A program made the translations under genes and the position numbers. A stretch of 64,000 nucleotides of DNA from Flavobacteriaceae bacterium. Lineage in GTDB: Bacteria; Bacteroidota; Bacteroidia; Flavobacteriales; Flavobacteriaceae. Location: NCBI GenBank assembly GCA_018699935.1, contig JABISF010000079.1, positions 62,001 to 126,000 on the forward strand, written 5' to 3'. Below the pieces are notes generated by a model. That model was not told where the DNA came from and made no database searches. It was given only the letters and a program-made list of their open reading frames with translations. How positions within the stretch are numbered: the stretch's first letter is position 1; every line of letters begins with the position of its first letter. Positions 1 through 64,000 of this stretch are shown piece by piece.

Positions 1-2
1 TC

Positions 3-311
3 ACGCGGGCAACGCAATTTCCAGAAGGCGATTGGAGGGGTACCTATTTTGTACCCGAAAACCTAAATGCCAGTGCCGATCGGGCAGACTTGTTGCGTCC
101 TCTGGTTCCAGAAGGAATGACAATGGCTGAAATGGCATTGCGTTTTATTACCGCAAATCAAACAGTGAGTACCATCATTCCTGGAATGCGGAAAGCCAAA
201 AATGTGCTTGCCAATACAGCGACGAGTGATGGACAAAGGCTCCCTGAAAATCTTTTAGAACAGCTCAAAAAACACCGATGGGATCGAACGCCTACCGAAT
301 GGTCTCAATAA
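3..311 (+). CDS. Aldo/keto reductase family protein, C-terminal part (cut by window edge)
   Basis: The frame is open from the window edge to a TAA at 309-311, so only about 102 C-terminal residues are visible. The segment with MTMAEMALRFI, VSTIIPGMR and a closing helix is the typical end of the aldo/keto reductase barrel, where the SxxIPG region binds NADP(H). Aldo/keto reductases reduce carbonyls on sugars and other small molecules in the cytoplasm. The next gene begins 11 bases downstream, so the two are probably co-transcribed in a sugar-related operon. The catalytic D-Y-K-H residues lie outside the window. The family is clear; the substrate is not. Confidence 0.8.
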   Translation, partial: TRATQFPEGDWRGTYFVPENLNASADRADLLRPLVPEGMTMAEMALRFITANQTVSTIIPGMRKAKNVLANTATSDGQRLPENLLEQLKKHRWDRTPTEWSQ

Positions 312-322
312 ATTTAAATGAT

Positions 323-1159
323 ATGCAATACACTCGTAGAAAATTTTTGTCGACCACTGCTGTAGCAGGATCGGCTTTAGCCATAGGCTCAACACTCGCC
401 TTTTCCAAAACCAAGGAACATGCATTAGGCTTGCAATTGTACACTTTTCGTGAAAAAATGCAATCCCAACCTTTGAAAACCTTGGAGGAAATTGCCGCTC
501 TAGGAATCAAAAAAATTGAATCTGCCAAAAGTCAAAAAGGACATTATTACGGCTTACGACCCAAAGAGATGCAATCCGCCTGTACGGATTTGGGAATGCA
601 ATTGGTGAGCGGTCATGTCCATTTGGACGCAGCCTTTGATCGTACTTTGGAGGAAGCCGTGGAAGCCCAACAAGCATATCTGATTTGTTCCTCTTTGCCC
701 ACCCCAGGTCAAACCCTAGACAATTATAAAAGGGTGGCCGAAGCTTTCAACAAAGCAGGAGAAAAGTGTAGCGCTGCCGGAGTTCGCTTTGGCTACCACA
801 ACCACGAATACGAATTTGAGTCCGAAAACGGAATCGTACTTTATGATGTGTTGATGGACGAAACAGAAGCCCAATGGGTGCACATGGAATTGGATTTGGG
901 TTGGGTGATCGTCGCTGGAAAAAACCCATTAGATTATTTTAAAAAATATCCCGGTCGATTTCCTTTATGGCATTTAAAAGACATGGATTTGGAGAAAAAA
1001 CACAGCACTGAATTTGGCAAAGGCGGTTTAAACATACCCGAAATGCTTGCCCATCAAAACGAGTCAGGTCTCGAACATATTTTTATTGAGCAAGAGGAAT
1101 ACGCCTCAACTCCTTTTGAGAGCATACAGCACAATATGCAATTTATGAAAACCGTTTAG
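323..1159 (+). CDS. Tat-exported sugar phosphate isomerase/epimerase-like TIM-barrel protein
   Basis: The protein has about 278 residues. I chose the ATG at 323 because it gives a clean twin-arginine signal (MQYTRRKFLSTTAVAGSALA), whereas the open frame beyond it overlaps the preceding gene. The body matches the xylose-isomerase-like TIM-barrel (AP endonuclease 2) superfamily: GLQLYTFRE near the start, FGYHNHEYEFE in the middle, ELDLGWV and the late metal-site motif WHLKDMD. His, Glu and Asp ligands for a divalent metal are therefore likely. Such exported proteins are common in Bacteroidota polysaccharide loci and are thought to isomerise or epimerise sugars, but no substrate can be read here. 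It follows an aldo/keto reductase and is probably in the same operon. Confidence 0.82.
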   Translation: MQYTRRKFLSTTAVAGSALAIGSTLAFSKTKEHALGLQLYTFREKMQSQPLKTLEEIAALGIKKIESAKSQKGHYYGLRPKEMQSACTDLGMQLVSGHVHLDAAFDRTLEEAVEAQQAYLICSSLPTPGQTLDNYKRVAEAFNKAGEKCSAAGVRFGYHNHEYEFESENGIVLYDVLMDETEAQWVHMELDLGWVIVAGKNPLDYFKKYPGRFPLWHLKDMDLEKKHSTEFGKGGLNIPEMLAHQNESGLEHIFIEQEEYASTPFESIQHNMQFMKTV

Positions 1160-1165
1160 GAGTGG

Positions 1166-1549
1166 TTATTTTTTAAACCGTTGATCTAAAGCATATTTCC
1201 CTGCGCCACAAAGGGCAATAGCAATAAATCCAAAGAGAAACAAGAGTGCCTTTTCTTTTTTTGCAAAAGGATCATCGGCATGGGCGATAAAGGCAGCCAC
1301 TGCCATGGTGACGATAGGAAAAAGTGTAACCAAACGCGTTTTATAACCAATCATTATCAAAATCGGGGCGATAAATTCCCCTAGAACGGCTAAAAACAAA
1401 GAGACGGTGGCCCCTAATCCCAAAAAATCCATGAACTTGATATCGGGTTCAAAGAGGCGTAAAAATTTTCCGTAACCGTGCGTGAGTAACATAGCAGAAA
1501 AAGAAAGACGCAATAGCAATAAACCGAGGTCGGAAAAGTTTCTTTTCAT
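1166..1549 (-). CDS. DoxX family membrane protein
   Basis: This 127-residue protein has four predicted membrane helices and the N-terminal pattern of DoxX-like proteins (LLLRLSFSAMLLTHGYGKF, then ALGEF-like and P-I-L-I-M-I-G-Y). DoxX proteins are small inner-membrane proteins of loosely defined redox or respiratory function. It lies convergent to the sugar isomerase gene, with only six bases between stop codons, and its 5' side faces the GH43 gene across about 170 bases. The length is normal for the family. Function cannot be stated more precisely. Confidence 0.78.
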   Translation of the reverse strand: MKRNFSDLGLLLLRLSFSAMLLTHGYGKFLRLFEPDIKFMDFLGLGATVSLFLAVLGEFIAPILIMIGYKTRLVTLFPIVTMAVAAFIAHADDPFAKKEKALLFLFGFIAIALCGAGKYALDQRFKK

Positions 1550-1675
1550 CGTGTTGAATTAAAAAGTTAAGATACAAAGTCGTTTCGAAAAGGGATGCTT
1601 TAAACCGTTTTTTTTCTATGATAAAACTGAAAAAAAGTAGGCTGAAAAAATGAACAGAAAATAAATCGAAATGCA

Positions 1676-1706
1676 TTTAAGTTCTATTCAAGTTTTCTTA
1701 GCTTTG
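1676..1706 (+). promoter_or_regulatory. Bacteroidota-type promoter of the GH43 gene
   Basis: A perfect -7 box TAGCTTTG lies at 1699-1706, with a near -33 box TTTA at 1676-1679 and a 19-base spacer. Transcription would start near 1713, just before the ATG codons at 1722 and 1725. This argues against the more upstream in-frame ATG at 1671. Confidence 0.6.
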
Positions 1707-1721
1707 GATTTTAACAGCAAA

Positions 1722-2774
1722 ATGATGAAAATTTTAAGAACTATATTACTACTTGCTTTGATGATAGGCTGTCAAAGCACTCCCCAACAAAAACAAGAGG
1801 TAACATACGATCCCCTAATTACATCAATGTATACCGCCGACCCTTCTGCGCATGTTTTTGATGGAGCTTTGTACATCTACCCTTCACACGACATAGACGG
1901 AGGTGTGCCTGAGGACGATTTGGGAAGTCACTTTGCCATGCGCGATTATCACGTACTGAAAATGAATGCCGATGAAACTGCGCAGGATATGGGAAAAGCA
2001 CTTGATTTGGACGATATTCCATGGGCCAAAAAACAACTTTGGGCTCCCGACATTGCAGAAAAAAACGGAACCTATTACTTTTATTTTCCTGCCAAAGATG
2101 CGGATGAAATTTTCCGTATCGGCGTGGCCACTGGCTCCACTCCCGAGGGTCCTTTTACAGCAGAGGAGTCACCCATAGCAGGTGCGGTCAGTATAGATCC
2201 CGCAGTTTTCAAAGACAGTGATGGCAGTTATTATATGTATTTTGGTGGCATTTGGGGCGGTCAATTGCAACGCTGGGAAAGTGGCAGCTATGTGGCTGAA
2301 GACCGCTACCCCGCAGCCGACGAAGTGGCCATTGCACCTAAAGTGGCAAAAATGTCTGAGGATATGCTGCAATTTGAAACCGCTGTGCAAGACATTCAAT
2401 TGTTGGATGCCGAAGGAAATCCAATTTTAGCTGGAGATAATGAGCGACGTTTTTTTGAAGCAGCTTGGGTACATCAATACAACGGAAAATATTATTTTTC
2501 TTATTCCACCGGAGACACCCACAATATTGCCTATGCCATCGGCGATTCACCCCTGGGACCGTTCACCTATCAAGGAGTCATCTTAAAACCCGTATTGGGA
2601 TGGACCAATCATCATTCCATCGTGGAATATGAAGGAGCATGGTATCTTTACTTTCACGACAGCTCCCTCTCCAAAGGAGTTACGCATTTGAGAAGTATCA
2701 AAAGAGCAAAATTGGAGTACCTTCCCGATGGTCGTATTCAAACAATCGATGCTTTGGTTGAAGTAGCTCCCTAA
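1722..2774 (+). CDS. Glycoside hydrolase family 43 lipoprotein
   Basis: The protein has about 350 residues. The start at 1722 (or the ATG at 1725) gives a lipoprotein signal ending in LMIGC, with Cys17 as the lipidation site; the promoter just upstream supports it. The mature part is a five-bladed GH43 propeller. The likely catalytic base is Asp40 in YTADPS, the pKa-modulating Asp is in SIDPAVFKD, and the acid Glu is in FFEAAWVHQ. GH43 enzymes remove arabinose or xylose units from plant or algal polysaccharides, and a lipid anchor would place this one in the periplasm or on the cell surface. It stands beside sugar-acid uptake and dehydration genes, consistent with pentose use. The subfamily and exact linkage are not resolved. 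Confidence 0.88.
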   Translation: MMKILRTILLLALMIGCQSTPQQKQEVTYDPLITSMYTADPSAHVFDGALYIYPSHDIDGGVPEDDLGSHFAMRDYHVLKMNADETAQDMGKALDLDDIPWAKKQLWAPDIAEKNGTYYFYFPAKDADEIFRIGVATGSTPEGPFTAEESPIAGAVSIDPAVFKDSDGSYYMYFGGIWGGQLQRWESGSYVAEDRYPAADEVAIAPKVAKMSEDMLQFETAVQDIQLLDAEGNPILAGDNERRFFEAAWVHQYNGKYYFSYSTGDTHNIAYAIGDSPLGPFTYQGVILKPVLGWTNHHSIVEYEGAWYLYFHDSSLSKGVTHLRSIKRAKLEYLPDGRIQTIDALVEVAP

Positions 2775-2783
2775 CTGCTCCTC

Positions 2784-4130
2784 TTAAAAAAATAAACTCA
2801 ATACCCCTTTGATGCAATAAAGGGTTGTTAGTGCAGAAATTCCAAGGATTAAGGAGGCTAAGGTATGCAGCCGATACCCCTGTGGAATGGACATTTGACT
2901 GAATTGGGTAACCACCCAAAAAAAACTGTCGTTGGCATGGGAAACTACGGCAGAACCCGCACCAATGGCCACCACCACCAATGCCTTGTCAAAAGCAGCC
3001 GTCAGCCCCAAAACCTCCAACATGGGCAATGCCAAAGAGGCCGCTGTAACGATGGCCACCGTGGAAGAACCTTGAGCCGTTTTGATCAATGCGGCTAAAA
3101 GAAAAGGCAGTATCAAGCCCAAGGGTAAATCTTTCAACAAAGGTTCTATGTTGTGATGTATCCCGGAACTTTGAATAACCTTGCCAAAAGCACCCCCCGC
3201 TGCAGTAATCAACAATATGGTGGCAGCACCTTTGACAGCCATTCCCAGCCAACCTTCTTGGGTCAAGCGTTGCCCATCCCATTTTTTGGGAACAAACAAT
3301 GCCAAAAAAACACCGATAAATAATGCAATAATGGGATGTCCCACAAAGGCGATACTGTTTTTGAGCGTTCCCTCTTGGATGGGAAAACCAGGATAGGAGA
3401 CTACGGAATTACAAACAATGAGTCCAATTGGCACTAAAATAGGAAGCAGGGTTCTTCCCAAGGTCGGCAAATATTCCGGAGTGGTTTCCGCTGTTGGATG
3501 TGCATCGACTTTGGGTGCTATCCAAATCCGACTGCCCATAAACTTGGCAAATAGAATACAAACGCTAAGCCCGATACTGCTAGCAAGCAATCCAAAAACA
3601 ATGACCAAACCTAAATCAGCACCGATGATGGCGGTGGCAGCAATGGGGCCGGGTGTGGGGGGTACCATGGTGTGGGCTCCTGTTAATCCCATACTCAACG
3701 CAATGGCAGTTCCTGCCAATGAGACACCCACCTTTTTGGTCAACGCTTTGTTCAAGGGTGAAAGGATAACAAAACCTGAATCTGCAAAGACAGGGATGGA
3801 CACCAAATAGCCAATACATCCCATTACCCAATGAATGCGTTTGCCCCCCAACTTGCGGATAAAAAATTGAGCAATGACCTGCGCCCCTCCCGATTGTTCT
3901 AAAAAAGTTCCGATGATCAGTCCCGCAACGATGATGATTCCGATGGCTCCCAATGTTCCTCCAAAACCCTCCTGTAGTGCTTTAAGAATCGCTGCGGAAG
4001 GCATCCCTACTGCCCACCCAAAACCAATACTGACCACGATCAGTGCCAAAAAAGGATGCCATTTCCATCGGCTGGTGAGTACAATAATCCCAACAATGGC
4101 TAGGAATAAAGGAAGAAAGGCCCACATCAT
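2784..4130 (-). CDS. GntP-family gluconate/sugar-acid:H+ symporter
   Basis: This 448-residue hydrophobic protein has about 12 to 14 membrane helices and the hallmarks of the GntP family: a glycine-rich segment near residues 60-70, GLTGAHTMVPPTPGP in the middle, and the late sequence SHANDSFFWVV. The family imports gluconate and related aldonates with protons across the inner membrane. Its ATG directly abuts the TAA of the upstream dehydratase with no gap, so the two are co-transcribed and probably translationally coupled. The neighbour suggests the substrate is a C5 or C6 aldonate such as arabinonate, xylonate or gluconate. The assignment to the family is firm; the substrate is inferred. Confidence 0.88.
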   Translation of the reverse strand: MMWAFLPLFLAIVGIIVLTSRWKWHPFLALIVVSIGFGWAVGMPSAAILKALQEGFGGTLGAIGIIIVAGLIIGTFLEQSGGAQVIAQFFIRKLGGKRIHWVMGCIGYLVSIPVFADSGFVILSPLNKALTKKVGVSLAGTAIALSMGLTGAHTMVPPTPGPIAATAIIGADLGLVIVFGLLASSIGLSVCILFAKFMGSRIWIAPKVDAHPTAETTPEYLPTLGRTLLPILVPIGLIVCNSVVSYPGFPIQEGTLKNSIAFVGHPIIALFIGVFLALFVPKKWDGQRLTQEGWLGMAVKGAATILLITAAGGAFGKVIQSSGIHHNIEPLLKDLPLGLILPFLLAALIKTAQGSSTVAIVTAASLALPMLEVLGLTAAFDKALVVVAIGAGSAVVSHANDSFFWVVTQFSQMSIPQGYRLHTLASLILGISALTTLYCIKGVLSLFF

Positions 4131-5846
4131 TTAATGTAAATCGCGTGATACCTCAGCTCCGGAACCTCCGACCAAGAAGTCCATATCACAACCTTCATCC
4201 GCTTGGTTGACATGATCGATATAGAGTTTGGCATATCCCCGAACGGCTTGCGGTTCGGGTGCTTTCCAAAGGGCTTTTCGAGCAGCCAGTTCCTCCGCCG
4301 AAATTTCTAAATTCAAACTCCGATTGGGAACATCCAAAGTAATCATGTCCCCGTTTTGCACCAATGCCAAAACCCCTCCAACAGCAGCTTCCGGAGCTAC
4401 GTGAAGGACAACAGTGCCATAAGCCGTTCCACTCATTCGCCCATCGGAAATGCGCACCATATCGGTGATTCCTTGTTCTAATATTTTTTTAGGTAAATCC
4501 ATGTTTCCCACTTCCGGCATGCCTGGATAGCCCACAGCACCGACTCCCTTGAGCACCATGACGCTGTCTTTGTCGATGTCTAAATCGGGATCATTCACGC
4601 GGGCGTGATAGTCTTCTATGGATTCAAAAACGACCGCTTTTCCACGATGTTTTAACAAATGAGCACTGGCCGCACAGGGCTTGATGACGGCACCTTTTTC
4701 ACACAAATTTCCATGCAGCACTGCAATCCCTGCCTCTTCCATAAACGGTGCAGCGGTACTCCCAATCACTGCTTCGTTATAGTTTACTGCGGTTTCCGCA
4801 TTTTCTACTAACGTTTTACCATTGGCAGTGGGTGTCGGTTTGAGGTGTTCTTTCATGGCTTTTGCCACAGCACTCAAGCCTCCAGCATAAAACAAGTCTT
4901 CCATCAAATAGCTTCCTGCGGGTTGCAAGTTCACGATCATCGGGAGCTTGCTTGCTAATGCATCAAAATCATTCAAATCCAAGGGAATTCCCAAGCGCTT
5001 GGCGATGGCCAACAAATGCAATACTACATTGGTAGAACCCCCAATAGCGGCATTCATTTTAATAGCGTTTTCAAAGGCTTCTCTTGTCAATATTTTTGAA
5101 ATGGTCATATCCTCTTTCACCATCTCGACAATTCGGTTTCCGGCCAGATGCGCCATCACCTTTTTTCGAGCGTCAACGGCGGGAATGGCCGCCGCATTGG
5201 GCAAGGTCAATCCGAGTGCTTCCACCGTACAAGCCATAGAAGAAGCTGTACCCATGGTCATACAATGCCCAGCACTTCTACTCATACAAGATTCCGCCTC
5301 GCGCATTTCTTCGCTTGTTATTTCTCCTTTGATCAGAGCCTCGGAGAGTTTCCACGTGAGTGTTCCAGAACCGACTTTTTTCCCTCGCCAATTTCCATTC
5401 AACATGGGGCCACCGGGCACCACCAAAGTGGGCAAATCCACACTACAAGCGCCCATGATGGTGGAAGGGGTGGTTTTGTCACAACCGGTCAGTAAAATCA
5501 CTCCGTCTAAGGGATTGGCACGAATGCTTTCCTCCACATCCATACTAGCCAAATTCCGCCACAGCATCGTACTGGGTTTCATCAAGGTTTCTCCTAACGA
5601 CATGACTGGAAATTCCAGAGGAAATCCCCCAGCTTCATAGACCCCTCTTTTGACAATTTCGGCAAAATCGCGTAAATGTGCATTACAGGGGGTAAGATCA
5701 GACCAGGTATTACAAATTCCGATGACTGGTTTTCCTTGGAACATATGATCGGGATGCCCTTGATTGCGCATCCAAGAGCGATGGACAAATCCCATTTTGT
5801 CATTGTGTCCAAACCATTCGCTGCTTCTTAACTTTTTTTCTTTCAT
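4131..5846 (-). CDS. IlvD/Edd family sugar-acid (arabinonate/xylonate-type) dehydratase
   Basis: This 571-residue enzyme belongs to the dihydroxy-acid/sugar-acid dehydratase family. The cysteines expected to hold the Fe-S cluster are Cys54 (LTPCN), Cys122 (TGCDKTTPS) and Cys195 (GHCMTMGTAS). The GHCMTMGTASSM form and overall length resemble L-arabinonate and D-xylonate dehydratases more than the valine-pathway IlvD. The product would be a 2-keto-3-deoxy sugar acid in the cytoplasm. It is the first gene of an operon with a GntP permease, under a well-matched promoter at 5882-5912. No aldolase, kinase or regulator for the product is in view. Edd (6-phosphogluconate) activity is less likely because no phospho-sugar genes are nearby. 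Confidence 0.85.
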   Translation of the reverse strand: MKEKKLRSSEWFGHNDKMGFVHRSWMRNQGHPDHMFQGKPVIGICNTWSDLTPCNAHLRDFAEIVKRGVYEAGGFPLEFPVMSLGETLMKPSTMLWRNLASMDVEESIRANPLDGVILLTGCDKTTPSTIMGACSVDLPTLVVPGGPMLNGNWRGKKVGSGTLTWKLSEALIKGEITSEEMREAESCMSRSAGHCMTMGTASSMACTVEALGLTLPNAAAIPAVDARKKVMAHLAGNRIVEMVKEDMTISKILTREAFENAIKMNAAIGGSTNVVLHLLAIAKRLGIPLDLNDFDALASKLPMIVNLQPAGSYLMEDLFYAGGLSAVAKAMKEHLKPTPTANGKTLVENAETAVNYNEAVIGSTAAPFMEEAGIAVLHGNLCEKGAVIKPCAASAHLLKHRGKAVVFESIEDYHARVNDPDLDIDKDSVMVLKGVGAVGYPGMPEVGNMDLPKKILEQGITDMVRISDGRMSGTAYGTVVLHVAPEAAVGGVLALVQNGDMITLDVPNRSLNLEISAEELAARKALWKAPEPQAVRGYAKLYIDHVNQADEGCDMDFLVGGSGAEVSRDLH

Positions 5847-5881
5847 TTGGTATAGTGTTCGGCTGCTAAGGCAGCGTCTCC

Positions 5882-5912
5882 CAAATGTACCAATTAAATT
5901 GGCGCTTCCAAA
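5882..5912 (-). promoter_or_regulatory. Bacteroidota-type promoter of the dehydratase-permease operon
   Basis: On the minus strand a -33 TTTG (5909-5912) and a -7 TACATTTG (5882-5889) stand 19 bases apart, an exact match to TTTG-N19-TAnnTTTG. Transcription would begin near 5875, about 30 bases before the start codon at 5846. The rest of the gap up to the tRNA terminator (5913-6026) shows nothing I can name. Confidence 0.72.
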
Positions 5913-6026
5913 AGTTTTATGGGCTCTTTGTTGCTCCGCCTAATTGCACATGTTTTGTGCCTTTAAATTGGTTTTAAACAAGAAATGAAAACCTTGTAAA
6001 GGCGGGGACACCCCATCAAAAGGGAT

Positions 6027-6053
6027 AAAAAAACCCTCTGGAATACAGAGGGT
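6027..6053 (-). terminator. Rho-independent terminator of tRNA-Gln
   Basis: Read on the minus strand, an 8-bp stem (6033-6040 paired with 6046-6053) with a 5-base loop is followed by six T residues. It lies 14 bases beyond the 3' end of the tRNA gene, so it should end that transcript. Confidence 0.85.
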
Positions 6054-6066
6054 AAAAATTAAAGAG

Positions 6067-6139
6067 TTGGCCTACTAGGGCTCGAACCTAGACTCTTCTG
6101 AACCAAAATCAGACGTGTTGCCAGTTACACCATAGGCCA
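6067..6139 (-). tRNA. tRNA-Gln (anticodon TTG)
   Basis: A 73-base cloverleaf can be drawn on the minus strand. The acceptor stem TGGCCTA pairs with TAGGCCA, the anticodon stem TCTGA pairs with TCAGA around the loop TTTTGGT (anticodon TTG), and the T arm CTAGG-TTCGAGC-CCTAG is complete with the usual TTCGA. The discriminator base is A at 6067, and the 3' CCA is not encoded, which is usual in this phylum. It has its own promoter (6149-6179) and terminator (6027-6053), so it is a single-gene transcription unit. Confidence 0.95.
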
Positions 6140-6148
6140 AAAGCGATG

Positions 6149-6179
6149 CAAATTTACATGAAAGTTTTAGGTGCACAAA
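6149..6179 (-). promoter_or_regulatory. Bacteroidota-type promoter of tRNA-Gln
   Basis: On the minus strand, -33 TTTG (6176-6179), a 19-base spacer and -7 TAAATTTG (6149-6156) match the consensus exactly. The tRNA 5' end at 6139 is about 10 bases beyond the -7 box, leaving a leader of only a few bases. The remaining 180 bases up to the next gene hold a weak -7-like box for that gene (TATTTTCG, 6337-6344) and nothing else recognisable. Confidence 0.8.
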
Positions 6180-6363
6180 TTTTAAGATAAATTATATTCA
6201 TTTCTTGCAAAACCTTGGAGCAAATAAGGCTCATTTTCCCCTGTTACCACAGCTGTAAATCCCGATCCACGGCAAGCCGCAGCCCCTTCTCTTGTTAAAC
6301 CCCCCAAAAATCCTTCGCACTTCCTAGATTTATACTTATTTTCGCTATTAAATTCTTAAAATT

Positions 6364-9300
6364 ATGACCGACGCCCAATATCGTATATGGAATTTAAGTA
6401 TCGGATGGATGGTATTTGCCATTGCCCTATTCACATACGGTAGTACTGTTGAACCCACTGCCAGTTATTGGGATTGTAGCGAATACATTGCAACTTCTGC
6501 AAAATTACAGATTGGACACCCGCCGGGTGCTCCATTTTTCCAAATGATGGGAGCTTTCTTTGCACTTTTTGCTTCGGCTCCTGAAAAAATAGCATTGATG
6601 GTCAATTATATGTCGGTATTTTCTAGTGCCTTTACTATCATGTTTCTTTTTTGGACGCTCACTTTGTTGTTTAAAAAATTACCTTTTTTCAGTAGCCCAC
6701 AAACGGTTTCGGAACGGATTGGGTATTTTGGAAGTGCTGTGGTGGGAGCCCTAGCCTTCTGTTTTTCAGATAGTTTTTGGTTTAATGCTGTGGAAGCCGA
6801 AGTGTATGCCATGGCAATGTTCCTTTTGGCATTGTTATTTTGGATGGGACTGCGTTGGGAGCAGGAAATGAACACCCCCCGGGGTGACCGTTGGTTGCTG
6901 TTGATGAGTTTTATTATCGGTTTGTGTTTTGGGGTACATTTTATGGCTTTGTTGGCCATCCCTGCCTTGGGGATGATTTATTATTTTAAAAACTTTCCCA
7001 AAGTCACCCTCAAGGGATTTATCTATGCCAATCTGTTTTCGGTAGCGATCTTGTTGTTTATTTTTAAATTATTACTTCCCCTCACTTTGGCCTTTTTTGG
7101 CAAAGCAGAAGTCTTTTTTGTCAACACCATGGGGCTGCCCTTTGACAGTGGCACATTGATAGCGGCTATCGTGATCATCGCTTTATTTTATTTTAGTTTA
7201 CGCCATACCCGCAAGAAAAATTGGGTTAACATGAACACGGGAGTGCTGTGTGTGTTGTTTGTATTGGTCGGGTTTTCCTCTTGGATCATGATTCCCATTC
7301 GCGCCAACGCCAATACAGTGATCAATGAAAATGCACCCTCCGATGCACGCCTTCTGTTGGCCTATTACAATTTGGAACAATACCCCGAAACGCATCTGTT
7401 TTACGGTCCTATGTTTTCCGATATCTATGCCGGGCAAGATGCCACGGAACCCTATATTGACGATAAACCCAAATACGAAAGGGATTATCAAACCGGGCGT
7501 TATATTATTGTCAATCAATGGGAAAAAGCACGGATAAATGCCAATGGCGAACACAATGGTCTCCTACCCCGATTGCACAACGCCGAATATGCCGGCAACT
7601 ATATGAATTTTACGGGACCTCTTGAATTTACGATTTCTTCCCCCTATCGTTCCAATGAGCAATTGCAACAACGTGTGAGCGACTTCCGAGAAGACATCCG
7701 CGATGGCGTAGTTTCGGGAGAAGAATATCACGAATTTTTTAAAACCTTAAGTCCTTATTTAGACATCAAAAAACCAACGCTGATTAGCAACCTTAAGTTC
7801 CTCTTTTCTTTTCAAATGGGCTATATGTATTGGCGTTACTTTATGTGGAACTTTTCCGGGCGTCAAAACGACCAACAAGGCGAGTACACTACCTTGGATG
7901 GCAATTGGATCAGTGGCATTCCCTTTATTGACAGTTTACGCTTGGGCAATCAAGCCGAATTGGATGAAGATGCGCTCCAAAACAAAGCGCGAAACACCTA
8001 TTATATGCTCCCCTTTCTACTGGGGTGTATTGGGATTTATTTTTTATATACACAAGACCCCAAACGCTTTTGGGTGGTATTAAGTTTATTCCTTTTTACA
8101 GGTCTGGCCTTAAAAGTGTATTTAAACGAACGCCCTTTCGAACCCCGTGAACGGGATTATGCGTTGGTGGGCTCGTTTTATGTTTTTGCCCTTTGGATTG
8201 GCATGGGTGCCATGGCCTTGGTTCACCTATTGAAAACCAAAATCCGTCAACAATGGATACCAATTGCCACAGTTGTCCTCTGTCTACTTGCCGTTCCTGT
8301 ATTGATGGGAGCCGAAAACTGGGACGATCACGATCGATCGAACCGCTACACGGCACAATCCTTGGCGCGGTCCTATTTGCAATCCATACAAGAAGATGTG
8401 GGTGCCCTGATTTTTACCATAGGGGATAATGACACTTTTGCGCTGTGGTATGCTCAAGATATTGAAGGTTATAGAACCGATGTACGCGTCATCAATACCA
8501 GTTTGTTAGCCACCGATTGGTACATCGATCAGATGAAACGCAAAACCTATTCCAGCGAACCCATTCCCTCACAAATGACCCATAATCTATATGCCTATGG
8601 GGTTCGGGATATAGTCCGTTATGAAGCCTTGATTGATTCGGTGCGTTGGGACATCAAAGACTTTGTCGATTGGGTGGCCAGTGATCATCCGCGTACCAAA
8701 TACAAAGATTTGATGGAAAGATCGGGGCAAGACCCCGATCGACTCCCAAAAAGTCAACAGGAGACCATTTTTTATCCCACCAACAAACTTCGCATTCCGG
8801 TAAATAAGGAAAATGTCCTGAAAAGTGGAGTGGTGAAAACCGAAGATGCGGATTTGATTGTCCCTTATATTGACATCGAACTACCCGAAACTGGGATTAC
8901 CAAAAATCAAATTATGATGCTGGACATCATTGCCAACAACGATTGGAAACGACCCATCTATTTTACCGGAGGAAGTTATAATGAGTCCGAATATATATGG
9001 ATGAAAAACTATCTACAATTGGACGGTTTGGTCTATAAACTGGTGCCTATAAAAACCGCTTTGGGTAAAGAAAATCCCTATTTGATGGGGCGCATAGATT
9101 CGGACTTGATGTACGACATCGTAATGAAATGGGATTGGGGAAATTCCGAACGAACGGATATTTACCACGATCGGGAAACCCGAAAAAACAGTATTTCCTT
9201 CCGCAGTAATATGGCCCGCTTAGCAGAACAACTCATCAATGAGGAAAAATTTGACAAAGCCAAAAAAGTAATCGACTTGGCACTCGAAAAAATGCCTTTG

Positions 9301-9927
9301 GACTATTTTGGTTTTTACAGTCTTTTGGTGCCTTTTGTCGATGGCTACTACAAACTGGGGGAAGTGGCAGCAGCCCAAGAACTTTCCGATGCCATCGGAC
9401 ATAAATACGCCGATCGCTTGAATTATTTTGATTCCTTAGAAAAAGAATTACAATACAATTTGGGAGAAGAAATTGTCACTGAAATCGAACGATATCGCGC
9501 CTTGGTTGAGGCCACTATTGTCAATGAGGACAAACAAAATATGGAGGCTACTTTAGATCAGTTTCTGACCTATAGCGGACGATTTACCTATCTTTATGGA
9601 GACTATGACTATTATACCGTTTTGGCGGATTTTGCCGGAGGGTATTATTTAGCTGGAGCAACAGATAAAGCAAGGGATTTGATGCAAAAAATCACTGCCG
9701 AATTTGATCAGCGTTTGGCGCTGTACGGTCAACTGAAACCGGAGGAGCAGGTCATGTTTATACAGCGGATTAAAAATGAAATTTTGGATTATACGTATGT
9801 CTTGCAAATCGTCCGATCCTATGAAAACAATTCCTTTGGCGATAGTTTGGAATCCAAATACAACGGTGTGCTCAACAATTTCTCCGCGGCGTTAAAAAGT
9901 TCGGATTCAGAGGAGCAGGAAGAATAG
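6364..9927 (+). CDS. DUF2723 family large membrane protein (putative GT-C type glycosyltransferase)
   Basis: This 1187-residue protein starts with a long multi-helix membrane domain (about residues 10-320, then more helices around 540-660). The DUF2723 family signature is in the first 100 residues (YWDCSEYIATSAKLQIGHPPG). After the last helices a soluble part begins with LIFTIGDNDTFALWYAQ near residue 690, and residues from about 950 on look helical and TPR-like. DUF2723 proteins are widespread in Bacteroidota and are thought to be related to the GT-C fold used by protein O-mannosyltransferases and similar lipid-linked sugar transferases. The acidic Asp/Glu pair early in the first loop fits that idea. 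The donor and acceptor are unknown. It is flanked by a tRNA and a convergent thioredoxin-like gene, so context does not help. Confidence 0.85.
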   Translation: MTDAQYRIWNLSIGWMVFAIALFTYGSTVEPTASYWDCSEYIATSAKLQIGHPPGAPFFQMMGAFFALFASAPEKIALMVNYMSVFSSAFTIMFLFWTLTLLFKKLPFFSSPQTVSERIGYFGSAVVGALAFCFSDSFWFNAVEAEVYAMAMFLLALLFWMGLRWEQEMNTPRGDRWLLLMSFIIGLCFGVHFMALLAIPALGMIYYFKNFPKVTLKGFIYANLFSVAILLFIFKLLLPLTLAFFGKAEVFFVNTMGLPFDSGTLIAAIVIIALFYFSLRHTRKKNWVNMNTGVLCVLFVLVGFSSWIMIPIRANANTVINENAPSDARLLLAYYNLEQYPETHLFYGPMFSDIYAGQDATEPYIDDKPKYERDYQTGRYIIVNQWEKARINANGEHNGLLPRLHNAEYAGNYMNFTGPLEFTISSPYRSNEQLQQRVSDFREDIRDGVVSGEEYHEFFKTLSPYLDIKKPTLISNLKFLFSFQMGYMYWRYFMWNFSGRQNDQQGEYTTLDGNWISGIPFIDSLRLGNQAELDEDALQNKARNTYYMLPFLLGCIGIYFLYTQDPKRFWVVLSLFLFTGLALKVYLNERPFEPRERDYALVGSFYVFALWIGMGAMALVHLLKTKIRQQWIPIATVVLCLLAVPVLMGAENWDDHDRSNRYTAQSLARSYLQSIQEDVGALIFTIGDNDTFALWYAQDIEGYRTDVRVINTSLLATDWYIDQMKRKTYSSEPIPSQMTHNLYAYGVRDIVRYEALIDSVRWDIKDFVDWVASDHPRTKYKDLMERSGQDPDRLPKSQQETIFYPTNKLRIPVNKENVLKSGVVKTEDADLIVPYIDIELPETGITKNQIMMLDIIANNDWKRPIYFTGGSYNESEYIWMKNYLQLDGLVYKLVPIKTALGKENPYLMGRIDSDLMYDIVMKWDWGNSERTDIYHDRETRKNSISFRSNMARLAEQLINEEKFDKAKKVIDLALEKMPLDYFGFYSLLVPFVDGYYKLGEVAAAQELSDAIGHKYADRLNYFDSLEKELQYNLGEEIVTEIERYRALVEATIVNEDKQNMEATLDQFLTYSGRFTYLYGDYDYYTVLADFAGGYYLAGATDKARDLMQKITAEFDQRLALYGQLKPEEQVMFIQRIKNEILDYTYVLQIVRSYENNSFGDSLESKYNGVLNNFSAALKSSDSEEQEE

Positions 9928-9933
9928 TATGTT

Positions 9934-10239
9934 CTAAGAAGGGATGTGTTCTTGAATAAGCCCAATCAGCGTATTGGCATCTTGTTCTCCGCTTTGCCGC
10001 CAGACCATTTCACTGTATTTGTAAATCATCAAAGTGGGAAGTACTTTAACCCGAAGTGCTTCGGACAGTTCCGCATTCTTGTCGACGTCTATTTTAATAA
10101 CTTTGCCTTTGTCGCCAAGAGCAGCGGCAACATCTTTTAAAACCGGACTCATCCCCGAGGAAATGGGGTCATCTTGGCTATAAAAAGCAAGTAGCAGCGG
10201 TATTTTTTCGTCTAATAATTCTCCAAATTTCGACATCAA
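9934..10239 (-). CDS. Thioredoxin-fold protein lacking the CxxC motif
   Basis: The 101-residue sequence aligns along its length with thioredoxin: KVIKIDVDKN in the central strand, the cis-proline motif VLPTLMIY, and the C-terminal helix. At the active-site position, where thioredoxins have WCGPCK, it reads DDPISS (Asp24 and Ser27 replace the two cysteines). The protein contains no cysteine at all, so it cannot be a disulfide reductase. A chaperone-like or structural role is possible but not shown. It is the last gene of a likely operon with a metallophosphoesterase and dgt (36- and 58-base gaps). Only six bases separate it from the convergent DUF2723 gene. Confidence 0.82.
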   Translation of the reverse strand: MMSKFGELLDEKIPLLLAFYSQDDPISSGMSPVLKDVAAALGDKGKVIKIDVDKNAELSEALRVKVLPTLMIYKYSEMVWRQSGEQDANTLIGLIQEHIPS

Positions 10240-10297
10240 AATTTCAATTTACTTGGATTTTCATAACAAATGTAAAAGAATTTGGAATAAAACATCT

Positions 10298-11527
10298 TTA
10301 AACCGTGGCTTTTGTTCGTTTCAGGGTGATTACGGTAATTTCGGGCCACATCCCAACCCTGCCCGGATAGGCCAAAAATCCAAAGCCTCTGTTGACATTC
10401 AAGCGCTGTTGTTCCGTGCCATAAATTCCAGCCCATTGTTTATAACGCCATTGCACCGGACTCCACTTGAACCAGCCCGGAATCTCAATTCCAAATTGCA
10501 TTCCATGCGTATGTCCGCTCAAGGTGAGCTGTACTGGCGCAGGATGTGGCAATACTTCGGCTTCCCAATGTGAAGGATCGTGAGAAAGTAAAATTTTAAA
10601 GTCTTCAGGGGCAACGCCGGAAAGTGCTTGATTGAGGTCGCCCGCTTTTTTAAAGCCGCCTTTGCCCCAATTTTCCACGCCCACTACGGCAATTTTCTGA
10701 CCGTCTTTTTCAATCCATCGCGCTTCATTGCGAAGTAAATCCCATCCCATTTTTTTTTGGGTTGCATACAGTCGTTCCATATTTTCACCCTTGGCAGCAT
10801 CGTTTTCCCAATCGGCATAATCGCCATAGTCGTGATTTCCCAAAACAGAATATACACCATGAGTAGCCTTTAATTGAGAAAAAGTAGTTACCCAAGGCAG
10901 CACCTCATCACATTTGTTGTTGACCAAATCCCCGGTAAAAAAGATCACATCCGATTTTTGTTCGTTGATCAAGTCTACGCCATATTGTACTTTTTCTGCA
11001 TTGTCAAAACTCCCACTGTGAATATCCGAAATTTGAGTCATGGTGAACCCGTCAAAAGCCTCGGGTAAGTCGTCGTATTCAAGGGCATAGTGCAACACCT
11101 TGTAGTTATAACGCCCCCGATACATCCCATACAACAAAGAAACCAAAGGCACAGCTGCCAAGCCCAATGCAATTTGAGAAAGCAACTTTCTTCGACCGGG
11201 AAGATATCCCAGATCACTTTGGGTTTTGGTGAAAAAATTATAAATAGTTATTGGAATACGAACGATGTCTTCAAACAATAAAAATAAAATCAATACCAAC
11301 TGAAAGACAAATAAGCTGATAAAAAAACCGATTCCATACATCATGCCCACTTGCATGCCCGTTGTTCTGTCAAAAGTGAGTGATTGATAAAGCATATTTC
11401 CAAAAATCACCAGTACAAGGAAGCCATACACCATCCAAATGGATTTTTGCTGAGTGAGTGTACGAACGGCTTGAAAGGCATAGCCCTCAAACAATACAAA
11501 AAAGAGGATGGTCAGTATCCAACGCAT
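10298..11527 (-). CDS. Membrane-anchored metallophosphoesterase
   Basis: The 409-residue protein has four membrane helices in the first 150 residues followed by a calcineurin-like phosphoesterase domain. The metal-binding motifs appear in order: SDIHSG, GDLVNN, GNHDYGD, LLSHDP and GHTHGMQFG, so a two-metal site is intact. This architecture matches the YkuE/YaeI-like group of membrane phosphoesterases, some of which hydrolyse lipid-linked pyrophosphates such as UDP-diacylglucosamine. Here the substrate is unknown. It lies 36 bases downstream of dgt on the same strand and is probably co-transcribed with it. Confidence 0.88.
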   Translation of the reverse strand: MRWILTILFFVLFEGYAFQAVRTLTQQKSIWMVYGFLVLVIFGNMLYQSLTFDRTTGMQVGMMYGIGFFISLFVFQLVLILFLLFEDIVRIPITIYNFFTKTQSDLGYLPGRRKLLSQIALGLAAVPLVSLLYGMYRGRYNYKVLHYALEYDDLPEAFDGFTMTQISDIHSGSFDNAEKVQYGVDLINEQKSDVIFFTGDLVNNKCDEVLPWVTTFSQLKATHGVYSVLGNHDYGDYADWENDAAKGENMERLYATQKKMGWDLLRNEARWIEKDGQKIAVVGVENWGKGGFKKAGDLNQALSGVAPEDFKILLSHDPSHWEAEVLPHPAPVQLTLSGHTHGMQFGIEIPGWFKWSPVQWRYKQWAGIYGTEQQRLNVNRGFGFLAYPGRVGMWPEITVITLKRTKATV

Positions 11528-11563
11528 AGCAATTTTTGGGCAAAGATAGTAACTTCTTTAGGA

Positions 11564-12883
11564 CTATTGCCCGATATCCTGTGCCATTCGGAGGGCTTTG
11601 CCATCGGAGAGGCTGGCCACAAAACAAGACGCGTTTAATAAGGTGGTATAGATGCTGTCCCCTTCAATTTTTACGCCCTCGGGCAAAAGTGAAAGTAAAA
11701 GTTGGTCATGGGAATTGGCCTCTTTTTTATACTGTCGAATCCCGGCAAAGACATAGTTGCGCATCAAGGTGGAAATTGCGCGATAGCCTACGACTTCTTT
11801 TTGAATGACTTCTTTGGATTGATAGATGTTTTTGATGCTCAACTTGATAATGTCTTCAATTTGCACTTTGTACTTGCTCTTGTCGAGTAAAGCCCAAGAA
11901 AAAGTACCCTTTAAAATTGCCGTTTCATTTTCTAAGAAAATACGAACCGCATCTTGGATCAAACTGTTGATGGCCAGTGCCCTCAAATAGCTCAAGCGCT
12001 GGGATTTGTATTGGAGTTGGCCGTATTTTTTAGTGTCGATATGATCTTTCACCAAATTGATGAGGTATTCTAGGGCGTAATCTTCGGAGATCCAACCCAG
12101 GTTTATTCCATCTTCAAAATCGATGATGGTATAGCAAATATCGTCTGCAGCTTCTACCAAAAAGGTCAACGGATGCCGGTAATAGCCCTTTGCATGGGTG
12201 AGCGACAATTCCTCCATCAAGGGTTCTATAAAAGGGGCTTGCGCTTGAAAATAACCGTATTTTTTATCTGCTACATGGCGGGTAGGTTTGAGGGGAAGAC
12301 TTTGTTTGGGATATTTTATAAAAGCACCCAGCGTGGCATAACTCAGTCGAAGTCCTCCGGGTGTTCCCGGTTGGGCGTCGGTGAGAATTTTAAAGCCATT
12401 GGCATTGCCTTCAAAATCACATAAATCTTGATACTCCTTATCGCTAAGCTCACTTTTAAACGCCTGCCCTTCTTCCGCTTTAAAAAAATGACCTATGGCC
12501 TTCTCGCCACTGTGTCCAAAAGGAGGGTTGCCGATGTCGTGTGCCAAGGCTGCCGCCGCAGTTATGGCTCCAAAATCATTGGCTTGATAGCCCAAAATAG
12601 TGTTTAAATGGGGATATTTTTCCAACAAATGCTTCCCGGCAATTCGGCCCAAACTACGTCCCACTACGGACACTTCCAAACTGTGCGTCAAACGGGTGTG
12701 TACAAAATCTGTTTTGGAAAAAGGAATGACCTGGGTTTTGTCTTGCAAACTTCGAAAAGCATTTGAAAAAACAATTCGATCGTAGTCCACCTCGAAGCCC
12801 AGGCGGAGGTCATTTTGCTCTGTTCGTAGCCGTTTGTTGGTGTCGCCGTGTCGGCGCAGTGATAATAATGATTCCCATTCCAT
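11564..12883 (-). CDS. dgt: dGTPase (deoxyguanosinetriphosphate triphosphohydrolase)
   Basis: This 439-residue HD-domain protein has the Dgt signatures: RLTHSLEV (His67), AHDIGNPPFGHSGE (His115-Asp116) and a later catalytic Asp in AADDICYTIID. Dgt enzymes hydrolyse dGTP to deoxyguanosine and triphosphate and help set nucleotide pools. The length and the N-terminus (MEWESLLSLRR) are normal for the family, so the start at 12883 is accepted. It heads a minus-strand operon with a metallophosphoesterase and a thioredoxin-fold gene, and is divergent from the beta-helix lipoprotein gene. Confidence 0.9.
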   Translation of the reverse strand: MEWESLLSLRRHGDTNKRLRTEQNDLRLGFEVDYDRIVFSNAFRSLQDKTQVIPFSKTDFVHTRLTHSLEVSVVGRSLGRIAGKHLLEKYPHLNTILGYQANDFGAITAAAALAHDIGNPPFGHSGEKAIGHFFKAEEGQAFKSELSDKEYQDLCDFEGNANGFKILTDAQPGTPGGLRLSYATLGAFIKYPKQSLPLKPTRHVADKKYGYFQAQAPFIEPLMEELSLTHAKGYYRHPLTFLVEAADDICYTIIDFEDGINLGWISEDYALEYLINLVKDHIDTKKYGQLQYKSQRLSYLRALAINSLIQDAVRIFLENETAILKGTFSWALLDKSKYKVQIEDIIKLSIKNIYQSKEVIQKEVVGYRAISTLMRNYVFAGIRQYKKEANSHDQLLLSLLPEGVKIEGDSIYTTLLNASCFVASLSDGKALRMAQDIGQ

Positions 12884-12913
12884 TTCACAAAACTAACATT
12901 CTTCCTTCTTATG

Positions 12914-12999
12914 TTAACTAAACTTTATGGAAAATTCAAAGTGCTAATGATTCCTTAAAAATAGAGCTGCTACAATTAACTTTTAGCTAAACTTTATGG
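12914..12999 (+). repeat. Two-copy 17-bp direct repeat upstream of the beta-helix lipoprotein
   Basis: The sequence ttaactaaactttatgg at 12914-12930 recurs as ttagctaaactttatgg at 12983-12999, 16 of 17 identical and 69 bases apart. Both copies lie in the 158-base gap between dgt and the lipoprotein gene. The second copy lies just upstream of a near-consensus -7 box (GATATTTG, 13013-13020), a position suited to a regulator binding site. The regulator is unknown. Confidence 0.55.
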
Positions 13000-13041
13000 C
13001 TTTTGAGCAAACGATATTTGTCAAAAATAAAAAAACTAAAA

Positions 13042-14322
13042 ATGAAAAACTTGAAAACACTATTTTTATTTGCTTGCGTATCCATGCTCACTTTTTCTTG
13101 CACCAATCAAGAATCATTGATTGAATATGTCCCTGTAGTGGAAACAATCACAAAAATCGTAACGGTTGAAGCTGAAACAGCGACACCCGAAACCCAAACC
13201 GTGGGTTCAGGGGGAATTACATTTATTGATGATGCACAAACTTGGACGAACGACCGAATTTGGATCATGGACGGAAAAGTTGTAGTACGAGCAGGAGGGG
13301 TTTTAAACATCGAAGCGGGAACCATAATCAAAGCCGAAAATGGATCAGGTGTGGACGCAACGGTCTTGGTCATTGGAAAAGGGGGCCAAATCAACGCTAT
13401 CGGAACAGCGGATGCACCGATTATTTTTACCGATATCGATGATGAAATTAGCTATGCAGATAAGGGCCTAAGTCCCAATCGTGTTCCCAGCGATATGGGT
13501 AAATGGGGTTCCATCGTAGTGTTGGGAAATGCTGCGGTGGGAACGGATGCTGGAACTGCAGACATCGAAGGGATCGCTACGGGTTATGACTGGACAACCT
13601 ATGGCGGTAGTGATGATGCCGATAATTCAGGAAGCCTCAGTTATGTTTCCATTCGTCATTCTGGACAAGAAATCGGAGGAGGAGATGAACTTCAAGGGCT
13701 AACCTTGGGGGGCGTAGGTAGCGGAACTTTGATCGAAAATATTGAAATTGTTGGAAGTAATGACGACGGGATTGAAATCTTTGGCGGAAGTGTAAACGTA
13801 AACAATCTATTTATCTATTACAATGGGGACGACGGAATTGATTTGGATCAAGCCTACAAAGGGACCATCCAAAATGCTGTAGTGGTGATGCACAGCAGTA
13901 CTGATAATGTTTTTGAATTTGACGGAACCGAGGATTCAACAGGAACCAATGACGGTGCTTTTACAGTGAAAGATGTCACTGCATATGGACATCCATCGGC
14001 TGAAAAATCGGATACCTTCGGTCATTGGAAAAGTGATGCCACTTGTTTTACTTCCAATGTGGTCTATCTCGATTTTGTTGGGGGTACCTTTATCGAAGGG
14101 ATTGATATGGATACCTATGCCGGGGTGGGCACTGCTGCAGTGGAAGGAAGCCTATTGTTTTCTGAACTCTATTTTGTGAGCTCCGATGCTATAGAAACTA
14201 TTTTTTCTGCCACTTCGGTAACAGACTTTGATACTTTTGCCAAGGTTGTTGACCAACAAGCTGACGGCACGGGAGCAGATGAAACCGTGTTTACTTGGAC
14301 CCTTCATGCCCGAGGAGAATAA
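13042..14322 (+). CDS. Surface lipoprotein with parallel beta-helix repeats
   Basis: The protein has 426 residues. The ATG at 13042 gives a lipoprotein signal (MKNLKTLFLF..MLTFSC), so the frame open upstream to 13003 is not used. After a short linker rich in V, T and E, the body is made of repeated short beta-strand units such as GGVLNIEAGTIIKA, GTLIENIEIVGSNDDG and GDDGIDLDQAYKGT, typical of a right-handed beta-helix. I see no known catalytic motif. It precedes a TonB-dependent receptor by 90 bases on the same strand, with a hairpin between them. Such pairing suggests a surface-exposed accessory that binds a ligand for the receptor, but this is inference. The ligand is unknown. Confidence 0.75.
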   Translation: MKNLKTLFLFACVSMLTFSCTNQESLIEYVPVVETITKIVTVEAETATPETQTVGSGGITFIDDAQTWTNDRIWIMDGKVVVRAGGVLNIEAGTIIKAENGSGVDATVLVIGKGGQINAIGTADAPIIFTDIDDEISYADKGLSPNRVPSDMGKWGSIVVLGNAAVGTDAGTADIEGIATGYDWTTYGGSDDADNSGSLSYVSIRHSGQEIGGGDELQGLTLGGVGSGTLIENIEIVGSNDDGIEIFGGSVNVNNLFIYYNGDDGIDLDQAYKGTIQNAVVVMHSSTDNVFEFDGTEDSTGTNDGAFTVKDVTAYGHPSAEKSDTFGHWKSDATCFTSNVVYLDFVGGTFIEGIDMDTYAGVGTAAVEGSLLFSELYFVSSDAIETIFSATSVTDFDTFAKVVDQQADGTGADETVFTWTLHARGE

Positions 14323-14359
14323 AACAAACCATCCATAAACTTTAGTTACCCACTACGGT

Positions 14360-14383
14360 GACCCTCCGAGATTTCGGGGGGTC
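14360..14383 (+). terminator. Hairpin between lipoprotein and TonB receptor genes (terminator or attenuator)
   Basis: A 10-bp stem (14360-14369 with 14374-14383, one G-T pair) and a 4-base loop follow the lipoprotein stop by 37 bases. The T-rich stretch comes late (14391-14400), so it may be a partial terminator that lowers receptor expression relative to the lipoprotein. Confidence 0.5.
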
Positions 14384-14412
14384 ATTGTAGTTTATACTTT
14401 TTAAAAAAAACA

Positions 14413-17205
14413 ATGAAAAAACTTCTGAATTTAATTTGCTTTTTAAGTCTTTCTACAGGAATTGCCCAAGCCGTCATCTCTGGTAAAATCATGGATGGTG
14501 AATTTAATGACCCCTTGCCTTTTGCCAATATTTTGGTGGTAAATGCCGGTCTATCCCCTCAGGGAACCAGCACTGATTTTGACGGAAATTACTCCTTGGA
14601 ATTGGCTCCCGGAAACTATGATGTAGAAATCTCCTTTGTGGGATACGATACCCAAATCATTACCGCCGTAACGGCTGTGGAGGGGGAAGAAGTGGTGCTC
14701 AACACCACACTGCTTCCTTCTTCCAATGCCCTGGAGGAAGTCATCGTAACGACGACTGTGCGACAAAATTCTGAAGCTGCGGTATTAAGCATTCAAAAAC
14801 GTTCGGTGAATTTGATCGATGGGCTGTCCTCACAGTCCATAAAAAAATCAGGCGATAGTAATTTGGCCACTGCCATAAAGCGGGTGCCTGGAGTCTCCAT
14901 TCAAGGTGGAAAGTTTGTTTATGTTCGCGGCTTGGGCGACCGTTATTCCAAGACCTTGTTGAACGGTTTGGAGGTTCCCGGTCTTGACCCGGACAAGAAC
15001 ACCCTACAGCTGGATATTTTTCCTACCAATTTACTGGAAAATATCATCGTGAGTAAGTCCGCCAGTGCTGATTTGAATGCCGATTTTACGGGCGGAATTG
15101 TAGATGTAGTCCTTAAAGACTTTTCTGTTTTACCAGAATACAGTCTGACAGTAAGAGGGGGAGTGAATCCGAACATGAATTTTAAAGAAATCGTTCGCGT
15201 ACCTCAAGAAAGTCTAAACGCATTCGGTTTTGACAACGGCTATACGCGTCTTCCCATTGTGGCAAATCAGGAAATCCCTGTGCCGGAAACTTTCTTGGAT
15301 CCCGCTTTGGCCAATGTGGTGGGTAAAATCACAAATGCTTTTACCAAACAAATGGAAGTTTCTAGAGCCCAAAGCAGCATGGATTATAGTTTTGGAGTTT
15401 CTACCAGCAATCAAATAAAAATTGGAGCAACCAAAAGCATTGGATTTATAGCAGCCATTGGTTACAAATACGATGTGGACTATTACGAAAACTATCGCAC
15501 AGGTACCATTGTTAAATTCGCCTCTGGTTTGCAGGAAAACACCGCACAAAATGGAGAATTGGGAACGATTAACGCCATTGCCAGTGGTTTGTTTGGACTG
15601 TCTTACAAAACCTTGTCCAGCAAATACAAATTAAATTTGTTGACCATAAAAAACGGAGAGTCTAATGCGATCTCTGCCATCTATGAAGATTTTATCGAAA
15701 ATCCCTATCTCGGTGAAGCCTCCATTATGACCCACACCGACCGAACTATTATTTCGGTTCCATTGAGCGGGAAACACAGTTTCAATGCGAATAAATTTAC
15801 CATTGACTGGAAAATTGCACCCTCTTTTGCTCGGGTATACGATAAGGATTTCAAAAAAACCGTGTTTGAAAGAAGTGGAGACGTCTTGCTTTTTAATGCA
15901 GCCACCACCCAACTGCCCTCCCGTTTGTGGCGTACTTTAGAAGAAGACGCCCTTTCTGGAAATACCTTGTTTACCTATACGTTTGACTTCAACGGTTTTC
16001 AAAGCAAAGTAAAAACCGGATTTAGCTTCACTTCCAAAGACCGCTCGTTTCAAACCTCCAACTATGACATTGAATTCCGCGGACGTTCGTCCTCCCTCAA
16101 CGGAGATGCCAATGCCATTTTAGCAGATGCAAATATTTGGACTTTGGCCAACAACCGAGGTTCCTATATTCAGGGAAGCTATCAGCGGACCAACCAATAC
16201 AATTCAAAAAGTGAAACGGTTGCTGGATTTATTTCTGCCGAGTGGAAACTCTCTGAAAAATGGAAAAGTATTTTGGGAGTTCGCTATGAAGGATTTCAAT
16301 TGTTTTACAGTGGAGAAAATATAGAACGTACCGTTTTTAACAATGCGCAGTTTATCAATGTCAATGATTTATATCCTTCGTTGAACGTTATCAATTCGGT
16401 GAATGAAAATTCCAATATCCGTTTCTCCTTTTCCAAAACAACTGCACGACCCAGTTTTAAAGAAAGTTCTGCGGCGCAACTTTTTGATCCCATTACCGAA
16501 CGCTACTTCCTCGGCAATCCGGAATTACAACCCACTTACATCAACAACTTTGATCTTCGCTACGAACGTTTCGGAACAGGCAACGAAATCTATGCGGTGA
16601 GTGCTTTTTATAAAACCTTTAAGGATCCGATAGAAATTGTAGCCTACAGCGTCAATTCGCCTTTTGTTTTGATCGGTAGAAATAATGAAAATGCTAAAGT
16701 ATACGGAGCAGAATTTGAAGTTCGAAAAGACCTATTGACCAGCGAAAACCAACGTCTCTCTTTTAATTTGAATGCTTCTTTAATTTATTCGAGTCAAAAA
16801 ATGAATGCCACGGAGTTCCAATCCCGAAGTGATGCCGAACCCGATCGTCAAATTGACCCCTATCGGCAACTCCAAGGACAATCTCCTTATTTGATCAATG
16901 CAGGGATCCTTTACACTCATGAAAAATACGAAGCAGGGCTGTTTTACAACGTCCAGGGAAGTACTCTGGAAGTGGTGGGCGTAGGTAATATACCTGATGT
17001 TTATACCGCTCCTTTCCATAATTTAAATGCCAATTTTTCCAAGAAATTTGGTGCTAACGACAACCAAAGCCTCTCCTTAAAAATGGATAATTTATTGGAT
17101 GATGACCGTGAAAGCCGCTATGAATATTTTGGAGATCAATCCAATGTTTTTTCCTTTTACCGACCCCGACGAAGCTTTTCTTTGGGATACACCCTTAAAT
17201 TTTAA
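14413..17205 (+). CDS. TonB-dependent outer-membrane receptor with N-terminal carboxypeptidase-regulatory-like domain
   Basis: This 930-residue protein has a signal peptide (MKKLLNLICFLSLSTGIAQA). A CarboxypepD_reg-like domain follows at about residues 22-112 (GTSTDFDGNYSLELAPGNYDV). The plug domain carries AIKRVPGVSIQGG, YVRGLGDRYSKTLLNG and FTGGIVDVVLKDF. The C-terminal barrel ends in the aromatic residue of SLGYTLKF. It should import a ligand across the outer membrane using TonB energy. The RGLGDRYS-type plug defines a subgroup distinct from the SusC pairs; there is no SusD here. The neighbours are the beta-helix lipoprotein upstream and phosphate transport genes downstream, so a phosphorus-containing ligand is possible but unproven. 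Confidence 0.9.
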   Translation: MKKLLNLICFLSLSTGIAQAVISGKIMDGEFNDPLPFANILVVNAGLSPQGTSTDFDGNYSLELAPGNYDVEISFVGYDTQIITAVTAVEGEEVVLNTTLLPSSNALEEVIVTTTVRQNSEAAVLSIQKRSVNLIDGLSSQSIKKSGDSNLATAIKRVPGVSIQGGKFVYVRGLGDRYSKTLLNGLEVPGLDPDKNTLQLDIFPTNLLENIIVSKSASADLNADFTGGIVDVVLKDFSVLPEYSLTVRGGVNPNMNFKEIVRVPQESLNAFGFDNGYTRLPIVANQEIPVPETFLDPALANVVGKITNAFTKQMEVSRAQSSMDYSFGVSTSNQIKIGATKSIGFIAAIGYKYDVDYYENYRTGTIVKFASGLQENTAQNGELGTINAIASGLFGLSYKTLSSKYKLNLLTIKNGESNAISAIYEDFIENPYLGEASIMTHTDRTIISVPLSGKHSFNANKFTIDWKIAPSFARVYDKDFKKTVFERSGDVLLFNAATTQLPSRLWRTLEEDALSGNTLFTYTFDFNGFQSKVKTGFSFTSKDRSFQTSNYDIEFRGRSSSLNGDANAILADANIWTLANNRGSYIQGSYQRTNQYNSKSETVAGFISAEWKLSEKWKSILGVRYEGFQLFYSGENIERTVFNNAQFINVNDLYPSLNVINSVNENSNIRFSFSKTTARPSFKESSAAQLFDPITERYFLGNPELQPTYINNFDLRYERFGTGNEIYAVSAFYKTFKDPIEIVAYSVNSPFVLIGRNNENAKVYGAEFEVRKDLLTSENQRLSFNLNASLIYSSQKMNATEFQSRSDAEPDRQIDPYRQLQGQSPYLINAGILYTHEKYEAGLFYNVQGSTLEVVGVGNIPDVYTAPFHNLNANFSKKFGANDNQSLSLKMDNLLDDDRESRYEYFGDQSNVFSFYRPRRSFSLGYTLKF

Positions 17206-17503
17206 AACAACAAATCCCCACTAGCGATCGCTTTTGGTAACATCCTAATGTTCCCCCTTTACCTACTTATTAAAGGTATCTCTACCCTGCTTAAAAGTGC
17301 GGAGCAGCGCAAAGTATTTCCATTATTATCCACATAGATTCCATCATTTCCAAAAGTTGAAGGAGGGTTGGTCGCGCTGCTGAACTGACTATACCTGCAC
17401 CTCTTTAGTCGATTAAAGTAATCCGCTTGCTGATGGTGCGCTGGGGTATTGTCAGGAAGAAAAAACTTAATTAAAAGGGGTTTTACCTCTGGATATCAAG
17501 CAC
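17206..17503. other. Intergenic stretch without a recognisable gene
   Basis: About 300 bases separate the receptor stop from the terminator of the phosphate transporter. On the minus strand a frame stays open for roughly 65 codons (about 17470 to 17270) and contains FGNDGIYVDNNGNTL, which looks protein-like but has no start codon and no recognised family. It may be the remains of a gene. I see no promoter or repeat here apart from a GCGATCGC palindrome near 17225. Confidence 0.4.
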
Positions 17504-17533
17504 AAAAAAAGGGTTCTCATGGAACCCCTTTTT
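17504..17533 (-). terminator. Rho-independent terminator of the porin-phosphate transporter operon
   Basis: A 6-bp core stem (17511-17516 with 17522-17527) and 5-base loop are followed on the minus strand by seven T residues. It lies 22 bases beyond the transporter stop. It also has a T run on the plus strand, so it could act in both directions. Confidence 0.82.
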
Positions 17534-17554
17534 AAAACAAAACGATTGATTGAT

Positions 17555-19798
17555 TTATTTTTTATAACTCGCGAAATACTCCTCCATCAAACTCATGATG
17601 CTGTTGAGTAAATCTTTGGTTTCAAGCAATACATTGAAATATAGCGAAGTGTTTTTTGGGCTGGATTCCTCTGTCCTTGTGCGGCCAATCTGTGCTTCAA
17701 TTTTTTGATCCAACACAGCCATAAACGATACTTTTTGTTTTAAGATATAAGAGATGCGTTCAAACTTTCGGCTTTCAAATACTTCGATAATTTCAATATT
17801 TAAAGACTGTAGCTGCGTGCAGATGTCTTGTATGTCTTTGATTTGATTGAACTTCAACTTGCGATGCTTGTTGTTGACATGCTTGTAACTTTTTCTCGTT
17901 ATAAAGTCCAAAGATTGAGCGATGTCGGTCAAATAGGCCAAGATGGTGATGTAAAAATTACTTCCTCGAACACTCGTTTCATCTAGATTTTTGATGAAAT
18001 AGAATATATTATCCCTGAGTTCCTCAATTTCGGAATCCAATTTTTGAACGCCTTTTTTACTTTTCTTGAGCAAATCGGCGTCCTCTTTGGAAAGACCATG
18101 GAAGAAGTTTTCATAAATTTTATTGGATCGTGAAATCACGTTAACAATATTATCCGCACTTTCAGAGATGATTCCCTGAACAGTACTGCTCTCCGATTTT
18201 TTTAACTTTTTAGGATCCAAAGTAATATTCTGTTTCTTTTTGTGATCCAAAAAGTTTTTGGCGATCAAAACGATGGTCAACAAAAGTAAAACTGGGATCA
18301 TTACCTCCTTATTCCAACGCATCAAGAACACGACCACTCCAGAAGCAAAAAGCGCAGCAAAAGCGGTCAAGAACCAACCCCCGATGACGTTGATTACTCC
18401 CGCAACACGATAAACGGCACTTTCTCTTCCCCACGCACGATCTGCCAAAGAAGTTCCCATGGCCACCATAAAAGTAACATAGGTCGTCGACAATGGTAAC
18501 TTCATAGAGGTTGCAATGGAAATCAGAATTCCGGAGACCATCAAGTTAACCGACGCTCGAATCACATCAAAAGCGGGTGCTTCAATACTTTGATCTTTGG
18601 TTAAAATCAATTCTTCCTTCTTTTCAAAACTCTTTTCAATTTTGTTTTGAATAGTATTGGGAAGTATGCTGTTGAAAACTTTTGAAATTCCGAAAGACAT
18701 TCCCACTAATCCTCTTGAGAAAAAGTTTGGATTGAACTTTTCGTGCGTGTCGCGTTGACGAGACAAACTCAATTCGGTTTCGGCCACAGTTCTTGCTTTT
18801 TTGGAAAACCACAAGGTCAAGACCATCACCCCTCCAGCCAATATGAGCAATAAGGGTTCTGCGGGTACTTTTTTGTCCAGCACTTCCATGGAAAAGGCCG
18901 TTGCATCCACACCAGAAACAACCCAAGCCTCATAGGAGTGATAGGCCGCCATAGATACTCCAATAAAATTGACCAAATCATTTCCCGAAAACGCCAAAGC
19001 CAAACCAAAAGTACCTACTAATATAACCACCAATAGAATGCTTTTACGGGTTAGTTTTTGAAAGACAAAGGAAAAGGCCGTGAGTATAATAAAAGCGATG
19101 AAGACAATCAACAATTCATTGGTTTTTAAAAACCCCGACATATCACTGTAATAGGGGGTTCCTTTGAGTCCTTTGATAAAAATAAAATAAGTGATGGAAG
19201 TCAAAGCAACGCCTCCGAATAAAGCTCCAAAATTTTTGATTCTTTGCTCGAAATGAAACGTGAAAATAATTCTTGAAATCCATTGCACAAATGCTCCAAC
19301 AGAAAAAGCAATAACTACAGACAGCAGTATACCGCTGATGATGGTGATGGCCTTGTCGGTGTTGATATAATTACTCAAATTCGACAAGGTTTCGGTGTCC
19401 GAAGCACCTATTTTCAATAAAGCCATTACGATGGAGGCTCCCAAGAGGTTGAAAACGATAGAAACCGTAGTTGAAGTTGGTAGGCCCAACGTATTGAAGA
19501 AATCCAAAAGAAGGATGTCGGTTATGATGACGGCCATGAAAATAATCATGATTTCGTCAAAAAAGAAAGCTCCCGGATTGAAAATTCCTTTTCGAGCAAC
19601 TTCCATCATGCCACTGGAAAAAACAGCTCCAATAAAAACGCCAAGACTGGCTACAATCATAATGGTCCGAAAGGAAATCACCTTGGAACCTATGGCTGAA
19701 TTGAGGAAATTGATTGCGTCATTACTGACCCCTACAACAATGTCTGCAATTGCAAGAACTGCAAGTGCGATGAGCATTAACAAATAAATATTATCCAT
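17555..19798 (-). CDS. PiT-family inorganic phosphate transporter with C-terminal PhoU-like domain
   Basis: This 747-residue protein has PiT membrane repeats in two halves: GVSNDAINFLNSAIGSK with LGLPTSTTVSIVFNLLGAS in the first, and MKLPLSTTYVTFMVAMG in the second. It then ends in about 200 soluble residues of helical, charged sequence (from about residue 540) resembling PhoU or DUF47. PiT carriers move phosphate with Na+ or H+ through the inner membrane. A fused PhoU-like tail is known in Bacteroidota and may regulate flux. It follows the OprP-like porin gene by 66 bases on the same strand, so the two form an outer- plus inner-membrane phosphate uptake operon closed by the terminator at 17504-17533. 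Confidence 0.9.
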   Translation of the reverse strand: MDNIYLLMLIALAVLAIADIVVGVSNDAINFLNSAIGSKVISFRTIMIVASLGVFIGAVFSSGMMEVARKGIFNPGAFFFDEIMIIFMAVIITDILLLDFFNTLGLPTSTTVSIVFNLLGASIVMALLKIGASDTETLSNLSNYINTDKAITIISGILLSVVIAFSVGAFVQWISRIIFTFHFEQRIKNFGALFGGVALTSITYFIFIKGLKGTPYYSDMSGFLKTNELLIVFIAFIILTAFSFVFQKLTRKSILLVVILVGTFGLALAFSGNDLVNFIGVSMAAYHSYEAWVVSGVDATAFSMEVLDKKVPAEPLLLILAGGVMVLTLWFSKKARTVAETELSLSRQRDTHEKFNPNFFSRGLVGMSFGISKVFNSILPNTIQNKIEKSFEKKEELILTKDQSIEAPAFDVIRASVNLMVSGILISIATSMKLPLSTTYVTFMVAMGTSLADRAWGRESAVYRVAGVINVIGGWFLTAFAALFASGVVVFLMRWNKEVMIPVLLLLTIVLIAKNFLDHKKKQNITLDPKKLKKSESSTVQGIISESADNIVNVISRSNKIYENFFHGLSKEDADLLKKSKKGVQKLDSEIEELRDNIFYFIKNLDETSVRGSNFYITILAYLTDIAQSLDFITRKSYKHVNNKHRKLKFNQIKDIQDICTQLQSLNIEIIEVFESRKFERISYILKQKVSFMAVLDQKIEAQIGRTRTEESSPKNTSLYFNVLLETKDLLNSIMSLMEEYFASYKK

Positions 19799-19864
19799 CT
19801 GATTAAAACTTTATTTTTTACAAATATGATGAAATTACCACCACCTTACGTTATTAAATTATTA

Positions 19865-21073
19865 TTAAAAATGGAGATCAAATCCGGTTCTGAACTGGAC
19901 AAAATCTTTCTGATTGTCGGATTGAGAAAAACTCAAATCCGTTTGTACTTTGAGACTGTGTCCGACCACATATTTGGAAACCCCAAAAGTGAGTTGTTTC
20001 AAATCCGAAAGTCGCGTTATGGGTTCAAAGTCCAAAGCGGTATAACGCACCACCATTTCCACGTTGTTTTTGAACAAATAGCTACTTTGAATATTCACTG
20101 CCGATCCAGCACCCACCACTGCTCCGGTTTTGCTGCCGTCCATTTCCGTGGCTTCAATCTTGTCCGCCATGCGATAGGCATATTCCCCCATCAATGAAAA
20201 ACCACTGTACTTGATCATTGTATCCACAAAAAGCGTAGTGATGTCTGTTTCAAACAAAGATCCATCGGCACGAAACATATAGGAACCCAGGTTGCTTCTA
20301 TTTTTTACCGCATTACGGTTATAATCATAGGTAAAACCTATCATCGTCTTCAAAGAATTTTCACGCTTTAAATCACCTTGAGAGTAATCTCCCTTGGAAG
20401 CAAATTCTCCAAAGGGCAACAACTCCAATCGGGTGGTGTATTGCAAGCCTCCTTCATTTCCTTCGGTGATGTTTCTACCCTCCCCTTGCGAAATGGAAAA
20501 CTTTTCTCGGGTCACAAAAGTACTCCCTAGTTTGGATTTATGTCGCAGTTGTATCCCCATGTCTCTATCAATATTGAATCTGCTATTTAATAACGATCGG
20601 TCGATCAATTGGAGATTTGCAGAAGACACTACTCGCTCAATATTCCCTGGGAGTTTGGTTTGTCCTGCCCAAAGTTCAAAGTTTTGGTAGAAATTCCACA
20701 TGACCACTGCGTCAAGGATATAGCGGGGCGTATTTCTGTTAAAGACATTGGCTCCTGAGATATCGCGGTTGGAAAGTCCTAATTCAATTTTGTATTTAAG
20801 TTTTGGAGTAACTGCAAATCCATCAAATTTCAATCGGGCTCTACGCACCAAAAAATTCAATTCGCCGGCTTCATAGGCATCCCCATCATAATTCCATTTA
20901 CTCTCAAAACGAGACTGGATACGCGGAGCAAATTTTACACTGAAAGAGCTGTCTTTGGCAACGAAATTGATCATTCCTTTGCCGAACTTGGTATCGCTAA
21001 TTTCTTGAGAATTCACTGTTTGTAACCCTATAAAAAGAATTACAACCACCAAGGATAAGAATTTATTCATCAT
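19865..21073 (-). CDS. OprP/OprO-like phosphate-selective porin
   Basis: The 402-residue protein has a signal peptide (MMNKFLSLVVVILFIGLQTVNSQ) and amphipathic strands ending in FRTGFDLHF, a typical barrel terminus. The region RARLKFDGFAVTPKLKYKIELGLS followed by the AVVMWNFYQNFELWAGQ type of sequence is characteristic of the phosphate-selective porin O/P family. It would let phosphate (or polyphosphate) cross the outer membrane. The start may be either of two adjacent ATGs (21073 or 21070). It is the first gene of an operon with the PiT transporter. The promoter at 21097-21124 carries a hexamer array resembling a Pho box just upstream. Confidence 0.82.
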   Translation of the reverse strand: MMNKFLSLVVVILFIGLQTVNSQEISDTKFGKGMINFVAKDSSFSVKFAPRIQSRFESKWNYDGDAYEAGELNFLVRRARLKFDGFAVTPKLKYKIELGLSNRDISGANVFNRNTPRYILDAVVMWNFYQNFELWAGQTKLPGNIERVVSSANLQLIDRSLLNSRFNIDRDMGIQLRHKSKLGSTFVTREKFSISQGEGRNITEGNEGGLQYTTRLELLPFGEFASKGDYSQGDLKRENSLKTMIGFTYDYNRNAVKNRSNLGSYMFRADGSLFETDITTLFVDTMIKYSGFSLMGEYAYRMADKIEATEMDGSKTGAVVGAGSAVNIQSSYLFKNNVEMVVRYTALDFEPITRLSDLKQLTFGVSKYVVGHSLKVQTDLSFSQSDNQKDFVQFRTGFDLHF

Positions 21074-21096
21074 TTAAAATAATAATTTATATTTTG

Positions 21097-21124
21097 CAAA
21101 AATGATGCTTTCAACCTTAGGCAA
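21097..21124 (-). promoter_or_regulatory. Probable promoter of the porin-phosphate transporter operon
   Basis: On the minus strand a -33 TTG (21122-21124) and a -7 CATTTTTG (21097-21104, seven of eight) are spaced 17 bases apart. Transcription would start near 21090, giving a leader of about 17 bases. The hexamer array at 21127-21173 ends three bases upstream of the -33 box. Confidence 0.5.
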
Positions 21125-21126
21125 TG

Positions 21127-21173
21127 TTAAGAAATCATTAACAAAGTTATCTTACTATTAACAAGGGTTAAGA
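21127..21173. promoter_or_regulatory. TTAACA/TTAAGA hexamer array, candidate Pho box
   Basis: Five hexamers occur with near-helical spacing: TTAAGA at 21127, TTAACA at 21138, TTATCT at 21147, TTAACA at 21158 and TTAAGA at 21168. The motif and the 10-11 base period resemble binding sites of PhoP in Bacillus (TTAACA repeats). The array abuts the -33 box of an operon for phosphate uptake, where an activator would bind. The link to a PhoB-type regulator is inferred. Confidence 0.5.
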
Positions 21174-21220
21174 ACTTGGTGTGTCTTAATTTTTGGGGTT
21201 TTTGGGATTGTAAAACGACA

Positions 21221-21248
21221 GAAGCACGTGCTAGATAGCAGGTGCTTC
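21221..21248 (-). terminator. Hairpin downstream of nrdA, probable terminator
   Basis: A 12-bp inverted repeat with one mismatch (21221-21232 with 21237-21248) and a 4-base loop lies 118 bases beyond the nrdA stop. The following minus-strand sequence is only moderately T-rich (TGTCGTTTT). It probably ends the nrdBA transcript before the porin promoter. Confidence 0.5.
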
Positions 21249-21365
21249 CGAAAATATATTTTGGATTGTAAGGAAAAGAGTACGGATAAAAGTGGACAAA
21301 AAAGAAAGATTAATTCTTATTTATGCAATTGTATCAAATCTCCCTTCCGCTAGGAATCAAAAAAT

Positions 21366-23795
21366 CTATGATCCGCACATCAAGCAATCGTCGTCTTCGC
21401 TTTCTTTGGATTGTGCCAACATTTGCTTGAGTTCTTCGGGTGAAAGTGGCTCAACAGGAACAGCTGCTGGTGCTGCTCCTGCCACCGCGGTTGCGGCAAC
21501 CGTAACAGCGGGTATCGCTGCTTTTTGTTTGCTGTCCAAAGTGAATTTGATGGCGTCTACTGCTGATTTTGTTCTCAGGTAGTACATCCCTGTTTTCAAT
21601 CCAGACTTCCAACCGTAGAAATGCATAGAGGTTAGTTTGGGCATGGTGGCACCTTCCATAAATAAATTTAGAGATTGTGACTGATCAATGAAATAGCCGC
21701 GTTGGCGAGACATGTCAATAATGTCTTTCATACTCATTTCCCAAACCGTACGATAAAGTTCTTTCAAGTCTTCCGGAATCCCATCGATATTTTGAATGGA
21801 TCCGTTGTTGCGCATCAATTCTTGCTTCATGTCCTCGTTCCACAAACCACGCTCTACGAGGTCTTCCAAGAGATGCTTGTTGACCACAATAAATTCTCCG
21901 GAAAGGACACGACGGGTATAGATGTTTGAGGTGTAAGGTTCGAAACACTCGTTGTTTCCAAGAATTTGCGAGGTACTAGCGGTTGGCATGGGGGCTACCA
22001 ATAAGGAATTACGAACACCGTGTTTTTTGATTGATTTACGCAGTTTTCCCCAGTCCCAACGACCGCTCAATTCTTCGTCTTCCACACCCCACATATTGTG
22101 TTGGAACTCGCCATTGGACATGGGAGACCCTTTATAGGTTTCATATGGTCCGTCTTTTTTCGCCTCTTCCATCGAAGCCGTTACGGCTGCATAATAGAGC
22201 GTCTCAAAGATGTCTTGATTCAATTCTTTGGCAGCATCCGAGGTGAATGGCAAACGCAACAAAATAAATGTATCGGCCAATCCTTGTACCCCCAGACCGA
22301 CTGGGCGATGTCTGAAATTGGAATTTTGCGCTTCAGGAACCGGATAGTAATTCCGATCAATCACACGATTTAAGTTTTTGGTGACGCGTTTGGTCACGTC
22401 AAAAAGGGCTTTGTGATCAAAAGCGCCATCTTTGACAAACATAGGCAAGGCAATGGATGCCAAATTACACACCGCTACTTCGTCAGAAGAGGTGTATTCC
22501 ATGATTTCTGTACACAAATTGGAGGAACGAATGGTTCCCAAATTTTTCTGATTGGATTTGCGATTGGCGGAATCCTTGTACAACATATAGGGTGTTCCCG
22601 TTTCAATTTGAGATTCTAGGATTTTTTCCCAAAGCTCTCGAGCCTTGATCGTTTTTCTCCCTTTTCCTTCCGCTTCGTATTTCGTGTACAAGGCTTCAAA
22701 TTCTTCCCCATGTACATTGTACAGATTTGGGCATTCGTTTGGACACATCAGTGTCCATTCTGCATCTTCTTCCACCCGTTTCATAAACAAATCTGGAGTC
22801 CACATGGCATAAAACAAATCCCGCGCGCGCATTTCTTCTTTTCCGTGATTTTTTTTCAATTCCAAGAAAGCAAAAATATCGGCATGCCACGGTTCTACAT
22901 AAATGGCAAAAGAGCCTTTGCGTTTTCCACCTCCCTGATCTACATAACGCGCTGTGTCGTTGAAAACCCGCAACATGGGGACAATCCCATTAGACGTACC
23001 GTTAGTTCCGGAAATATAGGAACCGGTGGCGCGAACATTGTGAATTGACAAACCGATACCTCCCGCGGATTGCGAAATTTTAGCAGTTTGTTTTAGAGTG
23101 TCATAAATACCGTCTATACTGTCGTCTTTCATCGCCAAAAGAAAACAAGAGGACATTTGAGGTTTGGGCGTTCCGGAATTGAAAAGCGTGGGTGTAGCAT
23201 GGGTAAAATAACGCTTGGACATCAATTCGTAAGTTTCCAAAACGGAGTCAATATCATTGAGATGAATGCCCACCGAAACCCGCATCAACATATGTTGTGG
23301 ACGTTCCACAATCTGACCGTTGAGCTTCAGTAAGTAGGAGCGTTCTAAGGTTTTGAACCCAAAAAAGTCATATCCAAAATCACGGTTGTAGATAATACTG
23401 GAATCCAGTTTGTCTGCATTTTCTTGAATGATTTTGTACACCTCATCGGAAAGTAAAGGCGCTTTTTTGCCGGTTCTAGGATTGACATAGGTGTACAAAT
23501 CCGTCATCGTTTCAGAGAAGGATTTTTTGGTGTTCTTGTGTAAATTGGAAACCGAAATCCGAGCGGCCAATTTCGCATAATCGGGATGCGTAGTGGTCAT
23601 GGTGGCAGCAATTTCTGCGGCCAAATTATCCAATTCCGAGGTGGTTACCCCGTCGTACAAACCTTCAATTACTCGCATGGCTACACGAACCGGATCTACT
23701 AATGCATTCAGACCGTAATTGAGTTTACGAATTCGTGCTGTGATTTTATCGAACATGATGGGCTCCTTACGACCATCTCTTTTAATTACAAACAT
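21366..23795 (-). CDS. nrdA: Class I ribonucleoside-diphosphate reductase, alpha subunit
   Basis: This 809-residue enzyme begins with an ATP-cone ([16 protein letters not shown]). It carries the catalytic features of NrdA: MSSCFLL (first redox cysteine), [10 protein letters not shown] (N-x-C-x-E radical site), [12 protein letters not shown] (second redox cysteine) and the radical-transfer tyrosines of [11 protein letters not shown] long Ala/Pro/Val-rich linker leads to a C-terminal redox pair in DCLMCGS. It reduces ribonucleoside diphosphates to deoxy forms. The sequence resembles eukaryotic RNR1 more than E. coli NrdA, as is usual in this phylum. It follows nrdB by 75 bases in one operon. 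Confidence 0.96.
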
Positions 23796-23870
23796 GCGCT
23801 ACTTTTTTTTATTTATTGATAAGAAAACCTCCCGAAAAGGTTATAGTTATTTACTGTTTTTTTGAGGGGC

Positions 23871-24848
23871 TTAAAAATCGGCGTCGAAACTGATTTTAGT
23901 TTCTTGCTTCTCGTTGTTCAACACTCCGGCTTTTTGATATTCTCCTACACGCTTTTCAAAGAAATTGGTCTTTCCTTGCAAAGAGATCATGTCCATAAAG
24001 TCAAAAGGGTTGGTCACGTTAAATTCTTTTTCCAAACCGAGCTCTACCAAAAGACGATCGGTGACAAACTCCAAGTATTGGGTCATCAACTTGGCATTCA
24101 TACCGATTAAACTAGCAGGAAGCGATTCGGTAATGAATTCTCTTTCGATATTGAGTGCGTCCAATAGAATTTCTTTAATTCGAGCGGGTGGTACTTTGTT
24201 CACCAAGTGGTGGTTGTGCAGGTGAACAGCAAAATCGCAGTGTACCCCTTCATCTCTAGAAATCAATTCGTTGGAAAAGGTTAAACCGGGCATTAGACCG
24301 CGTTTTTTTAACCAAAAAATAGAGCAAAATGCTCCGGAAAAGAAAATTCCTTCTACAGCAGCAAAAGCAATGAGACGCTCTGCAAAAGAATCCGAATCGA
24401 TCCAACGCAACGCCCAATCGGCTTTTTTCTTGATGGCTGGGAATACTTCAATGGCTTTGAATAGTTGATTTTTTTCATTGTCATCTTTCACATAGGTGTC
24501 GATCAACAACGAATAGGTTTCAGAGTGAATGTTCTCCATCATGATCTGAAATCCATAGAAAAATTTAGCTTCCGAATACTGTACTTCGTTGACGAAATTT
24601 TCTGCCAAATTTTCATTTACAATACCATCAGAGGCAGCAAAAAAGGCCAAAATATGCTTGATAAAATATTTTTCATCAGCACTCAACTTATTGTTCCAAT
24701 CAGTCAAATCTTGATGTAGGTCAATTTCTTCAGCCGTCCAAAAACTAGCCTCCATTTTTTTGTACCATTCCCAAATGTCGTGATGTTGAATTGGAAAAAT
24801 TACAAATCGGTTTTCATTTTCTTGGAGTATAGGTTCTACAGCTGCCAT
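23871..24848 (-). CDS. nrdB: Class I ribonucleoside-diphosphate reductase, beta subunit
   Basis: The 325-residue protein has the ligands of a di-iron tyrosyl-radical R2: Asp47 in EIDLHQD, then Glu105, His108 and the radical Tyr112 in [12 protein letters not shown], followed by a second E-x-x-H set further on. The residues around the radical site are nearly those of animal R2 (FYGFQI-x-MENIHSE). It pairs with NrdA, encoded 75 bases downstream, to make deoxynucleotides. The 225 bases upstream (24849-25073) hold a weak -7-like box (AATCTTTG on the minus strand near 24897) and no other element I can name. Confidence 0.96.
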
Positions 24849-25073
24849 TTTCTTTAGTGCTTTTTTTGATTAAAAAATTAAGTGTATTCGTTTTCACAAA
24901 GATTCTAAAAACAGCTCATATTTGAAAGCTATACTTTTCCACAATGGAGCTAAGTTTTTAACAAAATGGGCAAAAAAAGTGTTTTTTAAGAAAAAAAATA
25001 AAAACTATAATGTGTTGATTACAAGTTGTTTAAGCCCTTTTTTCGTTTGGGAGGGTGCTAAAACACTAGGACG

Positions 25074-25646
25074 TCAAATTTGGGAATGATGTTCGGCATG
25101 GAGTTCCAATTCACGATACCATGTTTTTCCAAATTTTCGGATGAGTGCGTCTTTTACAAATTGATAAACGGGAATTTTTAAAGCCGCCCCTAAATCACAC
25201 GCCGTTTCACAAATGGGCCAGTGATGATAATTGACAGCCGTCAATTCTTTGTACTCATTAACACGAACCGGATACAGATGACACGAAATGGGCTTGTCGA
25301 AGGCTATGGCACCGGCACGAGCAGCATTTTCGATACCGCAACTGGCCACCCCCAATTCTGAAAAAACGGCATATGCACATTCGGCATTTTCCACCAATGG
25401 GGTTTCCAAGGAACCGTCCTCGCCCACCACATGAACTCCCATTGCAGCAATGGACGCCCTTCCTTTTTCGTTTAAGAAGGGAAGGATTTTATCGTAATTT
25501 TCTTGAAGTAAGCTGACTTCATCCGCTTCTAAGGGTGCTCCCGACTCACCTTCGACACAGCAAACTCCTTTGCATTTGCTGATGTTGCACACAAAATCTT
25601 TGGAAATCAAATCTTCAGACACGATCGTATCTTGAATCAATAGCAT
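25074..25646 (-). CDS. DUF3109 family cysteine-rich protein
   Basis: The 190-residue protein has nine cysteines at positions 20, 25, 29, 30, 90, 103, 122, 146 and 150, in motifs such as CNISKCKGVCC, SCHLYPVR and WPICETAC. This is the pattern of DUF3109, related to the YkgJ-type metal-cluster proteins, which probably bind iron-sulfur or zinc. The full family length is present. It is divergent from the marC-like gene, with 74 bases between the starts. No biochemical role is known. Confidence 0.85.
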   Translation of the reverse strand: MLLIQDTIVSEDLISKDFVCNISKCKGVCCVEGESGAPLEADEVSLLQENYDKILPFLNEKGRASIAAMGVHVVGEDGSLETPLVENAECAYAVFSELGVASCGIENAARAGAIAFDKPISCHLYPVRVNEYKELTAVNYHHWPICETACDLGAALKIPVYQFVKDALIRKFGKTWYRELELHAEHHSQI

Positions 25647-25684
25647 GGCAATTTTTTTTTTTAAAAATAGTTATTTTAAATAGG

Positions 25685-25713
25685 TTGATAAATACGGAAT
25701 CGAATTACTTTTG
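25685..25713 (+). promoter_or_regulatory. Bacteroidota-type promoter of the MarC-family gene
   Basis: A -33 TTG (25685-25687), an 18-base spacer and a perfect -7 TACTTTTG (25706-25713) precede the ATG at 25721. Transcription would start within a few bases of the ATG, so the mRNA is nearly leaderless. Confidence 0.7.
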
Positions 25714-25720
25714 CACCGTT

Positions 25721-26290
25721 ATGTTAAACGTAAAAGAAATCCTTACTGCCAGCCTAGTGCTCTTTGCCGTGATTGATATCATTGGAAGCCTTCCTGTGAT
25801 CATTTCTTTGCGTCAAAAAATTGGGCATATCGAATCCGGAAAGGCCTCCATCACCGCCGCAGTGATTATGATTGCTTTTTTGTTTTTAGGAGAAGAAATC
25901 CTAAAATTGATCGGCATCGATGTCAACTCCTTTGCCGTTGCGGGGTCTTTTGTTATTTTATTTTTGGCACTCGAAATGATTTTGGGTATTTCCCTATTTA
26001 AAAATGATGCTCCTGCAACAGCTTCTATCGTACCCATCGCCTTTCCCATTATTGCCGGAGCCGGAACCATGACTTCGCTCCTATCTCTGCGTGCTGAATT
26101 TCACGTACTCAATATTATTATCGCCATTGTATTGAACATCTTACTTGTATATGTAATACTGAAATCTTCTAAATGGATTGAGAAAAAACTGGGTAAATCT
26201 GGAATCGACATCATCCGAAAAGTTTTTGGGGTGGTGCTATTGGCCATCGCCGTAAAACTTTTCACCTCTAATATTGGAGCATTAATTTAA
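25721..26290 (+). CDS. MarC family integral membrane protein
   Basis: The 189-residue protein has six membrane helices and the family signatures NVKEILTASLVLFAVIDIIGSLP at the start (read as overlapping parts) and PIAFPIIAGAGTMTSLL near the middle. The ATG at 25721 is preferred because the promoter at 25685-25713 lies over any more upstream start. MarC/YchE-type proteins are inner-membrane proteins without an agreed function; an older link to multidrug resistance was not confirmed. A small membrane-protein gene follows 9 bases later and is probably co-transcribed. Confidence 0.85.
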   Translation: MLNVKEILTASLVLFAVIDIIGSLPVIISLRQKIGHIESGKASITAAVIMIAFLFLGEEILKLIGIDVNSFAVAGSFVILFLALEMILGISLFKNDAPATASIVPIAFPIIAGAGTMTSLLSLRAEFHVLNIIIAIVLNILLVYVILKSSKWIEKKLGKSGIDIIRKVFGVVLLAIAVKLFTSNIGALI

Positions 26291-26299
26291 ACCCTGTCT

Positions 26300-26497
26300 A
26301 TGAAAATTTTTCTTTGGATCTTAATTACGTTAGCGTTTGGAATAATGGTTTTTAACCTCACTCAAGTGTCTTGGGAGGATCCGTTTAAAAATGAAAGTGC
26401 AGTGGCATTGATTGGCGTAATGGCATCTTCTTGTGCCCTGCTGCTGCTTGTCATCTTGATGATTTCGAAAAACATTGCAAAACGCCTAAAAAAATAA
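26300..26497 (+). CDS. Small two-helix membrane protein
   Basis: This 65-residue protein has two hydrophobic segments (about residues 3-22 and 36-56) and a basic C-terminus (ISKNIAKRLKK). I do not recognise a family. It begins 9 bases after the MarC-family gene and ends 3 bases from the convergent protease gene, so position and codon style support a real gene. An accessory role to the MarC protein is only a guess. Confidence 0.65.
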   Translation: MKIFLWILITLAFGIMVFNLTQVSWEDPFKNESAVALIGVMASSCALLLLVILMISKNIAKRLKK

Positions 26498-26500
26498 GAA

Positions 26501-28084
26501 TCAATCGTTTGCAATCCGATCCAAGGCCTCCTGTATAAAAGGGTCTTCTTGATTGATGATTCGATTGTATAGATTTTCGCTAAAGATTTGATTGGCAATA
26601 TTGGCTTTTATATAGCTCAGAATTTTATCCTTGTCTTTAAAATTTACTGGAAAATTATTTTCCTTACAATAATCCTCAAAAGCGTTGATAAAATCATCGG
26701 CAAATTCCAAAGGTTCGCTATAAAAATAGGCAGCATTGTCAAATTGATATTTGTTGGGATGTTTATCCAGTTCTAGAAACACAAAGCGATTGATCAAAAT
26801 GGAGCGAAATAAAGTGGTATTCCATTCGTCTTCGGTAGTGTCGTTGTTGGGGATAAAAATATCTGGAGCGATTCCTCCCCCCCCGTATACCGTTCTGCCT
26901 TTGGGCGTTGTAAATGCCAAACCATTGTTCACCGGCATTTTATCTTCAGACGCCATTTCACCGGATTCAAAACGGGACTGAATCTCGGCATAGTATTCAT
27001 CGCGGGTTTCATTGTCATAGGGGCGTTGAATGGATCGTCCAGTGGGCGTATAATAGCGCGCCGTAGTCAAGCGCACCTGATCGCCTTGCCCCAGGGGCAT
27101 CTGCTGTTGCACCAAGCCTTTACCAAAGGTTCGTCGCCCAATAATATATCCGCGATCGTTGTCCTGAATAGCTCCTGCAATCACCTCACTGGCAGAAGCA
27201 GACTGCTCGTCCACCAAAACATAGAGCCCACCTTGTTCAAATCGACCGCTTCCCTTGGCAATGGTTTTTTGACGATTCCCATTATTCCCTTCCACAATCA
27301 CAATGGGACTGCCGCGTTCCAAAAATTCATCTACAATTTGCTTGGCAGGCAACAAATAACCCCCCGGATTTTCTCTTAAATCCAACACCAAATGCTGCAT
27401 TCTTTGTTCCAGCAAATTGTCCAACGCTGCGCTAAATTCCTCATAGGTCGTTTGAGAAAACCGATTGATTTTGATGTATCCTACTTCATCGTTAAACATA
27501 TAGCTGGACGAAACGCTGGGGAGTGGCACATCGCCGCGCTCCAAATCTATGGTGAGTAAGGAATCTGATTTTTTACGGTACACTTGTAATTTTACTTGTG
27601 TATTGGGCGAACCTTTCAATCGACTGACGATGTATTCACTTAAATGGTTTTTTTGATAAAGAGTATCCAAATCGGCCATCAAAATACGGTCTCCGGGAAG
27701 TATGCCTGCTTTTTCTGCAGGGCCTCCTTCCAAAACTCTGACCACAGCCACCGAGTCGCGCAACATAAAGAAGCTCACACCGATACCTACAAAATTGCCT
27801 TGCATGCTTTCCGCAATTTCCTGTTCGCGATTGGCTGGAATATAGACAGAATGCGGATCCAATTGCTCCATGATGTCTGTAATCACAACGCCCACCAAAC
27901 TGTCCGTATTTATTTCATCAACATAATCCTGGGATAGGTATTCCATCAATTTGGTAATCCGAGAAAGGCTTTCGTATTGCTGTTCTTGTGGATCGGATTG
28001 GGCGATATTATTGTTTCCCAATAAATAGCCAATGGCTGCAGACAGCAGTACAATTAAGAATAATGAAAGAATATTTTGTTTCAC
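26501..28084 (-). CDS. Carboxy-terminal processing protease (S41 family, CtpA/Prc-like)
   Basis: The protein has about 527 residues. I favour the GTG at 28084, preceded by an A-rich leader; the longer frame to 28129 would overlap the deaminase gene. An N-terminal helix (ILSLFLIVLLSAAIGYLLG) anchors it in the inner membrane. It is followed by a PDZ domain (GIGVSFFMLRDSVAVVRVL... GPAEKAGILPGD) and the S41 protease domain with the catalytic Ser in QSASASEVIAG and Lys in RRTFGKGLVQQ. It would trim or degrade periplasmic or membrane proteins from the C-terminus. It is the last gene of an operon with dCMP deaminase, HupE and a J-domain protein. Confidence 0.9.
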   Translation of the reverse strand: MKQNILSLFLIVLLSAAIGYLLGNNNIAQSDPQEQQYESLSRITKLMEYLSQDYVDEINTDSLVGVVITDIMEQLDPHSVYIPANREQEIAESMQGNFVGIGVSFFMLRDSVAVVRVLEGGPAEKAGILPGDRILMADLDTLYQKNHLSEYIVSRLKGSPNTQVKLQVYRKKSDSLLTIDLERGDVPLPSVSSSYMFNDEVGYIKINRFSQTTYEEFSAALDNLLEQRMQHLVLDLRENPGGYLLPAKQIVDEFLERGSPIVIVEGNNGNRQKTIAKGSGRFEQGGLYVLVDEQSASASEVIAGAIQDNDRGYIIGRRTFGKGLVQQQMPLGQGDQVRLTTARYYTPTGRSIQRPYDNETRDEYYAEIQSRFESGEMASEDKMPVNNGLAFTTPKGRTVYGGGGIAPDIFIPNNDTTEDEWNTTLFRSILINRFVFLELDKHPNKYQFDNAAYFYSEPLEFADDFINAFEDYCKENNFPVNFKDKDKILSYIKANIANQIFSENLYNRIINQEDPFIQEALDRIAND

Positions 28085-28094
28085 AATGTTTTTT

Positions 28095-28517
28095 TTAAAT
28101 GGGTACACAGTCCAATTCAACTCCGGCACGCTTCAAAAACTCGAGACCACTCACATCCTTATATGCCTTGGCATAGACCACCCGAACGATTCCGGATTGG
28201 TGAATGAGTTTGCTGCAATCCTTACAAGGGGAAAGCGTGATGTACAAGGTCGCTCCACGACAGGATTGGGTAGAACCCGCTACCTTTAAAATGGCGTTGG
28301 CCTCGGCATGCAATACATACCACTTGGTGTAGTGGTTTTCATCTTCACAAACGTTTTCAAAGCCCGATGGAGTTCCGTTATAACCGTCCGAAATGATCAT
28401 TCGATTTTTCACTATCAAAGCCCCCACTTTTTTGCGCTCACAATAGGACAGTTCCCCCCAAGTTTGTGCCATTTTCAAATAGGCTTTATCGTATTTATTT
28501 TGCTTTTCATCAGACAT
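28095..28517 (-). CDS. dCMP deaminase family protein
   Basis: The 140-residue enzyme has the zinc deaminase motifs HAEANAILK and SPCKDCSKLI, with DGYNGTPSGFENVCEDE between. This is the pattern of dCMP deaminases of the ComEB type, which make dUMP for thymidylate synthesis. The ATG at 28517 (MSDEKQNKYDKAY) is chosen over one 11 codons upstream because family members start near this point. The GTG of the protease gene lies 10 bases downstream. Confidence 0.88.
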   Translation of the reverse strand: MSDEKQNKYDKAYLKMAQTWGELSYCERKKVGALIVKNRMIISDGYNGTPSGFENVCEDENHYTKWYVLHAEANAILKVAGSTQSCRGATLYITLSPCKDCSKLIHQSGIVRVVYAKAYKDVSGLEFLKRAGVELDCVPI

Positions 28518-28568
28518 TATAGCGAAGATACCAATTTCATAGGGACTCAAAAATTTATTTGGGAAATG

Positions 28569-29156
28569 TTATGCCCCTCCCCCCACTCTTTCTGCAATCA
28601 TCGATAAGGCTTGGGACAAAATCAAGGCACCGGTGAATAACAGCCAAGGCGTTTTGGCCGTTTTCCATCGGGAAACCACCAAAGTATTAAGCAAGAGGGT
28701 TATCATAACAATAAAAAGTTGCGCCATTTCTACGCCTACGGCAAAAGAAAACAAAGAAACACTGACTCCTCCTTCGGGGACTAACATACCGAAATAACGT
28801 CCAAACCCCAATCCGTGAATAACACCAAAAACCAGTGTCAAAACGGAAGGAAATAAACCGACCGAAAAGCGTTGATTCAAACGTTCGTGAAACAACAAGG
28901 GCAAACAACTCAATGCGATGGTGATGGGAATCAACAATTCAATCCAGTAGGCGGAAAAAGGAATTTGAGCATAGTAGTTCCCGATTAATGACAGGGTGTG
29001 CCCTATCGTAAAAAGTGTGACCCACCATAATAATTTTCGATATTCCATAAATCCAAAAGGGAGGGTGAGGGCGGCAATGAAATAAAAATGATCCAATCCG
29101 CCTAAATCCATTACATGATTAAACCCCAATTCGACAAAAAATAAAAACTGATCCAT
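28569..29156 (-). CDS. HupE/UreJ family membrane protein
   Basis: The 195-residue protein has about six membrane helices. The conserved family motif is near the start (GFNHVMDLGGLDHFYFI, a G-x-D-H type helix) and the second is in the middle (GVIHGLGFG). HupE and UreJ proteins are nickel or cobalt permease candidates in hydrogenase and urease gene sets. No hydrogenase or urease genes are present here, so the substrate is open. It sits 12 bases behind the J-domain gene in the same operon. Confidence 0.82.
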   Translation of the reverse strand: MDQFLFFVELGFNHVMDLGGLDHFYFIAALTLPFGFMEYRKLLWWVTLFTIGHTLSLIGNYYAQIPFSAYWIELLIPITIALSCLPLLFHERLNQRFSVGLFPSVLTLVFGVIHGLGFGRYFGMLVPEGGVSVSLFSFAVGVEMAQLFIVMITLLLNTLVVSRWKTAKTPWLLFTGALILSQALSMIAERVGGGA

Positions 29157-29167
29157 AGTTTAAAAGT

Positions 29168-29890
29168 TTACATCCCTCGTTGCTTTTGTATGATCTCATA
29201 AGCCTCTTGAACTTTCTGAAACTTTTCTTTCGCACCTTTCAGCAAGGCAACATCTTTGCTTTGCAAGGCATCTGGGTGGTATTTTTTGGCCATATTTCGA
29301 TAGGCTTTTTTTACCTCTGCATCGGTGGCATCTGGGGTTATTTCCAAAATAGAATAGGCACCATCGGTGGATTTGACAAACATGGCTTTGATACTCCCAT
29401 AATCGGAAGTATTGATGCGGAGGGCGCGTCCAATTTGTTCCAATTTTTGCAATTCTGAATCTGAAATCGATCCGTCGGCATTGGCAATTCCAAATAAAAA
29501 ATGGAGGATTTGGAGCCGCACTGCATGTTGGGTGTAACGCACCAAAACCGCTGCTATTTCTTCAATATTTTGTGATTTTTCTTTTACCTCCGTATTGAAT
29601 TTTTGAAACAGCTGGCTGGCATGCGCTGTTCCATACTGGGAAATAAAAAAGTTGCGGACAAATTCCAACTCTTGTTTTTTGGTTTGTCCATCAGCCTTGA
29701 TGACGGTGGCTGCCAATGCGAGTAAATTCAGCTCAAATTCAGCACGCGCCATAGTGGGGGTTTGTTTCCCAAATACTTGCGTTGACCCTTTGGAAAATTG
29801 ATCGATAAGACTGCCAATAAAAAACCCAAAAATAGCACCGGGAAAACGGAAAATAAAATATCCCAAAAAAGCGGCTACCCATTTAATCAT
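29168..29890 (-). CDS. DjlA-like membrane co-chaperone (TerB-like domain plus J domain)
   Basis: The 240-residue protein begins with one membrane helix (MIKWVAAFLGYFIFRFPGA). It continues with a TerB-like helical domain (about residues 60-160, LAATVIKADGQ and FGIANADGSIS) and ends in a J domain with the HPD motif (MAKKYHPDALQ). This order matches DjlA, a membrane co-chaperone that stimulates DnaK. The ATG at 29890 fits DjlA starts better than one five codons upstream. It is the first gene of a four-gene minus-strand operon. Confidence 0.87.
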   Translation of the reverse strand: MIKWVAAFLGYFIFRFPGAIFGFFIGSLIDQFSKGSTQVFGKQTPTMARAEFELNLLALAATVIKADGQTKKQELEFVRNFFISQYGTAHASQLFQKFNTEVKEKSQNIEEIAAVLVRYTQHAVRLQILHFLFGIANADGSISDSELQKLEQIGRALRINTSDYGSIKAMFVKSTDGAYSILEITPDATDAEVKKAYRNMAKKYHPDALQSKDVALLKGAKEKFQKVQEAYEIIQKQRGM

Positions 29891-29971
29891 CACAAACGCA
29901 TTCAAATTTAAGCTTACAAAGTTGACAAATTAAATCCTCCTTACAAAACTTTAGGAACGGGTTTACTTTTA

Positions 29972-29979
29972 TATCTTTG
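29972..29979 (+). promoter_or_regulatory. -7 promoter box of the bacilliredoxin gene
   Basis: TATCTTTG at 29972-29979 matches TAnnTTTG exactly. It lies 12 bases before the ATG at 29992, across an A-rich run. I see no clear -33 TTTG at the expected distance. Confidence 0.55.
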
Positions 29980-29991
29980 AAAAAAAAAATT

Positions 29992-30402
29992 ATGTATCCA
30001 GCAGAATTTGTAAAACCCATGCGAGAAGAATTAACCCAAATTGGTTTTAATGAATTATTCTCCTCCGAAGATGTTGATCATGCCTTGGCAAAGTCAGGAA
30101 CTACCTTGGTGGTTGTAAACTCTGTATGTGGCTGTGCTGCAGCCAATGCACGTCCTGCCGTTCGCTTGTCTTTGGGCAACGAAAAAACTCCCGACCAATT
30201 GGTTACTGTTTTTGCAGGAGTTGATCGCGAAGCCACCGACACCGCACGTTCTATGATGATTCCTTTTCCACCCTCCTCGCCCAGTATTGCGCTGTTCAAA
30301 GATGGGGATTTGGTTCATATGATCGAACGCCATCACATTGAAGGCCGTCCGGCAGAGATGATTGCGGAAAACCTTAAAATGGCCTTTCAGGAGTACTGTT
30401 AA
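29992..30402 (+). CDS. BrxA/BrxB family bacilliredoxin
   Basis: The 136-residue protein has the YphP/YqiW family features, including the active-site motif in NSVCGCAAANARPAVR (C-G-C) and the late PPSSPSIALFKDG. Bacilliredoxins remove bacillithiol from mixed disulfides on proteins, and many Bacteroidota make bacillithiol. The start at 29992 (MYPAEFVKPM) follows the promoter box at 29972-29979; a more upstream start is excluded by it. plsC follows after 16 bases on the same strand. Confidence 0.9.
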   Translation: MYPAEFVKPMREELTQIGFNELFSSEDVDHALAKSGTTLVVVNSVCGCAAANARPAVRLSLGNEKTPDQLVTVFAGVDREATDTARSMMIPFPPSSPSIALFKDGDLVHMIERHHIEGRPAEMIAENLKMAFQEYC

Positions 30403-30418
30403 ATTTTAATTTAACAAA

Positions 30419-31174
30419 ATGCAAGCCCTACTTCGCTATCCCTTATCGGTCTTGTATTATGTACTGTTTTTTGGTACGCTTTGTATTTTTCATCCCATTC
30501 AATGGCTTTGCCTCAAGGGTTTTGGCTATGATGCCCACAAAGCCTCGGTTTCATTCCTCAATTTTTTTATCGTCCAAAATCTAAAAATACTTGGAACGCG
30601 GATTCGTTTTGATATAGAACAACCTTTACCGGAAGGCATTCCGCTAATTTTTGTTTCCAATCATCAAAGCACTTACGACATCCCTCCCATGATTTGGCAC
30701 TTCCGAAAACAGCATCCAAAATTTATCAGTAAAAGTAGTTTGGGCAAGGGCATTCCTAGTGTTTCTTTTAATCTAAAATACGGAGGTTCGGTACTGATTG
30801 ATCGCAATAAAAGAAAACAATCGCTGGAGGCAATTGAAACTTTTGGTAAAAATTTGGAGGAAAAAAAATGGTCAGCAGTCGTCTTTCCCGAGGGGACACG
30901 CAGTCGGGATGGAAAATGTAAAAAGTTTCACCGTGGTGGTTTGTTGTCACTCATGAAGAATATGCCCAGTGCTCAAATCGTTCCCATTGCCATTGGGAAT
31001 TCCTGGAAATTTGGGCAGCAGGGTTATTTTCCCTTGCCTTTGGGTGTTCATCTAAAATTCGACGTAGGGGCACCGCTCCCCATTCCTGCAGAAGAAGATC
31101 ATGAAACTTTTATCTATCAGCTTCAAAAGAACCTTCATCAAAAAGTAGAAAAATTACAAGAAGGAATGCTCTAG
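30419..31174 (+). CDS. plsC: 1-acyl-sn-glycerol-3-phosphate acyltransferase
   Basis: The 251-residue protein has an N-terminal membrane segment and the acyltransferase motifs NHQSTYD (His82 and Asp87 of the HX4D pair) and VFPEGTRSRDG near residue 157. It adds the second acyl chain to lysophosphatidic acid at the inner membrane during phospholipid synthesis. Its TAG stop overlaps that of the convergent histidine kinase gene within a single CTAG. It probably shares a transcript with the bacilliredoxin gene. Confidence 0.9.
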   Translation: MQALLRYPLSVLYYVLFFGTLCIFHPIQWLCLKGFGYDAHKASVSFLNFFIVQNLKILGTRIRFDIEQPLPEGIPLIFVSNHQSTYDIPPMIWHFRKQHPKFISKSSLGKGIPSVSFNLKYGGSVLIDRNKRKQSLEAIETFGKNLEEKKWSAVVFPEGTRSRDGKCKKFHRGGLLSLMKNMPSAQIVPIAIGNSWKFGQQGYFPLPLGVHLKFDVGAPLPIPAEEDHETFIYQLQKNLHQKVEKLQEGML

Positions 31175-32631
31175 ATATAGGGGAGTAAAATTGTAAATGT
31201 GGTTCCTTTTTTTGGGGTGGAAACATAGGAAATCGATCCGCCATGGGAAGTAATAATGTTTTTCACAATACCCAATCCTAATCCCATCCCTGCGGTTTTG
31301 GTTGTGAATTTCGGTTCAAATATTTTTTCCTTAATGTCCTCTGGAATTCCATTGCCATTATCGGTAATAATTAAGGTGCTTAATTTTTCTTCCCCCACCA
31401 ATTGAATTCCAATCTGCGGTTTGCGATTTGAAGGCACCGACTGTAAGGAGTTTTGGATCAAATTGGTCAATACACGTATCCATTGGGTTTTGTCAATATT
31501 TTGGTAAATATGAGCTTGGTTGGACGTAAAAATGATTTGATCTTTTTGAAAAATATCCACCGCCATTTGGGTGACCTCCACCAAATCTTGTTTTTTCAAT
31601 TTGGCCATGGGGAGGGTAGAAAAATCGGAGAAGGTATTGGCCACCTCACTCATGGTGTCAATTTGTTGAATCAACAGCTTGGCAAAATCATTCATTTTAG
31701 ATGTACTCTCCGGATCGTTAGGATCAAATTTTTGATGAAAACTTTGTACGGTCAAGCGCATGGGAGTGAGTGGATTTTTAATCTCGTGGGCCACTTGTTT
31801 GGCCATTTCCTGCCAGGCTTGTTCCCGTTCACTGCGTGCCAATTTTTCTGCACTTTCCGCCAAATCGTCGATCATTTTATTGTAGGAATTCACCAAACTG
31901 TCAATTTCTTTGGTGGCATTTTTAAGGTATATTTTTTCATTCTTCAGCGTCAGTCCTGTTTGATCCATTTTGAGACGAATAGCTTCCAAGGAGCGCGTCA
32001 CAAACTTGGAGAGGAAATAAGCCAACAATACCACCCCTAGTAGCAGTATGATATAAATTTGATAGAGGTTGTCCAAGAAGGTGTTCAACTCGTTCTCTGA
32101 AAATGAAATATCCTCAAAATAGGGGAAAAATAAGATGCCATAGGGTCGGGAGTAGTCATCTCTCAAAACTCTGTAAGAAGCGTGATAGCGGTCAATATCG
32201 GAATTGTAAAATTCTAATAAATAACCATCTTTGGTGGCAAACAAATCGTCAATTAAGGTTTGCTCTAAATGATAATCATTGGCAATGACTTTGAGGGGGG
32301 TATGAAATGTAAATAAGGGTTTTCCATCTAGCGAAAACAACGAGTATTGTACATTGTGAATGGAAGTGATTTTTTCAAAATCTGCTGCATATTCCCCCCA
32401 AATTTCAGCGGGTTGACCATAGAGGTTGTATTTGCTTTCTAAAAAATTGAGATGTCGCACCAGTTGCGCTTCTTTACGAATCAAGCGCCCCAAGTGATAA
32501 TTCTCTCGCTGCGATTCATACTGAATGGTGGTGGATCCTAATATGAGCAAGCCGGCCAGTACCAGCATAAGAATCATCGCAACAAATAATCGCGTTCGGA
32601 GTGACAGTTTTTTAGGGAGAAGTAGTGGCAT
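31171..32631 (-). CDS. Membrane sensor histidine kinase (orphan)
   Basis: The 486-residue protein has helices at about 13-35 and 192-210 flanking a periplasmic sensor region of about 155 residues. A HAMP-like linker, a long coiled segment and the H box AHEIKNPLTPMRL with phospho-acceptor His282 follow. The kinase core has N (LIQNSLQS), G1 (ITDNGNGIP) and G2 (GMGLGLGIV) boxes. The layout is NtrY-like. No response regulator gene is adjacent. Its ATG overlaps the TAA of hemJ (TAATG), so the two genes are translationally coupled. This hints that it senses something linked to haem or the envelope, but the signal is unknown. Confidence 0.88.
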   Translation of the reverse strand: MPLLLPKKLSLRTRLFVAMILMLVLAGLLILGSTTIQYESQRENYHLGRLIRKEAQLVRHLNFLESKYNLYGQPAEIWGEYAADFEKITSIHNVQYSLFSLDGKPLFTFHTPLKVIANDYHLEQTLIDDLFATKDGYLLEFYNSDIDRYHASYRVLRDDYSRPYGILFFPYFEDISFSENELNTFLDNLYQIYIILLLGVVLLAYFLSKFVTRSLEAIRLKMDQTGLTLKNEKIYLKNATKEIDSLVNSYNKMIDDLAESAEKLARSEREQAWQEMAKQVAHEIKNPLTPMRLTVQSFHQKFDPNDPESTSKMNDFAKLLIQQIDTMSEVANTFSDFSTLPMAKLKKQDLVEVTQMAVDIFQKDQIIFTSNQAHIYQNIDKTQWIRVLTNLIQNSLQSVPSNRKPQIGIQLVGEEKLSTLIITDNGNGIPEDIKEKIFEPKFTTKTAGMGLGLGIVKNIITSHGGSISYVSTPKKGTTFTILLPYI

Positions 32632-33164
32632 TATTTTCCTCGGGCTTTTTTATACATTCGAATTCCTAACATCAAAACAGCCATCAAGCCCAACAACGCC
32701 CCAATGCCTACCCACCATTGGATACTATCTCTGAGAATAATTAAAAAAATGATGGCAAACAGCAGTAGCGTGGCTCCTTCATTCCAAATCCGCATAAAAA
32801 AACTGCTGTAGCTTGCGCTGCCCTGTTGAAAGCGCAAAAACATTTGATGGGTTTTGAGGTGATAGAGGATTAATAAAAAAACGAAAAATAATTTTAATTG
32901 CATCCAACTTTGAGTGAGCCAAGAGGGCATCAATAATAACATCCATATTGCAAAAATTATAGCTAAAATGGCGGAAGGCCAAGTGATGATATACCACAGT
33001 CTTCGTTCCATGAGCCGAAATTGAGTGATCAAAATTTGAGCTGCTGAAGCCTCTTTTGTTTGGGCTTCAATATGGTAAATAAATAATCTCGGGATATAAA
33101 ACAAACCGGCAAACCAAGTAATGATAAAAATGATATGCAGTGCTTTTATATAGTTGTAAATCAC
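32631..33164 (-). CDS. hemJ: Protoporphyrinogen IX oxidase, HemJ type
   Basis: The 177-residue membrane protein has four or five helices and the HemJ signature KALHIIFIITWFAGLFYIPR followed by a conserved His31. A late WMQLKLFF segment holds Lys90. The haem-binding His10 and Lys90 fit what is known of HemJ, which oxidises protoporphyrinogen IX in organisms lacking HemG and HemY. The rest of the haem pathway is encoded within 10 kb, and no other protoporphyrinogen oxidase gene is here. That supports HemJ over a generic CopD-like protein. It is coupled to the histidine kinase gene downstream. Confidence 0.85.
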   Translation of the reverse strand: MIYNYIKALHIIFIITWFAGLFYIPRLFIYHIEAQTKEASAAQILITQFRLMERRLWYIITWPSAILAIIFAIWMLLLMPSWLTQSWMQLKLFFVFLLILYHLKTHQMFLRFQQGSASYSSFFMRIWNEGATLLLFAIIFLIILRDSIQWWVGIGALLGLMAVLMLGIRMYKKARGK

Positions 33165-33329
33165 GATTTATACTTCCGTTTTAAAATTCAACACGCTTGG
33201 CAAAAATTTTCTTGATTCCACAGCCTACTGCAAAAACTCTTCCAAGTGTGTTTTTGTTGTTCATAAATGTACAAAAAGTTTTACTAGCCAGACGATCCTC
33301 AGCCCTTTCAAGAAAGATGTCACAGGCGT

Positions 33330-34670
33330 CTAGTGTAATGTTTTTCGGATCTCCCGATTTAAGAAAAACCCTGTAACCAAAGTCGCCAAAAGTTCAGCTA
33401 TGGGAAAGGCAATCCAAACCCCCAAAACCCCGTAGATGGGAGGCAAAATATACAACAAGGGGATAAAGAAGAAACCCTGTCTGGTCAATGTAAGTAGTAA
33501 GGCGGGAGTGGCTTTTCCGATAGCTTGAAAATAGGCTGCCCCAATCAACTGTATTCCCACGATGGGCAGGGCTGCAAAAACCCATCTTAAGGCAGTGGGT
33601 GTTTCGGCAAACAATTGTGCATCCTTGGTGAAAATGGGCGCTATATAATCCGAAAATACATAAATCGCAATACAGACCAGCGTGGCCATAGCGGTGGCGG
33701 ATCGGATGGAAACATTGATGACCTGTCGCACTCTTGGAAATTGTGCTGCGCCATAATTATATCCGGCAATCGGCAAAAAGCCTTGCGTAATCCCCAAAAT
33801 GGGAAAGGTAGCAAACATCAACATCCGGCTAATGATGGCGTAGACTGCAATAGAAGATTCGCCTCCATAAGAGAATAAGATGTTATTGACCAACAATACA
33901 GTAATACTCACCATGGCTTGTCGTGCCAGCGTTACAAAACCCAAACTCCCAATCTCTTTCACAAGGGATACATCCCATTTGAAATCGGGGAGTGAAAGCC
34001 GGAGTTCAGACTTTTTGGAAATAAAAAAATAGAGGATATAAAGGGAACAAACGATATAGGACAAGGTCGTTGCCCAAGCAGCTCCAAACATTCCCCAATC
34101 AAAAACATTGATAAACAAATAGTCCAACAAAAGATTGGAAATAGAGGGGAGCAACATCGCATACATGGCGTGCTTGGGTTTGCCTTCCGCCCGAATGGTA
34201 TTATTGGCCATCATACAAAAGCCCAAAACAGGCACTCCATACATTACAATGGTGTAATATATTTTGGCAGGTTCGTACAAACTTCCTTTCCCACCAAAGG
34301 CCGGAATGATGGTCTCAATAAAAAATAAACCCACCAACACAAAAAGAACAGTAAACACCAGAGTGAGTGTAATTTGATTTCCAAAAGTTTTGGACGCTTT
34401 GGAAGGATTATTTTCTCCCAAAGCCCTAGAAATGATGGAGGCTCCTCCCACCCCGATGGACATTCCCAAAGCAGCGATAAAAAAGGAAACCGGCAATACG
34501 ACATTAATAGCACCGATGGCGTCAGAACCGATCCATTGCCCCACAAAAACAGTGTCGATGAGGATGTTTAAAGACATGACTAAAATCCCGATGGAGGCAG
34601 GTAAGGCTTGTTGAAGGAGTAATTTTGGGATGGGGCGTGTCCCCATTTGCTCAGCGGTGTTTCGTGCCAT
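33330..34670 (-). CDS. MATE family efflux transporter
   Basis: The 446-residue protein has twelve membrane helices in two related halves (ALPASIGILVMSLNILIDTVFVGQWIG near the start in overlapping parts; GSLGFVTLARQAMVS later). This is the multidrug and toxin extrusion family, which exports cationic or other small molecules using Na+ or H+. I chose the ATG at 34670 because it overlaps the hemH stop as TAATG and gives a normal length; the frame open upstream runs into hemH. The coupling to hemH suggests co-expression with haem synthesis. The substrate is unknown. The 165 bases between its stop and the hemJ start (33165-33329) show no clear terminator or promoter. Confidence 0.87.
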   Translation of the reverse strand: MARNTAEQMGTRPIPKLLLQQALPASIGILVMSLNILIDTVFVGQWIGSDAIGAINVVLPVSFFIAALGMSIGVGGASIISRALGENNPSKASKTFGNQITLTLVFTVLFVLVGLFFIETIIPAFGGKGSLYEPAKIYYTIVMYGVPVLGFCMMANNTIRAEGKPKHAMYAMLLPSISNLLLDYLFINVFDWGMFGAAWATTLSYIVCSLYILYFFISKKSELRLSLPDFKWDVSLVKEIGSLGFVTLARQAMVSITVLLVNNILFSYGGESSIAVYAIISRMLMFATFPILGITQGFLPIAGYNYGAAQFPRVRQVINVSIRSATAMATLVCIAIYVFSDYIAPIFTKDAQLFAETPTALRWVFAALPIVGIQLIGAAYFQAIGKATPALLLTLTRQGFFFIPLLYILPPIYGVLGVWIAFPIAELLATLVTGFFLNREIRKTLH

Positions 34671-35698
34671 TAGACGGATTTGGTTTGTGCCCATTCGTCC
34701 ACCCAGCGACTCATCACATTGACCCATTCCTCGCGATCGTTGATACATGGAATGACATGAAGGTGTGCTCCACCCTTTTCTTCAAAATCTTCTGCGGCTT
34801 CCATCCCAATTTCCTCCAAGGTTTCCAAACAATCAGAGACAAAAGCAGGAGTAGCAATAGCCAATTCTTTGGTTCCTTGTTCGGCAAAAGCGGCCACCGT
34901 TTTATCGGTGTAGGGTTTTAACCAAGAGCCCAAAATAGAGACCCGAGATTGGAAGCTGGTCGAAAATGTACCTTCTTTCAATTCCAAATATTCCGCTACC
35001 TTCACCGTTGTCATTTCACATTGATGGCGATAACAGTAGGCATGTGCGGGGGATTCTGAAAAACAGCATTTACCATCCATTTTACAATGAGACTGAGTCA
35101 CATCCGATTTGCGAATGTGTCGTTCCGGTACGCCGTGATAGGAAAATAGAAGATGCTCCCAATTTTTTCCTTGAAGTGCTTCCTGTATGGAATTTCCCAA
35201 CACACGAATATAGTCCGGGTGATTATAGAAGGGAGGGAGTGCCGTAAATTCCATTTTGGGAAAATGTTTTTTACGCAACGTTTCTGCCAATACCAAAATC
35301 GTTTCGGTGGTGGCCATAGCAAATTGAGGATAAAGCGGAACGAGCAATACCTCCGTGACGCCCTGCTGTGCCAACGTCTCCAAACCACTGTGAATGGAAG
35401 GTTTTCCATAGCGCATGGCTAATGCCACTGGGACAGAAACTTTCTTTTGTATTTTTTCTTGCAGTCGTTCTGATAAAACGATCAGGGGGGAACCCTCTTC
35501 CCACCATATTTTGCGGTAGGCCGCAGCCGATTTTTTGGGACGGGTTTTTAATATAATCCCTTTCACCAGGAAAGTACGAAACCATTTGGGCAGATCGATG
35601 ACCCGTTCGTCCATTAAAAATTCGTCTAAATAATCCCTAACATCTTCCGTTTTAGTGCTCTCGGGGGAACCCAAATTGACGAGTAAAACTCCTTTCAT
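34670..35698 (-). CDS. hemH: Ferrochelatase
   Basis: The 342-residue enzyme has the ferrochelatase motifs LLVNLGSPES at the N-terminus, SYHGVPERHIRKSD with the active-site His, and the later SFQSRVSILGSWLKPYTD. A cysteine cluster (KCCFSESPAHAYCYRHQC) in the middle matches the extra loop of many bacterial ferrochelatases. It inserts Fe2+ into protoporphyrin IX, the last step of haem synthesis. It starts 10 bases after the AraC-type regulator gene and its stop overlaps the MATE start, making a three-gene operon divergent from hemA. Confidence 0.95.
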   Translation of the reverse strand: MKGVLLVNLGSPESTKTEDVRDYLDEFLMDERVIDLPKWFRTFLVKGIILKTRPKKSAAAYRKIWWEEGSPLIVLSERLQEKIQKKVSVPVALAMRYGKPSIHSGLETLAQQGVTEVLLVPLYPQFAMATTETILVLAETLRKKHFPKMEFTALPPFYNHPDYIRVLGNSIQEALQGKNWEHLLFSYHGVPERHIRKSDVTQSHCKMDGKCCFSESPAHAYCYRHQCEMTTVKVAEYLELKEGTFSTSFQSRVSILGSWLKPYTDKTVAAFAEQGTKELAIATPAFVSDCLETLEEIGMEAAEDFEEKGGAHLHVIPCINDREEWVNVMSRWVDEWAQTKSV

Positions 35699-35708
35699 TT
35701 ACAATTTT

Positions 35709-36596
35709 TTACGAAGATAATGAACCTAAATATTTCTTGGGGGTGGTTCCAAATTTCTTTTTAAAAGCCGCAATAAAATGACTGGCAGTGCTATACCCCA
35801 ATTTTAGCCCTACTTCATTGACATTGAATTTTTGAGAGTCCAACATTCTTCGGGCTTCCTCCATTTTATGATCTAACAAATATGCGTAGACGGTATCGCC
35901 ATACAATTGTTTAAATCCTTCTTTTAATTTTTTAAGGGACAAACCTATTTCCACTGCCAAACTGTCCAAAGAAGGAGGATCGGTCATGCGTTCCAAGATA
36001 ATGTCTTTGGCCTGTCGAATCTTGCGCACATTTTCTTCATCCACCAAAAAAGGACATTGCTCCAAAGAAGGGTCTTCATTTTTATTGAAATACAAGCTGA
36101 GTAATTCATAGACCTTACCCTTAAAGTATAGCGTTTTCATGCTGTCGTGCACTTTGGCTTGAAGAATTTGACTCAACACCACTGCAATAGCAGATGTAAA
36201 CGGCATATTGTCATAATATTTTTTGGTACTGTTCTCGGGCGTTAAAAAAGAAATATGATCGGCGTCAGAGGAAAATAAGGAGTGAAACTTGGTAATGGAA
36301 ATCAATACACTCACCAGCCAAGAATGTGGCGCCAATTCCACGTCTATGGGTAATGCTTTCTGCGGATTGAACAACAGCATCGAATGATCTTCATTTACCG
36401 GAAAACTATAACTGCCTTGGTTGTATACAAAGGTCATCTGCCCTTTTAAACAGAAATGAAATTGAATAAATTCTTCGGTAACAGGGTAGTTCGCTTGCTG
36501 CGATTCATCGGCATCGTTCTTCATTCGAAGCACCGAAAAGCCCGTATCCAAACGGGTCACTTCAAAAGAACTTTTATCGTCATTTTTTACATCCAT
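35709..36596 (-). CDS. AraC-family transcriptional regulator at the haem locus
   Basis: The 295-residue protein has a cupin-like N-terminal part (FIQFHFCLKGQMTFVYNQGSY). Its C-terminal pair of helix-turn-helix motifs is typical of AraC/XylS regulators (SLDSLAVEIGLSLKKLKEGF and NVNEVGLKLGYSTASHFIAAF in parts). It is divergent from hemA across about 200 bases and directly precedes hemH by 10 bases. It is therefore well placed to control both arms of the haem cluster, perhaps in response to haem, iron or a porphyrin intermediate. The ligand is not known. A minus-strand -7 box TATTTTTG at 36658-36665 may be its promoter. Confidence 0.87.
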   Translation of the reverse strand: MDVKNDDKSSFEVTRLDTGFSVLRMKNDADESQQANYPVTEEFIQFHFCLKGQMTFVYNQGSYSFPVNEDHSMLLFNPQKALPIDVELAPHSWLVSVLISITKFHSLFSSDADHISFLTPENSTKKYYDNMPFTSAIAVVLSQILQAKVHDSMKTLYFKGKVYELLSLYFNKNEDPSLEQCPFLVDEENVRKIRQAKDIILERMTDPPSLDSLAVEIGLSLKKLKEGFKQLYGDTVYAYLLDHKMEEARRMLDSQKFNVNEVGLKLGYSTASHFIAAFKKKFGTTPKKYLGSLSS

Positions 36597-36757
36597 CGGA
36601 ATTTATTTTTTTTAGTCTATTCCACAAAAGTGTTCCCCTCATCACAATAAACTTCAACAAAAATAAGTCTTTTTGAAAGTTTGACCGAAAAACTGATAAA
36701 AAACCTACAGGGGTATTTATAAACTTTTTAGCGTTATTTTTTAATCGCTGACTAGAT

Positions 36758-36765
36758 TACTTTTG
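36758..36765 (+). promoter_or_regulatory. -7 promoter box of the hemACDEF operon
   Basis: TACTTTTG at 36758-36765 is an exact TAnnTTTG match in the hemA upstream region. Its last three bases are the TTG at 36763 that would otherwise be the longest possible hemA start. Transcription would begin near 36772. The -33 region is weak (TTATTTTT near 36734). Confidence 0.55.
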
Positions 36766-36792
36766 TTATCGAATTTATACGACTCCCTTTTT

Positions 36793-38004
36793 TTGACTAA
36801 AGCGGAACATTTTCATGCCATAGGCGTTAGTTACAAGACCGCCGCCATCGATCTTCGTGGGCAATTTAGCCTAAACGACGCCCAATTACACAGCTTATTT
36901 TTAGAGGCGAAAACACTAGGTTTACGAGATTTATTGGTCATCAATACCTGCAATCGTACGGAGCTGTTCAGTTGGACAGCGCATGCGACTACATTGGTTG
37001 ATTTATTGTGTCGTCACAGCAACGGAACGCGGCACAGTTTTGACGAAATCGGATATGCCTTCTCTGATGCGGACGGGTTTCATCATCTATTTCGAGTGGG
37101 AACTGGTTTGGAAAGTCAAATTTTAGGGGATTTTGAAATTATCGGTCAAATCAAACAAAGTTTTTATCGCTCCAAAAAAATGCAACTCGCCCACGGTCCT
37201 TTGGAACGACTTACCAATGCTGTGATTCAAGCGAGCAAGCGCATCAAAACAGAAACTAAAATTTCAAGCGGTGCCACTTCAGTGGCCTTTGCTTCGGTAC
37301 AATACATCCTGCAGCACGTACCCGATATTTCAACTAAAAACATTGTCCTTTTTGGAACTGGAAAAATAGGCGCGAACACCTGCGAAAATTTGGTGAAACA
37401 CACTCAAAATGAACAAATTGTACTGATCAACCGGACCCTTGAAAAAGCAGAGAAAGTCGCTGGGAAATTTCCTGTCCGGGTCATGCCCTTTGGTGCCCTC
37501 ACTTCGGCACTACATCAAGCCGACGTGCTGATTGTAGCTACGGGTGCTCAAAAACCTACAATTACTGCTGAGCTGATTCACAACAACAAACCGCTGCTCA
37601 TTTTGGATCTTTCCATTCCGCGCAATGTCAGTCCAGAAGTCGAAGCCCTTAAAGACGTACAAGTCACTCATTTGGATGCCCTTTCTCAAATTACGGATGC
37701 TACTTTTGAAAAACGCAAAAAACACATTCCAAAAGCCGAATCCATCTTGGAAGAAGTGAAAAAAGAGTTTTTAGTATGGCTGCAACACCGCAGATATGTA
37801 CCCACGCTCAAGGCCTTTAAAGAAAAAATTGCCCTTCCTGAAAATTTTAATGTAACCGCAGAAAACGAAAACGCTCCAGATCATCTGGCACAAAAAATAA
37901 CGGGACAAATTGCTGCCTATCTGAGAAGTCACCCACAAAAAGCGGACGAAACCGTTGCCCTCCTTCAGGAAGTGTTTCAGTTGACACCCGAAAATTTTCA
38001 TTAA
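36793..38004 (+). CDS. hemA: Glutamyl-tRNA reductase
   Basis: The protein has about 403 residues. It holds the nucleophilic cysteine in VINTCNRTELF (Cys53 from this start), the substrate-binding GTGLESQILGDFEI, and the NADPH-binding LFGTGKIGANTCENL. It reduces glutamyl-tRNA to glutamate semialdehyde, the first committed step to haem. No ATG exists before codon 130, so the start must be non-ATG. TTG at 36793 (then TKAEHFHAIGVSYK) is preferred because the other candidate, TTG at 36763, sits inside the -7 promoter box. hemC follows after 2 bases. Confidence 0.92.
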   Translation: MTKAEHFHAIGVSYKTAAIDLRGQFSLNDAQLHSLFLEAKTLGLRDLLVINTCNRTELFSWTAHATTLVDLLCRHSNGTRHSFDEIGYAFSDADGFHHLFRVGTGLESQILGDFEIIGQIKQSFYRSKKMQLAHGPLERLTNAVIQASKRIKTETKISSGATSVAFASVQYILQHVPDISTKNIVLFGTGKIGANTCENLVKHTQNEQIVLINRTLEKAEKVAGKFPVRVMPFGALTSALHQADVLIVATGAQKPTITAELIHNNKPLLILDLSIPRNVSPEVEALKDVQVTHLDALSQITDATFEKRKKHIPKAESILEEVKKEFLVWLQHRRYVPTLKAFKEKIALPENFNVTAENENAPDHLAQKITGQIAAYLRSHPQKADETVALLQEVFQLTPENFH

Positions 38005-38006
38005 AA

Positions 38007-38909
38007 ATGATACGGATCGGTACACGCAAAAGTGCTTTGGCGTTGTGGCAAGCCCATCAGGTGAAACATCAACTGGAAGCATTGGGACATCCGTGTTCGC
38101 TGGTTCCCATTGAAAGTACGGGCGATCAAAATCTTACTCAGCCCTTATACAGCATGGGCATACAAGGTGTTTTTACCAAAACTTTGGACACGGCATTGCT
38201 GAACGATCAAATTGATATCGCTGTTCACAGCCTGAAAGATGTACCCACACAATTGCCAGAAGGAATTGCCATTACTGCCCAATTGGAAAGAGGAAGTGCC
38301 AAGGATGTGATGATCTATAGTTCCCACTTTAAGGGCTGGGAAAAAGAGGCTCGGATTGGTTCGGGGAGTTTGAGAAGAAAAGCCCAGTGGTTGCGAAAAC
38401 ACCCTTCTCATAGCGTTGAAAATTTGAGAGGCAATCTGCAAAAAAGAATGGAAAAGCTGGAACAATCCCAATGGTCGGGAGCCATCTTTGCACTGGCAGG
38501 TTTGGAACGCTTGGCGTTATTGAAAGAAAATTTTGAGGTATTGGATTGGATGATACCGGCTCCTGCTCAGGGGATTGTCGGTATAGCAAGCTTGGAAAAG
38601 AATACTTCTTTAAACCATGTTTTGCATAAAATCCACAGTGAAAAAACCGCCTATTGCGCACATTTGGAGCGAACTTTTTTAAGTACGTTAGAGGGGGGAT
38701 GTACTGCTCCCATTGGAGCCCATGCCTACTGGGAAGGAGACCAGTTGTATTTTAAAGGCGGCTTGTTTAGCCTTGACGGAAAAACTGCCATTGTTGTGGA
38801 AGAAAAACATCCAAACAATAATGCGACTGATTTGGGAATTAAAACTGCTCAAAAGATTTTGTCCCATGGAGGTAAGGAATTGATTCAACAAATCAAAGCT
38901 CAGTTATAA
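38007..38909 (+). CDS. hemC: Porphobilinogen deaminase (hydroxymethylbilane synthase)
   Basis: The 300-residue enzyme has the family landmarks IRIGTRKSALALWQA at the start, VHSLKDVPTQLP in the middle, and the dipyrromethane cofactor cysteine at Cys232 in LEGGCTAPIGA. It joins four porphobilinogen units into hydroxymethylbilane. The gene lies 2 bases after hemA and 1 base before hemD, clearly within one operon. Confidence 0.96.
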   Translation: MIRIGTRKSALALWQAHQVKHQLEALGHPCSLVPIESTGDQNLTQPLYSMGIQGVFTKTLDTALLNDQIDIAVHSLKDVPTQLPEGIAITAQLERGSAKDVMIYSSHFKGWEKEARIGSGSLRRKAQWLRKHPSHSVENLRGNLQKRMEKLEQSQWSGAIFALAGLERLALLKENFEVLDWMIPAPAQGIVGIASLEKNTSLNHVLHKIHSEKTAYCAHLERTFLSTLEGGCTAPIGAHAYWEGDQLYFKGGLFSLDGKTAIVVEEKHPNNNATDLGIKTAQKILSHGGKELIQQIKAQL

Positions 38910-38910
38910 G

Positions 38911-39588
38911 ATGCGTTTATTGTCCACCAAACTTCTCGCTGCTTCTTTCAAGGATCGCTTAATTCAAAACGGATTTTCTTTGGTGGAATATCCTTTTATT
39001 ACCCTTAAACCCGTCTCCCCTAATTTTTCGCAAATTGAATCACAGCTTATTTTCAGCAGTCAAAATGCAGTGCATTTGGCTTTTTCCAATGCCGCATTAA
39101 AATCCAAATTGGAGGGAAAACAGTTTTTTTGTGTAGGCGAAAAAACCCAAGCACTTTTGGTGGGATTGGGTCAAAAAGTGATCAAAATGTGTGAAAATTC
39201 AGCACTTTTAGCTGATTTTATCGTAAAAAACCATAAAAACGATCGATTTACATTTATTTGTGGACGGCTGCGAAGACCCGAAATTGAAATCGCACTAAAA
39301 CACCACCAAATGGCTCTCGAGTGTATCGTAATTTACGAAACCCTTTTGACCCCTAAAACCTTTGAAAACGAATTTGATGGGATTCTTTTTTTTAGTCCCT
39401 CCGCTGTGGAAAGCTATTTTAAACAAAATTCTTGGAATCCATCGACCCACGGATTTTGCATCGGCAGCACTACCGCCAGCACATTACAAAAGTACACCTC
39501 CCATTACAGCATTGCAAAGGCCCCCATCGAAAGTCAGCTTTTGCTCAGTATTCACCAGTATTACACCCAACACTATGCTCAAAAATGA
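38911..39588 (+). CDS. hemD: Uroporphyrinogen-III synthase
   Basis: This 225-residue protein is divergent in sequence, as HemD proteins are, but shows the expected features: an N-terminal LLSTKLLAA strand, [11 protein letters not shown] (the S/T-x-N-A/G-V motif) and [12 protein letters not shown] with the late GSTTASTL. It closes hydroxymethylbilane into uroporphyrinogen III with ring D inverted. The position between hemC and hemE makes the assignment firm. Its 3' end overlaps the hemE start by 14 bases. Confidence 0.88.
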
Positions 39589-40600
39589 TCTTTTTCTTAA
39601 AGCCCTAAAAGGAGAAACCGTTGCCCGTCCACCCGTCTGGATGATGCGCCAAGCTGGACGCTATCTCCCGGATTTTATGGCATTAAAAGCAAAATACGAT
39701 TTCTTTACCCGTTGTCAAACCCCCGAATTAGCGACAGCAATTACGATCATGCCCATCGATCAGGTCGGACCCGATGCGGCCATCCTTTTTAGCGACATAT
39801 TGGTGGTGCTGCAAGCCATGCAAATACCCGTGGAGATGAAAGATAGTGTGGGGCCTTGGATTCCTAATCCCATCCGAACGGCAGCCGATCTTCAGCAAGT
39901 CATTGTTCCGGACATAGACGAACATTTGGGCTATGTATTGGATGCCGTAAAAATGACACAAAACGCCTTGAACGAGCGGGTTCCCTTGATTGGATTTGCG
40001 GGCTCCCCTTGGACATTACTTTGTTATGCTGTTCAAGGGCAAGGTTCCAAAAACTTCGATATTGCCAAAGGTTTTTGCTTTAGCCAACCCGAACTGGCAC
40101 ATGCCTTACTTCAAAAAATCACCGACACCACCATTGCCTATCTAAAAGCAAAAGTCAAAGCGGGAGTAGATGCCGTTCAACTATTTGATTCTTGGGGGGG
40201 CTTGTTGTCGCCGGAAGATTATCAAATTTTTTCTTGGCCGTATTTGCAACAAATCGTGAGCGCCCTCAAAGACGATGCTCCGGTGATTGTTTTTGGAAAA
40301 GGGTGTTGGTTTGCCTTGCACGAAATGGGTCGCTCCGGGGCTGCAGCTTTGGGTGTGGATTGGACTTGTACCGCTCGAAATGCCCGATATCTGTCGGGAG
40401 GACAAATCACCCTGCAAGGAAATTTTGATCCTGCACGACTACTATCGCCCATACCCGACATTCAGGCGGGAGTTAAAAAAATGATAGACGAATTTGGAAA
40501 AGATAAATACATTGTCAATTTGGGTCATGGAATTTTACCCAATATTCCTGTGGACCACGCCAAAGCATTTGTCGATGCCGTAAAAGCTTATACCCCCTAA
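39575..40600 (+). CDS. hemE: Uroporphyrinogen decarboxylase
   Basis: The 341-residue enzyme begins at the ATG at 39575 ([14 protein letters not shown]), inside the last codons of hemD. The frame is open further upstream but would duplicate hemD coding sequence. It has [16 protein letters not shown] near the N-terminus (Arg residues and an Asp-containing loop that bind the substrate carboxylates), [18 protein letters not shown], and the late [10 protein letters not shown] and [10 protein letters not shown]. It removes four carboxyl groups to give coproporphyrinogen III. Confidence 0.96.
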
Positions 40601-40610
40601 TTTTAATTCC

Positions 40611-41513
40611 ATGAAAAATAAATTTTACACCTACATTAGAAATCTGCAAAATGAAATTACTCAAGCTTTGGAAAAAGTGGACGGTCAAGCTACTTTTCGA
40701 GAAGATGTTTGGGAACGCCCCGAAGGTGGTGGCGGTCATAGTAGAGTGATTGAAAATGGAGCCGCTTTGGAAAAAGGAGGCGTCAATGTTTCTGCGGTGC
40801 ACGGTCCTTTGCCGGAGAGTATGCAAGCCTATTTTAAGGTGGGAAAAGTCGATTTTTATGCCTGCGGACTCAGCTTAGTCTTGCATCCCAAAAATCCCAT
40901 GGCACCCACCGTACATGCCAATTGGCGGTATTTTGAAATGTACGATGCTTCCGGAACTTGTGTCGATCAATGGTTTGGAGGGGGATTGGATCTTACGCCC
41001 TATTATCTTTTTGAGGAGGATGCACAACATTTTCATCACTGCTGTAAAAAAGCTTGTGATGCACACCATGCTGATTTTTATCCCGACTTTAAGGAAAAAT
41101 GTGACAGCTATTTTCACAATGCGCATCGCGGCGAAGCACGAGGCTTGGGAGGTTTATTTTTTGATTATTTACGTGCCGAAAAGGGTCTTAGTATTGAGAA
41201 TCGCTATGCTTTTGTTACCGCGGTTGGAAACCACTTTTTGGAAGCCTACCTCCCCATTTTGAGTCGGCGCAAAGACCTGCCCTTTACGCCTGAGCAACGA
41301 GAGTGGCAAGAGATTCGAAGAGGTCGCTATGTTGAATTTAATTTAGTGCACGACAAAGGAACCCTTTTTGGTTTAAAAACCAACGGACGCATAGAAAGCA
41401 TTCTCATGAGCTTGCCCCCCGCGGTACAATGGCGGTATGACCACCATCCGGAACCCAATAGTGATGAAGCTAAGCTTATTGATGTATTGAAAGAACCCAG
41501 AAACTGGGCATAA
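40611..41513 (+). CDS. hemF: Oxygen-dependent coproporphyrinogen III oxidase
   Basis: The 300-residue protein has HemF motifs: RPEGGGGHSRVIENG, PTVHANWRYFEMYD, WFGGGLDLTPYYLFEED, and RRGRYVEFNLVHDKGT. It converts coproporphyrinogen III to protoporphyrinogen IX using oxygen, so the organism can make haem aerobically. No radical-SAM HemN gene is in the window. It lies 10 bases after hemE. The antiporter gene follows after 54 bases. Confidence 0.95.
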   Translation: MKNKFYTYIRNLQNEITQALEKVDGQATFREDVWERPEGGGGHSRVIENGAALEKGGVNVSAVHGPLPESMQAYFKVGKVDFYACGLSLVLHPKNPMAPTVHANWRYFEMYDASGTCVDQWFGGGLDLTPYYLFEEDAQHFHHCCKKACDAHHADFYPDFKEKCDSYFHNAHRGEARGLGGLFFDYLRAEKGLSIENRYAFVTAVGNHFLEAYLPILSRRKDLPFTPEQREWQEIRRGRYVEFNLVHDKGTLFGLKTNGRIESILMSLPPAVQWRYDHHPEPNSDEAKLIDVLKEPRNWA

Positions 41514-41567
41514 ACCATGAAGATAAATAAATATTTCATATCTTAAATACGCTAAATCTCTTCAATC

Positions 41568-42899
41568 ATGAGTACACTTTCCATCTTATTCGTTCTTCCC
41601 CTACTGATTATTTTTTCTTATTTATTCGATGCTTTTGCTCGAAAAACAAAATTTCCATCGGTCATTTTGTTGATGCTTACAGGGATTATTGTCCGAGCAA
41701 TCACCACTTTTTACGGCTATGATGACTTCGGTTTTTTAGAAAATCTTATTCCTGTTTTGGGCACCATCGGACTGATCCTTATTGTATTAGAAGGTGCTGT
41801 GGAATTGGAAATCAACCGACAAAAACTTCCGGTCATTATCAAAGGATTTTTAGCGGCATTTTTTATCCTTATCATCAATATTTGGGTGCTGCAATGGTTG
41901 TTTGGCTTTTTATTTTTAATGGAAACCCAAATTGCGGTACTCTATGCCATTCCGCTTTCCATCATCAGTAGTGCTGTGGCAATTCCCTCCGCTGCGGGCA
42001 TGCTGAGTCAAGATCGAGAATTTGTGGTTTATGAATCCACTTTTTCCGACATCTTGGGGATTATGATTTTTAATTATGCGCTGCGCCAATTTGAGTCTGG
42101 TCAGGCACTCATCGGTGCCACACCCCTCGTATCTTTGGGACTCCAAATCATTGGCGTTATTGTAATTTCATTGGCCATCACCTACGTTTTGTTCCGTTTG
42201 CTAAAACAAATTGATCATCATGTCAAATTCTTTTTGATCCTCGCGCTACTCATTTTGGTTTATGCCATCGGGAAGTTCTTCCATTTACCGGCTTTGGTCA
42301 CCATTTTTATTTTTGGAATTTTCCTCAGCAATGTAAAAACTCTACTCCCACGCTTTTTAAGAAAATACCTCGACCTAGAACAAACCGAAAAAGGACTGCA
42401 CGAATTTCATATCCTCACAGCAGAATCTACTTTTATTGTACGCACTTTTTTCTTTTTATTTTTTGGCTTTTCCATTCAAATCCAAAACTTCAATGGCAGT
42501 GATCCCTTGATTTATGGTTTAATTATTTTTCTAACCATGCTGTTATTGCGCTATTTCTACTTTGGTGTGACCACTTTTAAATTGAAACCCGGTCCTTTGA
42601 CCTATCTTTCGCCAAGAGGGCTAATCAGTATCCTCCTTTTCCTTCAATTGAAAGAAGTGTCCTTTATGAACATAGACGAAAGCCCTATCGACGAACGAGT
42701 GTTATTGATTGTCATCTTAAGTTCTATGTTTGTGATGCTGCTGGGAACCATAAAAAAACAGCAGAAAGTCGCTGAAGTTGTCGAAGCTGAAACTGTGGAA
42801 TCCGAGGCAAATGGTGCGGAGGATGAAAGCACTACGGTAGAAATGAATATAGAACCCCAAAGTCTTCCTGAAAACGAAAACGAAACAGATCAAACCTAA
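41568..42899 (+). CDS. Cation:proton antiporter (CPA-type)
   Basis: The 443-residue membrane protein has about twelve helices. Family-like segments are the LLMLTGIIVR turn near residue 40, LILIVLEGAVELE near 70, and the SSAVAIPSAAGML helix near 140. A charged tail of about 50 residues follows, rich in Glu (VEAETVESEANGAEDES). It resembles Na+(K+)/H+ antiporters of the CPA family without a TrkA domain. It lies between hemF and hemB, only 10 bases before the latter, so it is probably co-transcribed. No functional link to haem is known to me. Confidence 0.78.
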   Translation: MSTLSILFVLPLLIIFSYLFDAFARKTKFPSVILLMLTGIIVRAITTFYGYDDFGFLENLIPVLGTIGLILIVLEGAVELEINRQKLPVIIKGFLAAFFILIINIWVLQWLFGFLFLMETQIAVLYAIPLSIISSAVAIPSAAGMLSQDREFVVYESTFSDILGIMIFNYALRQFESGQALIGATPLVSLGLQIIGVIVISLAITYVLFRLLKQIDHHVKFFLILALLILVYAIGKFFHLPALVTIFIFGIFLSNVKTLLPRFLRKYLDLEQTEKGLHEFHILTAESTFIVRTFFFLFFGFSIQIQNFNGSDPLIYGLIIFLTMLLLRYFYFGVTTFKLKPGPLTYLSPRGLISILLFLQLKEVSFMNIDESPIDERVLLIVILSSMFVMLLGTIKKQQKVAEVVEAETVESEANGAEDESTTVEMNIEPQSLPENENETDQT

Positions 42900-42909
42900 G
42901 AAGACGACT

Positions 42910-43881
42910 ATGTATCCCATACAACGCAACAGAAGGCTAAGAAGCTCGGCATCCCTGAGAGCTCTCGTTCAAGAACACCAGCTCACTCCCAACGATTTTA
43001 TCGTACCCCTATTTGTGGTGGAGGGTACCCAAATCAAAGAGGCTATTCCTTCCATGCCGGGATACCATCGATGGTCCACTGACTTGCTTGCACAAAAAGT
43101 AAAAACGCTTTGGGCAGCAGGTCTAAAGGCAGTACTACTGTTTGTCAAAGTTCCAGATGCATTAAAAGACAATCAAGGCACAGAGGCACTCAATCCTGAT
43201 GGGCTGATGCAGCGTGCCATACAGACAGTGAAAAATGCCGTTCCCGAAATGGTGGTCATGACCGATGTTGCCCTCGACCCCTATTCTTCTTATGGACACG
43301 ATGGTATTGTCCAAGAAGGAAAAATTGTCAACGATGCAACGGTTGCCATTTTGACAAAAATGGCATTAAGTCATGCTACCGCAGGAGCCGATGTGGTAGC
43401 CCCTAGCGATATGATGGACGGACGTATTTTATCCATCCGCAAAGGTTTGGAGGAAGCCCATTTTACAAACACTGTTATTATGAGTTATAGTGCTAAATAC
43501 GCTTCTTCGTTCTACGGCCCTTTTCGAGACGCACTCGATTCTTCTCCGGGTTTTGGGGATAAAAAAACCTATCAGATGGATTTCGCCAACCGCAACGAAG
43601 CACTGATTGAAACGCAACGGGACATTGAAGAAGGTGCGGATATCGTCATGGTAAAACCGGGTTTGGCCTACTTGGACATCATTCGCGATCTCAGAGAAAC
43701 GATAGCGGTGCCCATTGCTGCCTATCAAGTGAGTGGGGAATACGCTATGTTAAAAGCCGCTGCCGAAAAAGGATGGCTCGATCACGACGCCGTCATGATG
43801 GAGCAGTTGATCAGTTTTAAACGCGCCGGTGTACAACTGATTGCCTCCTATTTTGCTGAAGATGCTGTTAAACTATTGTAA
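42910..43881 (+). CDS. hemB: Delta-aminolevulinic acid dehydratase (porphobilinogen synthase)
   Basis: The 323-residue enzyme has the two active-site lysines, Lys196 in SYSAKYASSFYGPF and the Schiff-base Lys249 in MVKPGLAYLDI. It also has the metal-site region MTDVALDPYSSYGHDG; that segment lacks the cysteine triad of zinc enzymes, so a Mg2+-type enzyme is likely. It joins two aminolevulinate molecules into porphobilinogen. It is separated from hemF only by the antiporter gene, and the next gene has its own promoter. Confidence 0.96.
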   Translation: MYPIQRNRRLRSSASLRALVQEHQLTPNDFIVPLFVVEGTQIKEAIPSMPGYHRWSTDLLAQKVKTLWAAGLKAVLLFVKVPDALKDNQGTEALNPDGLMQRAIQTVKNAVPEMVVMTDVALDPYSSYGHDGIVQEGKIVNDATVAILTKMALSHATAGADVVAPSDMMDGRILSIRKGLEEAHFTNTVIMSYSAKYASSFYGPFRDALDSSPGFGDKKTYQMDFANRNEALIETQRDIEEGADIVMVKPGLAYLDIIRDLRETIAVPIAAYQVSGEYAMLKAAAEKGWLDHDAVMMEQLISFKRAGVQLIASYFAEDAVKLL

Positions 43882-43889
43882 AAATATCG

Positions 43890-43916
43890 TTTGATCTAAT
43901 AAATCCTTTAATTTTG
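43890..43916 (+). promoter_or_regulatory. Promoter of the DM13 lipoprotein-barrel pair
   Basis: A perfect -7 TAATTTTG (43909-43916) is preceded by TTTG at 43890-43893, with a spacer of 15 bases, somewhat short of the usual 17-23. The ATG at 43938 lies 21 bases beyond. This indicates a transcription unit separate from hemB and rules out an upstream in-frame start at 43914. Confidence 0.5.
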
Positions 43917-43937
43917 TCAAGACCTCAAATCCTTGAC

Positions 43938-44978
43938 ATGAAATCTTTCAGGTTTTTAAATTTCTTATTTATCATTAGTTTCCTTTCTTGCGGAGGGGTT
44001 GATTTAATCGATGATTATGTACCTCCTTCTCTCAGAATCACCACCCCCTTCACAGAATTAACCCTTGGCAATTCGTATACTTTTACTGCCCGCTATTTTG
44101 ACAATGTTGGAGATGCCGTAGAAAACGCTTCGATCCAATGGGAAAGCTCCCATCCGGAGCTTTTACAAATTGATGCACAAGGAAATGCAACCCCCTTAAA
44201 GGTGGGAACAGTACAAATCGTCGCTACCCTCACTACCCCCGACGGAATTGTTTTAACCGATGAAATTAATTTATCCATTCAAAGTAATGTAGTGTTAGAA
44301 CCTACACCCCCTGAGACCCCCGTGGAAGAGGAGATGGAAATGCCAGTGGAGGAAGAAATGCCCATGGAAAACACGGTCACACCCACCCTCAGCATTACCA
44401 ATGCTATTTCTCAAATTACGGCCGCTACCAGTTATCAATTCGAAGTTGCCTACACCGATGAAATGGGAAATCCTGCCACGCCTCCCCAAGTGACCTGGAC
44501 AAGTTCAAACAACGACATTATCGAAGTGGATGCCAATGGCACGATTCAAGCAATCATGTCGGGAACCGTAACCCTTACGGTTTCAATTCAAATTTCGAGC
44601 ACTTTGATACAAGCGCACAACCAAATTCTTGTCAACGCTCCCGTCATGGAAATGATCACTTCCTTTTCTGGTAAAGTTGTTTCAAAAAGTAGTTATACAC
44701 TACAAGGGGGCTTTACGCTTGCCGAAAGTGAAAATGGATTAATCCTCTCCTTGGATGAAGACTACAAAGCCTCTACAGCACTTCCGGGTCTGTATGTTTA
44801 TTTGTCCAACAATGCCAACACCACTGCAGGAGCTTATGAAATTGGAAAAGTTACCGTTTTTGCAGGGGCACATTCCTACCAACTTCCCAACAGCATTGAA
44901 CTGATGGACTACCAATATATTTTATACTGGTGTAAGCCCTTCAATGTAAAAGTGGGAGAAGCCAAAATCTACGACTGA
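43938..44978 (+). CDS. Lipoprotein with two bacterial Ig-like domains and a C-terminal DM13 domain
   Basis: The protein has 346 residues and a lipoprotein signal (MKSFRFLNFLFIISFLSC, Cys18). Two Big_2-like Ig domains follow, at about residues 25-115 and 146-235, each with the pattern of a W-x-S strand, a GNATP/NGTIQ turn and a closing strand. They are joined by an acidic linker of repeated PVEEEM units. The C-terminal 105 residues match the DM13 domain: GLYVYLSNNA, IGKVTVFAGAHSYQLP and LYWCKPFNVKVGEAKI with the single conserved Cys332. DM13 is a small beta domain proposed to take part in redox or electron transfer at cell surfaces. The stop overlaps the next ATG (TGATG), so it is coupled to a barrel gene. 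Confidence 0.75.
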   Translation: MKSFRFLNFLFIISFLSCGGVDLIDDYVPPSLRITTPFTELTLGNSYTFTARYFDNVGDAVENASIQWESSHPELLQIDAQGNATPLKVGTVQIVATLTTPDGIVLTDEINLSIQSNVVLEPTPPETPVEEEMEMPVEEEMPMENTVTPTLSITNAISQITAATSYQFEVAYTDEMGNPATPPQVTWTSSNNDIIEVDANGTIQAIMSGTVTLTVSIQISSTLIQAHNQILVNAPVMEMITSFSGKVVSKSSYTLQGGFTLAESENGLILSLDEDYKASTALPGLYVYLSNNANTTAGAYEIGKVTVFAGAHSYQLPNSIELMDYQYILYWCKPFNVKVGEAKIYD

Positions 44979-45829
44979 TGAAATATTATTTACTCCCGCT
45001 ATTCCTACTCATCAACTTTGTGTCCCACGCCCAATGGATCAAAGAAAAAGGAGATGCCTACCTAAAATTGGGGGGCTGGTCGCTTTTGGCCAATGAGCAT
45101 TTCACGGATGAAGGAAAGCTTGATCCCAATGCCACTCGCGGACTCTTCATCAGCAGTCTATACGGTCAAATCGGGCTGAGTAAAAAAATCAATTTGATTG
45201 CTTATGTTCCTTTTTTTGTTAAAAATTATCAATTTGCGCAAGTTTCAAAAACCAACAATAAAGAATATGAACCTCGTCAAGTGTACAATGGACTGGGCGA
45301 TATCAATTTGGGGATTGAATATGGTTTTGGCCAACTAAAAAACTGGCATTTTTCGGGCACTTTGACCCTAGGAATACCTTCGGGTGCCGATGCCGCCGGC
45401 ATTGATGGCAGCTACCAAACGGGCGATGGTGAATTCAATCAGTTACTGCAAGGGAATGTAGGGAAAAGTTTTTCTTTGGGTGGTCAAGGGTTTTATTTTA
45501 AATCGTATTTGGGCTATAACAATCGCACGGAAGGGTTTTCGGATGAGCTTCATAGTTATGCCGAAACCGGAACGCAATTTCTGAAATCAAAACTCCTATT
45601 GCTCACCCGTATGCATTGGATCAAACCCTTATACAACGGCACGCTAGATGCGTCCAATGCCAATGGAGCCATTTTTGCCAATAATATTGAAAGCTTGGTT
45701 TTGGGTGGAGAAATAGCGGTGCTTTTAAGTTCTAAATGGGGAATTTCACTCGGAGCCAGCACTCCCCTGTACGGAAAAGTTATCTACCGCGCTTCGAGTT
45801 TCTCAGGAGGTGTGTTTTTGAATTTATAA
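44978..45829 (+). CDS. Outer-membrane beta-barrel protein coupled to the DM13 lipoprotein
   Basis: The 283-residue protein has a signal peptide (MKYYLLPLFLLINFVSHAQ). The rest alternates hydrophobic and polar residues as in outer-membrane strands (INLIAYVPFFVKNY, GLGDINLGIEYGFG, HFSGTLTLGIPSGADA), ending in SFSGGVFLNL. The GLGD-I-x-L-G motif is shared with the MetA-pathway-of-phenol-degradation type transporter-like barrels. It is translationally coupled to the DM13 lipoprotein upstream, so the two very likely work together at the outer membrane. No substrate can be inferred. Its stop is 13 bases from the convergent hydroxyproline operon. Confidence 0.72.
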   Translation: MKYYLLPLFLLINFVSHAQWIKEKGDAYLKLGGWSLLANEHFTDEGKLDPNATRGLFISSLYGQIGLSKKINLIAYVPFFVKNYQFAQVSKTNNKEYEPRQVYNGLGDINLGIEYGFGQLKNWHFSGTLTLGIPSGADAAGIDGSYQTGDGEFNQLLQGNVGKSFSLGGQGFYFKSYLGYNNRTEGFSDELHSYAETGTQFLKSKLLLLTRMHWIKPLYNGTLDASNANGAIFANNIESLVLGGEIAVLLSSKWGISLGASTPLYGKVIYRASSFSGGVFLNL

Positions 45830-45844
45830 AAAATGCTTTCACCT

Positions 45845-47101
45845 TTAATTCCCGTAACCCCTTTCCGGTGCAAAGGGCTTTAAATCAATGGACGGAGATT
45901 GCCCCGAAATCAACTCTGTGACTAGTTTTCCCGTGGCGGGTCCCAAGCTCCATCCCATCATGGCATGACCGGTTGCCAGCACCAAATTTATTACCGCCGA
46001 ATGTCTCCCAATAAAAGGTAAGCCATCGGGAGAGAGCGGTCGAAGACCACATTGAACAGCCTCCATGGCTTTTTTGGAAACTTCAATTTGCGGATAATAC
46101 TGCTGTGCAGCTTTTGCGATAGCTGCTACACGTTGAGGCAAAATACGATGGTTTATTCCTGAAATTTCCATGGTTCCAGCAAACCGAGTAAACCCCTGCA
46201 TGGGCGTCACGGCAACTTTCGCCTCGAGTAAAATGGAAGGAAGTGCAATGCCGGTTTCCGTTTCTACATTCAGCCGATAGCCTTTCCCTGCTTGAATTGA
46301 GAGACGAATCCCCAAAGGCTTTAAAAGTTTTTCCGACCAAGCACCTGTTGCAAGCACAACTTCATCCGCCGCAATAGTTCCTTTATTGGTCACTACGGCA
46401 GCAATTTGTTTGTTTGTTTTTTGAAAACCCGTCACTTCAGTTTCCAACATAAAGGCTACCCCTTGATTTTGAAGCTCCGTATGAAGATTTTTCATAAAAA
46501 TTTCCGGCGTACTGTGCGCATCACTTTCATACCAATAGGCTCCTGCAATGTTCATCGGAGCCTTGGGCTGCATCGCCGAAACCGCCGCTAGGTCGAGCTG
46601 TTTTACGGTCAATCCCAGACCTCTTGCCCAAGCCACAACTTCCGCTTCTTCCTTTTCTGCATGTGTTGTTTGATAGGCCATCAACAAGCCTTTGGTTTCC
46701 AAATGAAAATCCAAGGTCCCCGATTGCTGCATTTCCAAATACAATTGTTTGCTGAACAAATTGATCTCCAAAATGGCTTGCATGGATCGTTGAACATGTT
46801 CGGGCGTGCAGGATTTCATGAATTTCAATCCCCACGAAATTAAATCCTTGTCCCATCGCGGTTTCATATAAAAAGGGCTGGAGGCATTAAACATCCATCG
46901 GAAACCCTTAGCAACCATCCCCGGAGCAGCCATGGGCACGATATGGCTTGGGGTTAGGTAACCCGCATTGACATGGGAAGCACCACCGTCCATCGCCCCT
47001 TGATCGACCACCACGACCTGATGTCCTTCTTTTTGGAGATAATAGGCTGTGGACAAACCCACGATACCTCCTCCCAACACAATGACTTTTTTTTGTGTCA
47101 T
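45845..47101 (-). CDS. FAD-dependent D-hydroxyproline dehydrogenase (DAO family)
   Basis: The 418-residue flavoprotein has the dinucleotide-binding VLGGGIVGLSTAYYL at residues 6-20, an Asp for the FAD ribose (VVVDQG), and the C-terminal GHAMMGWSLGPATGKLV of D-amino-acid dehydrogenases. In the hydroxyproline pathway it oxidises cis-4-hydroxy-D-proline to pyrroline-4-hydroxy-2-carboxylate. The function is assigned from its place as the last gene of a four-gene operon with an epimerase, a DHDPS-like deaminase and an aldehyde dehydrogenase. Outside this context it could be called a general D-amino-acid dehydrogenase. Two bases separate it from the epimerase gene. Confidence 0.85.
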   Translation of the reverse strand: MTQKKVIVLGGGIVGLSTAYYLQKEGHQVVVVDQGAMDGGASHVNAGYLTPSHIVPMAAPGMVAKGFRWMFNASSPFYMKPRWDKDLISWGLKFMKSCTPEHVQRSMQAILEINLFSKQLYLEMQQSGTLDFHLETKGLLMAYQTTHAEKEEAEVVAWARGLGLTVKQLDLAAVSAMQPKAPMNIAGAYWYESDAHSTPEIFMKNLHTELQNQGVAFMLETEVTGFQKTNKQIAAVVTNKGTIAADEVVLATGAWSEKLLKPLGIRLSIQAGKGYRLNVETETGIALPSILLEAKVAVTPMQGFTRFAGTMEISGINHRILPQRVAAIAKAAQQYYPQIEVSKKAMEAVQCGLRPLSPDGLPFIGRHSAVINLVLATGHAMMGWSLGPATGKLVTELISGQSPSIDLKPFAPERGYGN

Positions 47102-47103
47102 CG

Positions 47104-48114
47104 CTAGAGTACTTGAAAACCTTTTACATAGGAATCGGCAGGGTCTAAAATCAATTGATTGTAGCCAATAATCCGCGCACTGCCTTCAATGCTAGGAATC
47201 ATCCCTAAAATATTTCCCACTTGCTCAGCTGCTTCTACCCTTCCTTTAAAAATGGAACCAATAATACTTTCGTGTACAAAAGTATCTCCCACCTTCAGTT
47301 TTCCTTTGGCAAACCATTGTGCCATACGCGCAGAAGTGCCTGTTCCGCAGGGCGATCGATCAATCGCCTTATCTCCATAAAACACAGCATTACTGGCAGT
47401 GCTGCCCGCTTGGGTGGGTTCACCCGCCCATAATACATGGCTACAGCCATTTATTTTTTTATCCAAGGGATGATGAAACGAATGTTGTTCATTTATTTTT
47501 TTTCGCAGTTCCCGGCTCCACTCGATCAGTTGCCCCGCAGTATAATGGGCGATCCCTTTAAAATTTTTCTGAATGTCCACAATCGCATAAAAATTTCCTC
47601 CATAAGACACATCCACAATCAATTTTCCCAAGCCAGAGCAATCCACCTCAAGCTCTGAAGCGGCAAGAAAAGCAGGCACATTGGTGAATTGAATCGAACT
47701 TACTTTTTCTTCCTCTTTTTGATAGGAAGCAATCACCAAACCCGCCGGGGTTTCTACCTTTATACGTCCTGCATCCTTGGGTTGAATCAAATTTTCTTCC
47801 AAAAGGATGGTCAACGTGCCAATCAGCCCGTGTCCGCACATGGGTAAACAACCACTGGTCTCAATAAATAAAACGGCAACATCGTTTTCGGCCGCATGAG
47901 GTTCATAGAAAAAGCTTCCGCTCATCATATCGTGTCCTCGAGGTTCAAACATCAAACCCGTTCGAATCCAATCGTAATGTTCTAAAAAATAAAGGCGTTT
48001 TTCTCCCATCGAATTACCCTTCAATTGGGGTGCGGGACTTTTGACCAAACGAACGGGATTTCCAGCCGTATAGGCATCTACGCAATCAAAAATGAGTCGT
48101 TCTTTGGGATTCAT
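47104..48114 (-). CDS. 4-Hydroxyproline 2-epimerase (proline racemase family)
   Basis: The 336-residue protein is a proline racemase homologue with both catalytic cysteines: Cys93 in PMCGHGLIG and Cys256 in SPCGTGTSARMA. Two cysteines indicate an epimerase; trans-3-hydroxyproline dehydratases have Thr or Ser at one of these places. It should convert trans-4-hydroxy-L-proline into cis-4-hydroxy-D-proline in the cytoplasm. Its start overlaps the end of the aldehyde dehydrogenase gene by 4 bases (ATGA). Confidence 0.9.
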   Translation of the reverse strand: MNPKERLIFDCVDAYTAGNPVRLVKSPAPQLKGNSMGEKRLYFLEHYDWIRTGLMFEPRGHDMMSGSFFYEPHAAENDVAVLFIETSGCLPMCGHGLIGTLTILLEENLIQPKDAGRIKVETPAGLVIASYQKEEEKVSSIQFTNVPAFLAASELEVDCSGLGKLIVDVSYGGNFYAIVDIQKNFKGIAHYTAGQLIEWSRELRKKINEQHSFHHPLDKKINGCSHVLWAGEPTQAGSTASNAVFYGDKAIDRSPCGTGTSARMAQWFAKGKLKVGDTFVHESIIGSIFKGRVEAAEQVGNILGMIPSIEGSARIIGYNQLILDPADSYVKGFQVL

Positions 48115-49652
48115 ACCATCGCCTTAGTTAGGACACCGTTCAAATGTCTATGGAGTTGTAAAGGATTTTCATTTTGCAGTGCTGCAGGCAAATATTCATT
48201 GGGACAATCTTGGTAGGCTACAGGACGCAACCATCTGTAGATAGCATCCACACCCACGGAACTGAAACGGCTATCGGTCGTGGCAGGATAGGGCCCTCCA
48301 TGCTGCATGGCCTGAGTTACTGCAACACCCGTGGGGACGCCTTCGAAAAGCAGTCTTCCCACTTTTGCTTGCAGTATGGGAAGCAATGCCTGAAGCTGTT
48401 GCTGATCCTCCATATCTCCTAAAAGCGTCGCCGTCAGTTGACCGGAAAGGCTTTCCGCAACTGCCAACTGTTCCTTGGCGTTTTTGCAATGCACCACTAA
48501 ACTAAACGGTCCAAAGACCTCCTCTGCCAATGTGGGATGCGCTAAAAAATACGAAGCCTCAACGCTCCCCAAACATGCACCACTTGCTGCTGATGGAGCT
48601 ATGGCAAGCTCCTTAAATTCCGTTTTTAGTTTCGAAATTTGGTGGGTATAGCTCGTTTCAATATTACTGTGAACCATCGGTCCTAGTTCCATCGTTTTTA
48701 TCTTTTCATCTAAAGCTACTCCCCAGCTACTGTTGGGGGCAGGATCGCAAATGACAATCAACCCGGGGTTGGTACAAAATTGACCTGTTCCCATGGTGAT
48801 AGATCCGGCTAAAAGTTCACTCAAACCATCATCCGATTTTAATCTGTTTTCCAAAATAAAAATGGGATTAACGCTTCCCATTTCCGCAAATACAGGAATG
48901 GGACATGCTCTTTGCTGCGCCAAGTCATAGAGCGCTTTCCCGCCAGCAAAACTTCCAGTAAATCCAACCGCTTTGACCAAAGGATGACATACCAATTGAC
49001 GCCCCACCGCATGAGATTGCCCCCCCAGGTGTGAAAATATTCCCAAAGGTAAATCACATTTTTTGAGGGCACGGTGTATGGCTTGCGCAACCCATTCACT
49101 GGTGCCTGCATGATACGGATGGGCTTTTACAATAACGGGACAGCCCGCTGCAAGAGCAGAAATAGTATCTCCACCCGCTGTAGAGAACGCCAATGGAAAA
49201 TTACTCGCTCCAAAAACCACCACAGGTCCTATCGGGAAAAGCATTTTTCTTAAATCGGGGCCTTGAGTGTGCAGCGTTGCTTGAACAAAAGACCCCTCCT
49301 TTAGCAATTCAATAAATCGTTCGATCTGATCTAAAGTCCGTTGCAATTCTCCCTTGGCTCTCCCCTCCGGAAGTGCTGATTCAGCCATATAGATTTCCAA
49401 AATTTCAGAGGTATGCGCTTGAATTTCTTCTTGTATGGTTTTTAAAAATTGAGCCCGTTCTGAAAAACTTGTTCCCGCAAAATGGGCTGCCACGGCAGCA
49501 GCCTCCACAACGGCAGCATCAATTTGAGCTTCCGTAGCTTCTTCAAAAGCAGTAGGGAGCGGCGTTACAGTTTTTGGATTAAATGTTTTGAATTGATGTG
49601 CTGAAGAAGTCGTTTGCCAATTTCCAGCCACTAAATTTTTTCCTGTTATCAT
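48111..49652 (-). CDS. 2-Oxoglutarate semialdehyde dehydrogenase
   Basis: The 513-residue aldehyde dehydrogenase has Asn151 (VFGASNFPLAF), Lys176, Glu257 (AEMGSVNPIF) and the nucleophile Cys293 (GTGQFCTNPG). The GSVNP form and overall sequence match the NADP-type 2-oxoglutarate semialdehyde dehydrogenases. It performs the last step of hydroxyproline breakdown, giving 2-oxoglutarate. The gene overlaps both neighbours by 4 bases. The same enzyme type is also used in arabinonate or glucarate breakdown, but the neighbours point to hydroxyproline. Confidence 0.9.
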   Translation of the reverse strand: MITGKNLVAGNWQTTSSAHQFKTFNPKTVTPLPTAFEEATEAQIDAAVVEAAAVAAHFAGTSFSERAQFLKTIQEEIQAHTSEILEIYMAESALPEGRAKGELQRTLDQIERFIELLKEGSFVQATLHTQGPDLRKMLFPIGPVVVFGASNFPLAFSTAGGDTISALAAGCPVIVKAHPYHAGTSEWVAQAIHRALKKCDLPLGIFSHLGGQSHAVGRQLVCHPLVKAVGFTGSFAGGKALYDLAQQRACPIPVFAEMGSVNPIFILENRLKSDDGLSELLAGSITMGTGQFCTNPGLIVICDPAPNSSWGVALDEKIKTMELGPMVHSNIETSYTHQISKLKTEFKELAIAPSAASGACLGSVEASYFLAHPTLAEEVFGPFSLVVHCKNAKEQLAVAESLSGQLTATLLGDMEDQQQLQALLPILQAKVGRLLFEGVPTGVAVTQAMQHGGPYPATTDSRFSSVGVDAIYRWLRPVAYQDCPNEYLPAALQNENPLQLHRHLNGVLTKAMV

Positions 49653-50578
49653 CGATAATTTTTATAGTCAAGTTTTTGAGGGCGCTGTGCCATGCCTTCT
49701 TTAATTATTTTTTCTACTTTTTTTAATGCCTCGCCGGAAAGTGGGAGTCGTGGTTTGCGTACATAACCCGTTCCTAAACCGGTGGCGACTTCACATAATT
49801 TGATGTTTTGTACCAATTGGGGGGAAATATCCAACTCCAAAAGAGGCAAAAACCAGCGGAATACGGCTCTTGCTTTTTCCCATTCCCCTGCTTTGCAATA
49901 GGTATAAATCGCTACGGTTTCCTCTGGAAAAGCATCTACTAAACCGGCCACCCAACCTTGGCCGCCCATCAACAGGCATTCCATAGCAATGGTGTCCACG
50001 CCACACAGGATTTTATACCGATCTCCAAAGCGATTGATCATTCGAGTAACATTGGTGACATCTCGGGTAGATTCTTTCACCGCTGTAATGTTTTTATATT
50101 TTGTCAAGGCCTCAAACATCTCCAAAGTCACTTCAATTTTATAATCCACCGGATTGTTGTAAATCATAATGGGCAAGGAGGTGGCTTGAGCCACTTCAGC
50201 AAAATAGGTAAGCGTTTCGGTATCAGTGGCATAGTAGCGCATGGGAGGGAGGAGCATCAACCCATCGGCTCCTTGTGCTTCTGCATTTTGAGCCGCTTGA
50301 ACTGCCTCCGAAGTTGCTTGAGCAGCAATGTTCATAATGACAGGGATTTTTCCTCCCACCACTTCAAGGGTTGTGGTCAATAATGTTTTTCTTTCCTCCT
50401 CCGAAAGCGTACTGGCTTCCCCTAAAGTTCCTCCCAAAATAATCCCATGTACTCCGGCATTGTATTGAGCCGTTAGATTTTTTTTAAAGGCATTGAGGTC
50501 TAAATTTCCTGCTGCGTCAAATTGGGTGGTTATAGCGGGCATCACACCTTCCCATTCAAATTGCAATTGATTTTTCAT
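49649..50578 (-). CDS. Pyrroline-4-hydroxy-2-carboxylate deaminase (DHDPS family)
   Basis: The 309-residue protein belongs to the DapA/NAL aldolase family, with Tyr140 (MIYNNPV) and Schiff-base Lys168 (ITAVKES). In a hydroxyproline operon such proteins deaminate and dehydrate pyrroline-4-hydroxy-2-carboxylate to 2-oxoglutarate semialdehyde. The ATG at 50578 (MKNQLQFEWEG) is chosen over a TTG two codons upstream. It is the first gene of the operon. True DapA is unlikely because no lysine-pathway gene is near. The 99 bases to the divergent ogt gene hold no promoter I can define. Confidence 0.87.
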   Translation of the reverse strand: MKNQLQFEWEGVMPAITTQFDAAGNLDLNAFKKNLTAQYNAGVHGIILGGTLGEASTLSEEERKTLLTTTLEVVGGKIPVIMNIAAQATSEAVQAAQNAEAQGADGLMLLPPMRYYATDTETLTYFAEVAQATSLPIMIYNNPVDYKIEVTLEMFEALTKYKNITAVKESTRDVTNVTRMINRFGDRYKILCGVDTIAMECLLMGGQGWVAGLVDAFPEETVAIYTYCKAGEWEKARAVFRWFLPLLELDISPQLVQNIKLCEVATGLGTGYVRKPRLPLSGEALKKVEKIIKEGMAQRPQKLDYKNYR

Positions 50579-50677
50579 AAACAAAACATTTAATAGGTTA
50601 AATTACTTAATTCGCCCAAAAGAAAGATAAATGTTTAACTTTACAAAACAGAGGCTATTAATTTTTTTGGTTTACTC

Positions 50678-51154
50678 ATGGAACGCTGGCACGCCAATTC
50701 AAAATTTGGAACGATGGAGTTTACTGGAACTGAAGAAGGAGTGACGGCATTGAAATTTGTTTCAACACCCGACAACTTTACGGCTCCACAAACAGCTTTT
50801 CAACACACCGTCGTTAAACAAACGGAAGCCTATTTTAACCAGACTTCTCGCAGCTTTTCTTTTCCCTTAACCATGGAAGGAACAGCCTTTCAGGTCAAAA
50901 TTTGGAAACTCTTATTGGAGATTCCTTTTGGCACCACCACTACTTATTTAAATCTCGCTCGAAAACACGTCGATGTTAAAGCCATACGAGCGGTTGCCCA
51001 TGCCATTGGAAAAAACCCCATATTGATTGCCATTCCTTGCCACCGTGTCCTCGGAAGTGATGGTTCGTTGGTGGGGTATTCCGGAGGATTGGAAAATAAA
51101 GTCAAACTTTTAGAACATGAAGGATATCCCGTTCAAAAATCATTAGATTTATAA
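50678..51154 (+). CDS. ogt: Methylated-DNA-[protein]-cysteine S-methyltransferase
   Basis: The 158-residue protein has the alkyl-acceptor Cys121 in IAIPCHRVLGSDGS, the preceding helix-turn-helix (IPFGTTTTYLNLA), and the closing LENKVKLLEHEG. It repairs O6-methylguanine by transferring the methyl group to its own cysteine. The length is normal for Ogt without an AdaA domain. The serine hydrolase gene follows 9 bases later on the same strand. Confidence 0.93.
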   Translation: MERWHANSKFGTMEFTGTEEGVTALKFVSTPDNFTAPQTAFQHTVVKQTEAYFNQTSRSFSFPLTMEGTAFQVKIWKLLLEIPFGTTTTYLNLARKHVDVKAIRAVAHAIGKNPILIAIPCHRVLGSDGSLVGYSGGLENKVKLLEHEGYPVQKSLDL

Positions 51155-51163
51155 AAATTTACC

Positions 51164-52324
51164 ATGAAAAAATTTCTCAAAACGTTTCTATTCGTCCTTG
51201 CCCTGTTGATTGGACTGCTCTATATCTCCGACTATAGTTATTTGCTCAATGCCGTTTCCAAAATTTATTTTAATGGGCATACGACTGCCTTTTTGGACGA
51301 TTATAAATATTTTGACAATGCTACGCTTCCTCCCTCCGAAAATCCGCAAGCCTGGCCACTGGCCAAACAATACAACCAATGGAGTGTATCGGAATCTTTG
51401 GAAGCATATCACAAAACCACAGGAACGGTTGCTTTTATGGTGATTAAAAACGATAGTTTACTTTACGAAAACTACTACGACGGCTATGGAGTGGCTTCCA
51501 AAAGCAATTCTTTTTCTATGGTGAAAAGTATTGTTTCAGCACTTTTGGGCAAAGCCATAGACGAGGGTCATGTAAAAAGTTTAGACCAACCCGTTAAAGA
51601 TTTTTTTCCGGAACTCAAGGGATCGTATGCCGACCAAGTAACGCTGGGAGATTTGTCCAGCATGTCCTCCGGCATGGAATGGGACGAAAGTTATTACAGC
51701 CCTTTATCTGTTACGACAGCTTCCTATTTTGTTTCCAATTTAGATGAACTCATTTTAGACCAACCCATTGATATTGAACCAGGCAAAGCTTTTATTTATA
51801 AAAGTGGTGCCACCCAACTTTTGGGAATGGCATTGGAAAAAGCCACCGGAAAAAAACTGTCGGATTATTTATATCAATCTTTTTGGAACCCCATGGGTGC
51901 TGAAAGTGAAAGCGCATGGCAATGGGATAGCGAGGAAAATAAACGAGTGAAAGCGTATTGCTGTTTGGCTTCCAATGCTAGAGATTTTGCACGCTTTGGA
52001 AAATTGTACAAAGACCATGGAAAATGGAATGGAAAACAATTGTTGGACAGTACCTTTATTGCAACTTCAATCCGTCCAAGATTTGAAGAAAGTCCTGAAT
52101 ACGGCTACGGCTGGTGGCTTAAAAACTACAGACAACACCGCGTTTTTATGATGCGGGGGCATTTGGGACAATACGTCATCACATTTCCGGATTTAAATCT
52201 AATGGTCGTCCGTTTGGGACATCTGAAAGGGAAATCCATCGATCCGGACGATCCTTTTACAGAAGACATCTACCAATATATGGATGCTGCTTTGGAAATG
52301 AATCAAAATGCTACAACATCTTGA
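51164..52324 (+). CDS. Serine hydrolase of the beta-lactamase/class C family
   Basis: The 386-residue protein has an N-terminal membrane or signal segment (residues 5-22) and the class C-like active site SMVK (Ser118 and Lys121). A later Y-x-S element lies in FIYKSGATQLLGMALEKATG, followed by GYGWWL. Such proteins include esterases, D-aminopeptidases and penicillin-binding-like enzymes at the periplasmic face. I cannot choose among these. Its end overlaps the start of the exonuclease gene by 17 bases, so the genes ogt, this one and the exonuclease form an operon. Confidence 0.87.
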   Translation: MKKFLKTFLFVLALLIGLLYISDYSYLLNAVSKIYFNGHTTAFLDDYKYFDNATLPPSENPQAWPLAKQYNQWSVSESLEAYHKTTGTVAFMVIKNDSLLYENYYDGYGVASKSNSFSMVKSIVSALLGKAIDEGHVKSLDQPVKDFFPELKGSYADQVTLGDLSSMSSGMEWDESYYSPLSVTTASYFVSNLDELILDQPIDIEPGKAFIYKSGATQLLGMALEKATGKKLSDYLYQSFWNPMGAESESAWQWDSEENKRVKAYCCLASNARDFARFGKLYKDHGKWNGKQLLDSTFIATSIRPRFEESPEYGYGWWLKNYRQHRVFMMRGHLGQYVITFPDLNLMVVRLGHLKGKSIDPDDPFTEDIYQYMDAALEMNQNATTS

Positions 52325-53048
52325 CCTGACGAAAATATTGTTTTTGGACATCGAAACGGTGCCCAACTACCCCTATTATGCTGCTGTTCCGGCTGTGGAG
52401 CAACACCTATGGGATGAAAAATCTAAATATCAGCGCAAAGAAGAATTTAGTGCCGAAGAATTTTACGAGCGTGCGGGAATTTGGGCAGAATTTGGAAAAA
52501 TCATTTGTATCTCGGTTGGATACTTTACTCCGCAACAACACCCCAGAGCCTTTCGATTAAAATCTTTTCTTGGAGAGGAAGCCCAACTCCTCAAAGAGTT
52601 TAAAATACTTGTTAATCAACATTTTGGCACTGCCAAACACCGGCTTTGTGGGCATAATGCCAAAGAATTTGACTTCCCCTATATAGCTCGGCGAATGCTA
52701 ATTCATCAAATTGAGATTCCCAAAACCTTGCAATTGTTTAACAAGAAACCCTGGGAAGTACCTCATTTAGACACCTTGCATTTATGGCGTTTTGGAGATT
52801 ACAAGCATTATACCTCTTTAAAATTGATGGCCTATGTTTTGGGCATCCCCTCGCCAAAAGATGATATAGACGGCAGTCAGGTGGCGCAAGTGTATTATGA
52901 AGAAAAGGATTTGGATCGCATTGCTCGATATTGCGAACGCGACGTTTTGACCGTTGCACAAGTATTCCTAAAACTGCGAAATGAACAATTATTGTCCGAA
53001 GAAGAAGTTTTTTATTCAAAAAATGAATCCGACCTTTCAAAAAAATAG
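52308..53048 (+). CDS. DEDDy 3'-5' exonuclease (PolB-exonuclease-like)
   Basis: The 246-residue protein has the four acidic residues and tyrosine of the DEDDy group: Asp14 and Glu16 in FLDIETVPN, Asp in GHNAKEFDFPYIARR, and Tyr/Asp in RYCERDVLTVAQ. It belongs to the family described as related to the exonuclease domain of PolB, found without a polymerase domain. A role in DNA or RNA trimming is likely; the natural substrate is not known. It overlaps the serine hydrolase gene by 17 bases. Confidence 0.87.
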   Translation: MLQHLDLTKILFLDIETVPNYPYYAAVPAVEQHLWDEKSKYQRKEEFSAEEFYERAGIWAEFGKIICISVGYFTPQQHPRAFRLKSFLGEEAQLLKEFKILVNQHFGTAKHRLCGHNAKEFDFPYIARRMLIHQIEIPKTLQLFNKKPWEVPHLDTLHLWRFGDYKHYTSLKLMAYVLGIPSPKDDIDGSQVAQVYYEEKDLDRIARYCERDVLTVAQVFLKLRNEQLLSEEEVFYSKNESDLSKK

Positions 53049-53079
53049 TATCTTAAATTTTTAAAACTATTAATCACCA

Positions 53080-54783
53080 ATGTATATCAATAATTCAACT
53101 GAAACGCAATACGACGCTATCGTTGTAGGAACCGGTGTTAGCGGCGGATGGGCGGCCAAAGAACTTTGTGAAAACGGACTTAAAACCCTCGTCTTAGAAA
53201 GAGGACGTATGGTTAAACACGTGGAAGATTATCCCACCATGCATCTCGACCCTTGGGACCTGCCCCATGGGGGAGCAACGCCACAAGAGGTATTAAAAGA
53301 CTACAACAAACAACGCCGCTGGGGAGTCAATGAAACCAAAAGACATTTTTACAACAAAGATTCCGATCACGACTATCAGGAAGTAAAACCCTTTGATTGG
53401 ATTCGTGGAACACAAGTGGGTGGTCGTTCTCTAATTTGGGGAAGACAGACCTATCGTTGGAGTGATCTTGATTTTGAAGCCAATGCCAAAGAAGGTATCG
53501 GAGTAGATTGGCCCATTCGATATAACGATATTGCACCTTGGTATACGCATGTTGAAAAATATATTGGAGTGAGTGGTGAGGCGTTGAACTTGCCGCAACT
53601 TCCGGACAGTGAATTTTTACCTCCCATGGAATTGAACTGTTTGGAAAATCACGTCAAAGAAAGCATTGCCAGCAATTATAAGGATCGTATCATGACCGTT
53701 GGTCGGGTGGCGCATATTACTCAAGGTGCCAAAGATGGCGCTGGAAGAACCGCCTGTCAATTCAGAAATCGCTGCGACCGAGGTTGTCCTTTTGGCGCCT
53801 ATTTTAGCTCCAACTCCTCTACCCTCCCGGCCGCTGAAGCCACCGGAAATATGACACTGCGTCCTGATTCAGTTGTAGCAGAAGTGCTTTATGACGACAA
53901 CACTCAAAAAGCCACTGGGGTTCGTGTAATTGACGCCAATACCAAAGAAGTATTGGAGTTTAGTGCCAAAGTAGTTTTTCTTTGTGCTTCTTCCATGGCT
54001 TCTACCGCTATTTTGATGCAATCCAAATCGGAGCGCTTTCCCAATGGAATGGGCAACGATAGTGGTGAACTCGGACACAACATTATGGATCACCAGTTGG
54101 GAAGTGGTGCCGGAGGAACCTTTGAGGGTTTTAAAGACAATTATTTTACCGGAAGAAGACCCAATGGTTTTTATATTCCTCGCTTCAGAAATCTTGGGAA
54201 AAATAGTGAAAAAGTAGATTTCCTTAGAGGTTATGGATATCAAGGAGGAGCAAGCCGATCCAATTGGAGAGAAGCCGTTGCAGAATTGGGCTATGGTAAA
54301 GAATTCAAAAAAGAAATGCTCAATCCCGGAGGATGGAATATCGGGATGGGTGGCTTTGGAGAAGTTTTACCCTATCACGAAAATCACATGAGCTTGAACT
54401 ACGAAAAACTGGATAAATGGGGCTTACCCACCATCGTTTTTGATGCGGAATTCAAAGAGAACGAACGAAAAATGAAAGAAGACTGGAAAGTGCAAGCCGC
54501 AGAAATGCTGGAAGCTTCGGGTTGTAAAGATGTTAATATCTACGATTCCAATGCGCCCATTGGAAAAGGAATCCACGAAATGGGAACTGCGCGTATGGGA
54601 CACGATCCAAAAACATCGGTTTTAAATAAACACAATCAATTGCACAGTGTGAAAAATGTATTTGTTACCGACGGTGCCTGTATGACCTCATCGGCCAATC
54701 AGAATCCATCGCTCACGTATATGGCTTTGACCGCAAGAGCCGCCAATTTTGCAGCAGCGGAGTTGAAGAAAATGAACCTTTAA
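53080..54783 (+). CDS. GMC-family FAD oxidoreductase
   Basis: The 567-residue flavoprotein has the FAD-binding VVGTGVSGGWAAKEL at residues 16-30. The second GMC element is WIRGTQVGGRSLIWGRQ, and a cysteine-rich CRNRCDRGCPFGAYFSSNS region resembles gluconate and sorbitol dehydrogenase large subunits. The C-terminal ending is SANQNPSLTYMALTARAA. It probably oxidises a sugar or polyol. In this phylum the gene usually has a Tat-exported gluconate-dehydrogenase small-subunit gene next to it, but none is present here. No signal peptide is seen. Confidence 0.87.
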   Translation: MYINNSTETQYDAIVVGTGVSGGWAAKELCENGLKTLVLERGRMVKHVEDYPTMHLDPWDLPHGGATPQEVLKDYNKQRRWGVNETKRHFYNKDSDHDYQEVKPFDWIRGTQVGGRSLIWGRQTYRWSDLDFEANAKEGIGVDWPIRYNDIAPWYTHVEKYIGVSGEALNLPQLPDSEFLPPMELNCLENHVKESIASNYKDRIMTVGRVAHITQGAKDGAGRTACQFRNRCDRGCPFGAYFSSNSSTLPAAEATGNMTLRPDSVVAEVLYDDNTQKATGVRVIDANTKEVLEFSAKVVFLCASSMASTAILMQSKSERFPNGMGNDSGELGHNIMDHQLGSGAGGTFEGFKDNYFTGRRPNGFYIPRFRNLGKNSEKVDFLRGYGYQGGASRSNWREAVAELGYGKEFKKEMLNPGGWNIGMGGFGEVLPYHENHMSLNYEKLDKWGLPTIVFDAEFKENERKMKEDWKVQAAEMLEASGCKDVNIYDSNAPIGKGIHEMGTARMGHDPKTSVLNKHNQLHSVKNVFVTDGACMTSSANQNPSLTYMALTARAANFAAAELKKMNL

Positions 54784-54811
54784 TCTCCACGCTGCTTAAT
54801 GCGTATATAGC

Positions 54812-56485
54812 ATGAAGCCCATTCAACCACTTGTTGACCTCCAAGCCATCGATTTGGCCATTGGGGGTCAACCTATTTTACGGCAGGTTTCTCTAAAGGT
54901 TTATCCCAAAGAGATCGTTGCAATGGTGGGTGAATCCGGAAGTGGAAAGTCCATTACCGCATTGAGTTTATTGGGATTATTACCCAAAAACACGCAACTT
55001 CAAGCAGCAAAAATGGATTTCGATGGGAAAGACCTTCGGAGATGCACTCCCAAAGATTGGCAGCAACTGCGAGGGCGTTCCATTGGAATGATTTTTCAAG
55101 AACCTCAATCCAGCCTAAATCCTTCCATGCGTTGTGGCACGCAACTTTTGGAAGTTTTACAACACCATCAATCCCTGAGCAAAGCCACTCAAATAGCTAC
55201 CGTGTATGCGGCTTTGAAAGAGGTGCAATTGGAGCAGGTGGAACGCATTTTCAAGTCCTATCCCCACGAGCTGAGCGGAGGACAAAAACAACGCATCATG
55301 ATTGCGATGGCCTTGCTGTGCAAACCCCAACTTTTGATCGCCGACGAACCCACTACTGCACTTGACGTAACCGTCCAAAAAGAGATTATTGCTCTTTTAC
55401 AACAATTACAAAAACGTCACGGAATGAGTATCCTCTTTATTTCCCATGATCTTGCGTTGGTACGTCAATTGGCGGATCGTGTGGTGGTGTTGTATCAAGG
55501 ACAAGTGGTGGAAGAAAATACCGCTGTGGAATTGTTTGAACATCCACAACATCCCTACACCAAAGGACTGTTATTTGCCAGACCCTCTGCAAAAGTGCGA
55601 TGGAAAACCTTACCCACTTTGGAGGATTATCAGAAAGGAGCATATCGTCCGGAAATCGTTTCCACAAAAATGCGAGAAAAAAAACAGCAAGTCCTCTACC
55701 AACAAACTCCGTTGCTAACCGTCAAAGGTTTGGTGAAACACTACGATCGCAAACGGCTATTGCGCCCTTTGCAACGGTTTACGGCCATTGAACAAATGGA
55801 TTTTTCGCTCTACCCCGGTGAGACCCTTGGACTGGTGGGGGAATCGGGTTGTGGAAAGTCAACACTCGCAAAGGCCTTAATTTTCCTAGACCCTCCCTCT
55901 TTGGGTGAAATCCGGTATCTAGGGAAACGGATTCATAACCCCACAACCAATGAATTAAAACAGCTCCGGCGCGATATTCAATTTATTTTTCAAGATCCTT
56001 TTGCTGCCCTGCATCCACTAAAAAGCATTGGAAATGCCATCGTGGAAGTTCTAGAGGTACATCGAATTAAAAAAACCTACGAACAACTGGATTATGCCCA
56101 TCAATTATTGGAGCAAGTGGGTTTGTCTGGGGACTTTTTTGAACGCTATCCGCACGAGCTTTCGGGAGGACAACGCCAACGAGTCGTTATTGCAAGAGCC
56201 CTGGCGACAGCCCCAAAGATTTTGATTTGTGATGAAAGCGTGGCGGCTTTAGATATTTCGGTACAAGCTCAAGTGCTCAACTTGCTCAATCGCCTGAAAA
56301 AAGAGTTGGGCTTGAGCTATCTATTTATTTCTCACGACCTATCCGTGGTGAAATACATGTCCGATCGGGTGATGGTTATGGAACAAGGCAAACTTGTTGA
56401 ACTCCAGGAGGCGGATGCTTTATACGCCCATCCCAAACACCCCTATACCCAAAAATTGATCGATGCGATTCCACAGTTGAGTTAG
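54812..56485 (+). CDS. Fused DppD-DppF type ABC transporter ATPase
   Basis: The 557-residue protein contains two complete ABC ATPase domains. The first has its Walker A at residues 40-48 (GESGSGKSI) and signature ELSGGQKQR. The second has Walker A near residue 343 (GESGCGKST) and signature ELSGGQRQR. Each has the C-terminal HPYT motif of oligopeptide/dipeptide ATPases (HPQHPYTKGLL and HPKHPYTQKLI). It would power a peptide or nickel importer, or a YejABEF-like system, at the inner membrane. No permease or binding-protein gene is nearby, so its partners must be elsewhere. Confidence 0.9.
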   Translation: MKPIQPLVDLQAIDLAIGGQPILRQVSLKVYPKEIVAMVGESGSGKSITALSLLGLLPKNTQLQAAKMDFDGKDLRRCTPKDWQQLRGRSIGMIFQEPQSSLNPSMRCGTQLLEVLQHHQSLSKATQIATVYAALKEVQLEQVERIFKSYPHELSGGQKQRIMIAMALLCKPQLLIADEPTTALDVTVQKEIIALLQQLQKRHGMSILFISHDLALVRQLADRVVVLYQGQVVEENTAVELFEHPQHPYTKGLLFARPSAKVRWKTLPTLEDYQKGAYRPEIVSTKMREKKQQVLYQQTPLLTVKGLVKHYDRKRLLRPLQRFTAIEQMDFSLYPGETLGLVGESGCGKSTLAKALIFLDPPSLGEIRYLGKRIHNPTTNELKQLRRDIQFIFQDPFAALHPLKSIGNAIVEVLEVHRIKKTYEQLDYAHQLLEQVGLSGDFFERYPHELSGGQRQRVVIARALATAPKILICDESVAALDISVQAQVLNLLNRLKKELGLSYLFISHDLSVVKYMSDRVMVMEQGKLVELQEADALYAHPKHPYTQKLIDAIPQLS

Positions 56486-56528
56486 ACTGGAAAAGTGGAA
56501 GCTCTTAATTGAAAAATATTCTCTTTGA

Positions 56529-57566
56529 TTAGGGTGCCGGATTGGGAACCAATTCTTGAATTTCATTAATTTCGGCAATCACTTCATCGGAGAGTTTGGT
56601 GTGAATACTATCAATATTCTCCTTTAGTTGCGCTAAAGAGGTTGCACCAATAATATTACTCGTCATAAACGGGCGATCATTCACAAAAGCCAAAGCCATC
56701 TGGGTGAGCGTCATGCCATTTCTAGTGGCCAAATCGTGATAGAGATCAACCGCTTTGTTACATTGCTCATTGCTGTAGCGATCGTAATGTGGGAATATTG
56801 TTACACGTGCATTTTTAGGTAGATTTCCATTACGATACTTCCCGCTTAACACTCCAAAAGCCAGTGGCGAATAGGCCAACAATCCTACATTTTCCCGATG
56901 ACACACTTCTGCGTTTCCTACTTCAAAAGTGCGATTCAACAACGAATAAGGATTTTGAATGGTTCGCATCTTGGGACGATTTTCATTTTGAGCTTGTAAA
57001 AAGCGCATCGTTCCCCAGGGGGTTTCGTTGGACAGTCCAACGTGGCGGATATTCCCCGCCTTGATGTGATCGTTGAGTGCATCTAAGATAATTTCAAAAT
57101 TTTCTTCCCACACTTCTCCCGCCACATAGTCGTGACCGCGTTTTCCAAAATAATTGGTATTGCGTTCCGGCCAGTGCAATTGATATAAATCAATATAATC
57201 TGTTTGTAAGCGTTTTAAACTTCCTTCTATGGCGATGTCTATGGTTCTTTTGGAATATCCTTTGTCGGTTCTAATGTGTTGGGTAAATCCGGCAGGTCCA
57301 GCAATTTTAGAAGCTAAAATTATTTTTTCTCGGTTTCCTGTTTTTTTAAACCACGTTCCAATAATGCGTTCTGTTTCCCCTTGTTCTTCTTTTCTTGGGG
57401 GAACTGGATAGAGCTCTGCTGTGTCAAAAAAATTGATCCCTTGATCCAAGGCATAATCCATTTGCTCGTGTCCTTCGGCCTCGTTATTTTGCCTTCCCCA
57501 GGTCATGGTGCCCAAACAAATCTTGCTGACTTTGATGTCAGTGTCTGGCAGTACGTTGTATTCCAT
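56529..57566 (-). CDS. Tas-like NADP(H)-dependent aldo/keto reductase
   Basis: The 345-residue barrel enzyme has the catalytic Asp and Tyr in NFFDTAELYPVPP, the Lys in IILASKIAGPAGF, and a His in LYQLHWPERN. The PVPP-containing loop and HVGLSNETPWG are characteristic of the Tas group. The reaction is a carbonyl reduction whose natural substrate is unknown. It lies 4 bases after the OmpA-like gene in a minus-strand operon beginning with xth. Confidence 0.88.
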   Translation of the reverse strand: MEYNVLPDTDIKVSKICLGTMTWGRQNNEAEGHEQMDYALDQGINFFDTAELYPVPPRKEEQGETERIIGTWFKKTGNREKIILASKIAGPAGFTQHIRTDKGYSKRTIDIAIEGSLKRLQTDYIDLYQLHWPERNTNYFGKRGHDYVAGEVWEENFEIILDALNDHIKAGNIRHVGLSNETPWGTMRFLQAQNENRPKMRTIQNPYSLLNRTFEVGNAEVCHRENVGLLAYSPLAFGVLSGKYRNGNLPKNARVTIFPHYDRYSNEQCNKAVDLYHDLATRNGMTLTQMALAFVNDRPFMTSNIIGATSLAQLKENIDSIHTKLSDEVIAEINEIQELVPNPAP

Positions 57567-57570
57567 AAAT

Positions 57571-58467
57571 TTAGTTATTTAATAATGCATTAATCTCGTC
57601 CCATTGAGGGCTTAATATGACTTCAATTCTACGATTGGAAGCTCTTCCTTCGGGGGTGCTGTTGGGTGCAATGGGAATATATTCGCTACGCCCGGCGGCG
57701 GTGAGGTTTTGAGGAAGCAGTTGGTCGTTTTCCAAAAGAATATTCACTACAGCAGTGGCGCGTTTGGTGGACAAGTCCCAGTTCGATTCCAAGCCCCCTT
57801 GTCCGCTAAAGGGCACATTGTCCGTATGGCCTTCTATCAAAATAGATATGTCCGGATTGTCTTGAAGTACGGCAGCCAATTGACGAATCGCTTTCTTTCC
57901 TTCCGCTTCAATATCCCATCGCCCAGATTGAAAGAGTAACTTGTTTTCCATGGAGACATAGACCTTTCCATTGCGTTGCTCCACCGTCAAACCTTTTCCC
58001 TTAAAGTTTAATAGGGCATCGGATAAACGCTGTTTTAATTCGCTCAATGCAGCCTCTTTCAAAGCAATGAGTTCTTCCAATTGGTCGACGCGTTCTTCGC
58101 GCGCTGACAAAGCACTCTCTTTCAACGCAATCTCTTTTAACAACGCATTATTTTGAGCAATACTTTCCTGAATTTTTTGGTCGCTACTTTTGCCTAAAAG
58201 CACATAATCCTCTTTTAATTGAGCAAGAGCCATTTGCAATTCATTTGCCGCTAAATGGCTTTGTTTCAAAGCTTTTTGAGCGCTTTCCAGCTGTGTTTCC
58301 CGTTCCTTTAAAGCAAGCTGCAATGAATCCTGGGAAGCTTCCAAAGTACGGATTTCATTTTTTGCTTTGGCATAACGACTTTCCAAATCCTGAAAGACTT
58401 TTGAGGAAACACAATTCGTGAAAACCAGAGGGGCAATAAAAGCGATGAGAACAACTATTTTTTTCAT
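57571..58467 (-). CDS. OmpA-family lipoprotein with coiled-coil stalk
   Basis: The 298-residue protein has a lipoprotein signal ending in LVFTNC (Cys19) and a long coiled-coil of about 130 residues (heptads rich in L, E, K and A such as SALSAREERVDQLEELI). A C-terminal OmpA domain holds the peptidoglycan-binding signature ILIEGHTDNVPFSG and LSTKRATAVVNIL. It probably tethers the outer membrane to the cell wall. It starts 3 bases after the xth stop and ends 4 bases before the Tas-like gene. Confidence 0.9.
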   Translation of the reverse strand: MKKIVVLIAFIAPLVFTNCVSSKVFQDLESRYAKAKNEIRTLEASQDSLQLALKERETQLESAQKALKQSHLAANELQMALAQLKEDYVLLGKSSDQKIQESIAQNNALLKEIALKESALSAREERVDQLEELIALKEAALSELKQRLSDALLNFKGKGLTVEQRNGKVYVSMENKLLFQSGRWDIEAEGKKAIRQLAAVLQDNPDISILIEGHTDNVPFSGQGGLESNWDLSTKRATAVVNILLENDQLLPQNLTAAGRSEYIPIAPNSTPEGRASNRRIEVILSPQWDEINALLNN

Positions 58468-58470
58468 GGA

Positions 58471-59232
58471 TTAAATATGAATTTCAACTCCAACAGGACA
58501 ATGATCCGAATGCTTGGCCTCTGGGAGTATAAACGATCTTTGAATATTTTCTTTAAGTGCCTCACTCACCAAAGCATAATCAATCCGCCACCCTTTGTTG
58601 TTGTTTCGGGCATTGGCGCGATAACTCCACCAACTGTATTGATGGGGTTCGGGATTCAAATACCGAAACGAATCGATGAATCCGGAGTGCATAAAGGCAT
58701 CCAACCAAGCCCGTTCTTCGGGCAAAAAACCCGACACATTTTTGTTACGCACCGGATCGTGTATGTCTATGGCTTGATGACAAATGTTATAATCTCCACA
58801 AATGATGAGCTTGGGATGGGTCTTTTTTAATGTATTGATATACTGTTGAAACTCGTCCATAAACTGAAATTTATAGCCTAGTCGTTCCATGTTGGTGCCC
58901 GAAGGCAAATACAAACTCATCACAGAAACGCCCTCAAAATCAGCGCGAATGATTCGCCCTTCAAAGTCCATATGGTCAATTCCACTGCCGTATTCTACGT
59001 TTTGGGGAGCAGTTTTGGAAAAAATAGCGACTCCACTGTAGCCTTTTTTTTGAGCGGAAAACCAATAATGATGATAGCCTAAATCCTCCAGTAGCGAAGT
59101 ATCTACCTGTTCCTGCAGGGCTTTGGTTTCTTGGATACAAATGACATCGGCGGCAGTGGCTTTCAACCAATCTGCAAAGCCCTTATTCAAGGCTGCACGT
59201 ATTCCGTTGACATTGTAGGAAAGTATTTTCAA
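58471..59232 (-). CDS. xth: Exodeoxyribonuclease III
   Basis: The 253-residue enzyme has the ordered EEP-family motifs SYNVNGIRAAL, CIQETKA, the GYSGVAIFSK strand, ICGDYNICH and the final SDHCPVGVEI with the catalytic Asp-His. It cleaves DNA at abasic sites and degrades 3' ends in base excision repair. Family length is normal. It heads an operon with the OmpA-like and Tas-like genes, with gaps of 3 and 4 bases. Confidence 0.94.
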   Translation of the reverse strand: MKILSYNVNGIRAALNKGFADWLKATAADVICIQETKALQEQVDTSLLEDLGYHHYWFSAQKKGYSGVAIFSKTAPQNVEYGSGIDHMDFEGRIIRADFEGVSVMSLYLPSGTNMERLGYKFQFMDEFQQYINTLKKTHPKLIICGDYNICHQAIDIHDPVRNKNVSGFLPEERAWLDAFMHSGFIDSFRYLNPEPHQYSWWSYRANARNNNKGWRIDYALVSEALKENIQRSFILPEAKHSDHCPVGVEIHI

Positions 59233-59292
59233 ATTCTTTTTTACGAAGATAAAAAATCCTCCTCATTATCAAAACATATCCAAAGGAATGCC

Positions 59293-59321
59293 TTTGTGGT
59301 ATAAAATTTGAGTTAGTTTTG
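59293..59321 (+). promoter_or_regulatory. Bacteroidota-type promoter of the outer-membrane barrel gene
   Basis: A -33 TTTG (59293-59296), a 17-base spacer and a perfect -7 TAGTTTTG (59314-59321) precede the ATG at 59339 by 17 bases. This is among the clearest promoters in the window. Confidence 0.72.
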
Positions 59322-59338
59322 GACTAAACTTAAAACCT

Positions 59339-59908
59339 ATGAAAATCCGCTCGCTACTCCTTTCTTTAGTGTTTCTTCCTGGATTCCTTTTGGCACAAGA
59401 AACCCCTTCCGAGACTCCGCTTGAAGAAACCCCTAAATTTAATAATGAAATTAAACTCAATATGTTGGAGTTGCTCATCATGCCCGCTTTGGGGGTGAAC
59501 TTTGAACATTTCCTCAATTCTTCTTCCAGTTTTGGAGTCTATGGTTTTGTCAATTTTGGGTGGGATGAAGGATATCGGTACGAAAAAATAGAAGTAGCAC
59601 CCTATTATCGGATTTACTTCCAACGACAAAATAAATTAGACAATAAGGGTCTCTTTACGGAGGTGTTTGCCGGGTTGAATCTCGGAGAAACCGAGTATTT
59701 TGAATACACAGACGAGTTCAATTATCAAATGGGCAACCTCTATCTTGAAGAATATTTTGGGATTGCATTAGGTGTTGCCGTGGGTTATAAATTCATCAAC
59801 TTCAACAACTATTCCTTCGAGGTGTTTGCTGGTGCCGGGCGATTTTTAAACAACCAACGCATAGAAGCCTACCCTCGGGTGGGACTTTCTATCGGCAAAC
59901 GTTTTTAA
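59339..59908 (+). CDS. Small outer-membrane beta-barrel protein
   Basis: The 189-residue protein has a signal peptide (MKIRSLLLSLVFLPGFLLAQ). Alternating strands follow with many Gly, Tyr and Phe residues (SSFGVYGFVNFGWDEGY, GIALGVAVGYKFINFN), ending in VGLSIGKRF, the usual aromatic end of a barrel. It resembles the small eight-stranded barrels common in this phylum. I do not recognise a specific function. Its TAA overlaps the stop of the convergent glyS gene within TTAA. Confidence 0.7.
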   Translation: MKIRSLLLSLVFLPGFLLAQETPSETPLEETPKFNNEIKLNMLELLIMPALGVNFEHFLNSSSSFGVYGFVNFGWDEGYRYEKIEVAPYYRIYFQRQNKLDNKGLFTEVFAGLNLGETEYFEYTDEFNYQMGNLYLEEYFGIALGVAVGYKFINFNNYSFEVFAGAGRFLNNQRIEAYPRVGLSIGKRF

Positions 59909-61446
59909 AGTTTTCGCAAAAGCTTTTCTATCGCAACTTCTGCTCCGACAATTTGCTTAATGTCATTTATGGCAATGCGTTCTTGCAACATGGTGTCGCG
60001 CATTCGGAGGGTTACGGTTTGATCCTCCAAACTTTGGTGATCCACGGTAACACAATAGGGAGTTCCTAGGGCATCTTGCCTTCTGTAGCGTCGTCCCACG
60101 GCATCTTTTTCGTCATAGGTGGTTTCAAAACTCCATTTTAAATCGCCAACAATGGAGCGCGCCAATTCGGGAAGTCCGTCTTTTTTCACCAAAGGCAACA
60201 CCGCTACTTTGGTGGGTGCCAATGCGGGAGGCAATTTTAATACCGTTCGGACAGAACCATCCTCCAAGGTTTCCTCGGTCAATGCATTTGAAAATACAGC
60301 CAAAAACATCCGATCCAAACCAATGGAAGTTTCCACGACATAGGGAACATAACTTTCGTTGCGTTCGGGATCAAAATAGTGTAGTTTTTTTCCGGTGTAT
60401 TTTTCATGACTGCTCAAATCAAAATCCGTGCGCGAATGGATTCCTTCTAATTCTTTGAATCCAAAGGGAAAACGAAATTCAATATCCGCTGCAGCATCGG
60501 CATAGTGCGCCAATTTTTCGTGATCGTGAAAACGATAATTTTCTTTTCCCAAGCCCAAAGCCAGATGCCATTTTAATCGGGTTGCTTTCCAATGCTCATA
60601 CCATTTTTGCTGGGTGCCAGGAGGAATAAAGAATTGCATCTCCATTTGTTCAAACTCGCGCATTCTAAAAATGAATTGCCGCGCAACGATTTCATTTCGA
60701 AAAGCCTTTCCAGTTTGGGCAATCCCAAAAGGAAGCTTCATTCGTCCTGTTTTTTGAACATTGAGAAAGTTGACAAAAATTCCTTGAGCCGTTTCGGGAC
60801 GCAAATACAAATCCATGGCTGTATCGGCAGAGGCACCCAACTTGGTGCCAAACATCAAGTTGAATTGTTTGACCTCCGTCCAATCTCTTGACCCAGTTTC
60901 AGGACATGAAATTTCCAATTCCTCAATCAATGCTTTTACATCGGCCAAATCTTCTTTTTCCAAAGATTGTCCCAATCGTTTTAAGATGGCTGCCGCATTT
61001 TCTTGATAAGCAACCACTCTGGGGTTGGTACTTTTAAACTGCGCTTGGTCAAAATCGGCACCAAAACGTTTGGCCGCTTTTTCCACTTCCTTTTCAATCT
61101 TGGCTTCAATCTTGGCCACATGATCTTCCACCAATACATCGGCACGATACCGCTTTTTGGATGTTTTGTTGTCAATCAACGGATCATTGAAGGCGTCCAC
61201 ATGACCGGAAGCTTTCCAGGTGGTGGGATGCATAAAAATGGCGGCATCAATCCCTACAATGTTTTCATTCAATTGCACCATGGATTTCCACCAATAGGTT
61301 CTGAGGTTATTTTTTAAGGCTGCCCCGTTTTGTGCATAATCATATACGGCACTGAGACCGTCGTAAATTTCGCTGGAGGGAAATACAAAACCATACTCCT
61401 TGGCATGGGAAATAACTTTTTTGAATTGATCTGTTTGTGTTGACAT
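59905..61446 (-). CDS. glyS: Glycyl-tRNA synthetase (alpha2 dimeric type)
   Basis: The 513-residue class II synthetase has the dimeric GlyRS layout. It begins YGFVFPSSEIYDGL, carries RPETAQGIFVNF (motif region), RNEIVARQFIFRMREFEQMEMQFF (motif 2, in parts) and ETSIGLDRMFLAVF (motif 3). An anticodon-binding domain occupies the last 120 residues (PTKVAVLPLVKK). It attaches glycine to tRNA-Gly. An exact -7 box lies 5 bases before its ATG, suggesting a leaderless mRNA. Confidence 0.95.
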   Translation of the reverse strand: MSTQTDQFKKVISHAKEYGFVFPSSEIYDGLSAVYDYAQNGAALKNNLRTYWWKSMVQLNENIVGIDAAIFMHPTTWKASGHVDAFNDPLIDNKTSKKRYRADVLVEDHVAKIEAKIEKEVEKAAKRFGADFDQAQFKSTNPRVVAYQENAAAILKRLGQSLEKEDLADVKALIEELEISCPETGSRDWTEVKQFNLMFGTKLGASADTAMDLYLRPETAQGIFVNFLNVQKTGRMKLPFGIAQTGKAFRNEIVARQFIFRMREFEQMEMQFFIPPGTQQKWYEHWKATRLKWHLALGLGKENYRFHDHEKLAHYADAAADIEFRFPFGFKELEGIHSRTDFDLSSHEKYTGKKLHYFDPERNESYVPYVVETSIGLDRMFLAVFSNALTEETLEDGSVRTVLKLPPALAPTKVAVLPLVKKDGLPELARSIVGDLKWSFETTYDEKDAVGRRYRRQDALGTPYCVTVDHQSLEDQTVTLRMRDTMLQERIAINDIKQIVGAEVAIEKLLRKL

Positions 61447-61451
61447 AGCCG

Positions 61452-61459
61452 CAAAAATA
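61452..61459 (-). promoter_or_regulatory. -7 promoter box of glyS
   Basis: On the minus strand TATTTTTG (61452-61459) matches TAnnTTTG. Its last base is only 5 bases from the glyS ATG at 61446, so transcription would begin at or next to the start codon. No clear -33 TTTG is seen upstream. Confidence 0.5.
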
Positions 61460-61499
61460 AATCTTTTTGTTATCTTTAAAAGGCTCTATTTCTGTTTCT

Positions 61500-62201
61500 G
61501 TGAAAAAAAATCTTACCCTTTATTTCAAATCCTTTGTTGATGTCCTTTTTCCAAGGTATTGTTTGGGATGCGAAGACCCTTTGGAAACCTATGAAAAATA
61601 CTTTTGCACCGCTTGTGCTATGGGCTTGTCGGTGACTGATTTTTATTTACAAAAAGAAAATGTTTTACAGCAACATTTACGCATGCGTTTTGAGCTATTC
61701 CAGGCTTGCGCACTTTTTCAATTTCATAAACAAGGGGTCGTCGCACATTTGGTTCATGCGTTTAAATATGAAGGAAATGTGGGCTTGGGAAAATATTTGG
61801 CCACATGGTTGGGGACACAACTGCAACAAAGTCCTTTCTACCAAAACATTACACACATAGTTCCGGTTCCTTTGCACCGTCGAAGAAAAAGAAAACGGGG
61901 CTTCAACCAAGCCTTTGTGATTGCCAAAGAATTAGAGAAAAAATTGGGGGTAAGGGTGGCAGAAGGACTTTTAAAAAGAGTAAAAAACACCCAACAGTTG
62001 GCACGAATTGGGGGGAGCGGTCGTTGGAAAGAAGTAAAAGATGCATTTCTTTTACAATCCACTTCTAAGTTAGAAAAGCCTCATTTTTTGTTAGTGGACG
62101 ACGTCATCACCACCGGAGCAACGCTCACCGCTTGTGCACAAGAACTTTTAAAAATTCCCCAAGCAAAAGTCAGTATCGCTGCCTTGGCGTGTAGGTTGTA
62201 A
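61500..62201 (+). CDS. ComF family phosphoribosyltransferase-like protein
   Basis: The protein has about 233 residues from the GTG at 61500, followed by an A-rich codon run (KKNL); a TTG at 61467 is the other possible start. The N-terminal zinc-finger-like motif is PRYCLGCEDPL with FCTACAMG. The phosphoribosyltransferase fold follows, with FNQAFVIAKEL and the PRPP loop LLVDDVITTGATLTAC. ComF proteins take part in DNA uptake or use in naturally competent bacteria, and many non-competent bacteria keep the gene. The lipoprotein gene follows after 38 bases. Confidence 0.87.
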   Translation: MKKNLTLYFKSFVDVLFPRYCLGCEDPLETYEKYFCTACAMGLSVTDFYLQKENVLQQHLRMRFELFQACALFQFHKQGVVAHLVHAFKYEGNVGLGKYLATWLGTQLQQSPFYQNITHIVPVPLHRRRKRKRGFNQAFVIAKELEKKLGVRVAEGLLKRVKNTQQLARIGGSGRWKEVKDAFLLQSTSKLEKPHFLLVDDVITTGATLTACAQELLKIPQAKVSIAALACRL

Positions 62202-62239
62202 ACGGAATAATGTGTTATTTTGCGAAGAATTTCGAAGGT

Positions 62240-63913
62240 ATGATTTCTAGGTATCGGTTTTTTAGTGCTTTACTACTGCTACTCTTTTTGGTGCAATGTG
62301 CCAAACGTGCCTCGCCCACTGGAGGTCCCAAGGATAGTATTCCTCCCGTACTGATCAATGCCAGCCCTAAAATGAATACCGTCTTTTTTGATAAGGATGA
62401 AATTCGCCTCACTTTTAATGAGTTTGTAAAACTGAAAGATGTTAATAAACAATTGATTATCTCTCCGCCCATTGAAAGAAGTAAATACACCGTAAACCCT
62501 ACCACCGGAGCCTCCAAAAAAGTTGTCATCAAACTTCTAGACAGCCTGATAGCCAATACTACTTACACCTTCAATTTTGGTGAAAGCATACAGGATTTTA
62601 ATGAAGGAAATACCAGTCCTTACCTCACCTACACCCTTTCCACCGGAGCACAAATTGATTCGCTTTATGTGAGAGGCAAAGTGGATGATGCCTTCGAGGA
62701 ATTTCCAGAATCTTTTATATCACTTCAGCTCTATCCCATAGACAGCACCCATACAGATTCTACCATCTATCACAAAAAACCTTTTTTTGTGACCAGCACC
62801 TTGGACACTACACTCTATAAATTTCAAAATATTCGCGCTGGAAAATACCAACTGATTGCTTTGGAGGACGTTGCGGGAAATTATCTTTTCGATCAGAATG
62901 TAGATAAAATTGGATTTTTGGAACATCCGATAGAGTTGCCTCAAGACTCGATCATTAATCTTAGACTCTTTAAAGAAAAAACCAACTTTGCCTGGGAGGG
63001 TCCTACGTTCATCAATGATCATCACATTGCATTGGCCTACTTTGGCGCCTATGAAGAGCAGGCTTTTCGGATGGTTAGCGAAGTACCCGACGATTTTGAA
63101 TTTTTGGTGACTAAAGATCGGGAAAAGGACAGTTTGAACTATTGGTTTAACAGCGGTGAAACCGTTTTGGATTCGCTGAAATTCGAATTGGAAATCCTGG
63201 ACACCTTGCGTATTAAAAAAGTGCAGTTTAAAAATCCCATCAAAGATTCCTTAGTGATAAGTGCTTTTACCAAGGGGAATTTAGACCTGACGCAACAGTT
63301 TGAATTGCAATCCAATTTGCCGATTGTAAAAACTGACAGCACCCAATTGAGGGTGTTTCATTTGGACACGGTCCCCATTCTGGCACGATTTAAAATTCAA
63401 GAAAACTACGATCGCATTTATGTCCATTTTGAAGTTTTGCCCAATGACAGCTATCAAATCAAACTCTTTCCCAATGCGCTCCAAGATTTTTGGGGACATA
63501 AGCACGACACGCTAAGCTTTAAGGTGCGCACCAAGAAAATTGAAGATTACGGCAACATCGCCTTGCGATTGGTGAACCATTATCCCGAATCGCCCATCAT
63601 TGTTCAATTGCTCAATAACGATAAGGTGGTGCGTTATTACGATGAAAAACAAGCCGGGAATCTGTATTCCTTTAATATGCTTTCTGCAGGAAAATACCGT
63701 ATTCGGTTGATCTTGGACACCAATGGAAACAAAAAATGGGACACGGGTAATTATTTGAAAAAAATCCAACCCGAAGAGGTGATCTATTTTTGGAAAGAAA
63801 TTGAATTAAGAGCCAATTGGGATATGAACGAGACGTTTAACACCATTCAAAATTATCCCGATCTTCCAGAAAGCGCAACCGCTTCCGTAGTGCTTGAAGT
63901 TCCAGATAATTAA
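62240..63913 (+). CDS. Large lipoprotein with N-terminal SbsA-type Ig-like domain
   Basis: The protein has 557 residues from the ATG at 62240. That start gives a lipoprotein signal (MISRYRFFSALLLLLFLVQC, Cys20); the upstream ATG at 62210 would spoil it. The region AKRASPTGGPKDSIPPVL, then FNEFVKLKDVNKQLIISPP and TYTFNFGESIQDFNEGN, is the Ig-like domain typical of a lipoprotein family found throughout Bacteroidota. The rest is beta-rich (FKFQNIRAGKYQLIALEDVAGNY-like units, in parts, twice) and has no catalytic motif. A structural or envelope role is likely; it is not defined. Conserved occurrence near comF is possible but cannot be checked here. Confidence 0.78.
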   Translation: MISRYRFFSALLLLLFLVQCAKRASPTGGPKDSIPPVLINASPKMNTVFFDKDEIRLTFNEFVKLKDVNKQLIISPPIERSKYTVNPTTGASKKVVIKLLDSLIANTTYTFNFGESIQDFNEGNTSPYLTYTLSTGAQIDSLYVRGKVDDAFEEFPESFISLQLYPIDSTHTDSTIYHKKPFFVTSTLDTTLYKFQNIRAGKYQLIALEDVAGNYLFDQNVDKIGFLEHPIELPQDSIINLRLFKEKTNFAWEGPTFINDHHIALAYFGAYEEQAFRMVSEVPDDFEFLVTKDREKDSLNYWFNSGETVLDSLKFELEILDTLRIKKVQFKNPIKDSLVISAFTKGNLDLTQQFELQSNLPIVKTDSTQLRVFHLDTVPILARFKIQENYDRIYVHFEVLPNDSYQIKLFPNALQDFWGHKHDTLSFKVRTKKIEDYGNIALRLVNHYPESPIIVQLLNNDKVVRYYDEKQAGNLYSFNMLSAGKYRIRLILDTNGNKKWDTGNYLKKIQPEEVIYFWKEIELRANWDMNETFNTIQNYPDLPESATASVVLEVPDN

Positions 63914-64000
63914 GCTCGGCAGTAACGGCCTTTTCTGCAGTACTCAATGCTCCCGAGAGTCGCTTACCCAGGCCGTCGTAGAGGGCGGTATGCCCGGGAT
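63914..64000. other. G+C-rich sequence at the window end, unassigned
   Basis: By direct count 53 of 87 bases are G or C (61 percent), well above the surroundings. On the minus strand acggcct and aggccgt form a 7-bp inverted repeat, with smaller ones inside it. The minus strand also has an open frame from the edge to a stop near 63838, overlapping the lipoprotein gene. This could be the end of a structured RNA gene or of a convergent gene. It cannot be settled from this fragment. Confidence 0.3.

Follow-up and report, generated by a model that had tools for sequence, protein, structure and literature searches.

A lipoprotein gene ending in a DM13 domain and the gene for a predicted outer-membrane barrel form a pairing that, judged from sequence comparison, is real and phylum-wide in Bacteroidota. 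New here is that a motif of the type found before stress genes precedes the DM13 gene in 41 of 75 relatives. We tentatively read the two proteins as one module, a DM13 redox head with a channel that is made under oxidative or thiol stress in relatives, and regard this reading as quite possible, if short of probable.

The pair was analysed in a window of 64,000 nucleotides on contig 59 of a 2.17 Mb draft genome, in which a profile search finds DM13 once (33.4 bits). It is positioned 3′ of hemB and 5′ of a convergent amino-acid oxidase-like gene. The sequence confirms the reading frames, the lipoprotein start codon (ATG, 43938) and the lipobox FLSC containing Cys18, as well as the Cys332 and the TGATG overlap of the original prediction; the features of the locus are as follows.

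43909..43916, + strand: TAATTTTG, which fits the flavobacterial sigma-A −7 box TAnnTTTG (sequence; consensus as given in PMC9723704)
43916..43937, + strand: palindrome GTCAAG-N10-CTTGAC, touching the start codon; operator or 5′ hairpin (sequence)
43938..44978, + strand: DM13 lipoprotein gene, 346 amino acids (open reading frame, Pfam, model)
43938..43988, + strand: lipoprotein signal peptide with lipobox FLSC and Cys18, mature end CGGVDLIDDY (sequence, alignment)
44034..44291, + strand: Ig-like domain 1 (Big_2), residues 33–118, boundaries approximate (Pfam, model strands)
44292..44375, + strand: acidic Pro/Glu/Met-rich linker, residues 119–146, its middle of low model confidence (conservation, model)
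44376..44657, + strand: Ig-like domain 2 (Big_2), residues 147–240, boundaries approximate (Pfam, model)
44658..44975, + strand: DM13 domain, residues 241–346, with the Cys332 codon at 44931–44933 (Pfam, model, alignment)
44976..44980, + strand: TGATG stop-start overlap of the lipoprotein and barrel genes, one base (sequence)
44978..45829, + strand: 12-stranded outer-membrane barrel, COG4313/FapF-like, 283 amino acids (open reading frame, model, fold search)

The stretch first singled out for this locus begins at 43890, 48 bases 5′ of the start codon.

The domain assignments for the lipoprotein hold. Pfam family PF10517 (DM13) matches residues 253–344 with an E value of 4e-7 (31.0 bits against a cut-off of 25), and Big_2 matches two stretches (E 3.3e-8), as expected for the two predicted Ig-like domains. 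Neither the lipoprotein nor the barrel was matched in NCBIfam at E ≤ 0.001. The lipoprotein model, built from 64 sequences, has a pLDDT of 88 and a pTM of 0.52, and its Ig part (residues 28–237) best matches LigA in a fold search (Z 12.2), with S-layer domains at Z values of about 10. The LES signal of Bacteroidota surface lipoproteins is described in PMC5080379 as K-(D/E)2, or polar followed by acidic residues, at positions +2 to +6. The mature end of the window protein carries one acidic residue within +2 to +6 and relatives typically begin C-I-G-E-D-I-I-D-D; over +2 to +11, acidic residues number 3.13 in 70 relatives versus 2.18 in 17 other lipoproteins.

Also borne out is the prediction of an outer-membrane barrel for the second gene, which is modelled with 12 long strands (pLDDT 85, pTM 0.80) from the 61 sequences of alignment A5 (60 of 80 barrels plus that of the window); in the N-terminal segment, which in the COG4313 family is folded into the barrel, residues 11–18 fall below a pLDDT of 50. 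The best solved matches in the fold search are FapF (5o65, Z 22.2, 2.5 Å over 229 residues) and the COG4313 protein Pput2725 (4rl8, Z 22.1, 3.1 Å over 240 residues), and FapF was also matched weakly by sequence with the barrel profile (E 0.0023). The window barrel matches no Pfam family at E ≤ 1, PF13557 included, and among three of its relatives two score just above the PF13557 cut-off of 22 (24.4 and 22.2 bits) and one is unmatched. By its modelled fold, the partner of the DM13 lipoprotein is a COG4313-like channel.

Among 392 Bacteroidota genomes, with that of the window counted, DM13 occurs in 44 and the barrel profile in 23. The expected conservation of the two genes side by side is found in this sample: a barrel of this family adjoins DM13 directly, on the same strand, in 17 of 45 neighbourhoods, a set comprising 44 fetched neighbourhoods and the window, in which three without a called DM13 reading frame (L084, L090 and L098) were scored as having no barrel. 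Two other families read as barrels adjoin DM13 in 8 and 3 more neighbourhoods. Comparison of the window barrel with the c2 and c13 partners does not establish that they are related (E 0.025 each, with reversed controls at 0.34 and 0.20).

Starting from the barrel leads to the same pairing. A DM13-domain reading frame lies directly upstream in 75 of 80 barrel relatives, the best 80 of 333 that a barrel alignment detected in named genomes, nearly all from Flavobacteriaceae and including the genera Tenacibaculum, Winogradskyella, Flagellimonas, Aquimarina, Polaribacter, Wenyingzhuangia, Mesonia and Flavobacterium; these loci were picked by barrel similarity and over-represent one family, and the sample of 392 genomes gives the fairer picture. 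They also overlap the genus set described below, with L125–L130 and L134 being congeners already counted there, and L144 and L148 are the loci of genomes G368 and G146. Five of the 80 have no intact DM13 reading frame, one because of a stop in DM13 (L129) and four because none was found (L182, L183, L186 and L188). Five of the 75 upstream DM13 frames have no lipobox-like cysteine, and among these are two loci in which the lipoprotein is split into two reading frames (L143 and L162). The TGATG coupling predicted from the window exists there but does not hold as a general rule, with a one-base overlap in 8 of 75 loci, 6 of them congeners; a gap of 1–30 bases separates the genes in 56 of the 75. 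Among the titles and opening lines of abstracts listed for DM13 in the open PMC literature, we found no description of a DM13 lipoprotein–barrel pair.

Within the genus, DM13 is found in 8 of 36 congeners and a barrel match in 10. Each of the 8 has the barrel gene next, overlapping by one base (TGATG or TAATG), and a hemB-like gene upstream of the pair. The other 28 congeners have no DM13 match, many of these genomes being incomplete, such that absence of the pair is not always loss. Barrel remnants without DM13 persist between hemB and the oxidase gene in G005, where stops interrupt the sequence, and in G020, where 40 residues remain. Two of the paired copies are broken: a stop interrupts DM13 in G003, and the reading frame of the barrel is disrupted in G034. 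Because paired copies, barrel remnants and broken genes all occur among congeners, the module probably dates back to the ancestor of the genus and is now being lost, partly by decay.

Comparison of eight genus members, window included, identifies DM13 as the constrained part of the lipoprotein. Mean identity is 0.76 for DM13, 0.48 for the Ig domains and 0.27 for the linker, and the uncorrected pN/pS values are 0.23, about 0.5 and 0.76, respectively; these ratios are rough because synonymous sites are near saturation. The acidic linker of the original prediction is thus present (residues about 119–146), yet it is the least conserved part of the protein. The lengths of DM13 reading frames, with short forms of about 140–160 amino acids and others of about 230, 340 and 400, suggest that the domain is accompanied by none to three Ig repeats.

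Cys18 reaches at least 90% invariance in the 64-sequence alignment A4, which holds 63 of the 75 DM13 proteins plus the window, and Cys332 is invariant there. The predicted conservation of Cys332 is upheld without exception, with a C-terminal cysteine in 75 of 75 and in 41 of 41 domains (window among the 41); L104 and L114, which carry DM13 of another type, and the wrongly clustered L109_2 were excluded from the count and the profile. Indeed, the only invariant positions in DM13 alignment A6 (25 sequences) are two glycines and this cysteine. In 72 of 75 relatives no other cysteine occurs among the 106 C-terminal residues, and therefore no intradomain disulfide is possible in those. Possible roles of the invariant residue are those of a free thiol, a ligand for metal or haem, and the partner in an intermolecular disulfide.

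From the model, DM13 may be a Greek-key barrel resembling Cu,Zn-superoxide dismutase (SOD). Its part of the lipoprotein model has eight strands, as does Cu,Zn-SOD. Residues 237–346 match 7b4p (Z 9.7, 2.6 Å, 106 residues aligned) and further SOD structures that include 5cu9, 4n3t, 6fp6 and 1eso (Z 8.8–9.2), the SOD matches together spanning Z 8.8–9.7 over 102–106 residues. These represent Candida SOD5 (Z 9.2, two entries), chain P of a SOD1–chaperone complex (Z 8.8) and Escherichia coli SodC (Z 8.8). With this search tool middling Z values may reflect a common arrangement, and 9.7 is only moderately above the values that unrelated models attain. A Big_2–CBM56 structure (7r3t) also covers residues 28–346 (Z 11.7, rmsd 9.3), and Ig matches make up most of the list. 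No sequence link between DM13 and SOD was detected (hhalign E 0.028 over 14 columns; reversed control 0.62; CHRD–SOD positive control 3.9e-7), nor one between DM13 and CHRD by profile comparison, and a search by sequence for a solved DM13 homologue gave a single chance-level match (E 1). No histidine, the type of residue that binds metal in SOD, is among the positions conserved at 90% or more in the 25 sequences of A6. We found nothing in the open PMC literature linking DM13 with ‘superoxide dismutase fold’.

In SOD1, strand 7 ends at the copper ligand His120, and His46 and His48 reside on strand 4. Strand 7 of the DM13 model (residues 327–332) terminates at Cys332, which we take to occupy the copper-ligand place of the SOD fold, and strand 4 (LYVYLS, residues 285–290) presumably corresponds to the His46/His48 strand; both assignments follow strand order, not coordinates. 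A bolder proposal, which we consider doubtful, is that DM13 is an SOD fold whose copper site has been rebuilt around the single invariant cysteine, serving in Bacteroidota, with MsrA and MsrB, in a surface, channel-coupled and inducible defence against reactive chlorine or thiol stress.

The original prediction gave the window pair its own promoter. The sequence TAATTTTG does match TAnnTTTG, although no convincing upstream half was seen by eye; the box is exact in 3 of 8 congeners (G034, G025 and G007), and a promoter for the pair is plausible. The arms of the adjoining palindrome are exact in G018 and G034 and are both changed together in G007; among other congeners, two need G–U pairs or a mismatch, and in three the palindrome is absent. 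The exact palindrome is present in a single copy in the window genome. We rejected it as a regulon marker, as allowing up to one mismatch yields five places in the genome, equal to the control count.

Among relatives, GTAA-N14-18-[CA]GAC is found upstream of the DM13 gene in those 41 loci, 33 with CGAC, versus 5 of 384 regions before other genes of these loci (1 with CGAC) and a mean of 1.1 occurrences (0.3 with CGAC) in base-shuffled upstream sets. In 39 of the 41, the motif ends 20–40 bases before the called DM13 start. This layout resembles that of ECF-sigma promoters, and we infer ECF-sigma control as a candidate; an ECF-type motif of Flavobacterium psychrophilum is given in PMC9723704 as having a CGT box. 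Neither the window DM13 gene nor any of the six congener loci among the 75 has the motif upstream, and the stricter pattern TGTAA-N-TCGAC[AC]AA has no match in the genome of the window. Therefore, regulation differs there, and the link to stress applies to relatives only.

We scanned the strict pattern in 11 genomes that keep the pair and in 80 genomes of the family. Its sites are not more frequent than those of its mirror image (26 versus 44 in the 11 genomes and 86 versus 105 in the 80), and only the position of the motif before genes stands out, not its frequency. Specifically, sites outside other reading frames and with a reading-frame start 12–45 bases downstream make up 13 of 26 and 11 of 70 in the two scans versus 1 of 30 for the mirror pattern, an imperfect control because it may favour coding sequence; the 70 were fetched from the 86 family-wide sites, 16 having been omitted by eye (several resemble repeated coding sequence), and the 30 from 44 mirror sites, with 14 left out. 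Six of the 13 well-placed sites in the 11-genome scan precede DM13 genes themselves.

The strict motif precedes 18 intergenic genes other than DM13, and six of these are redox genes: MsrA (L282 and L369), MsrB (L359), a thioredoxin/AhpC-TSA protein (L290), the bacilliredoxin BrxC (L295) and an AhpD-like CMD protein (L371). Three more, from Tenacibaculum genomes, encode a second barrel (L270, L271 and L275), all matching the profile of the window-type barrel; two of these were scanned with PF13557, which L270 passes and L275 does not match. The remainder are two DUF6503 lipoproteins, one gene with an RskA_C domain and six others without a redox link (L298, L351, L352, L355, L366 and L386). Sites flagged as lying inside another reading frame precede MsrB (L320), OsmC (L277), YaaA (L272) and an unnamed frame (L373). 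Matches to redox proteins number 6 of 18 versus 4 in 275 other reading frames of the same loci (Fisher p 4e-6, a guide only because the class was named after the genes were seen), and the four in question are msr genes that themselves follow motif sites (L308, L320 and L389). An msrA or msrB gene comes first after the strict motif at 6 of 96 sites (L282, L308, L320, L359, L369 and L389). In Wenyingzhuangia gilva (L150, genome G457), the motif lies before both the DM13 gene and msrA. The originally proposed surface redox device is indirectly supported by the motif that relatives of the pair have in common with msrA, msrB and other thiol-stress genes, a motif that the window genome lacks. We regard an oxidative or thiol-stress regulon in relatives as the best candidate lead to function.

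Neighbouring genes may point the same way. In the wider phylum, DM13 is found near YHS, DoxX, YceI, TANGO2 and SelR/MsrB genes and, once (G333), near COX15, SCO1 and DUF420; many of these are redox or stress settings, though the counts are small. Under the one-module reading, the lipoprotein would be held in the outer membrane and would present DM13 on its Ig stalk, presumably at the surface and in contact with a narrow 12-stranded channel of COG4313/FapF fold. In many relatives, oxidative or thiol stress of the envelope would induce the pair along with methionine sulfoxide reductases and proteins of thiol repair. DM13 with its one invariant cysteine would act as a redox-active head, either as a free thiol or as a thiol–metal site, and the channel may pass a small hydrophobic or oxidized molecule that is the target of this head.

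By analogy with SaeP, which modulates SaeS, the pair might instead be a sensor that informs a regulator about the condition of the outer membrane, which we consider unlikely. A response regulator and a histidine kinase follow DM13 and the barrel, in that order, in G412, G103 and G211, and genes with sigma-70 regions account for 3 of 88 neighbour proteins (88 of 95 were aligned, seven being left out), assigned to cluster c17 (G311, G040 and G365), which lies directly upstream of DM13 in G311. Moreover, SaeP together with SaeQ is described in PMC5083920 as inducing the phosphatase activity of SaeS. However, no regulator gene adjoins the window pair, and in relatives the pair itself lies behind the stress motif, as expected of an output. 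A similarly low probability attaches to a channel for hydrophobic or amphipathic nutrients, in which the DM13/Ig lipoprotein would bind ligand or gate the pore and have no redox role. COG4313 proteins are proposed in PMC4493636 to be channels for the uptake of hydrophobic molecules, which, with a barrel fold match at Z 22, would suit this role, but the pair and stress genes have the motif in common, and no catabolic family is prominent among the 88 neighbour proteins (first 25 of 74 families listed).

The resemblance of the Ig part to LigA and S-layer domains would fit an adhesin or structural element of the envelope, with Ig domains as in LigA, intimin and S-layer proteins and the barrel as an anchor only. 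This is improbable, given that the Ig part varies in length and sequence whereas DM13 is constrained. Least probable is a device related to haem, suggested by the adjoining hem cluster. The original prediction left the relevance of that cluster open, and the link is weak: 40 of 80 loci have hemB at a distance of no more than 4 kb (25 of the 80 directly upstream in the same orientation), and COX15 and SCO1 lie by the pair in G333, but the other 40 have no hemB in the fetched flanks of up to 4 kb, which is why we rejected a haem partnership as the main reading. Examples of the pair away from hemB come from Tenacibaculum, Aquimarina and Mesonia, and a hemB-like cluster is not recurrent among the 45 phylum-wide DM13 neighbourhoods. 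The haem genes look like a gene order shared by part of the family rather than a partner.

DM13 is present in both animals and bacteria, and its electron-transfer label comes from prediction. This label becomes testable with a conserved partner in bacteria, a candidate regulon for stress and a hypothesis for the fold, and the preferred reading of a redox head with a channel can be set beside four known systems. DM13 as in insect Knickkopf has a predicted redox or electron-transfer role according to PMC4140639; the window domain likewise scores above the Pfam cut-off and has the conserved C-terminal cysteine, but it resides on a bacterial lipoprotein with an Ig stalk and a barrel partner, and Pfam finds no DOMON match in this lipoprotein. 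SaeP of Staphylococcus aureus is reported to carry DM13 (PMC5020093) and is described as a 146-residue lipoprotein with the partners SaeQ and the kinase SaeS (PMC5083920); both it and the window protein are bacterial DM13 lipoproteins, likened here by description only, and their partners differ. The Cu,Zn-SODs (PF00080) matched by the DM13 model are about 40 residues longer, and DM13 has no conserved histidine ligands. Finally, the barrel has in common with Pput2725 and FapF (Phenol_MetA_deg-like, PF13557), the latter being presented in PMC5557850 as an exporter of amyloid subunits, its 12 strands, the G-D-x-x-L-G and P-S/T-G motifs and a fold match at Z about 22, and differs from them in having no PF13557 match at E ≤ 1 and in being paired with a lipoprotein.

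Beyond the barrel gene, the window carries a row of four consecutive genes on the opposite strand, which is likely a cluster for trans-4-hydroxyproline breakdown:

45845-50584, minus strand: D-amino-acid-dehydrogenase-like, 4-hydroxyproline epimerase, aldehyde dehydrogenase and DapA-like genes

Among the matches listed, only the epimerase of these four passes its NCBIfam cut-off. On the other side of the DM13 pair, a GTCAAG-N10-CTTGAC palindrome (43916-43937) directly abuts the DM13 start codon and is a candidate operator or 5′ hairpin. Both of its arms are altered together in the congener G007.

The promoter-like motif found before the DM13 gene in many relatives also precedes other genes. 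In Tenacibaculum genomes, it lies upstream of a second barrel gene that apparently stands as a single-gene unit (loci L270:1554-2456, L271 and L275). An RskA_C (anti-sigma-K C-terminal) domain lipoprotein (L269:1559-2770) is likewise located downstream of this motif.

Short DM13 lipoproteins at eight loci in other genomes (L082, L086, L093, L102, L107, L108, L111 and L112) are partnered by cluster c2, an unnamed family of roughly 295 amino acids that is distinct from the window-type barrel partner. We read the c2 protein as an outer-membrane protein; a Pfam scan of one member returned no match.

Genome G333 (locus L120) holds COX15-CtaA, SCO1/SenC, DUF420, barrel and DM13 genes in a single run, which is a copper and haem setting. 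The gene order DM13-barrel-response regulator-histidine kinase occurs in three genomes (L116, L117 and L118), and these runs are possibly a Gram-negative parallel to SaePQRS, the Staphylococcus aureus system with the DM13 lipoprotein SaeP, SaeQ and the kinase SaeS.
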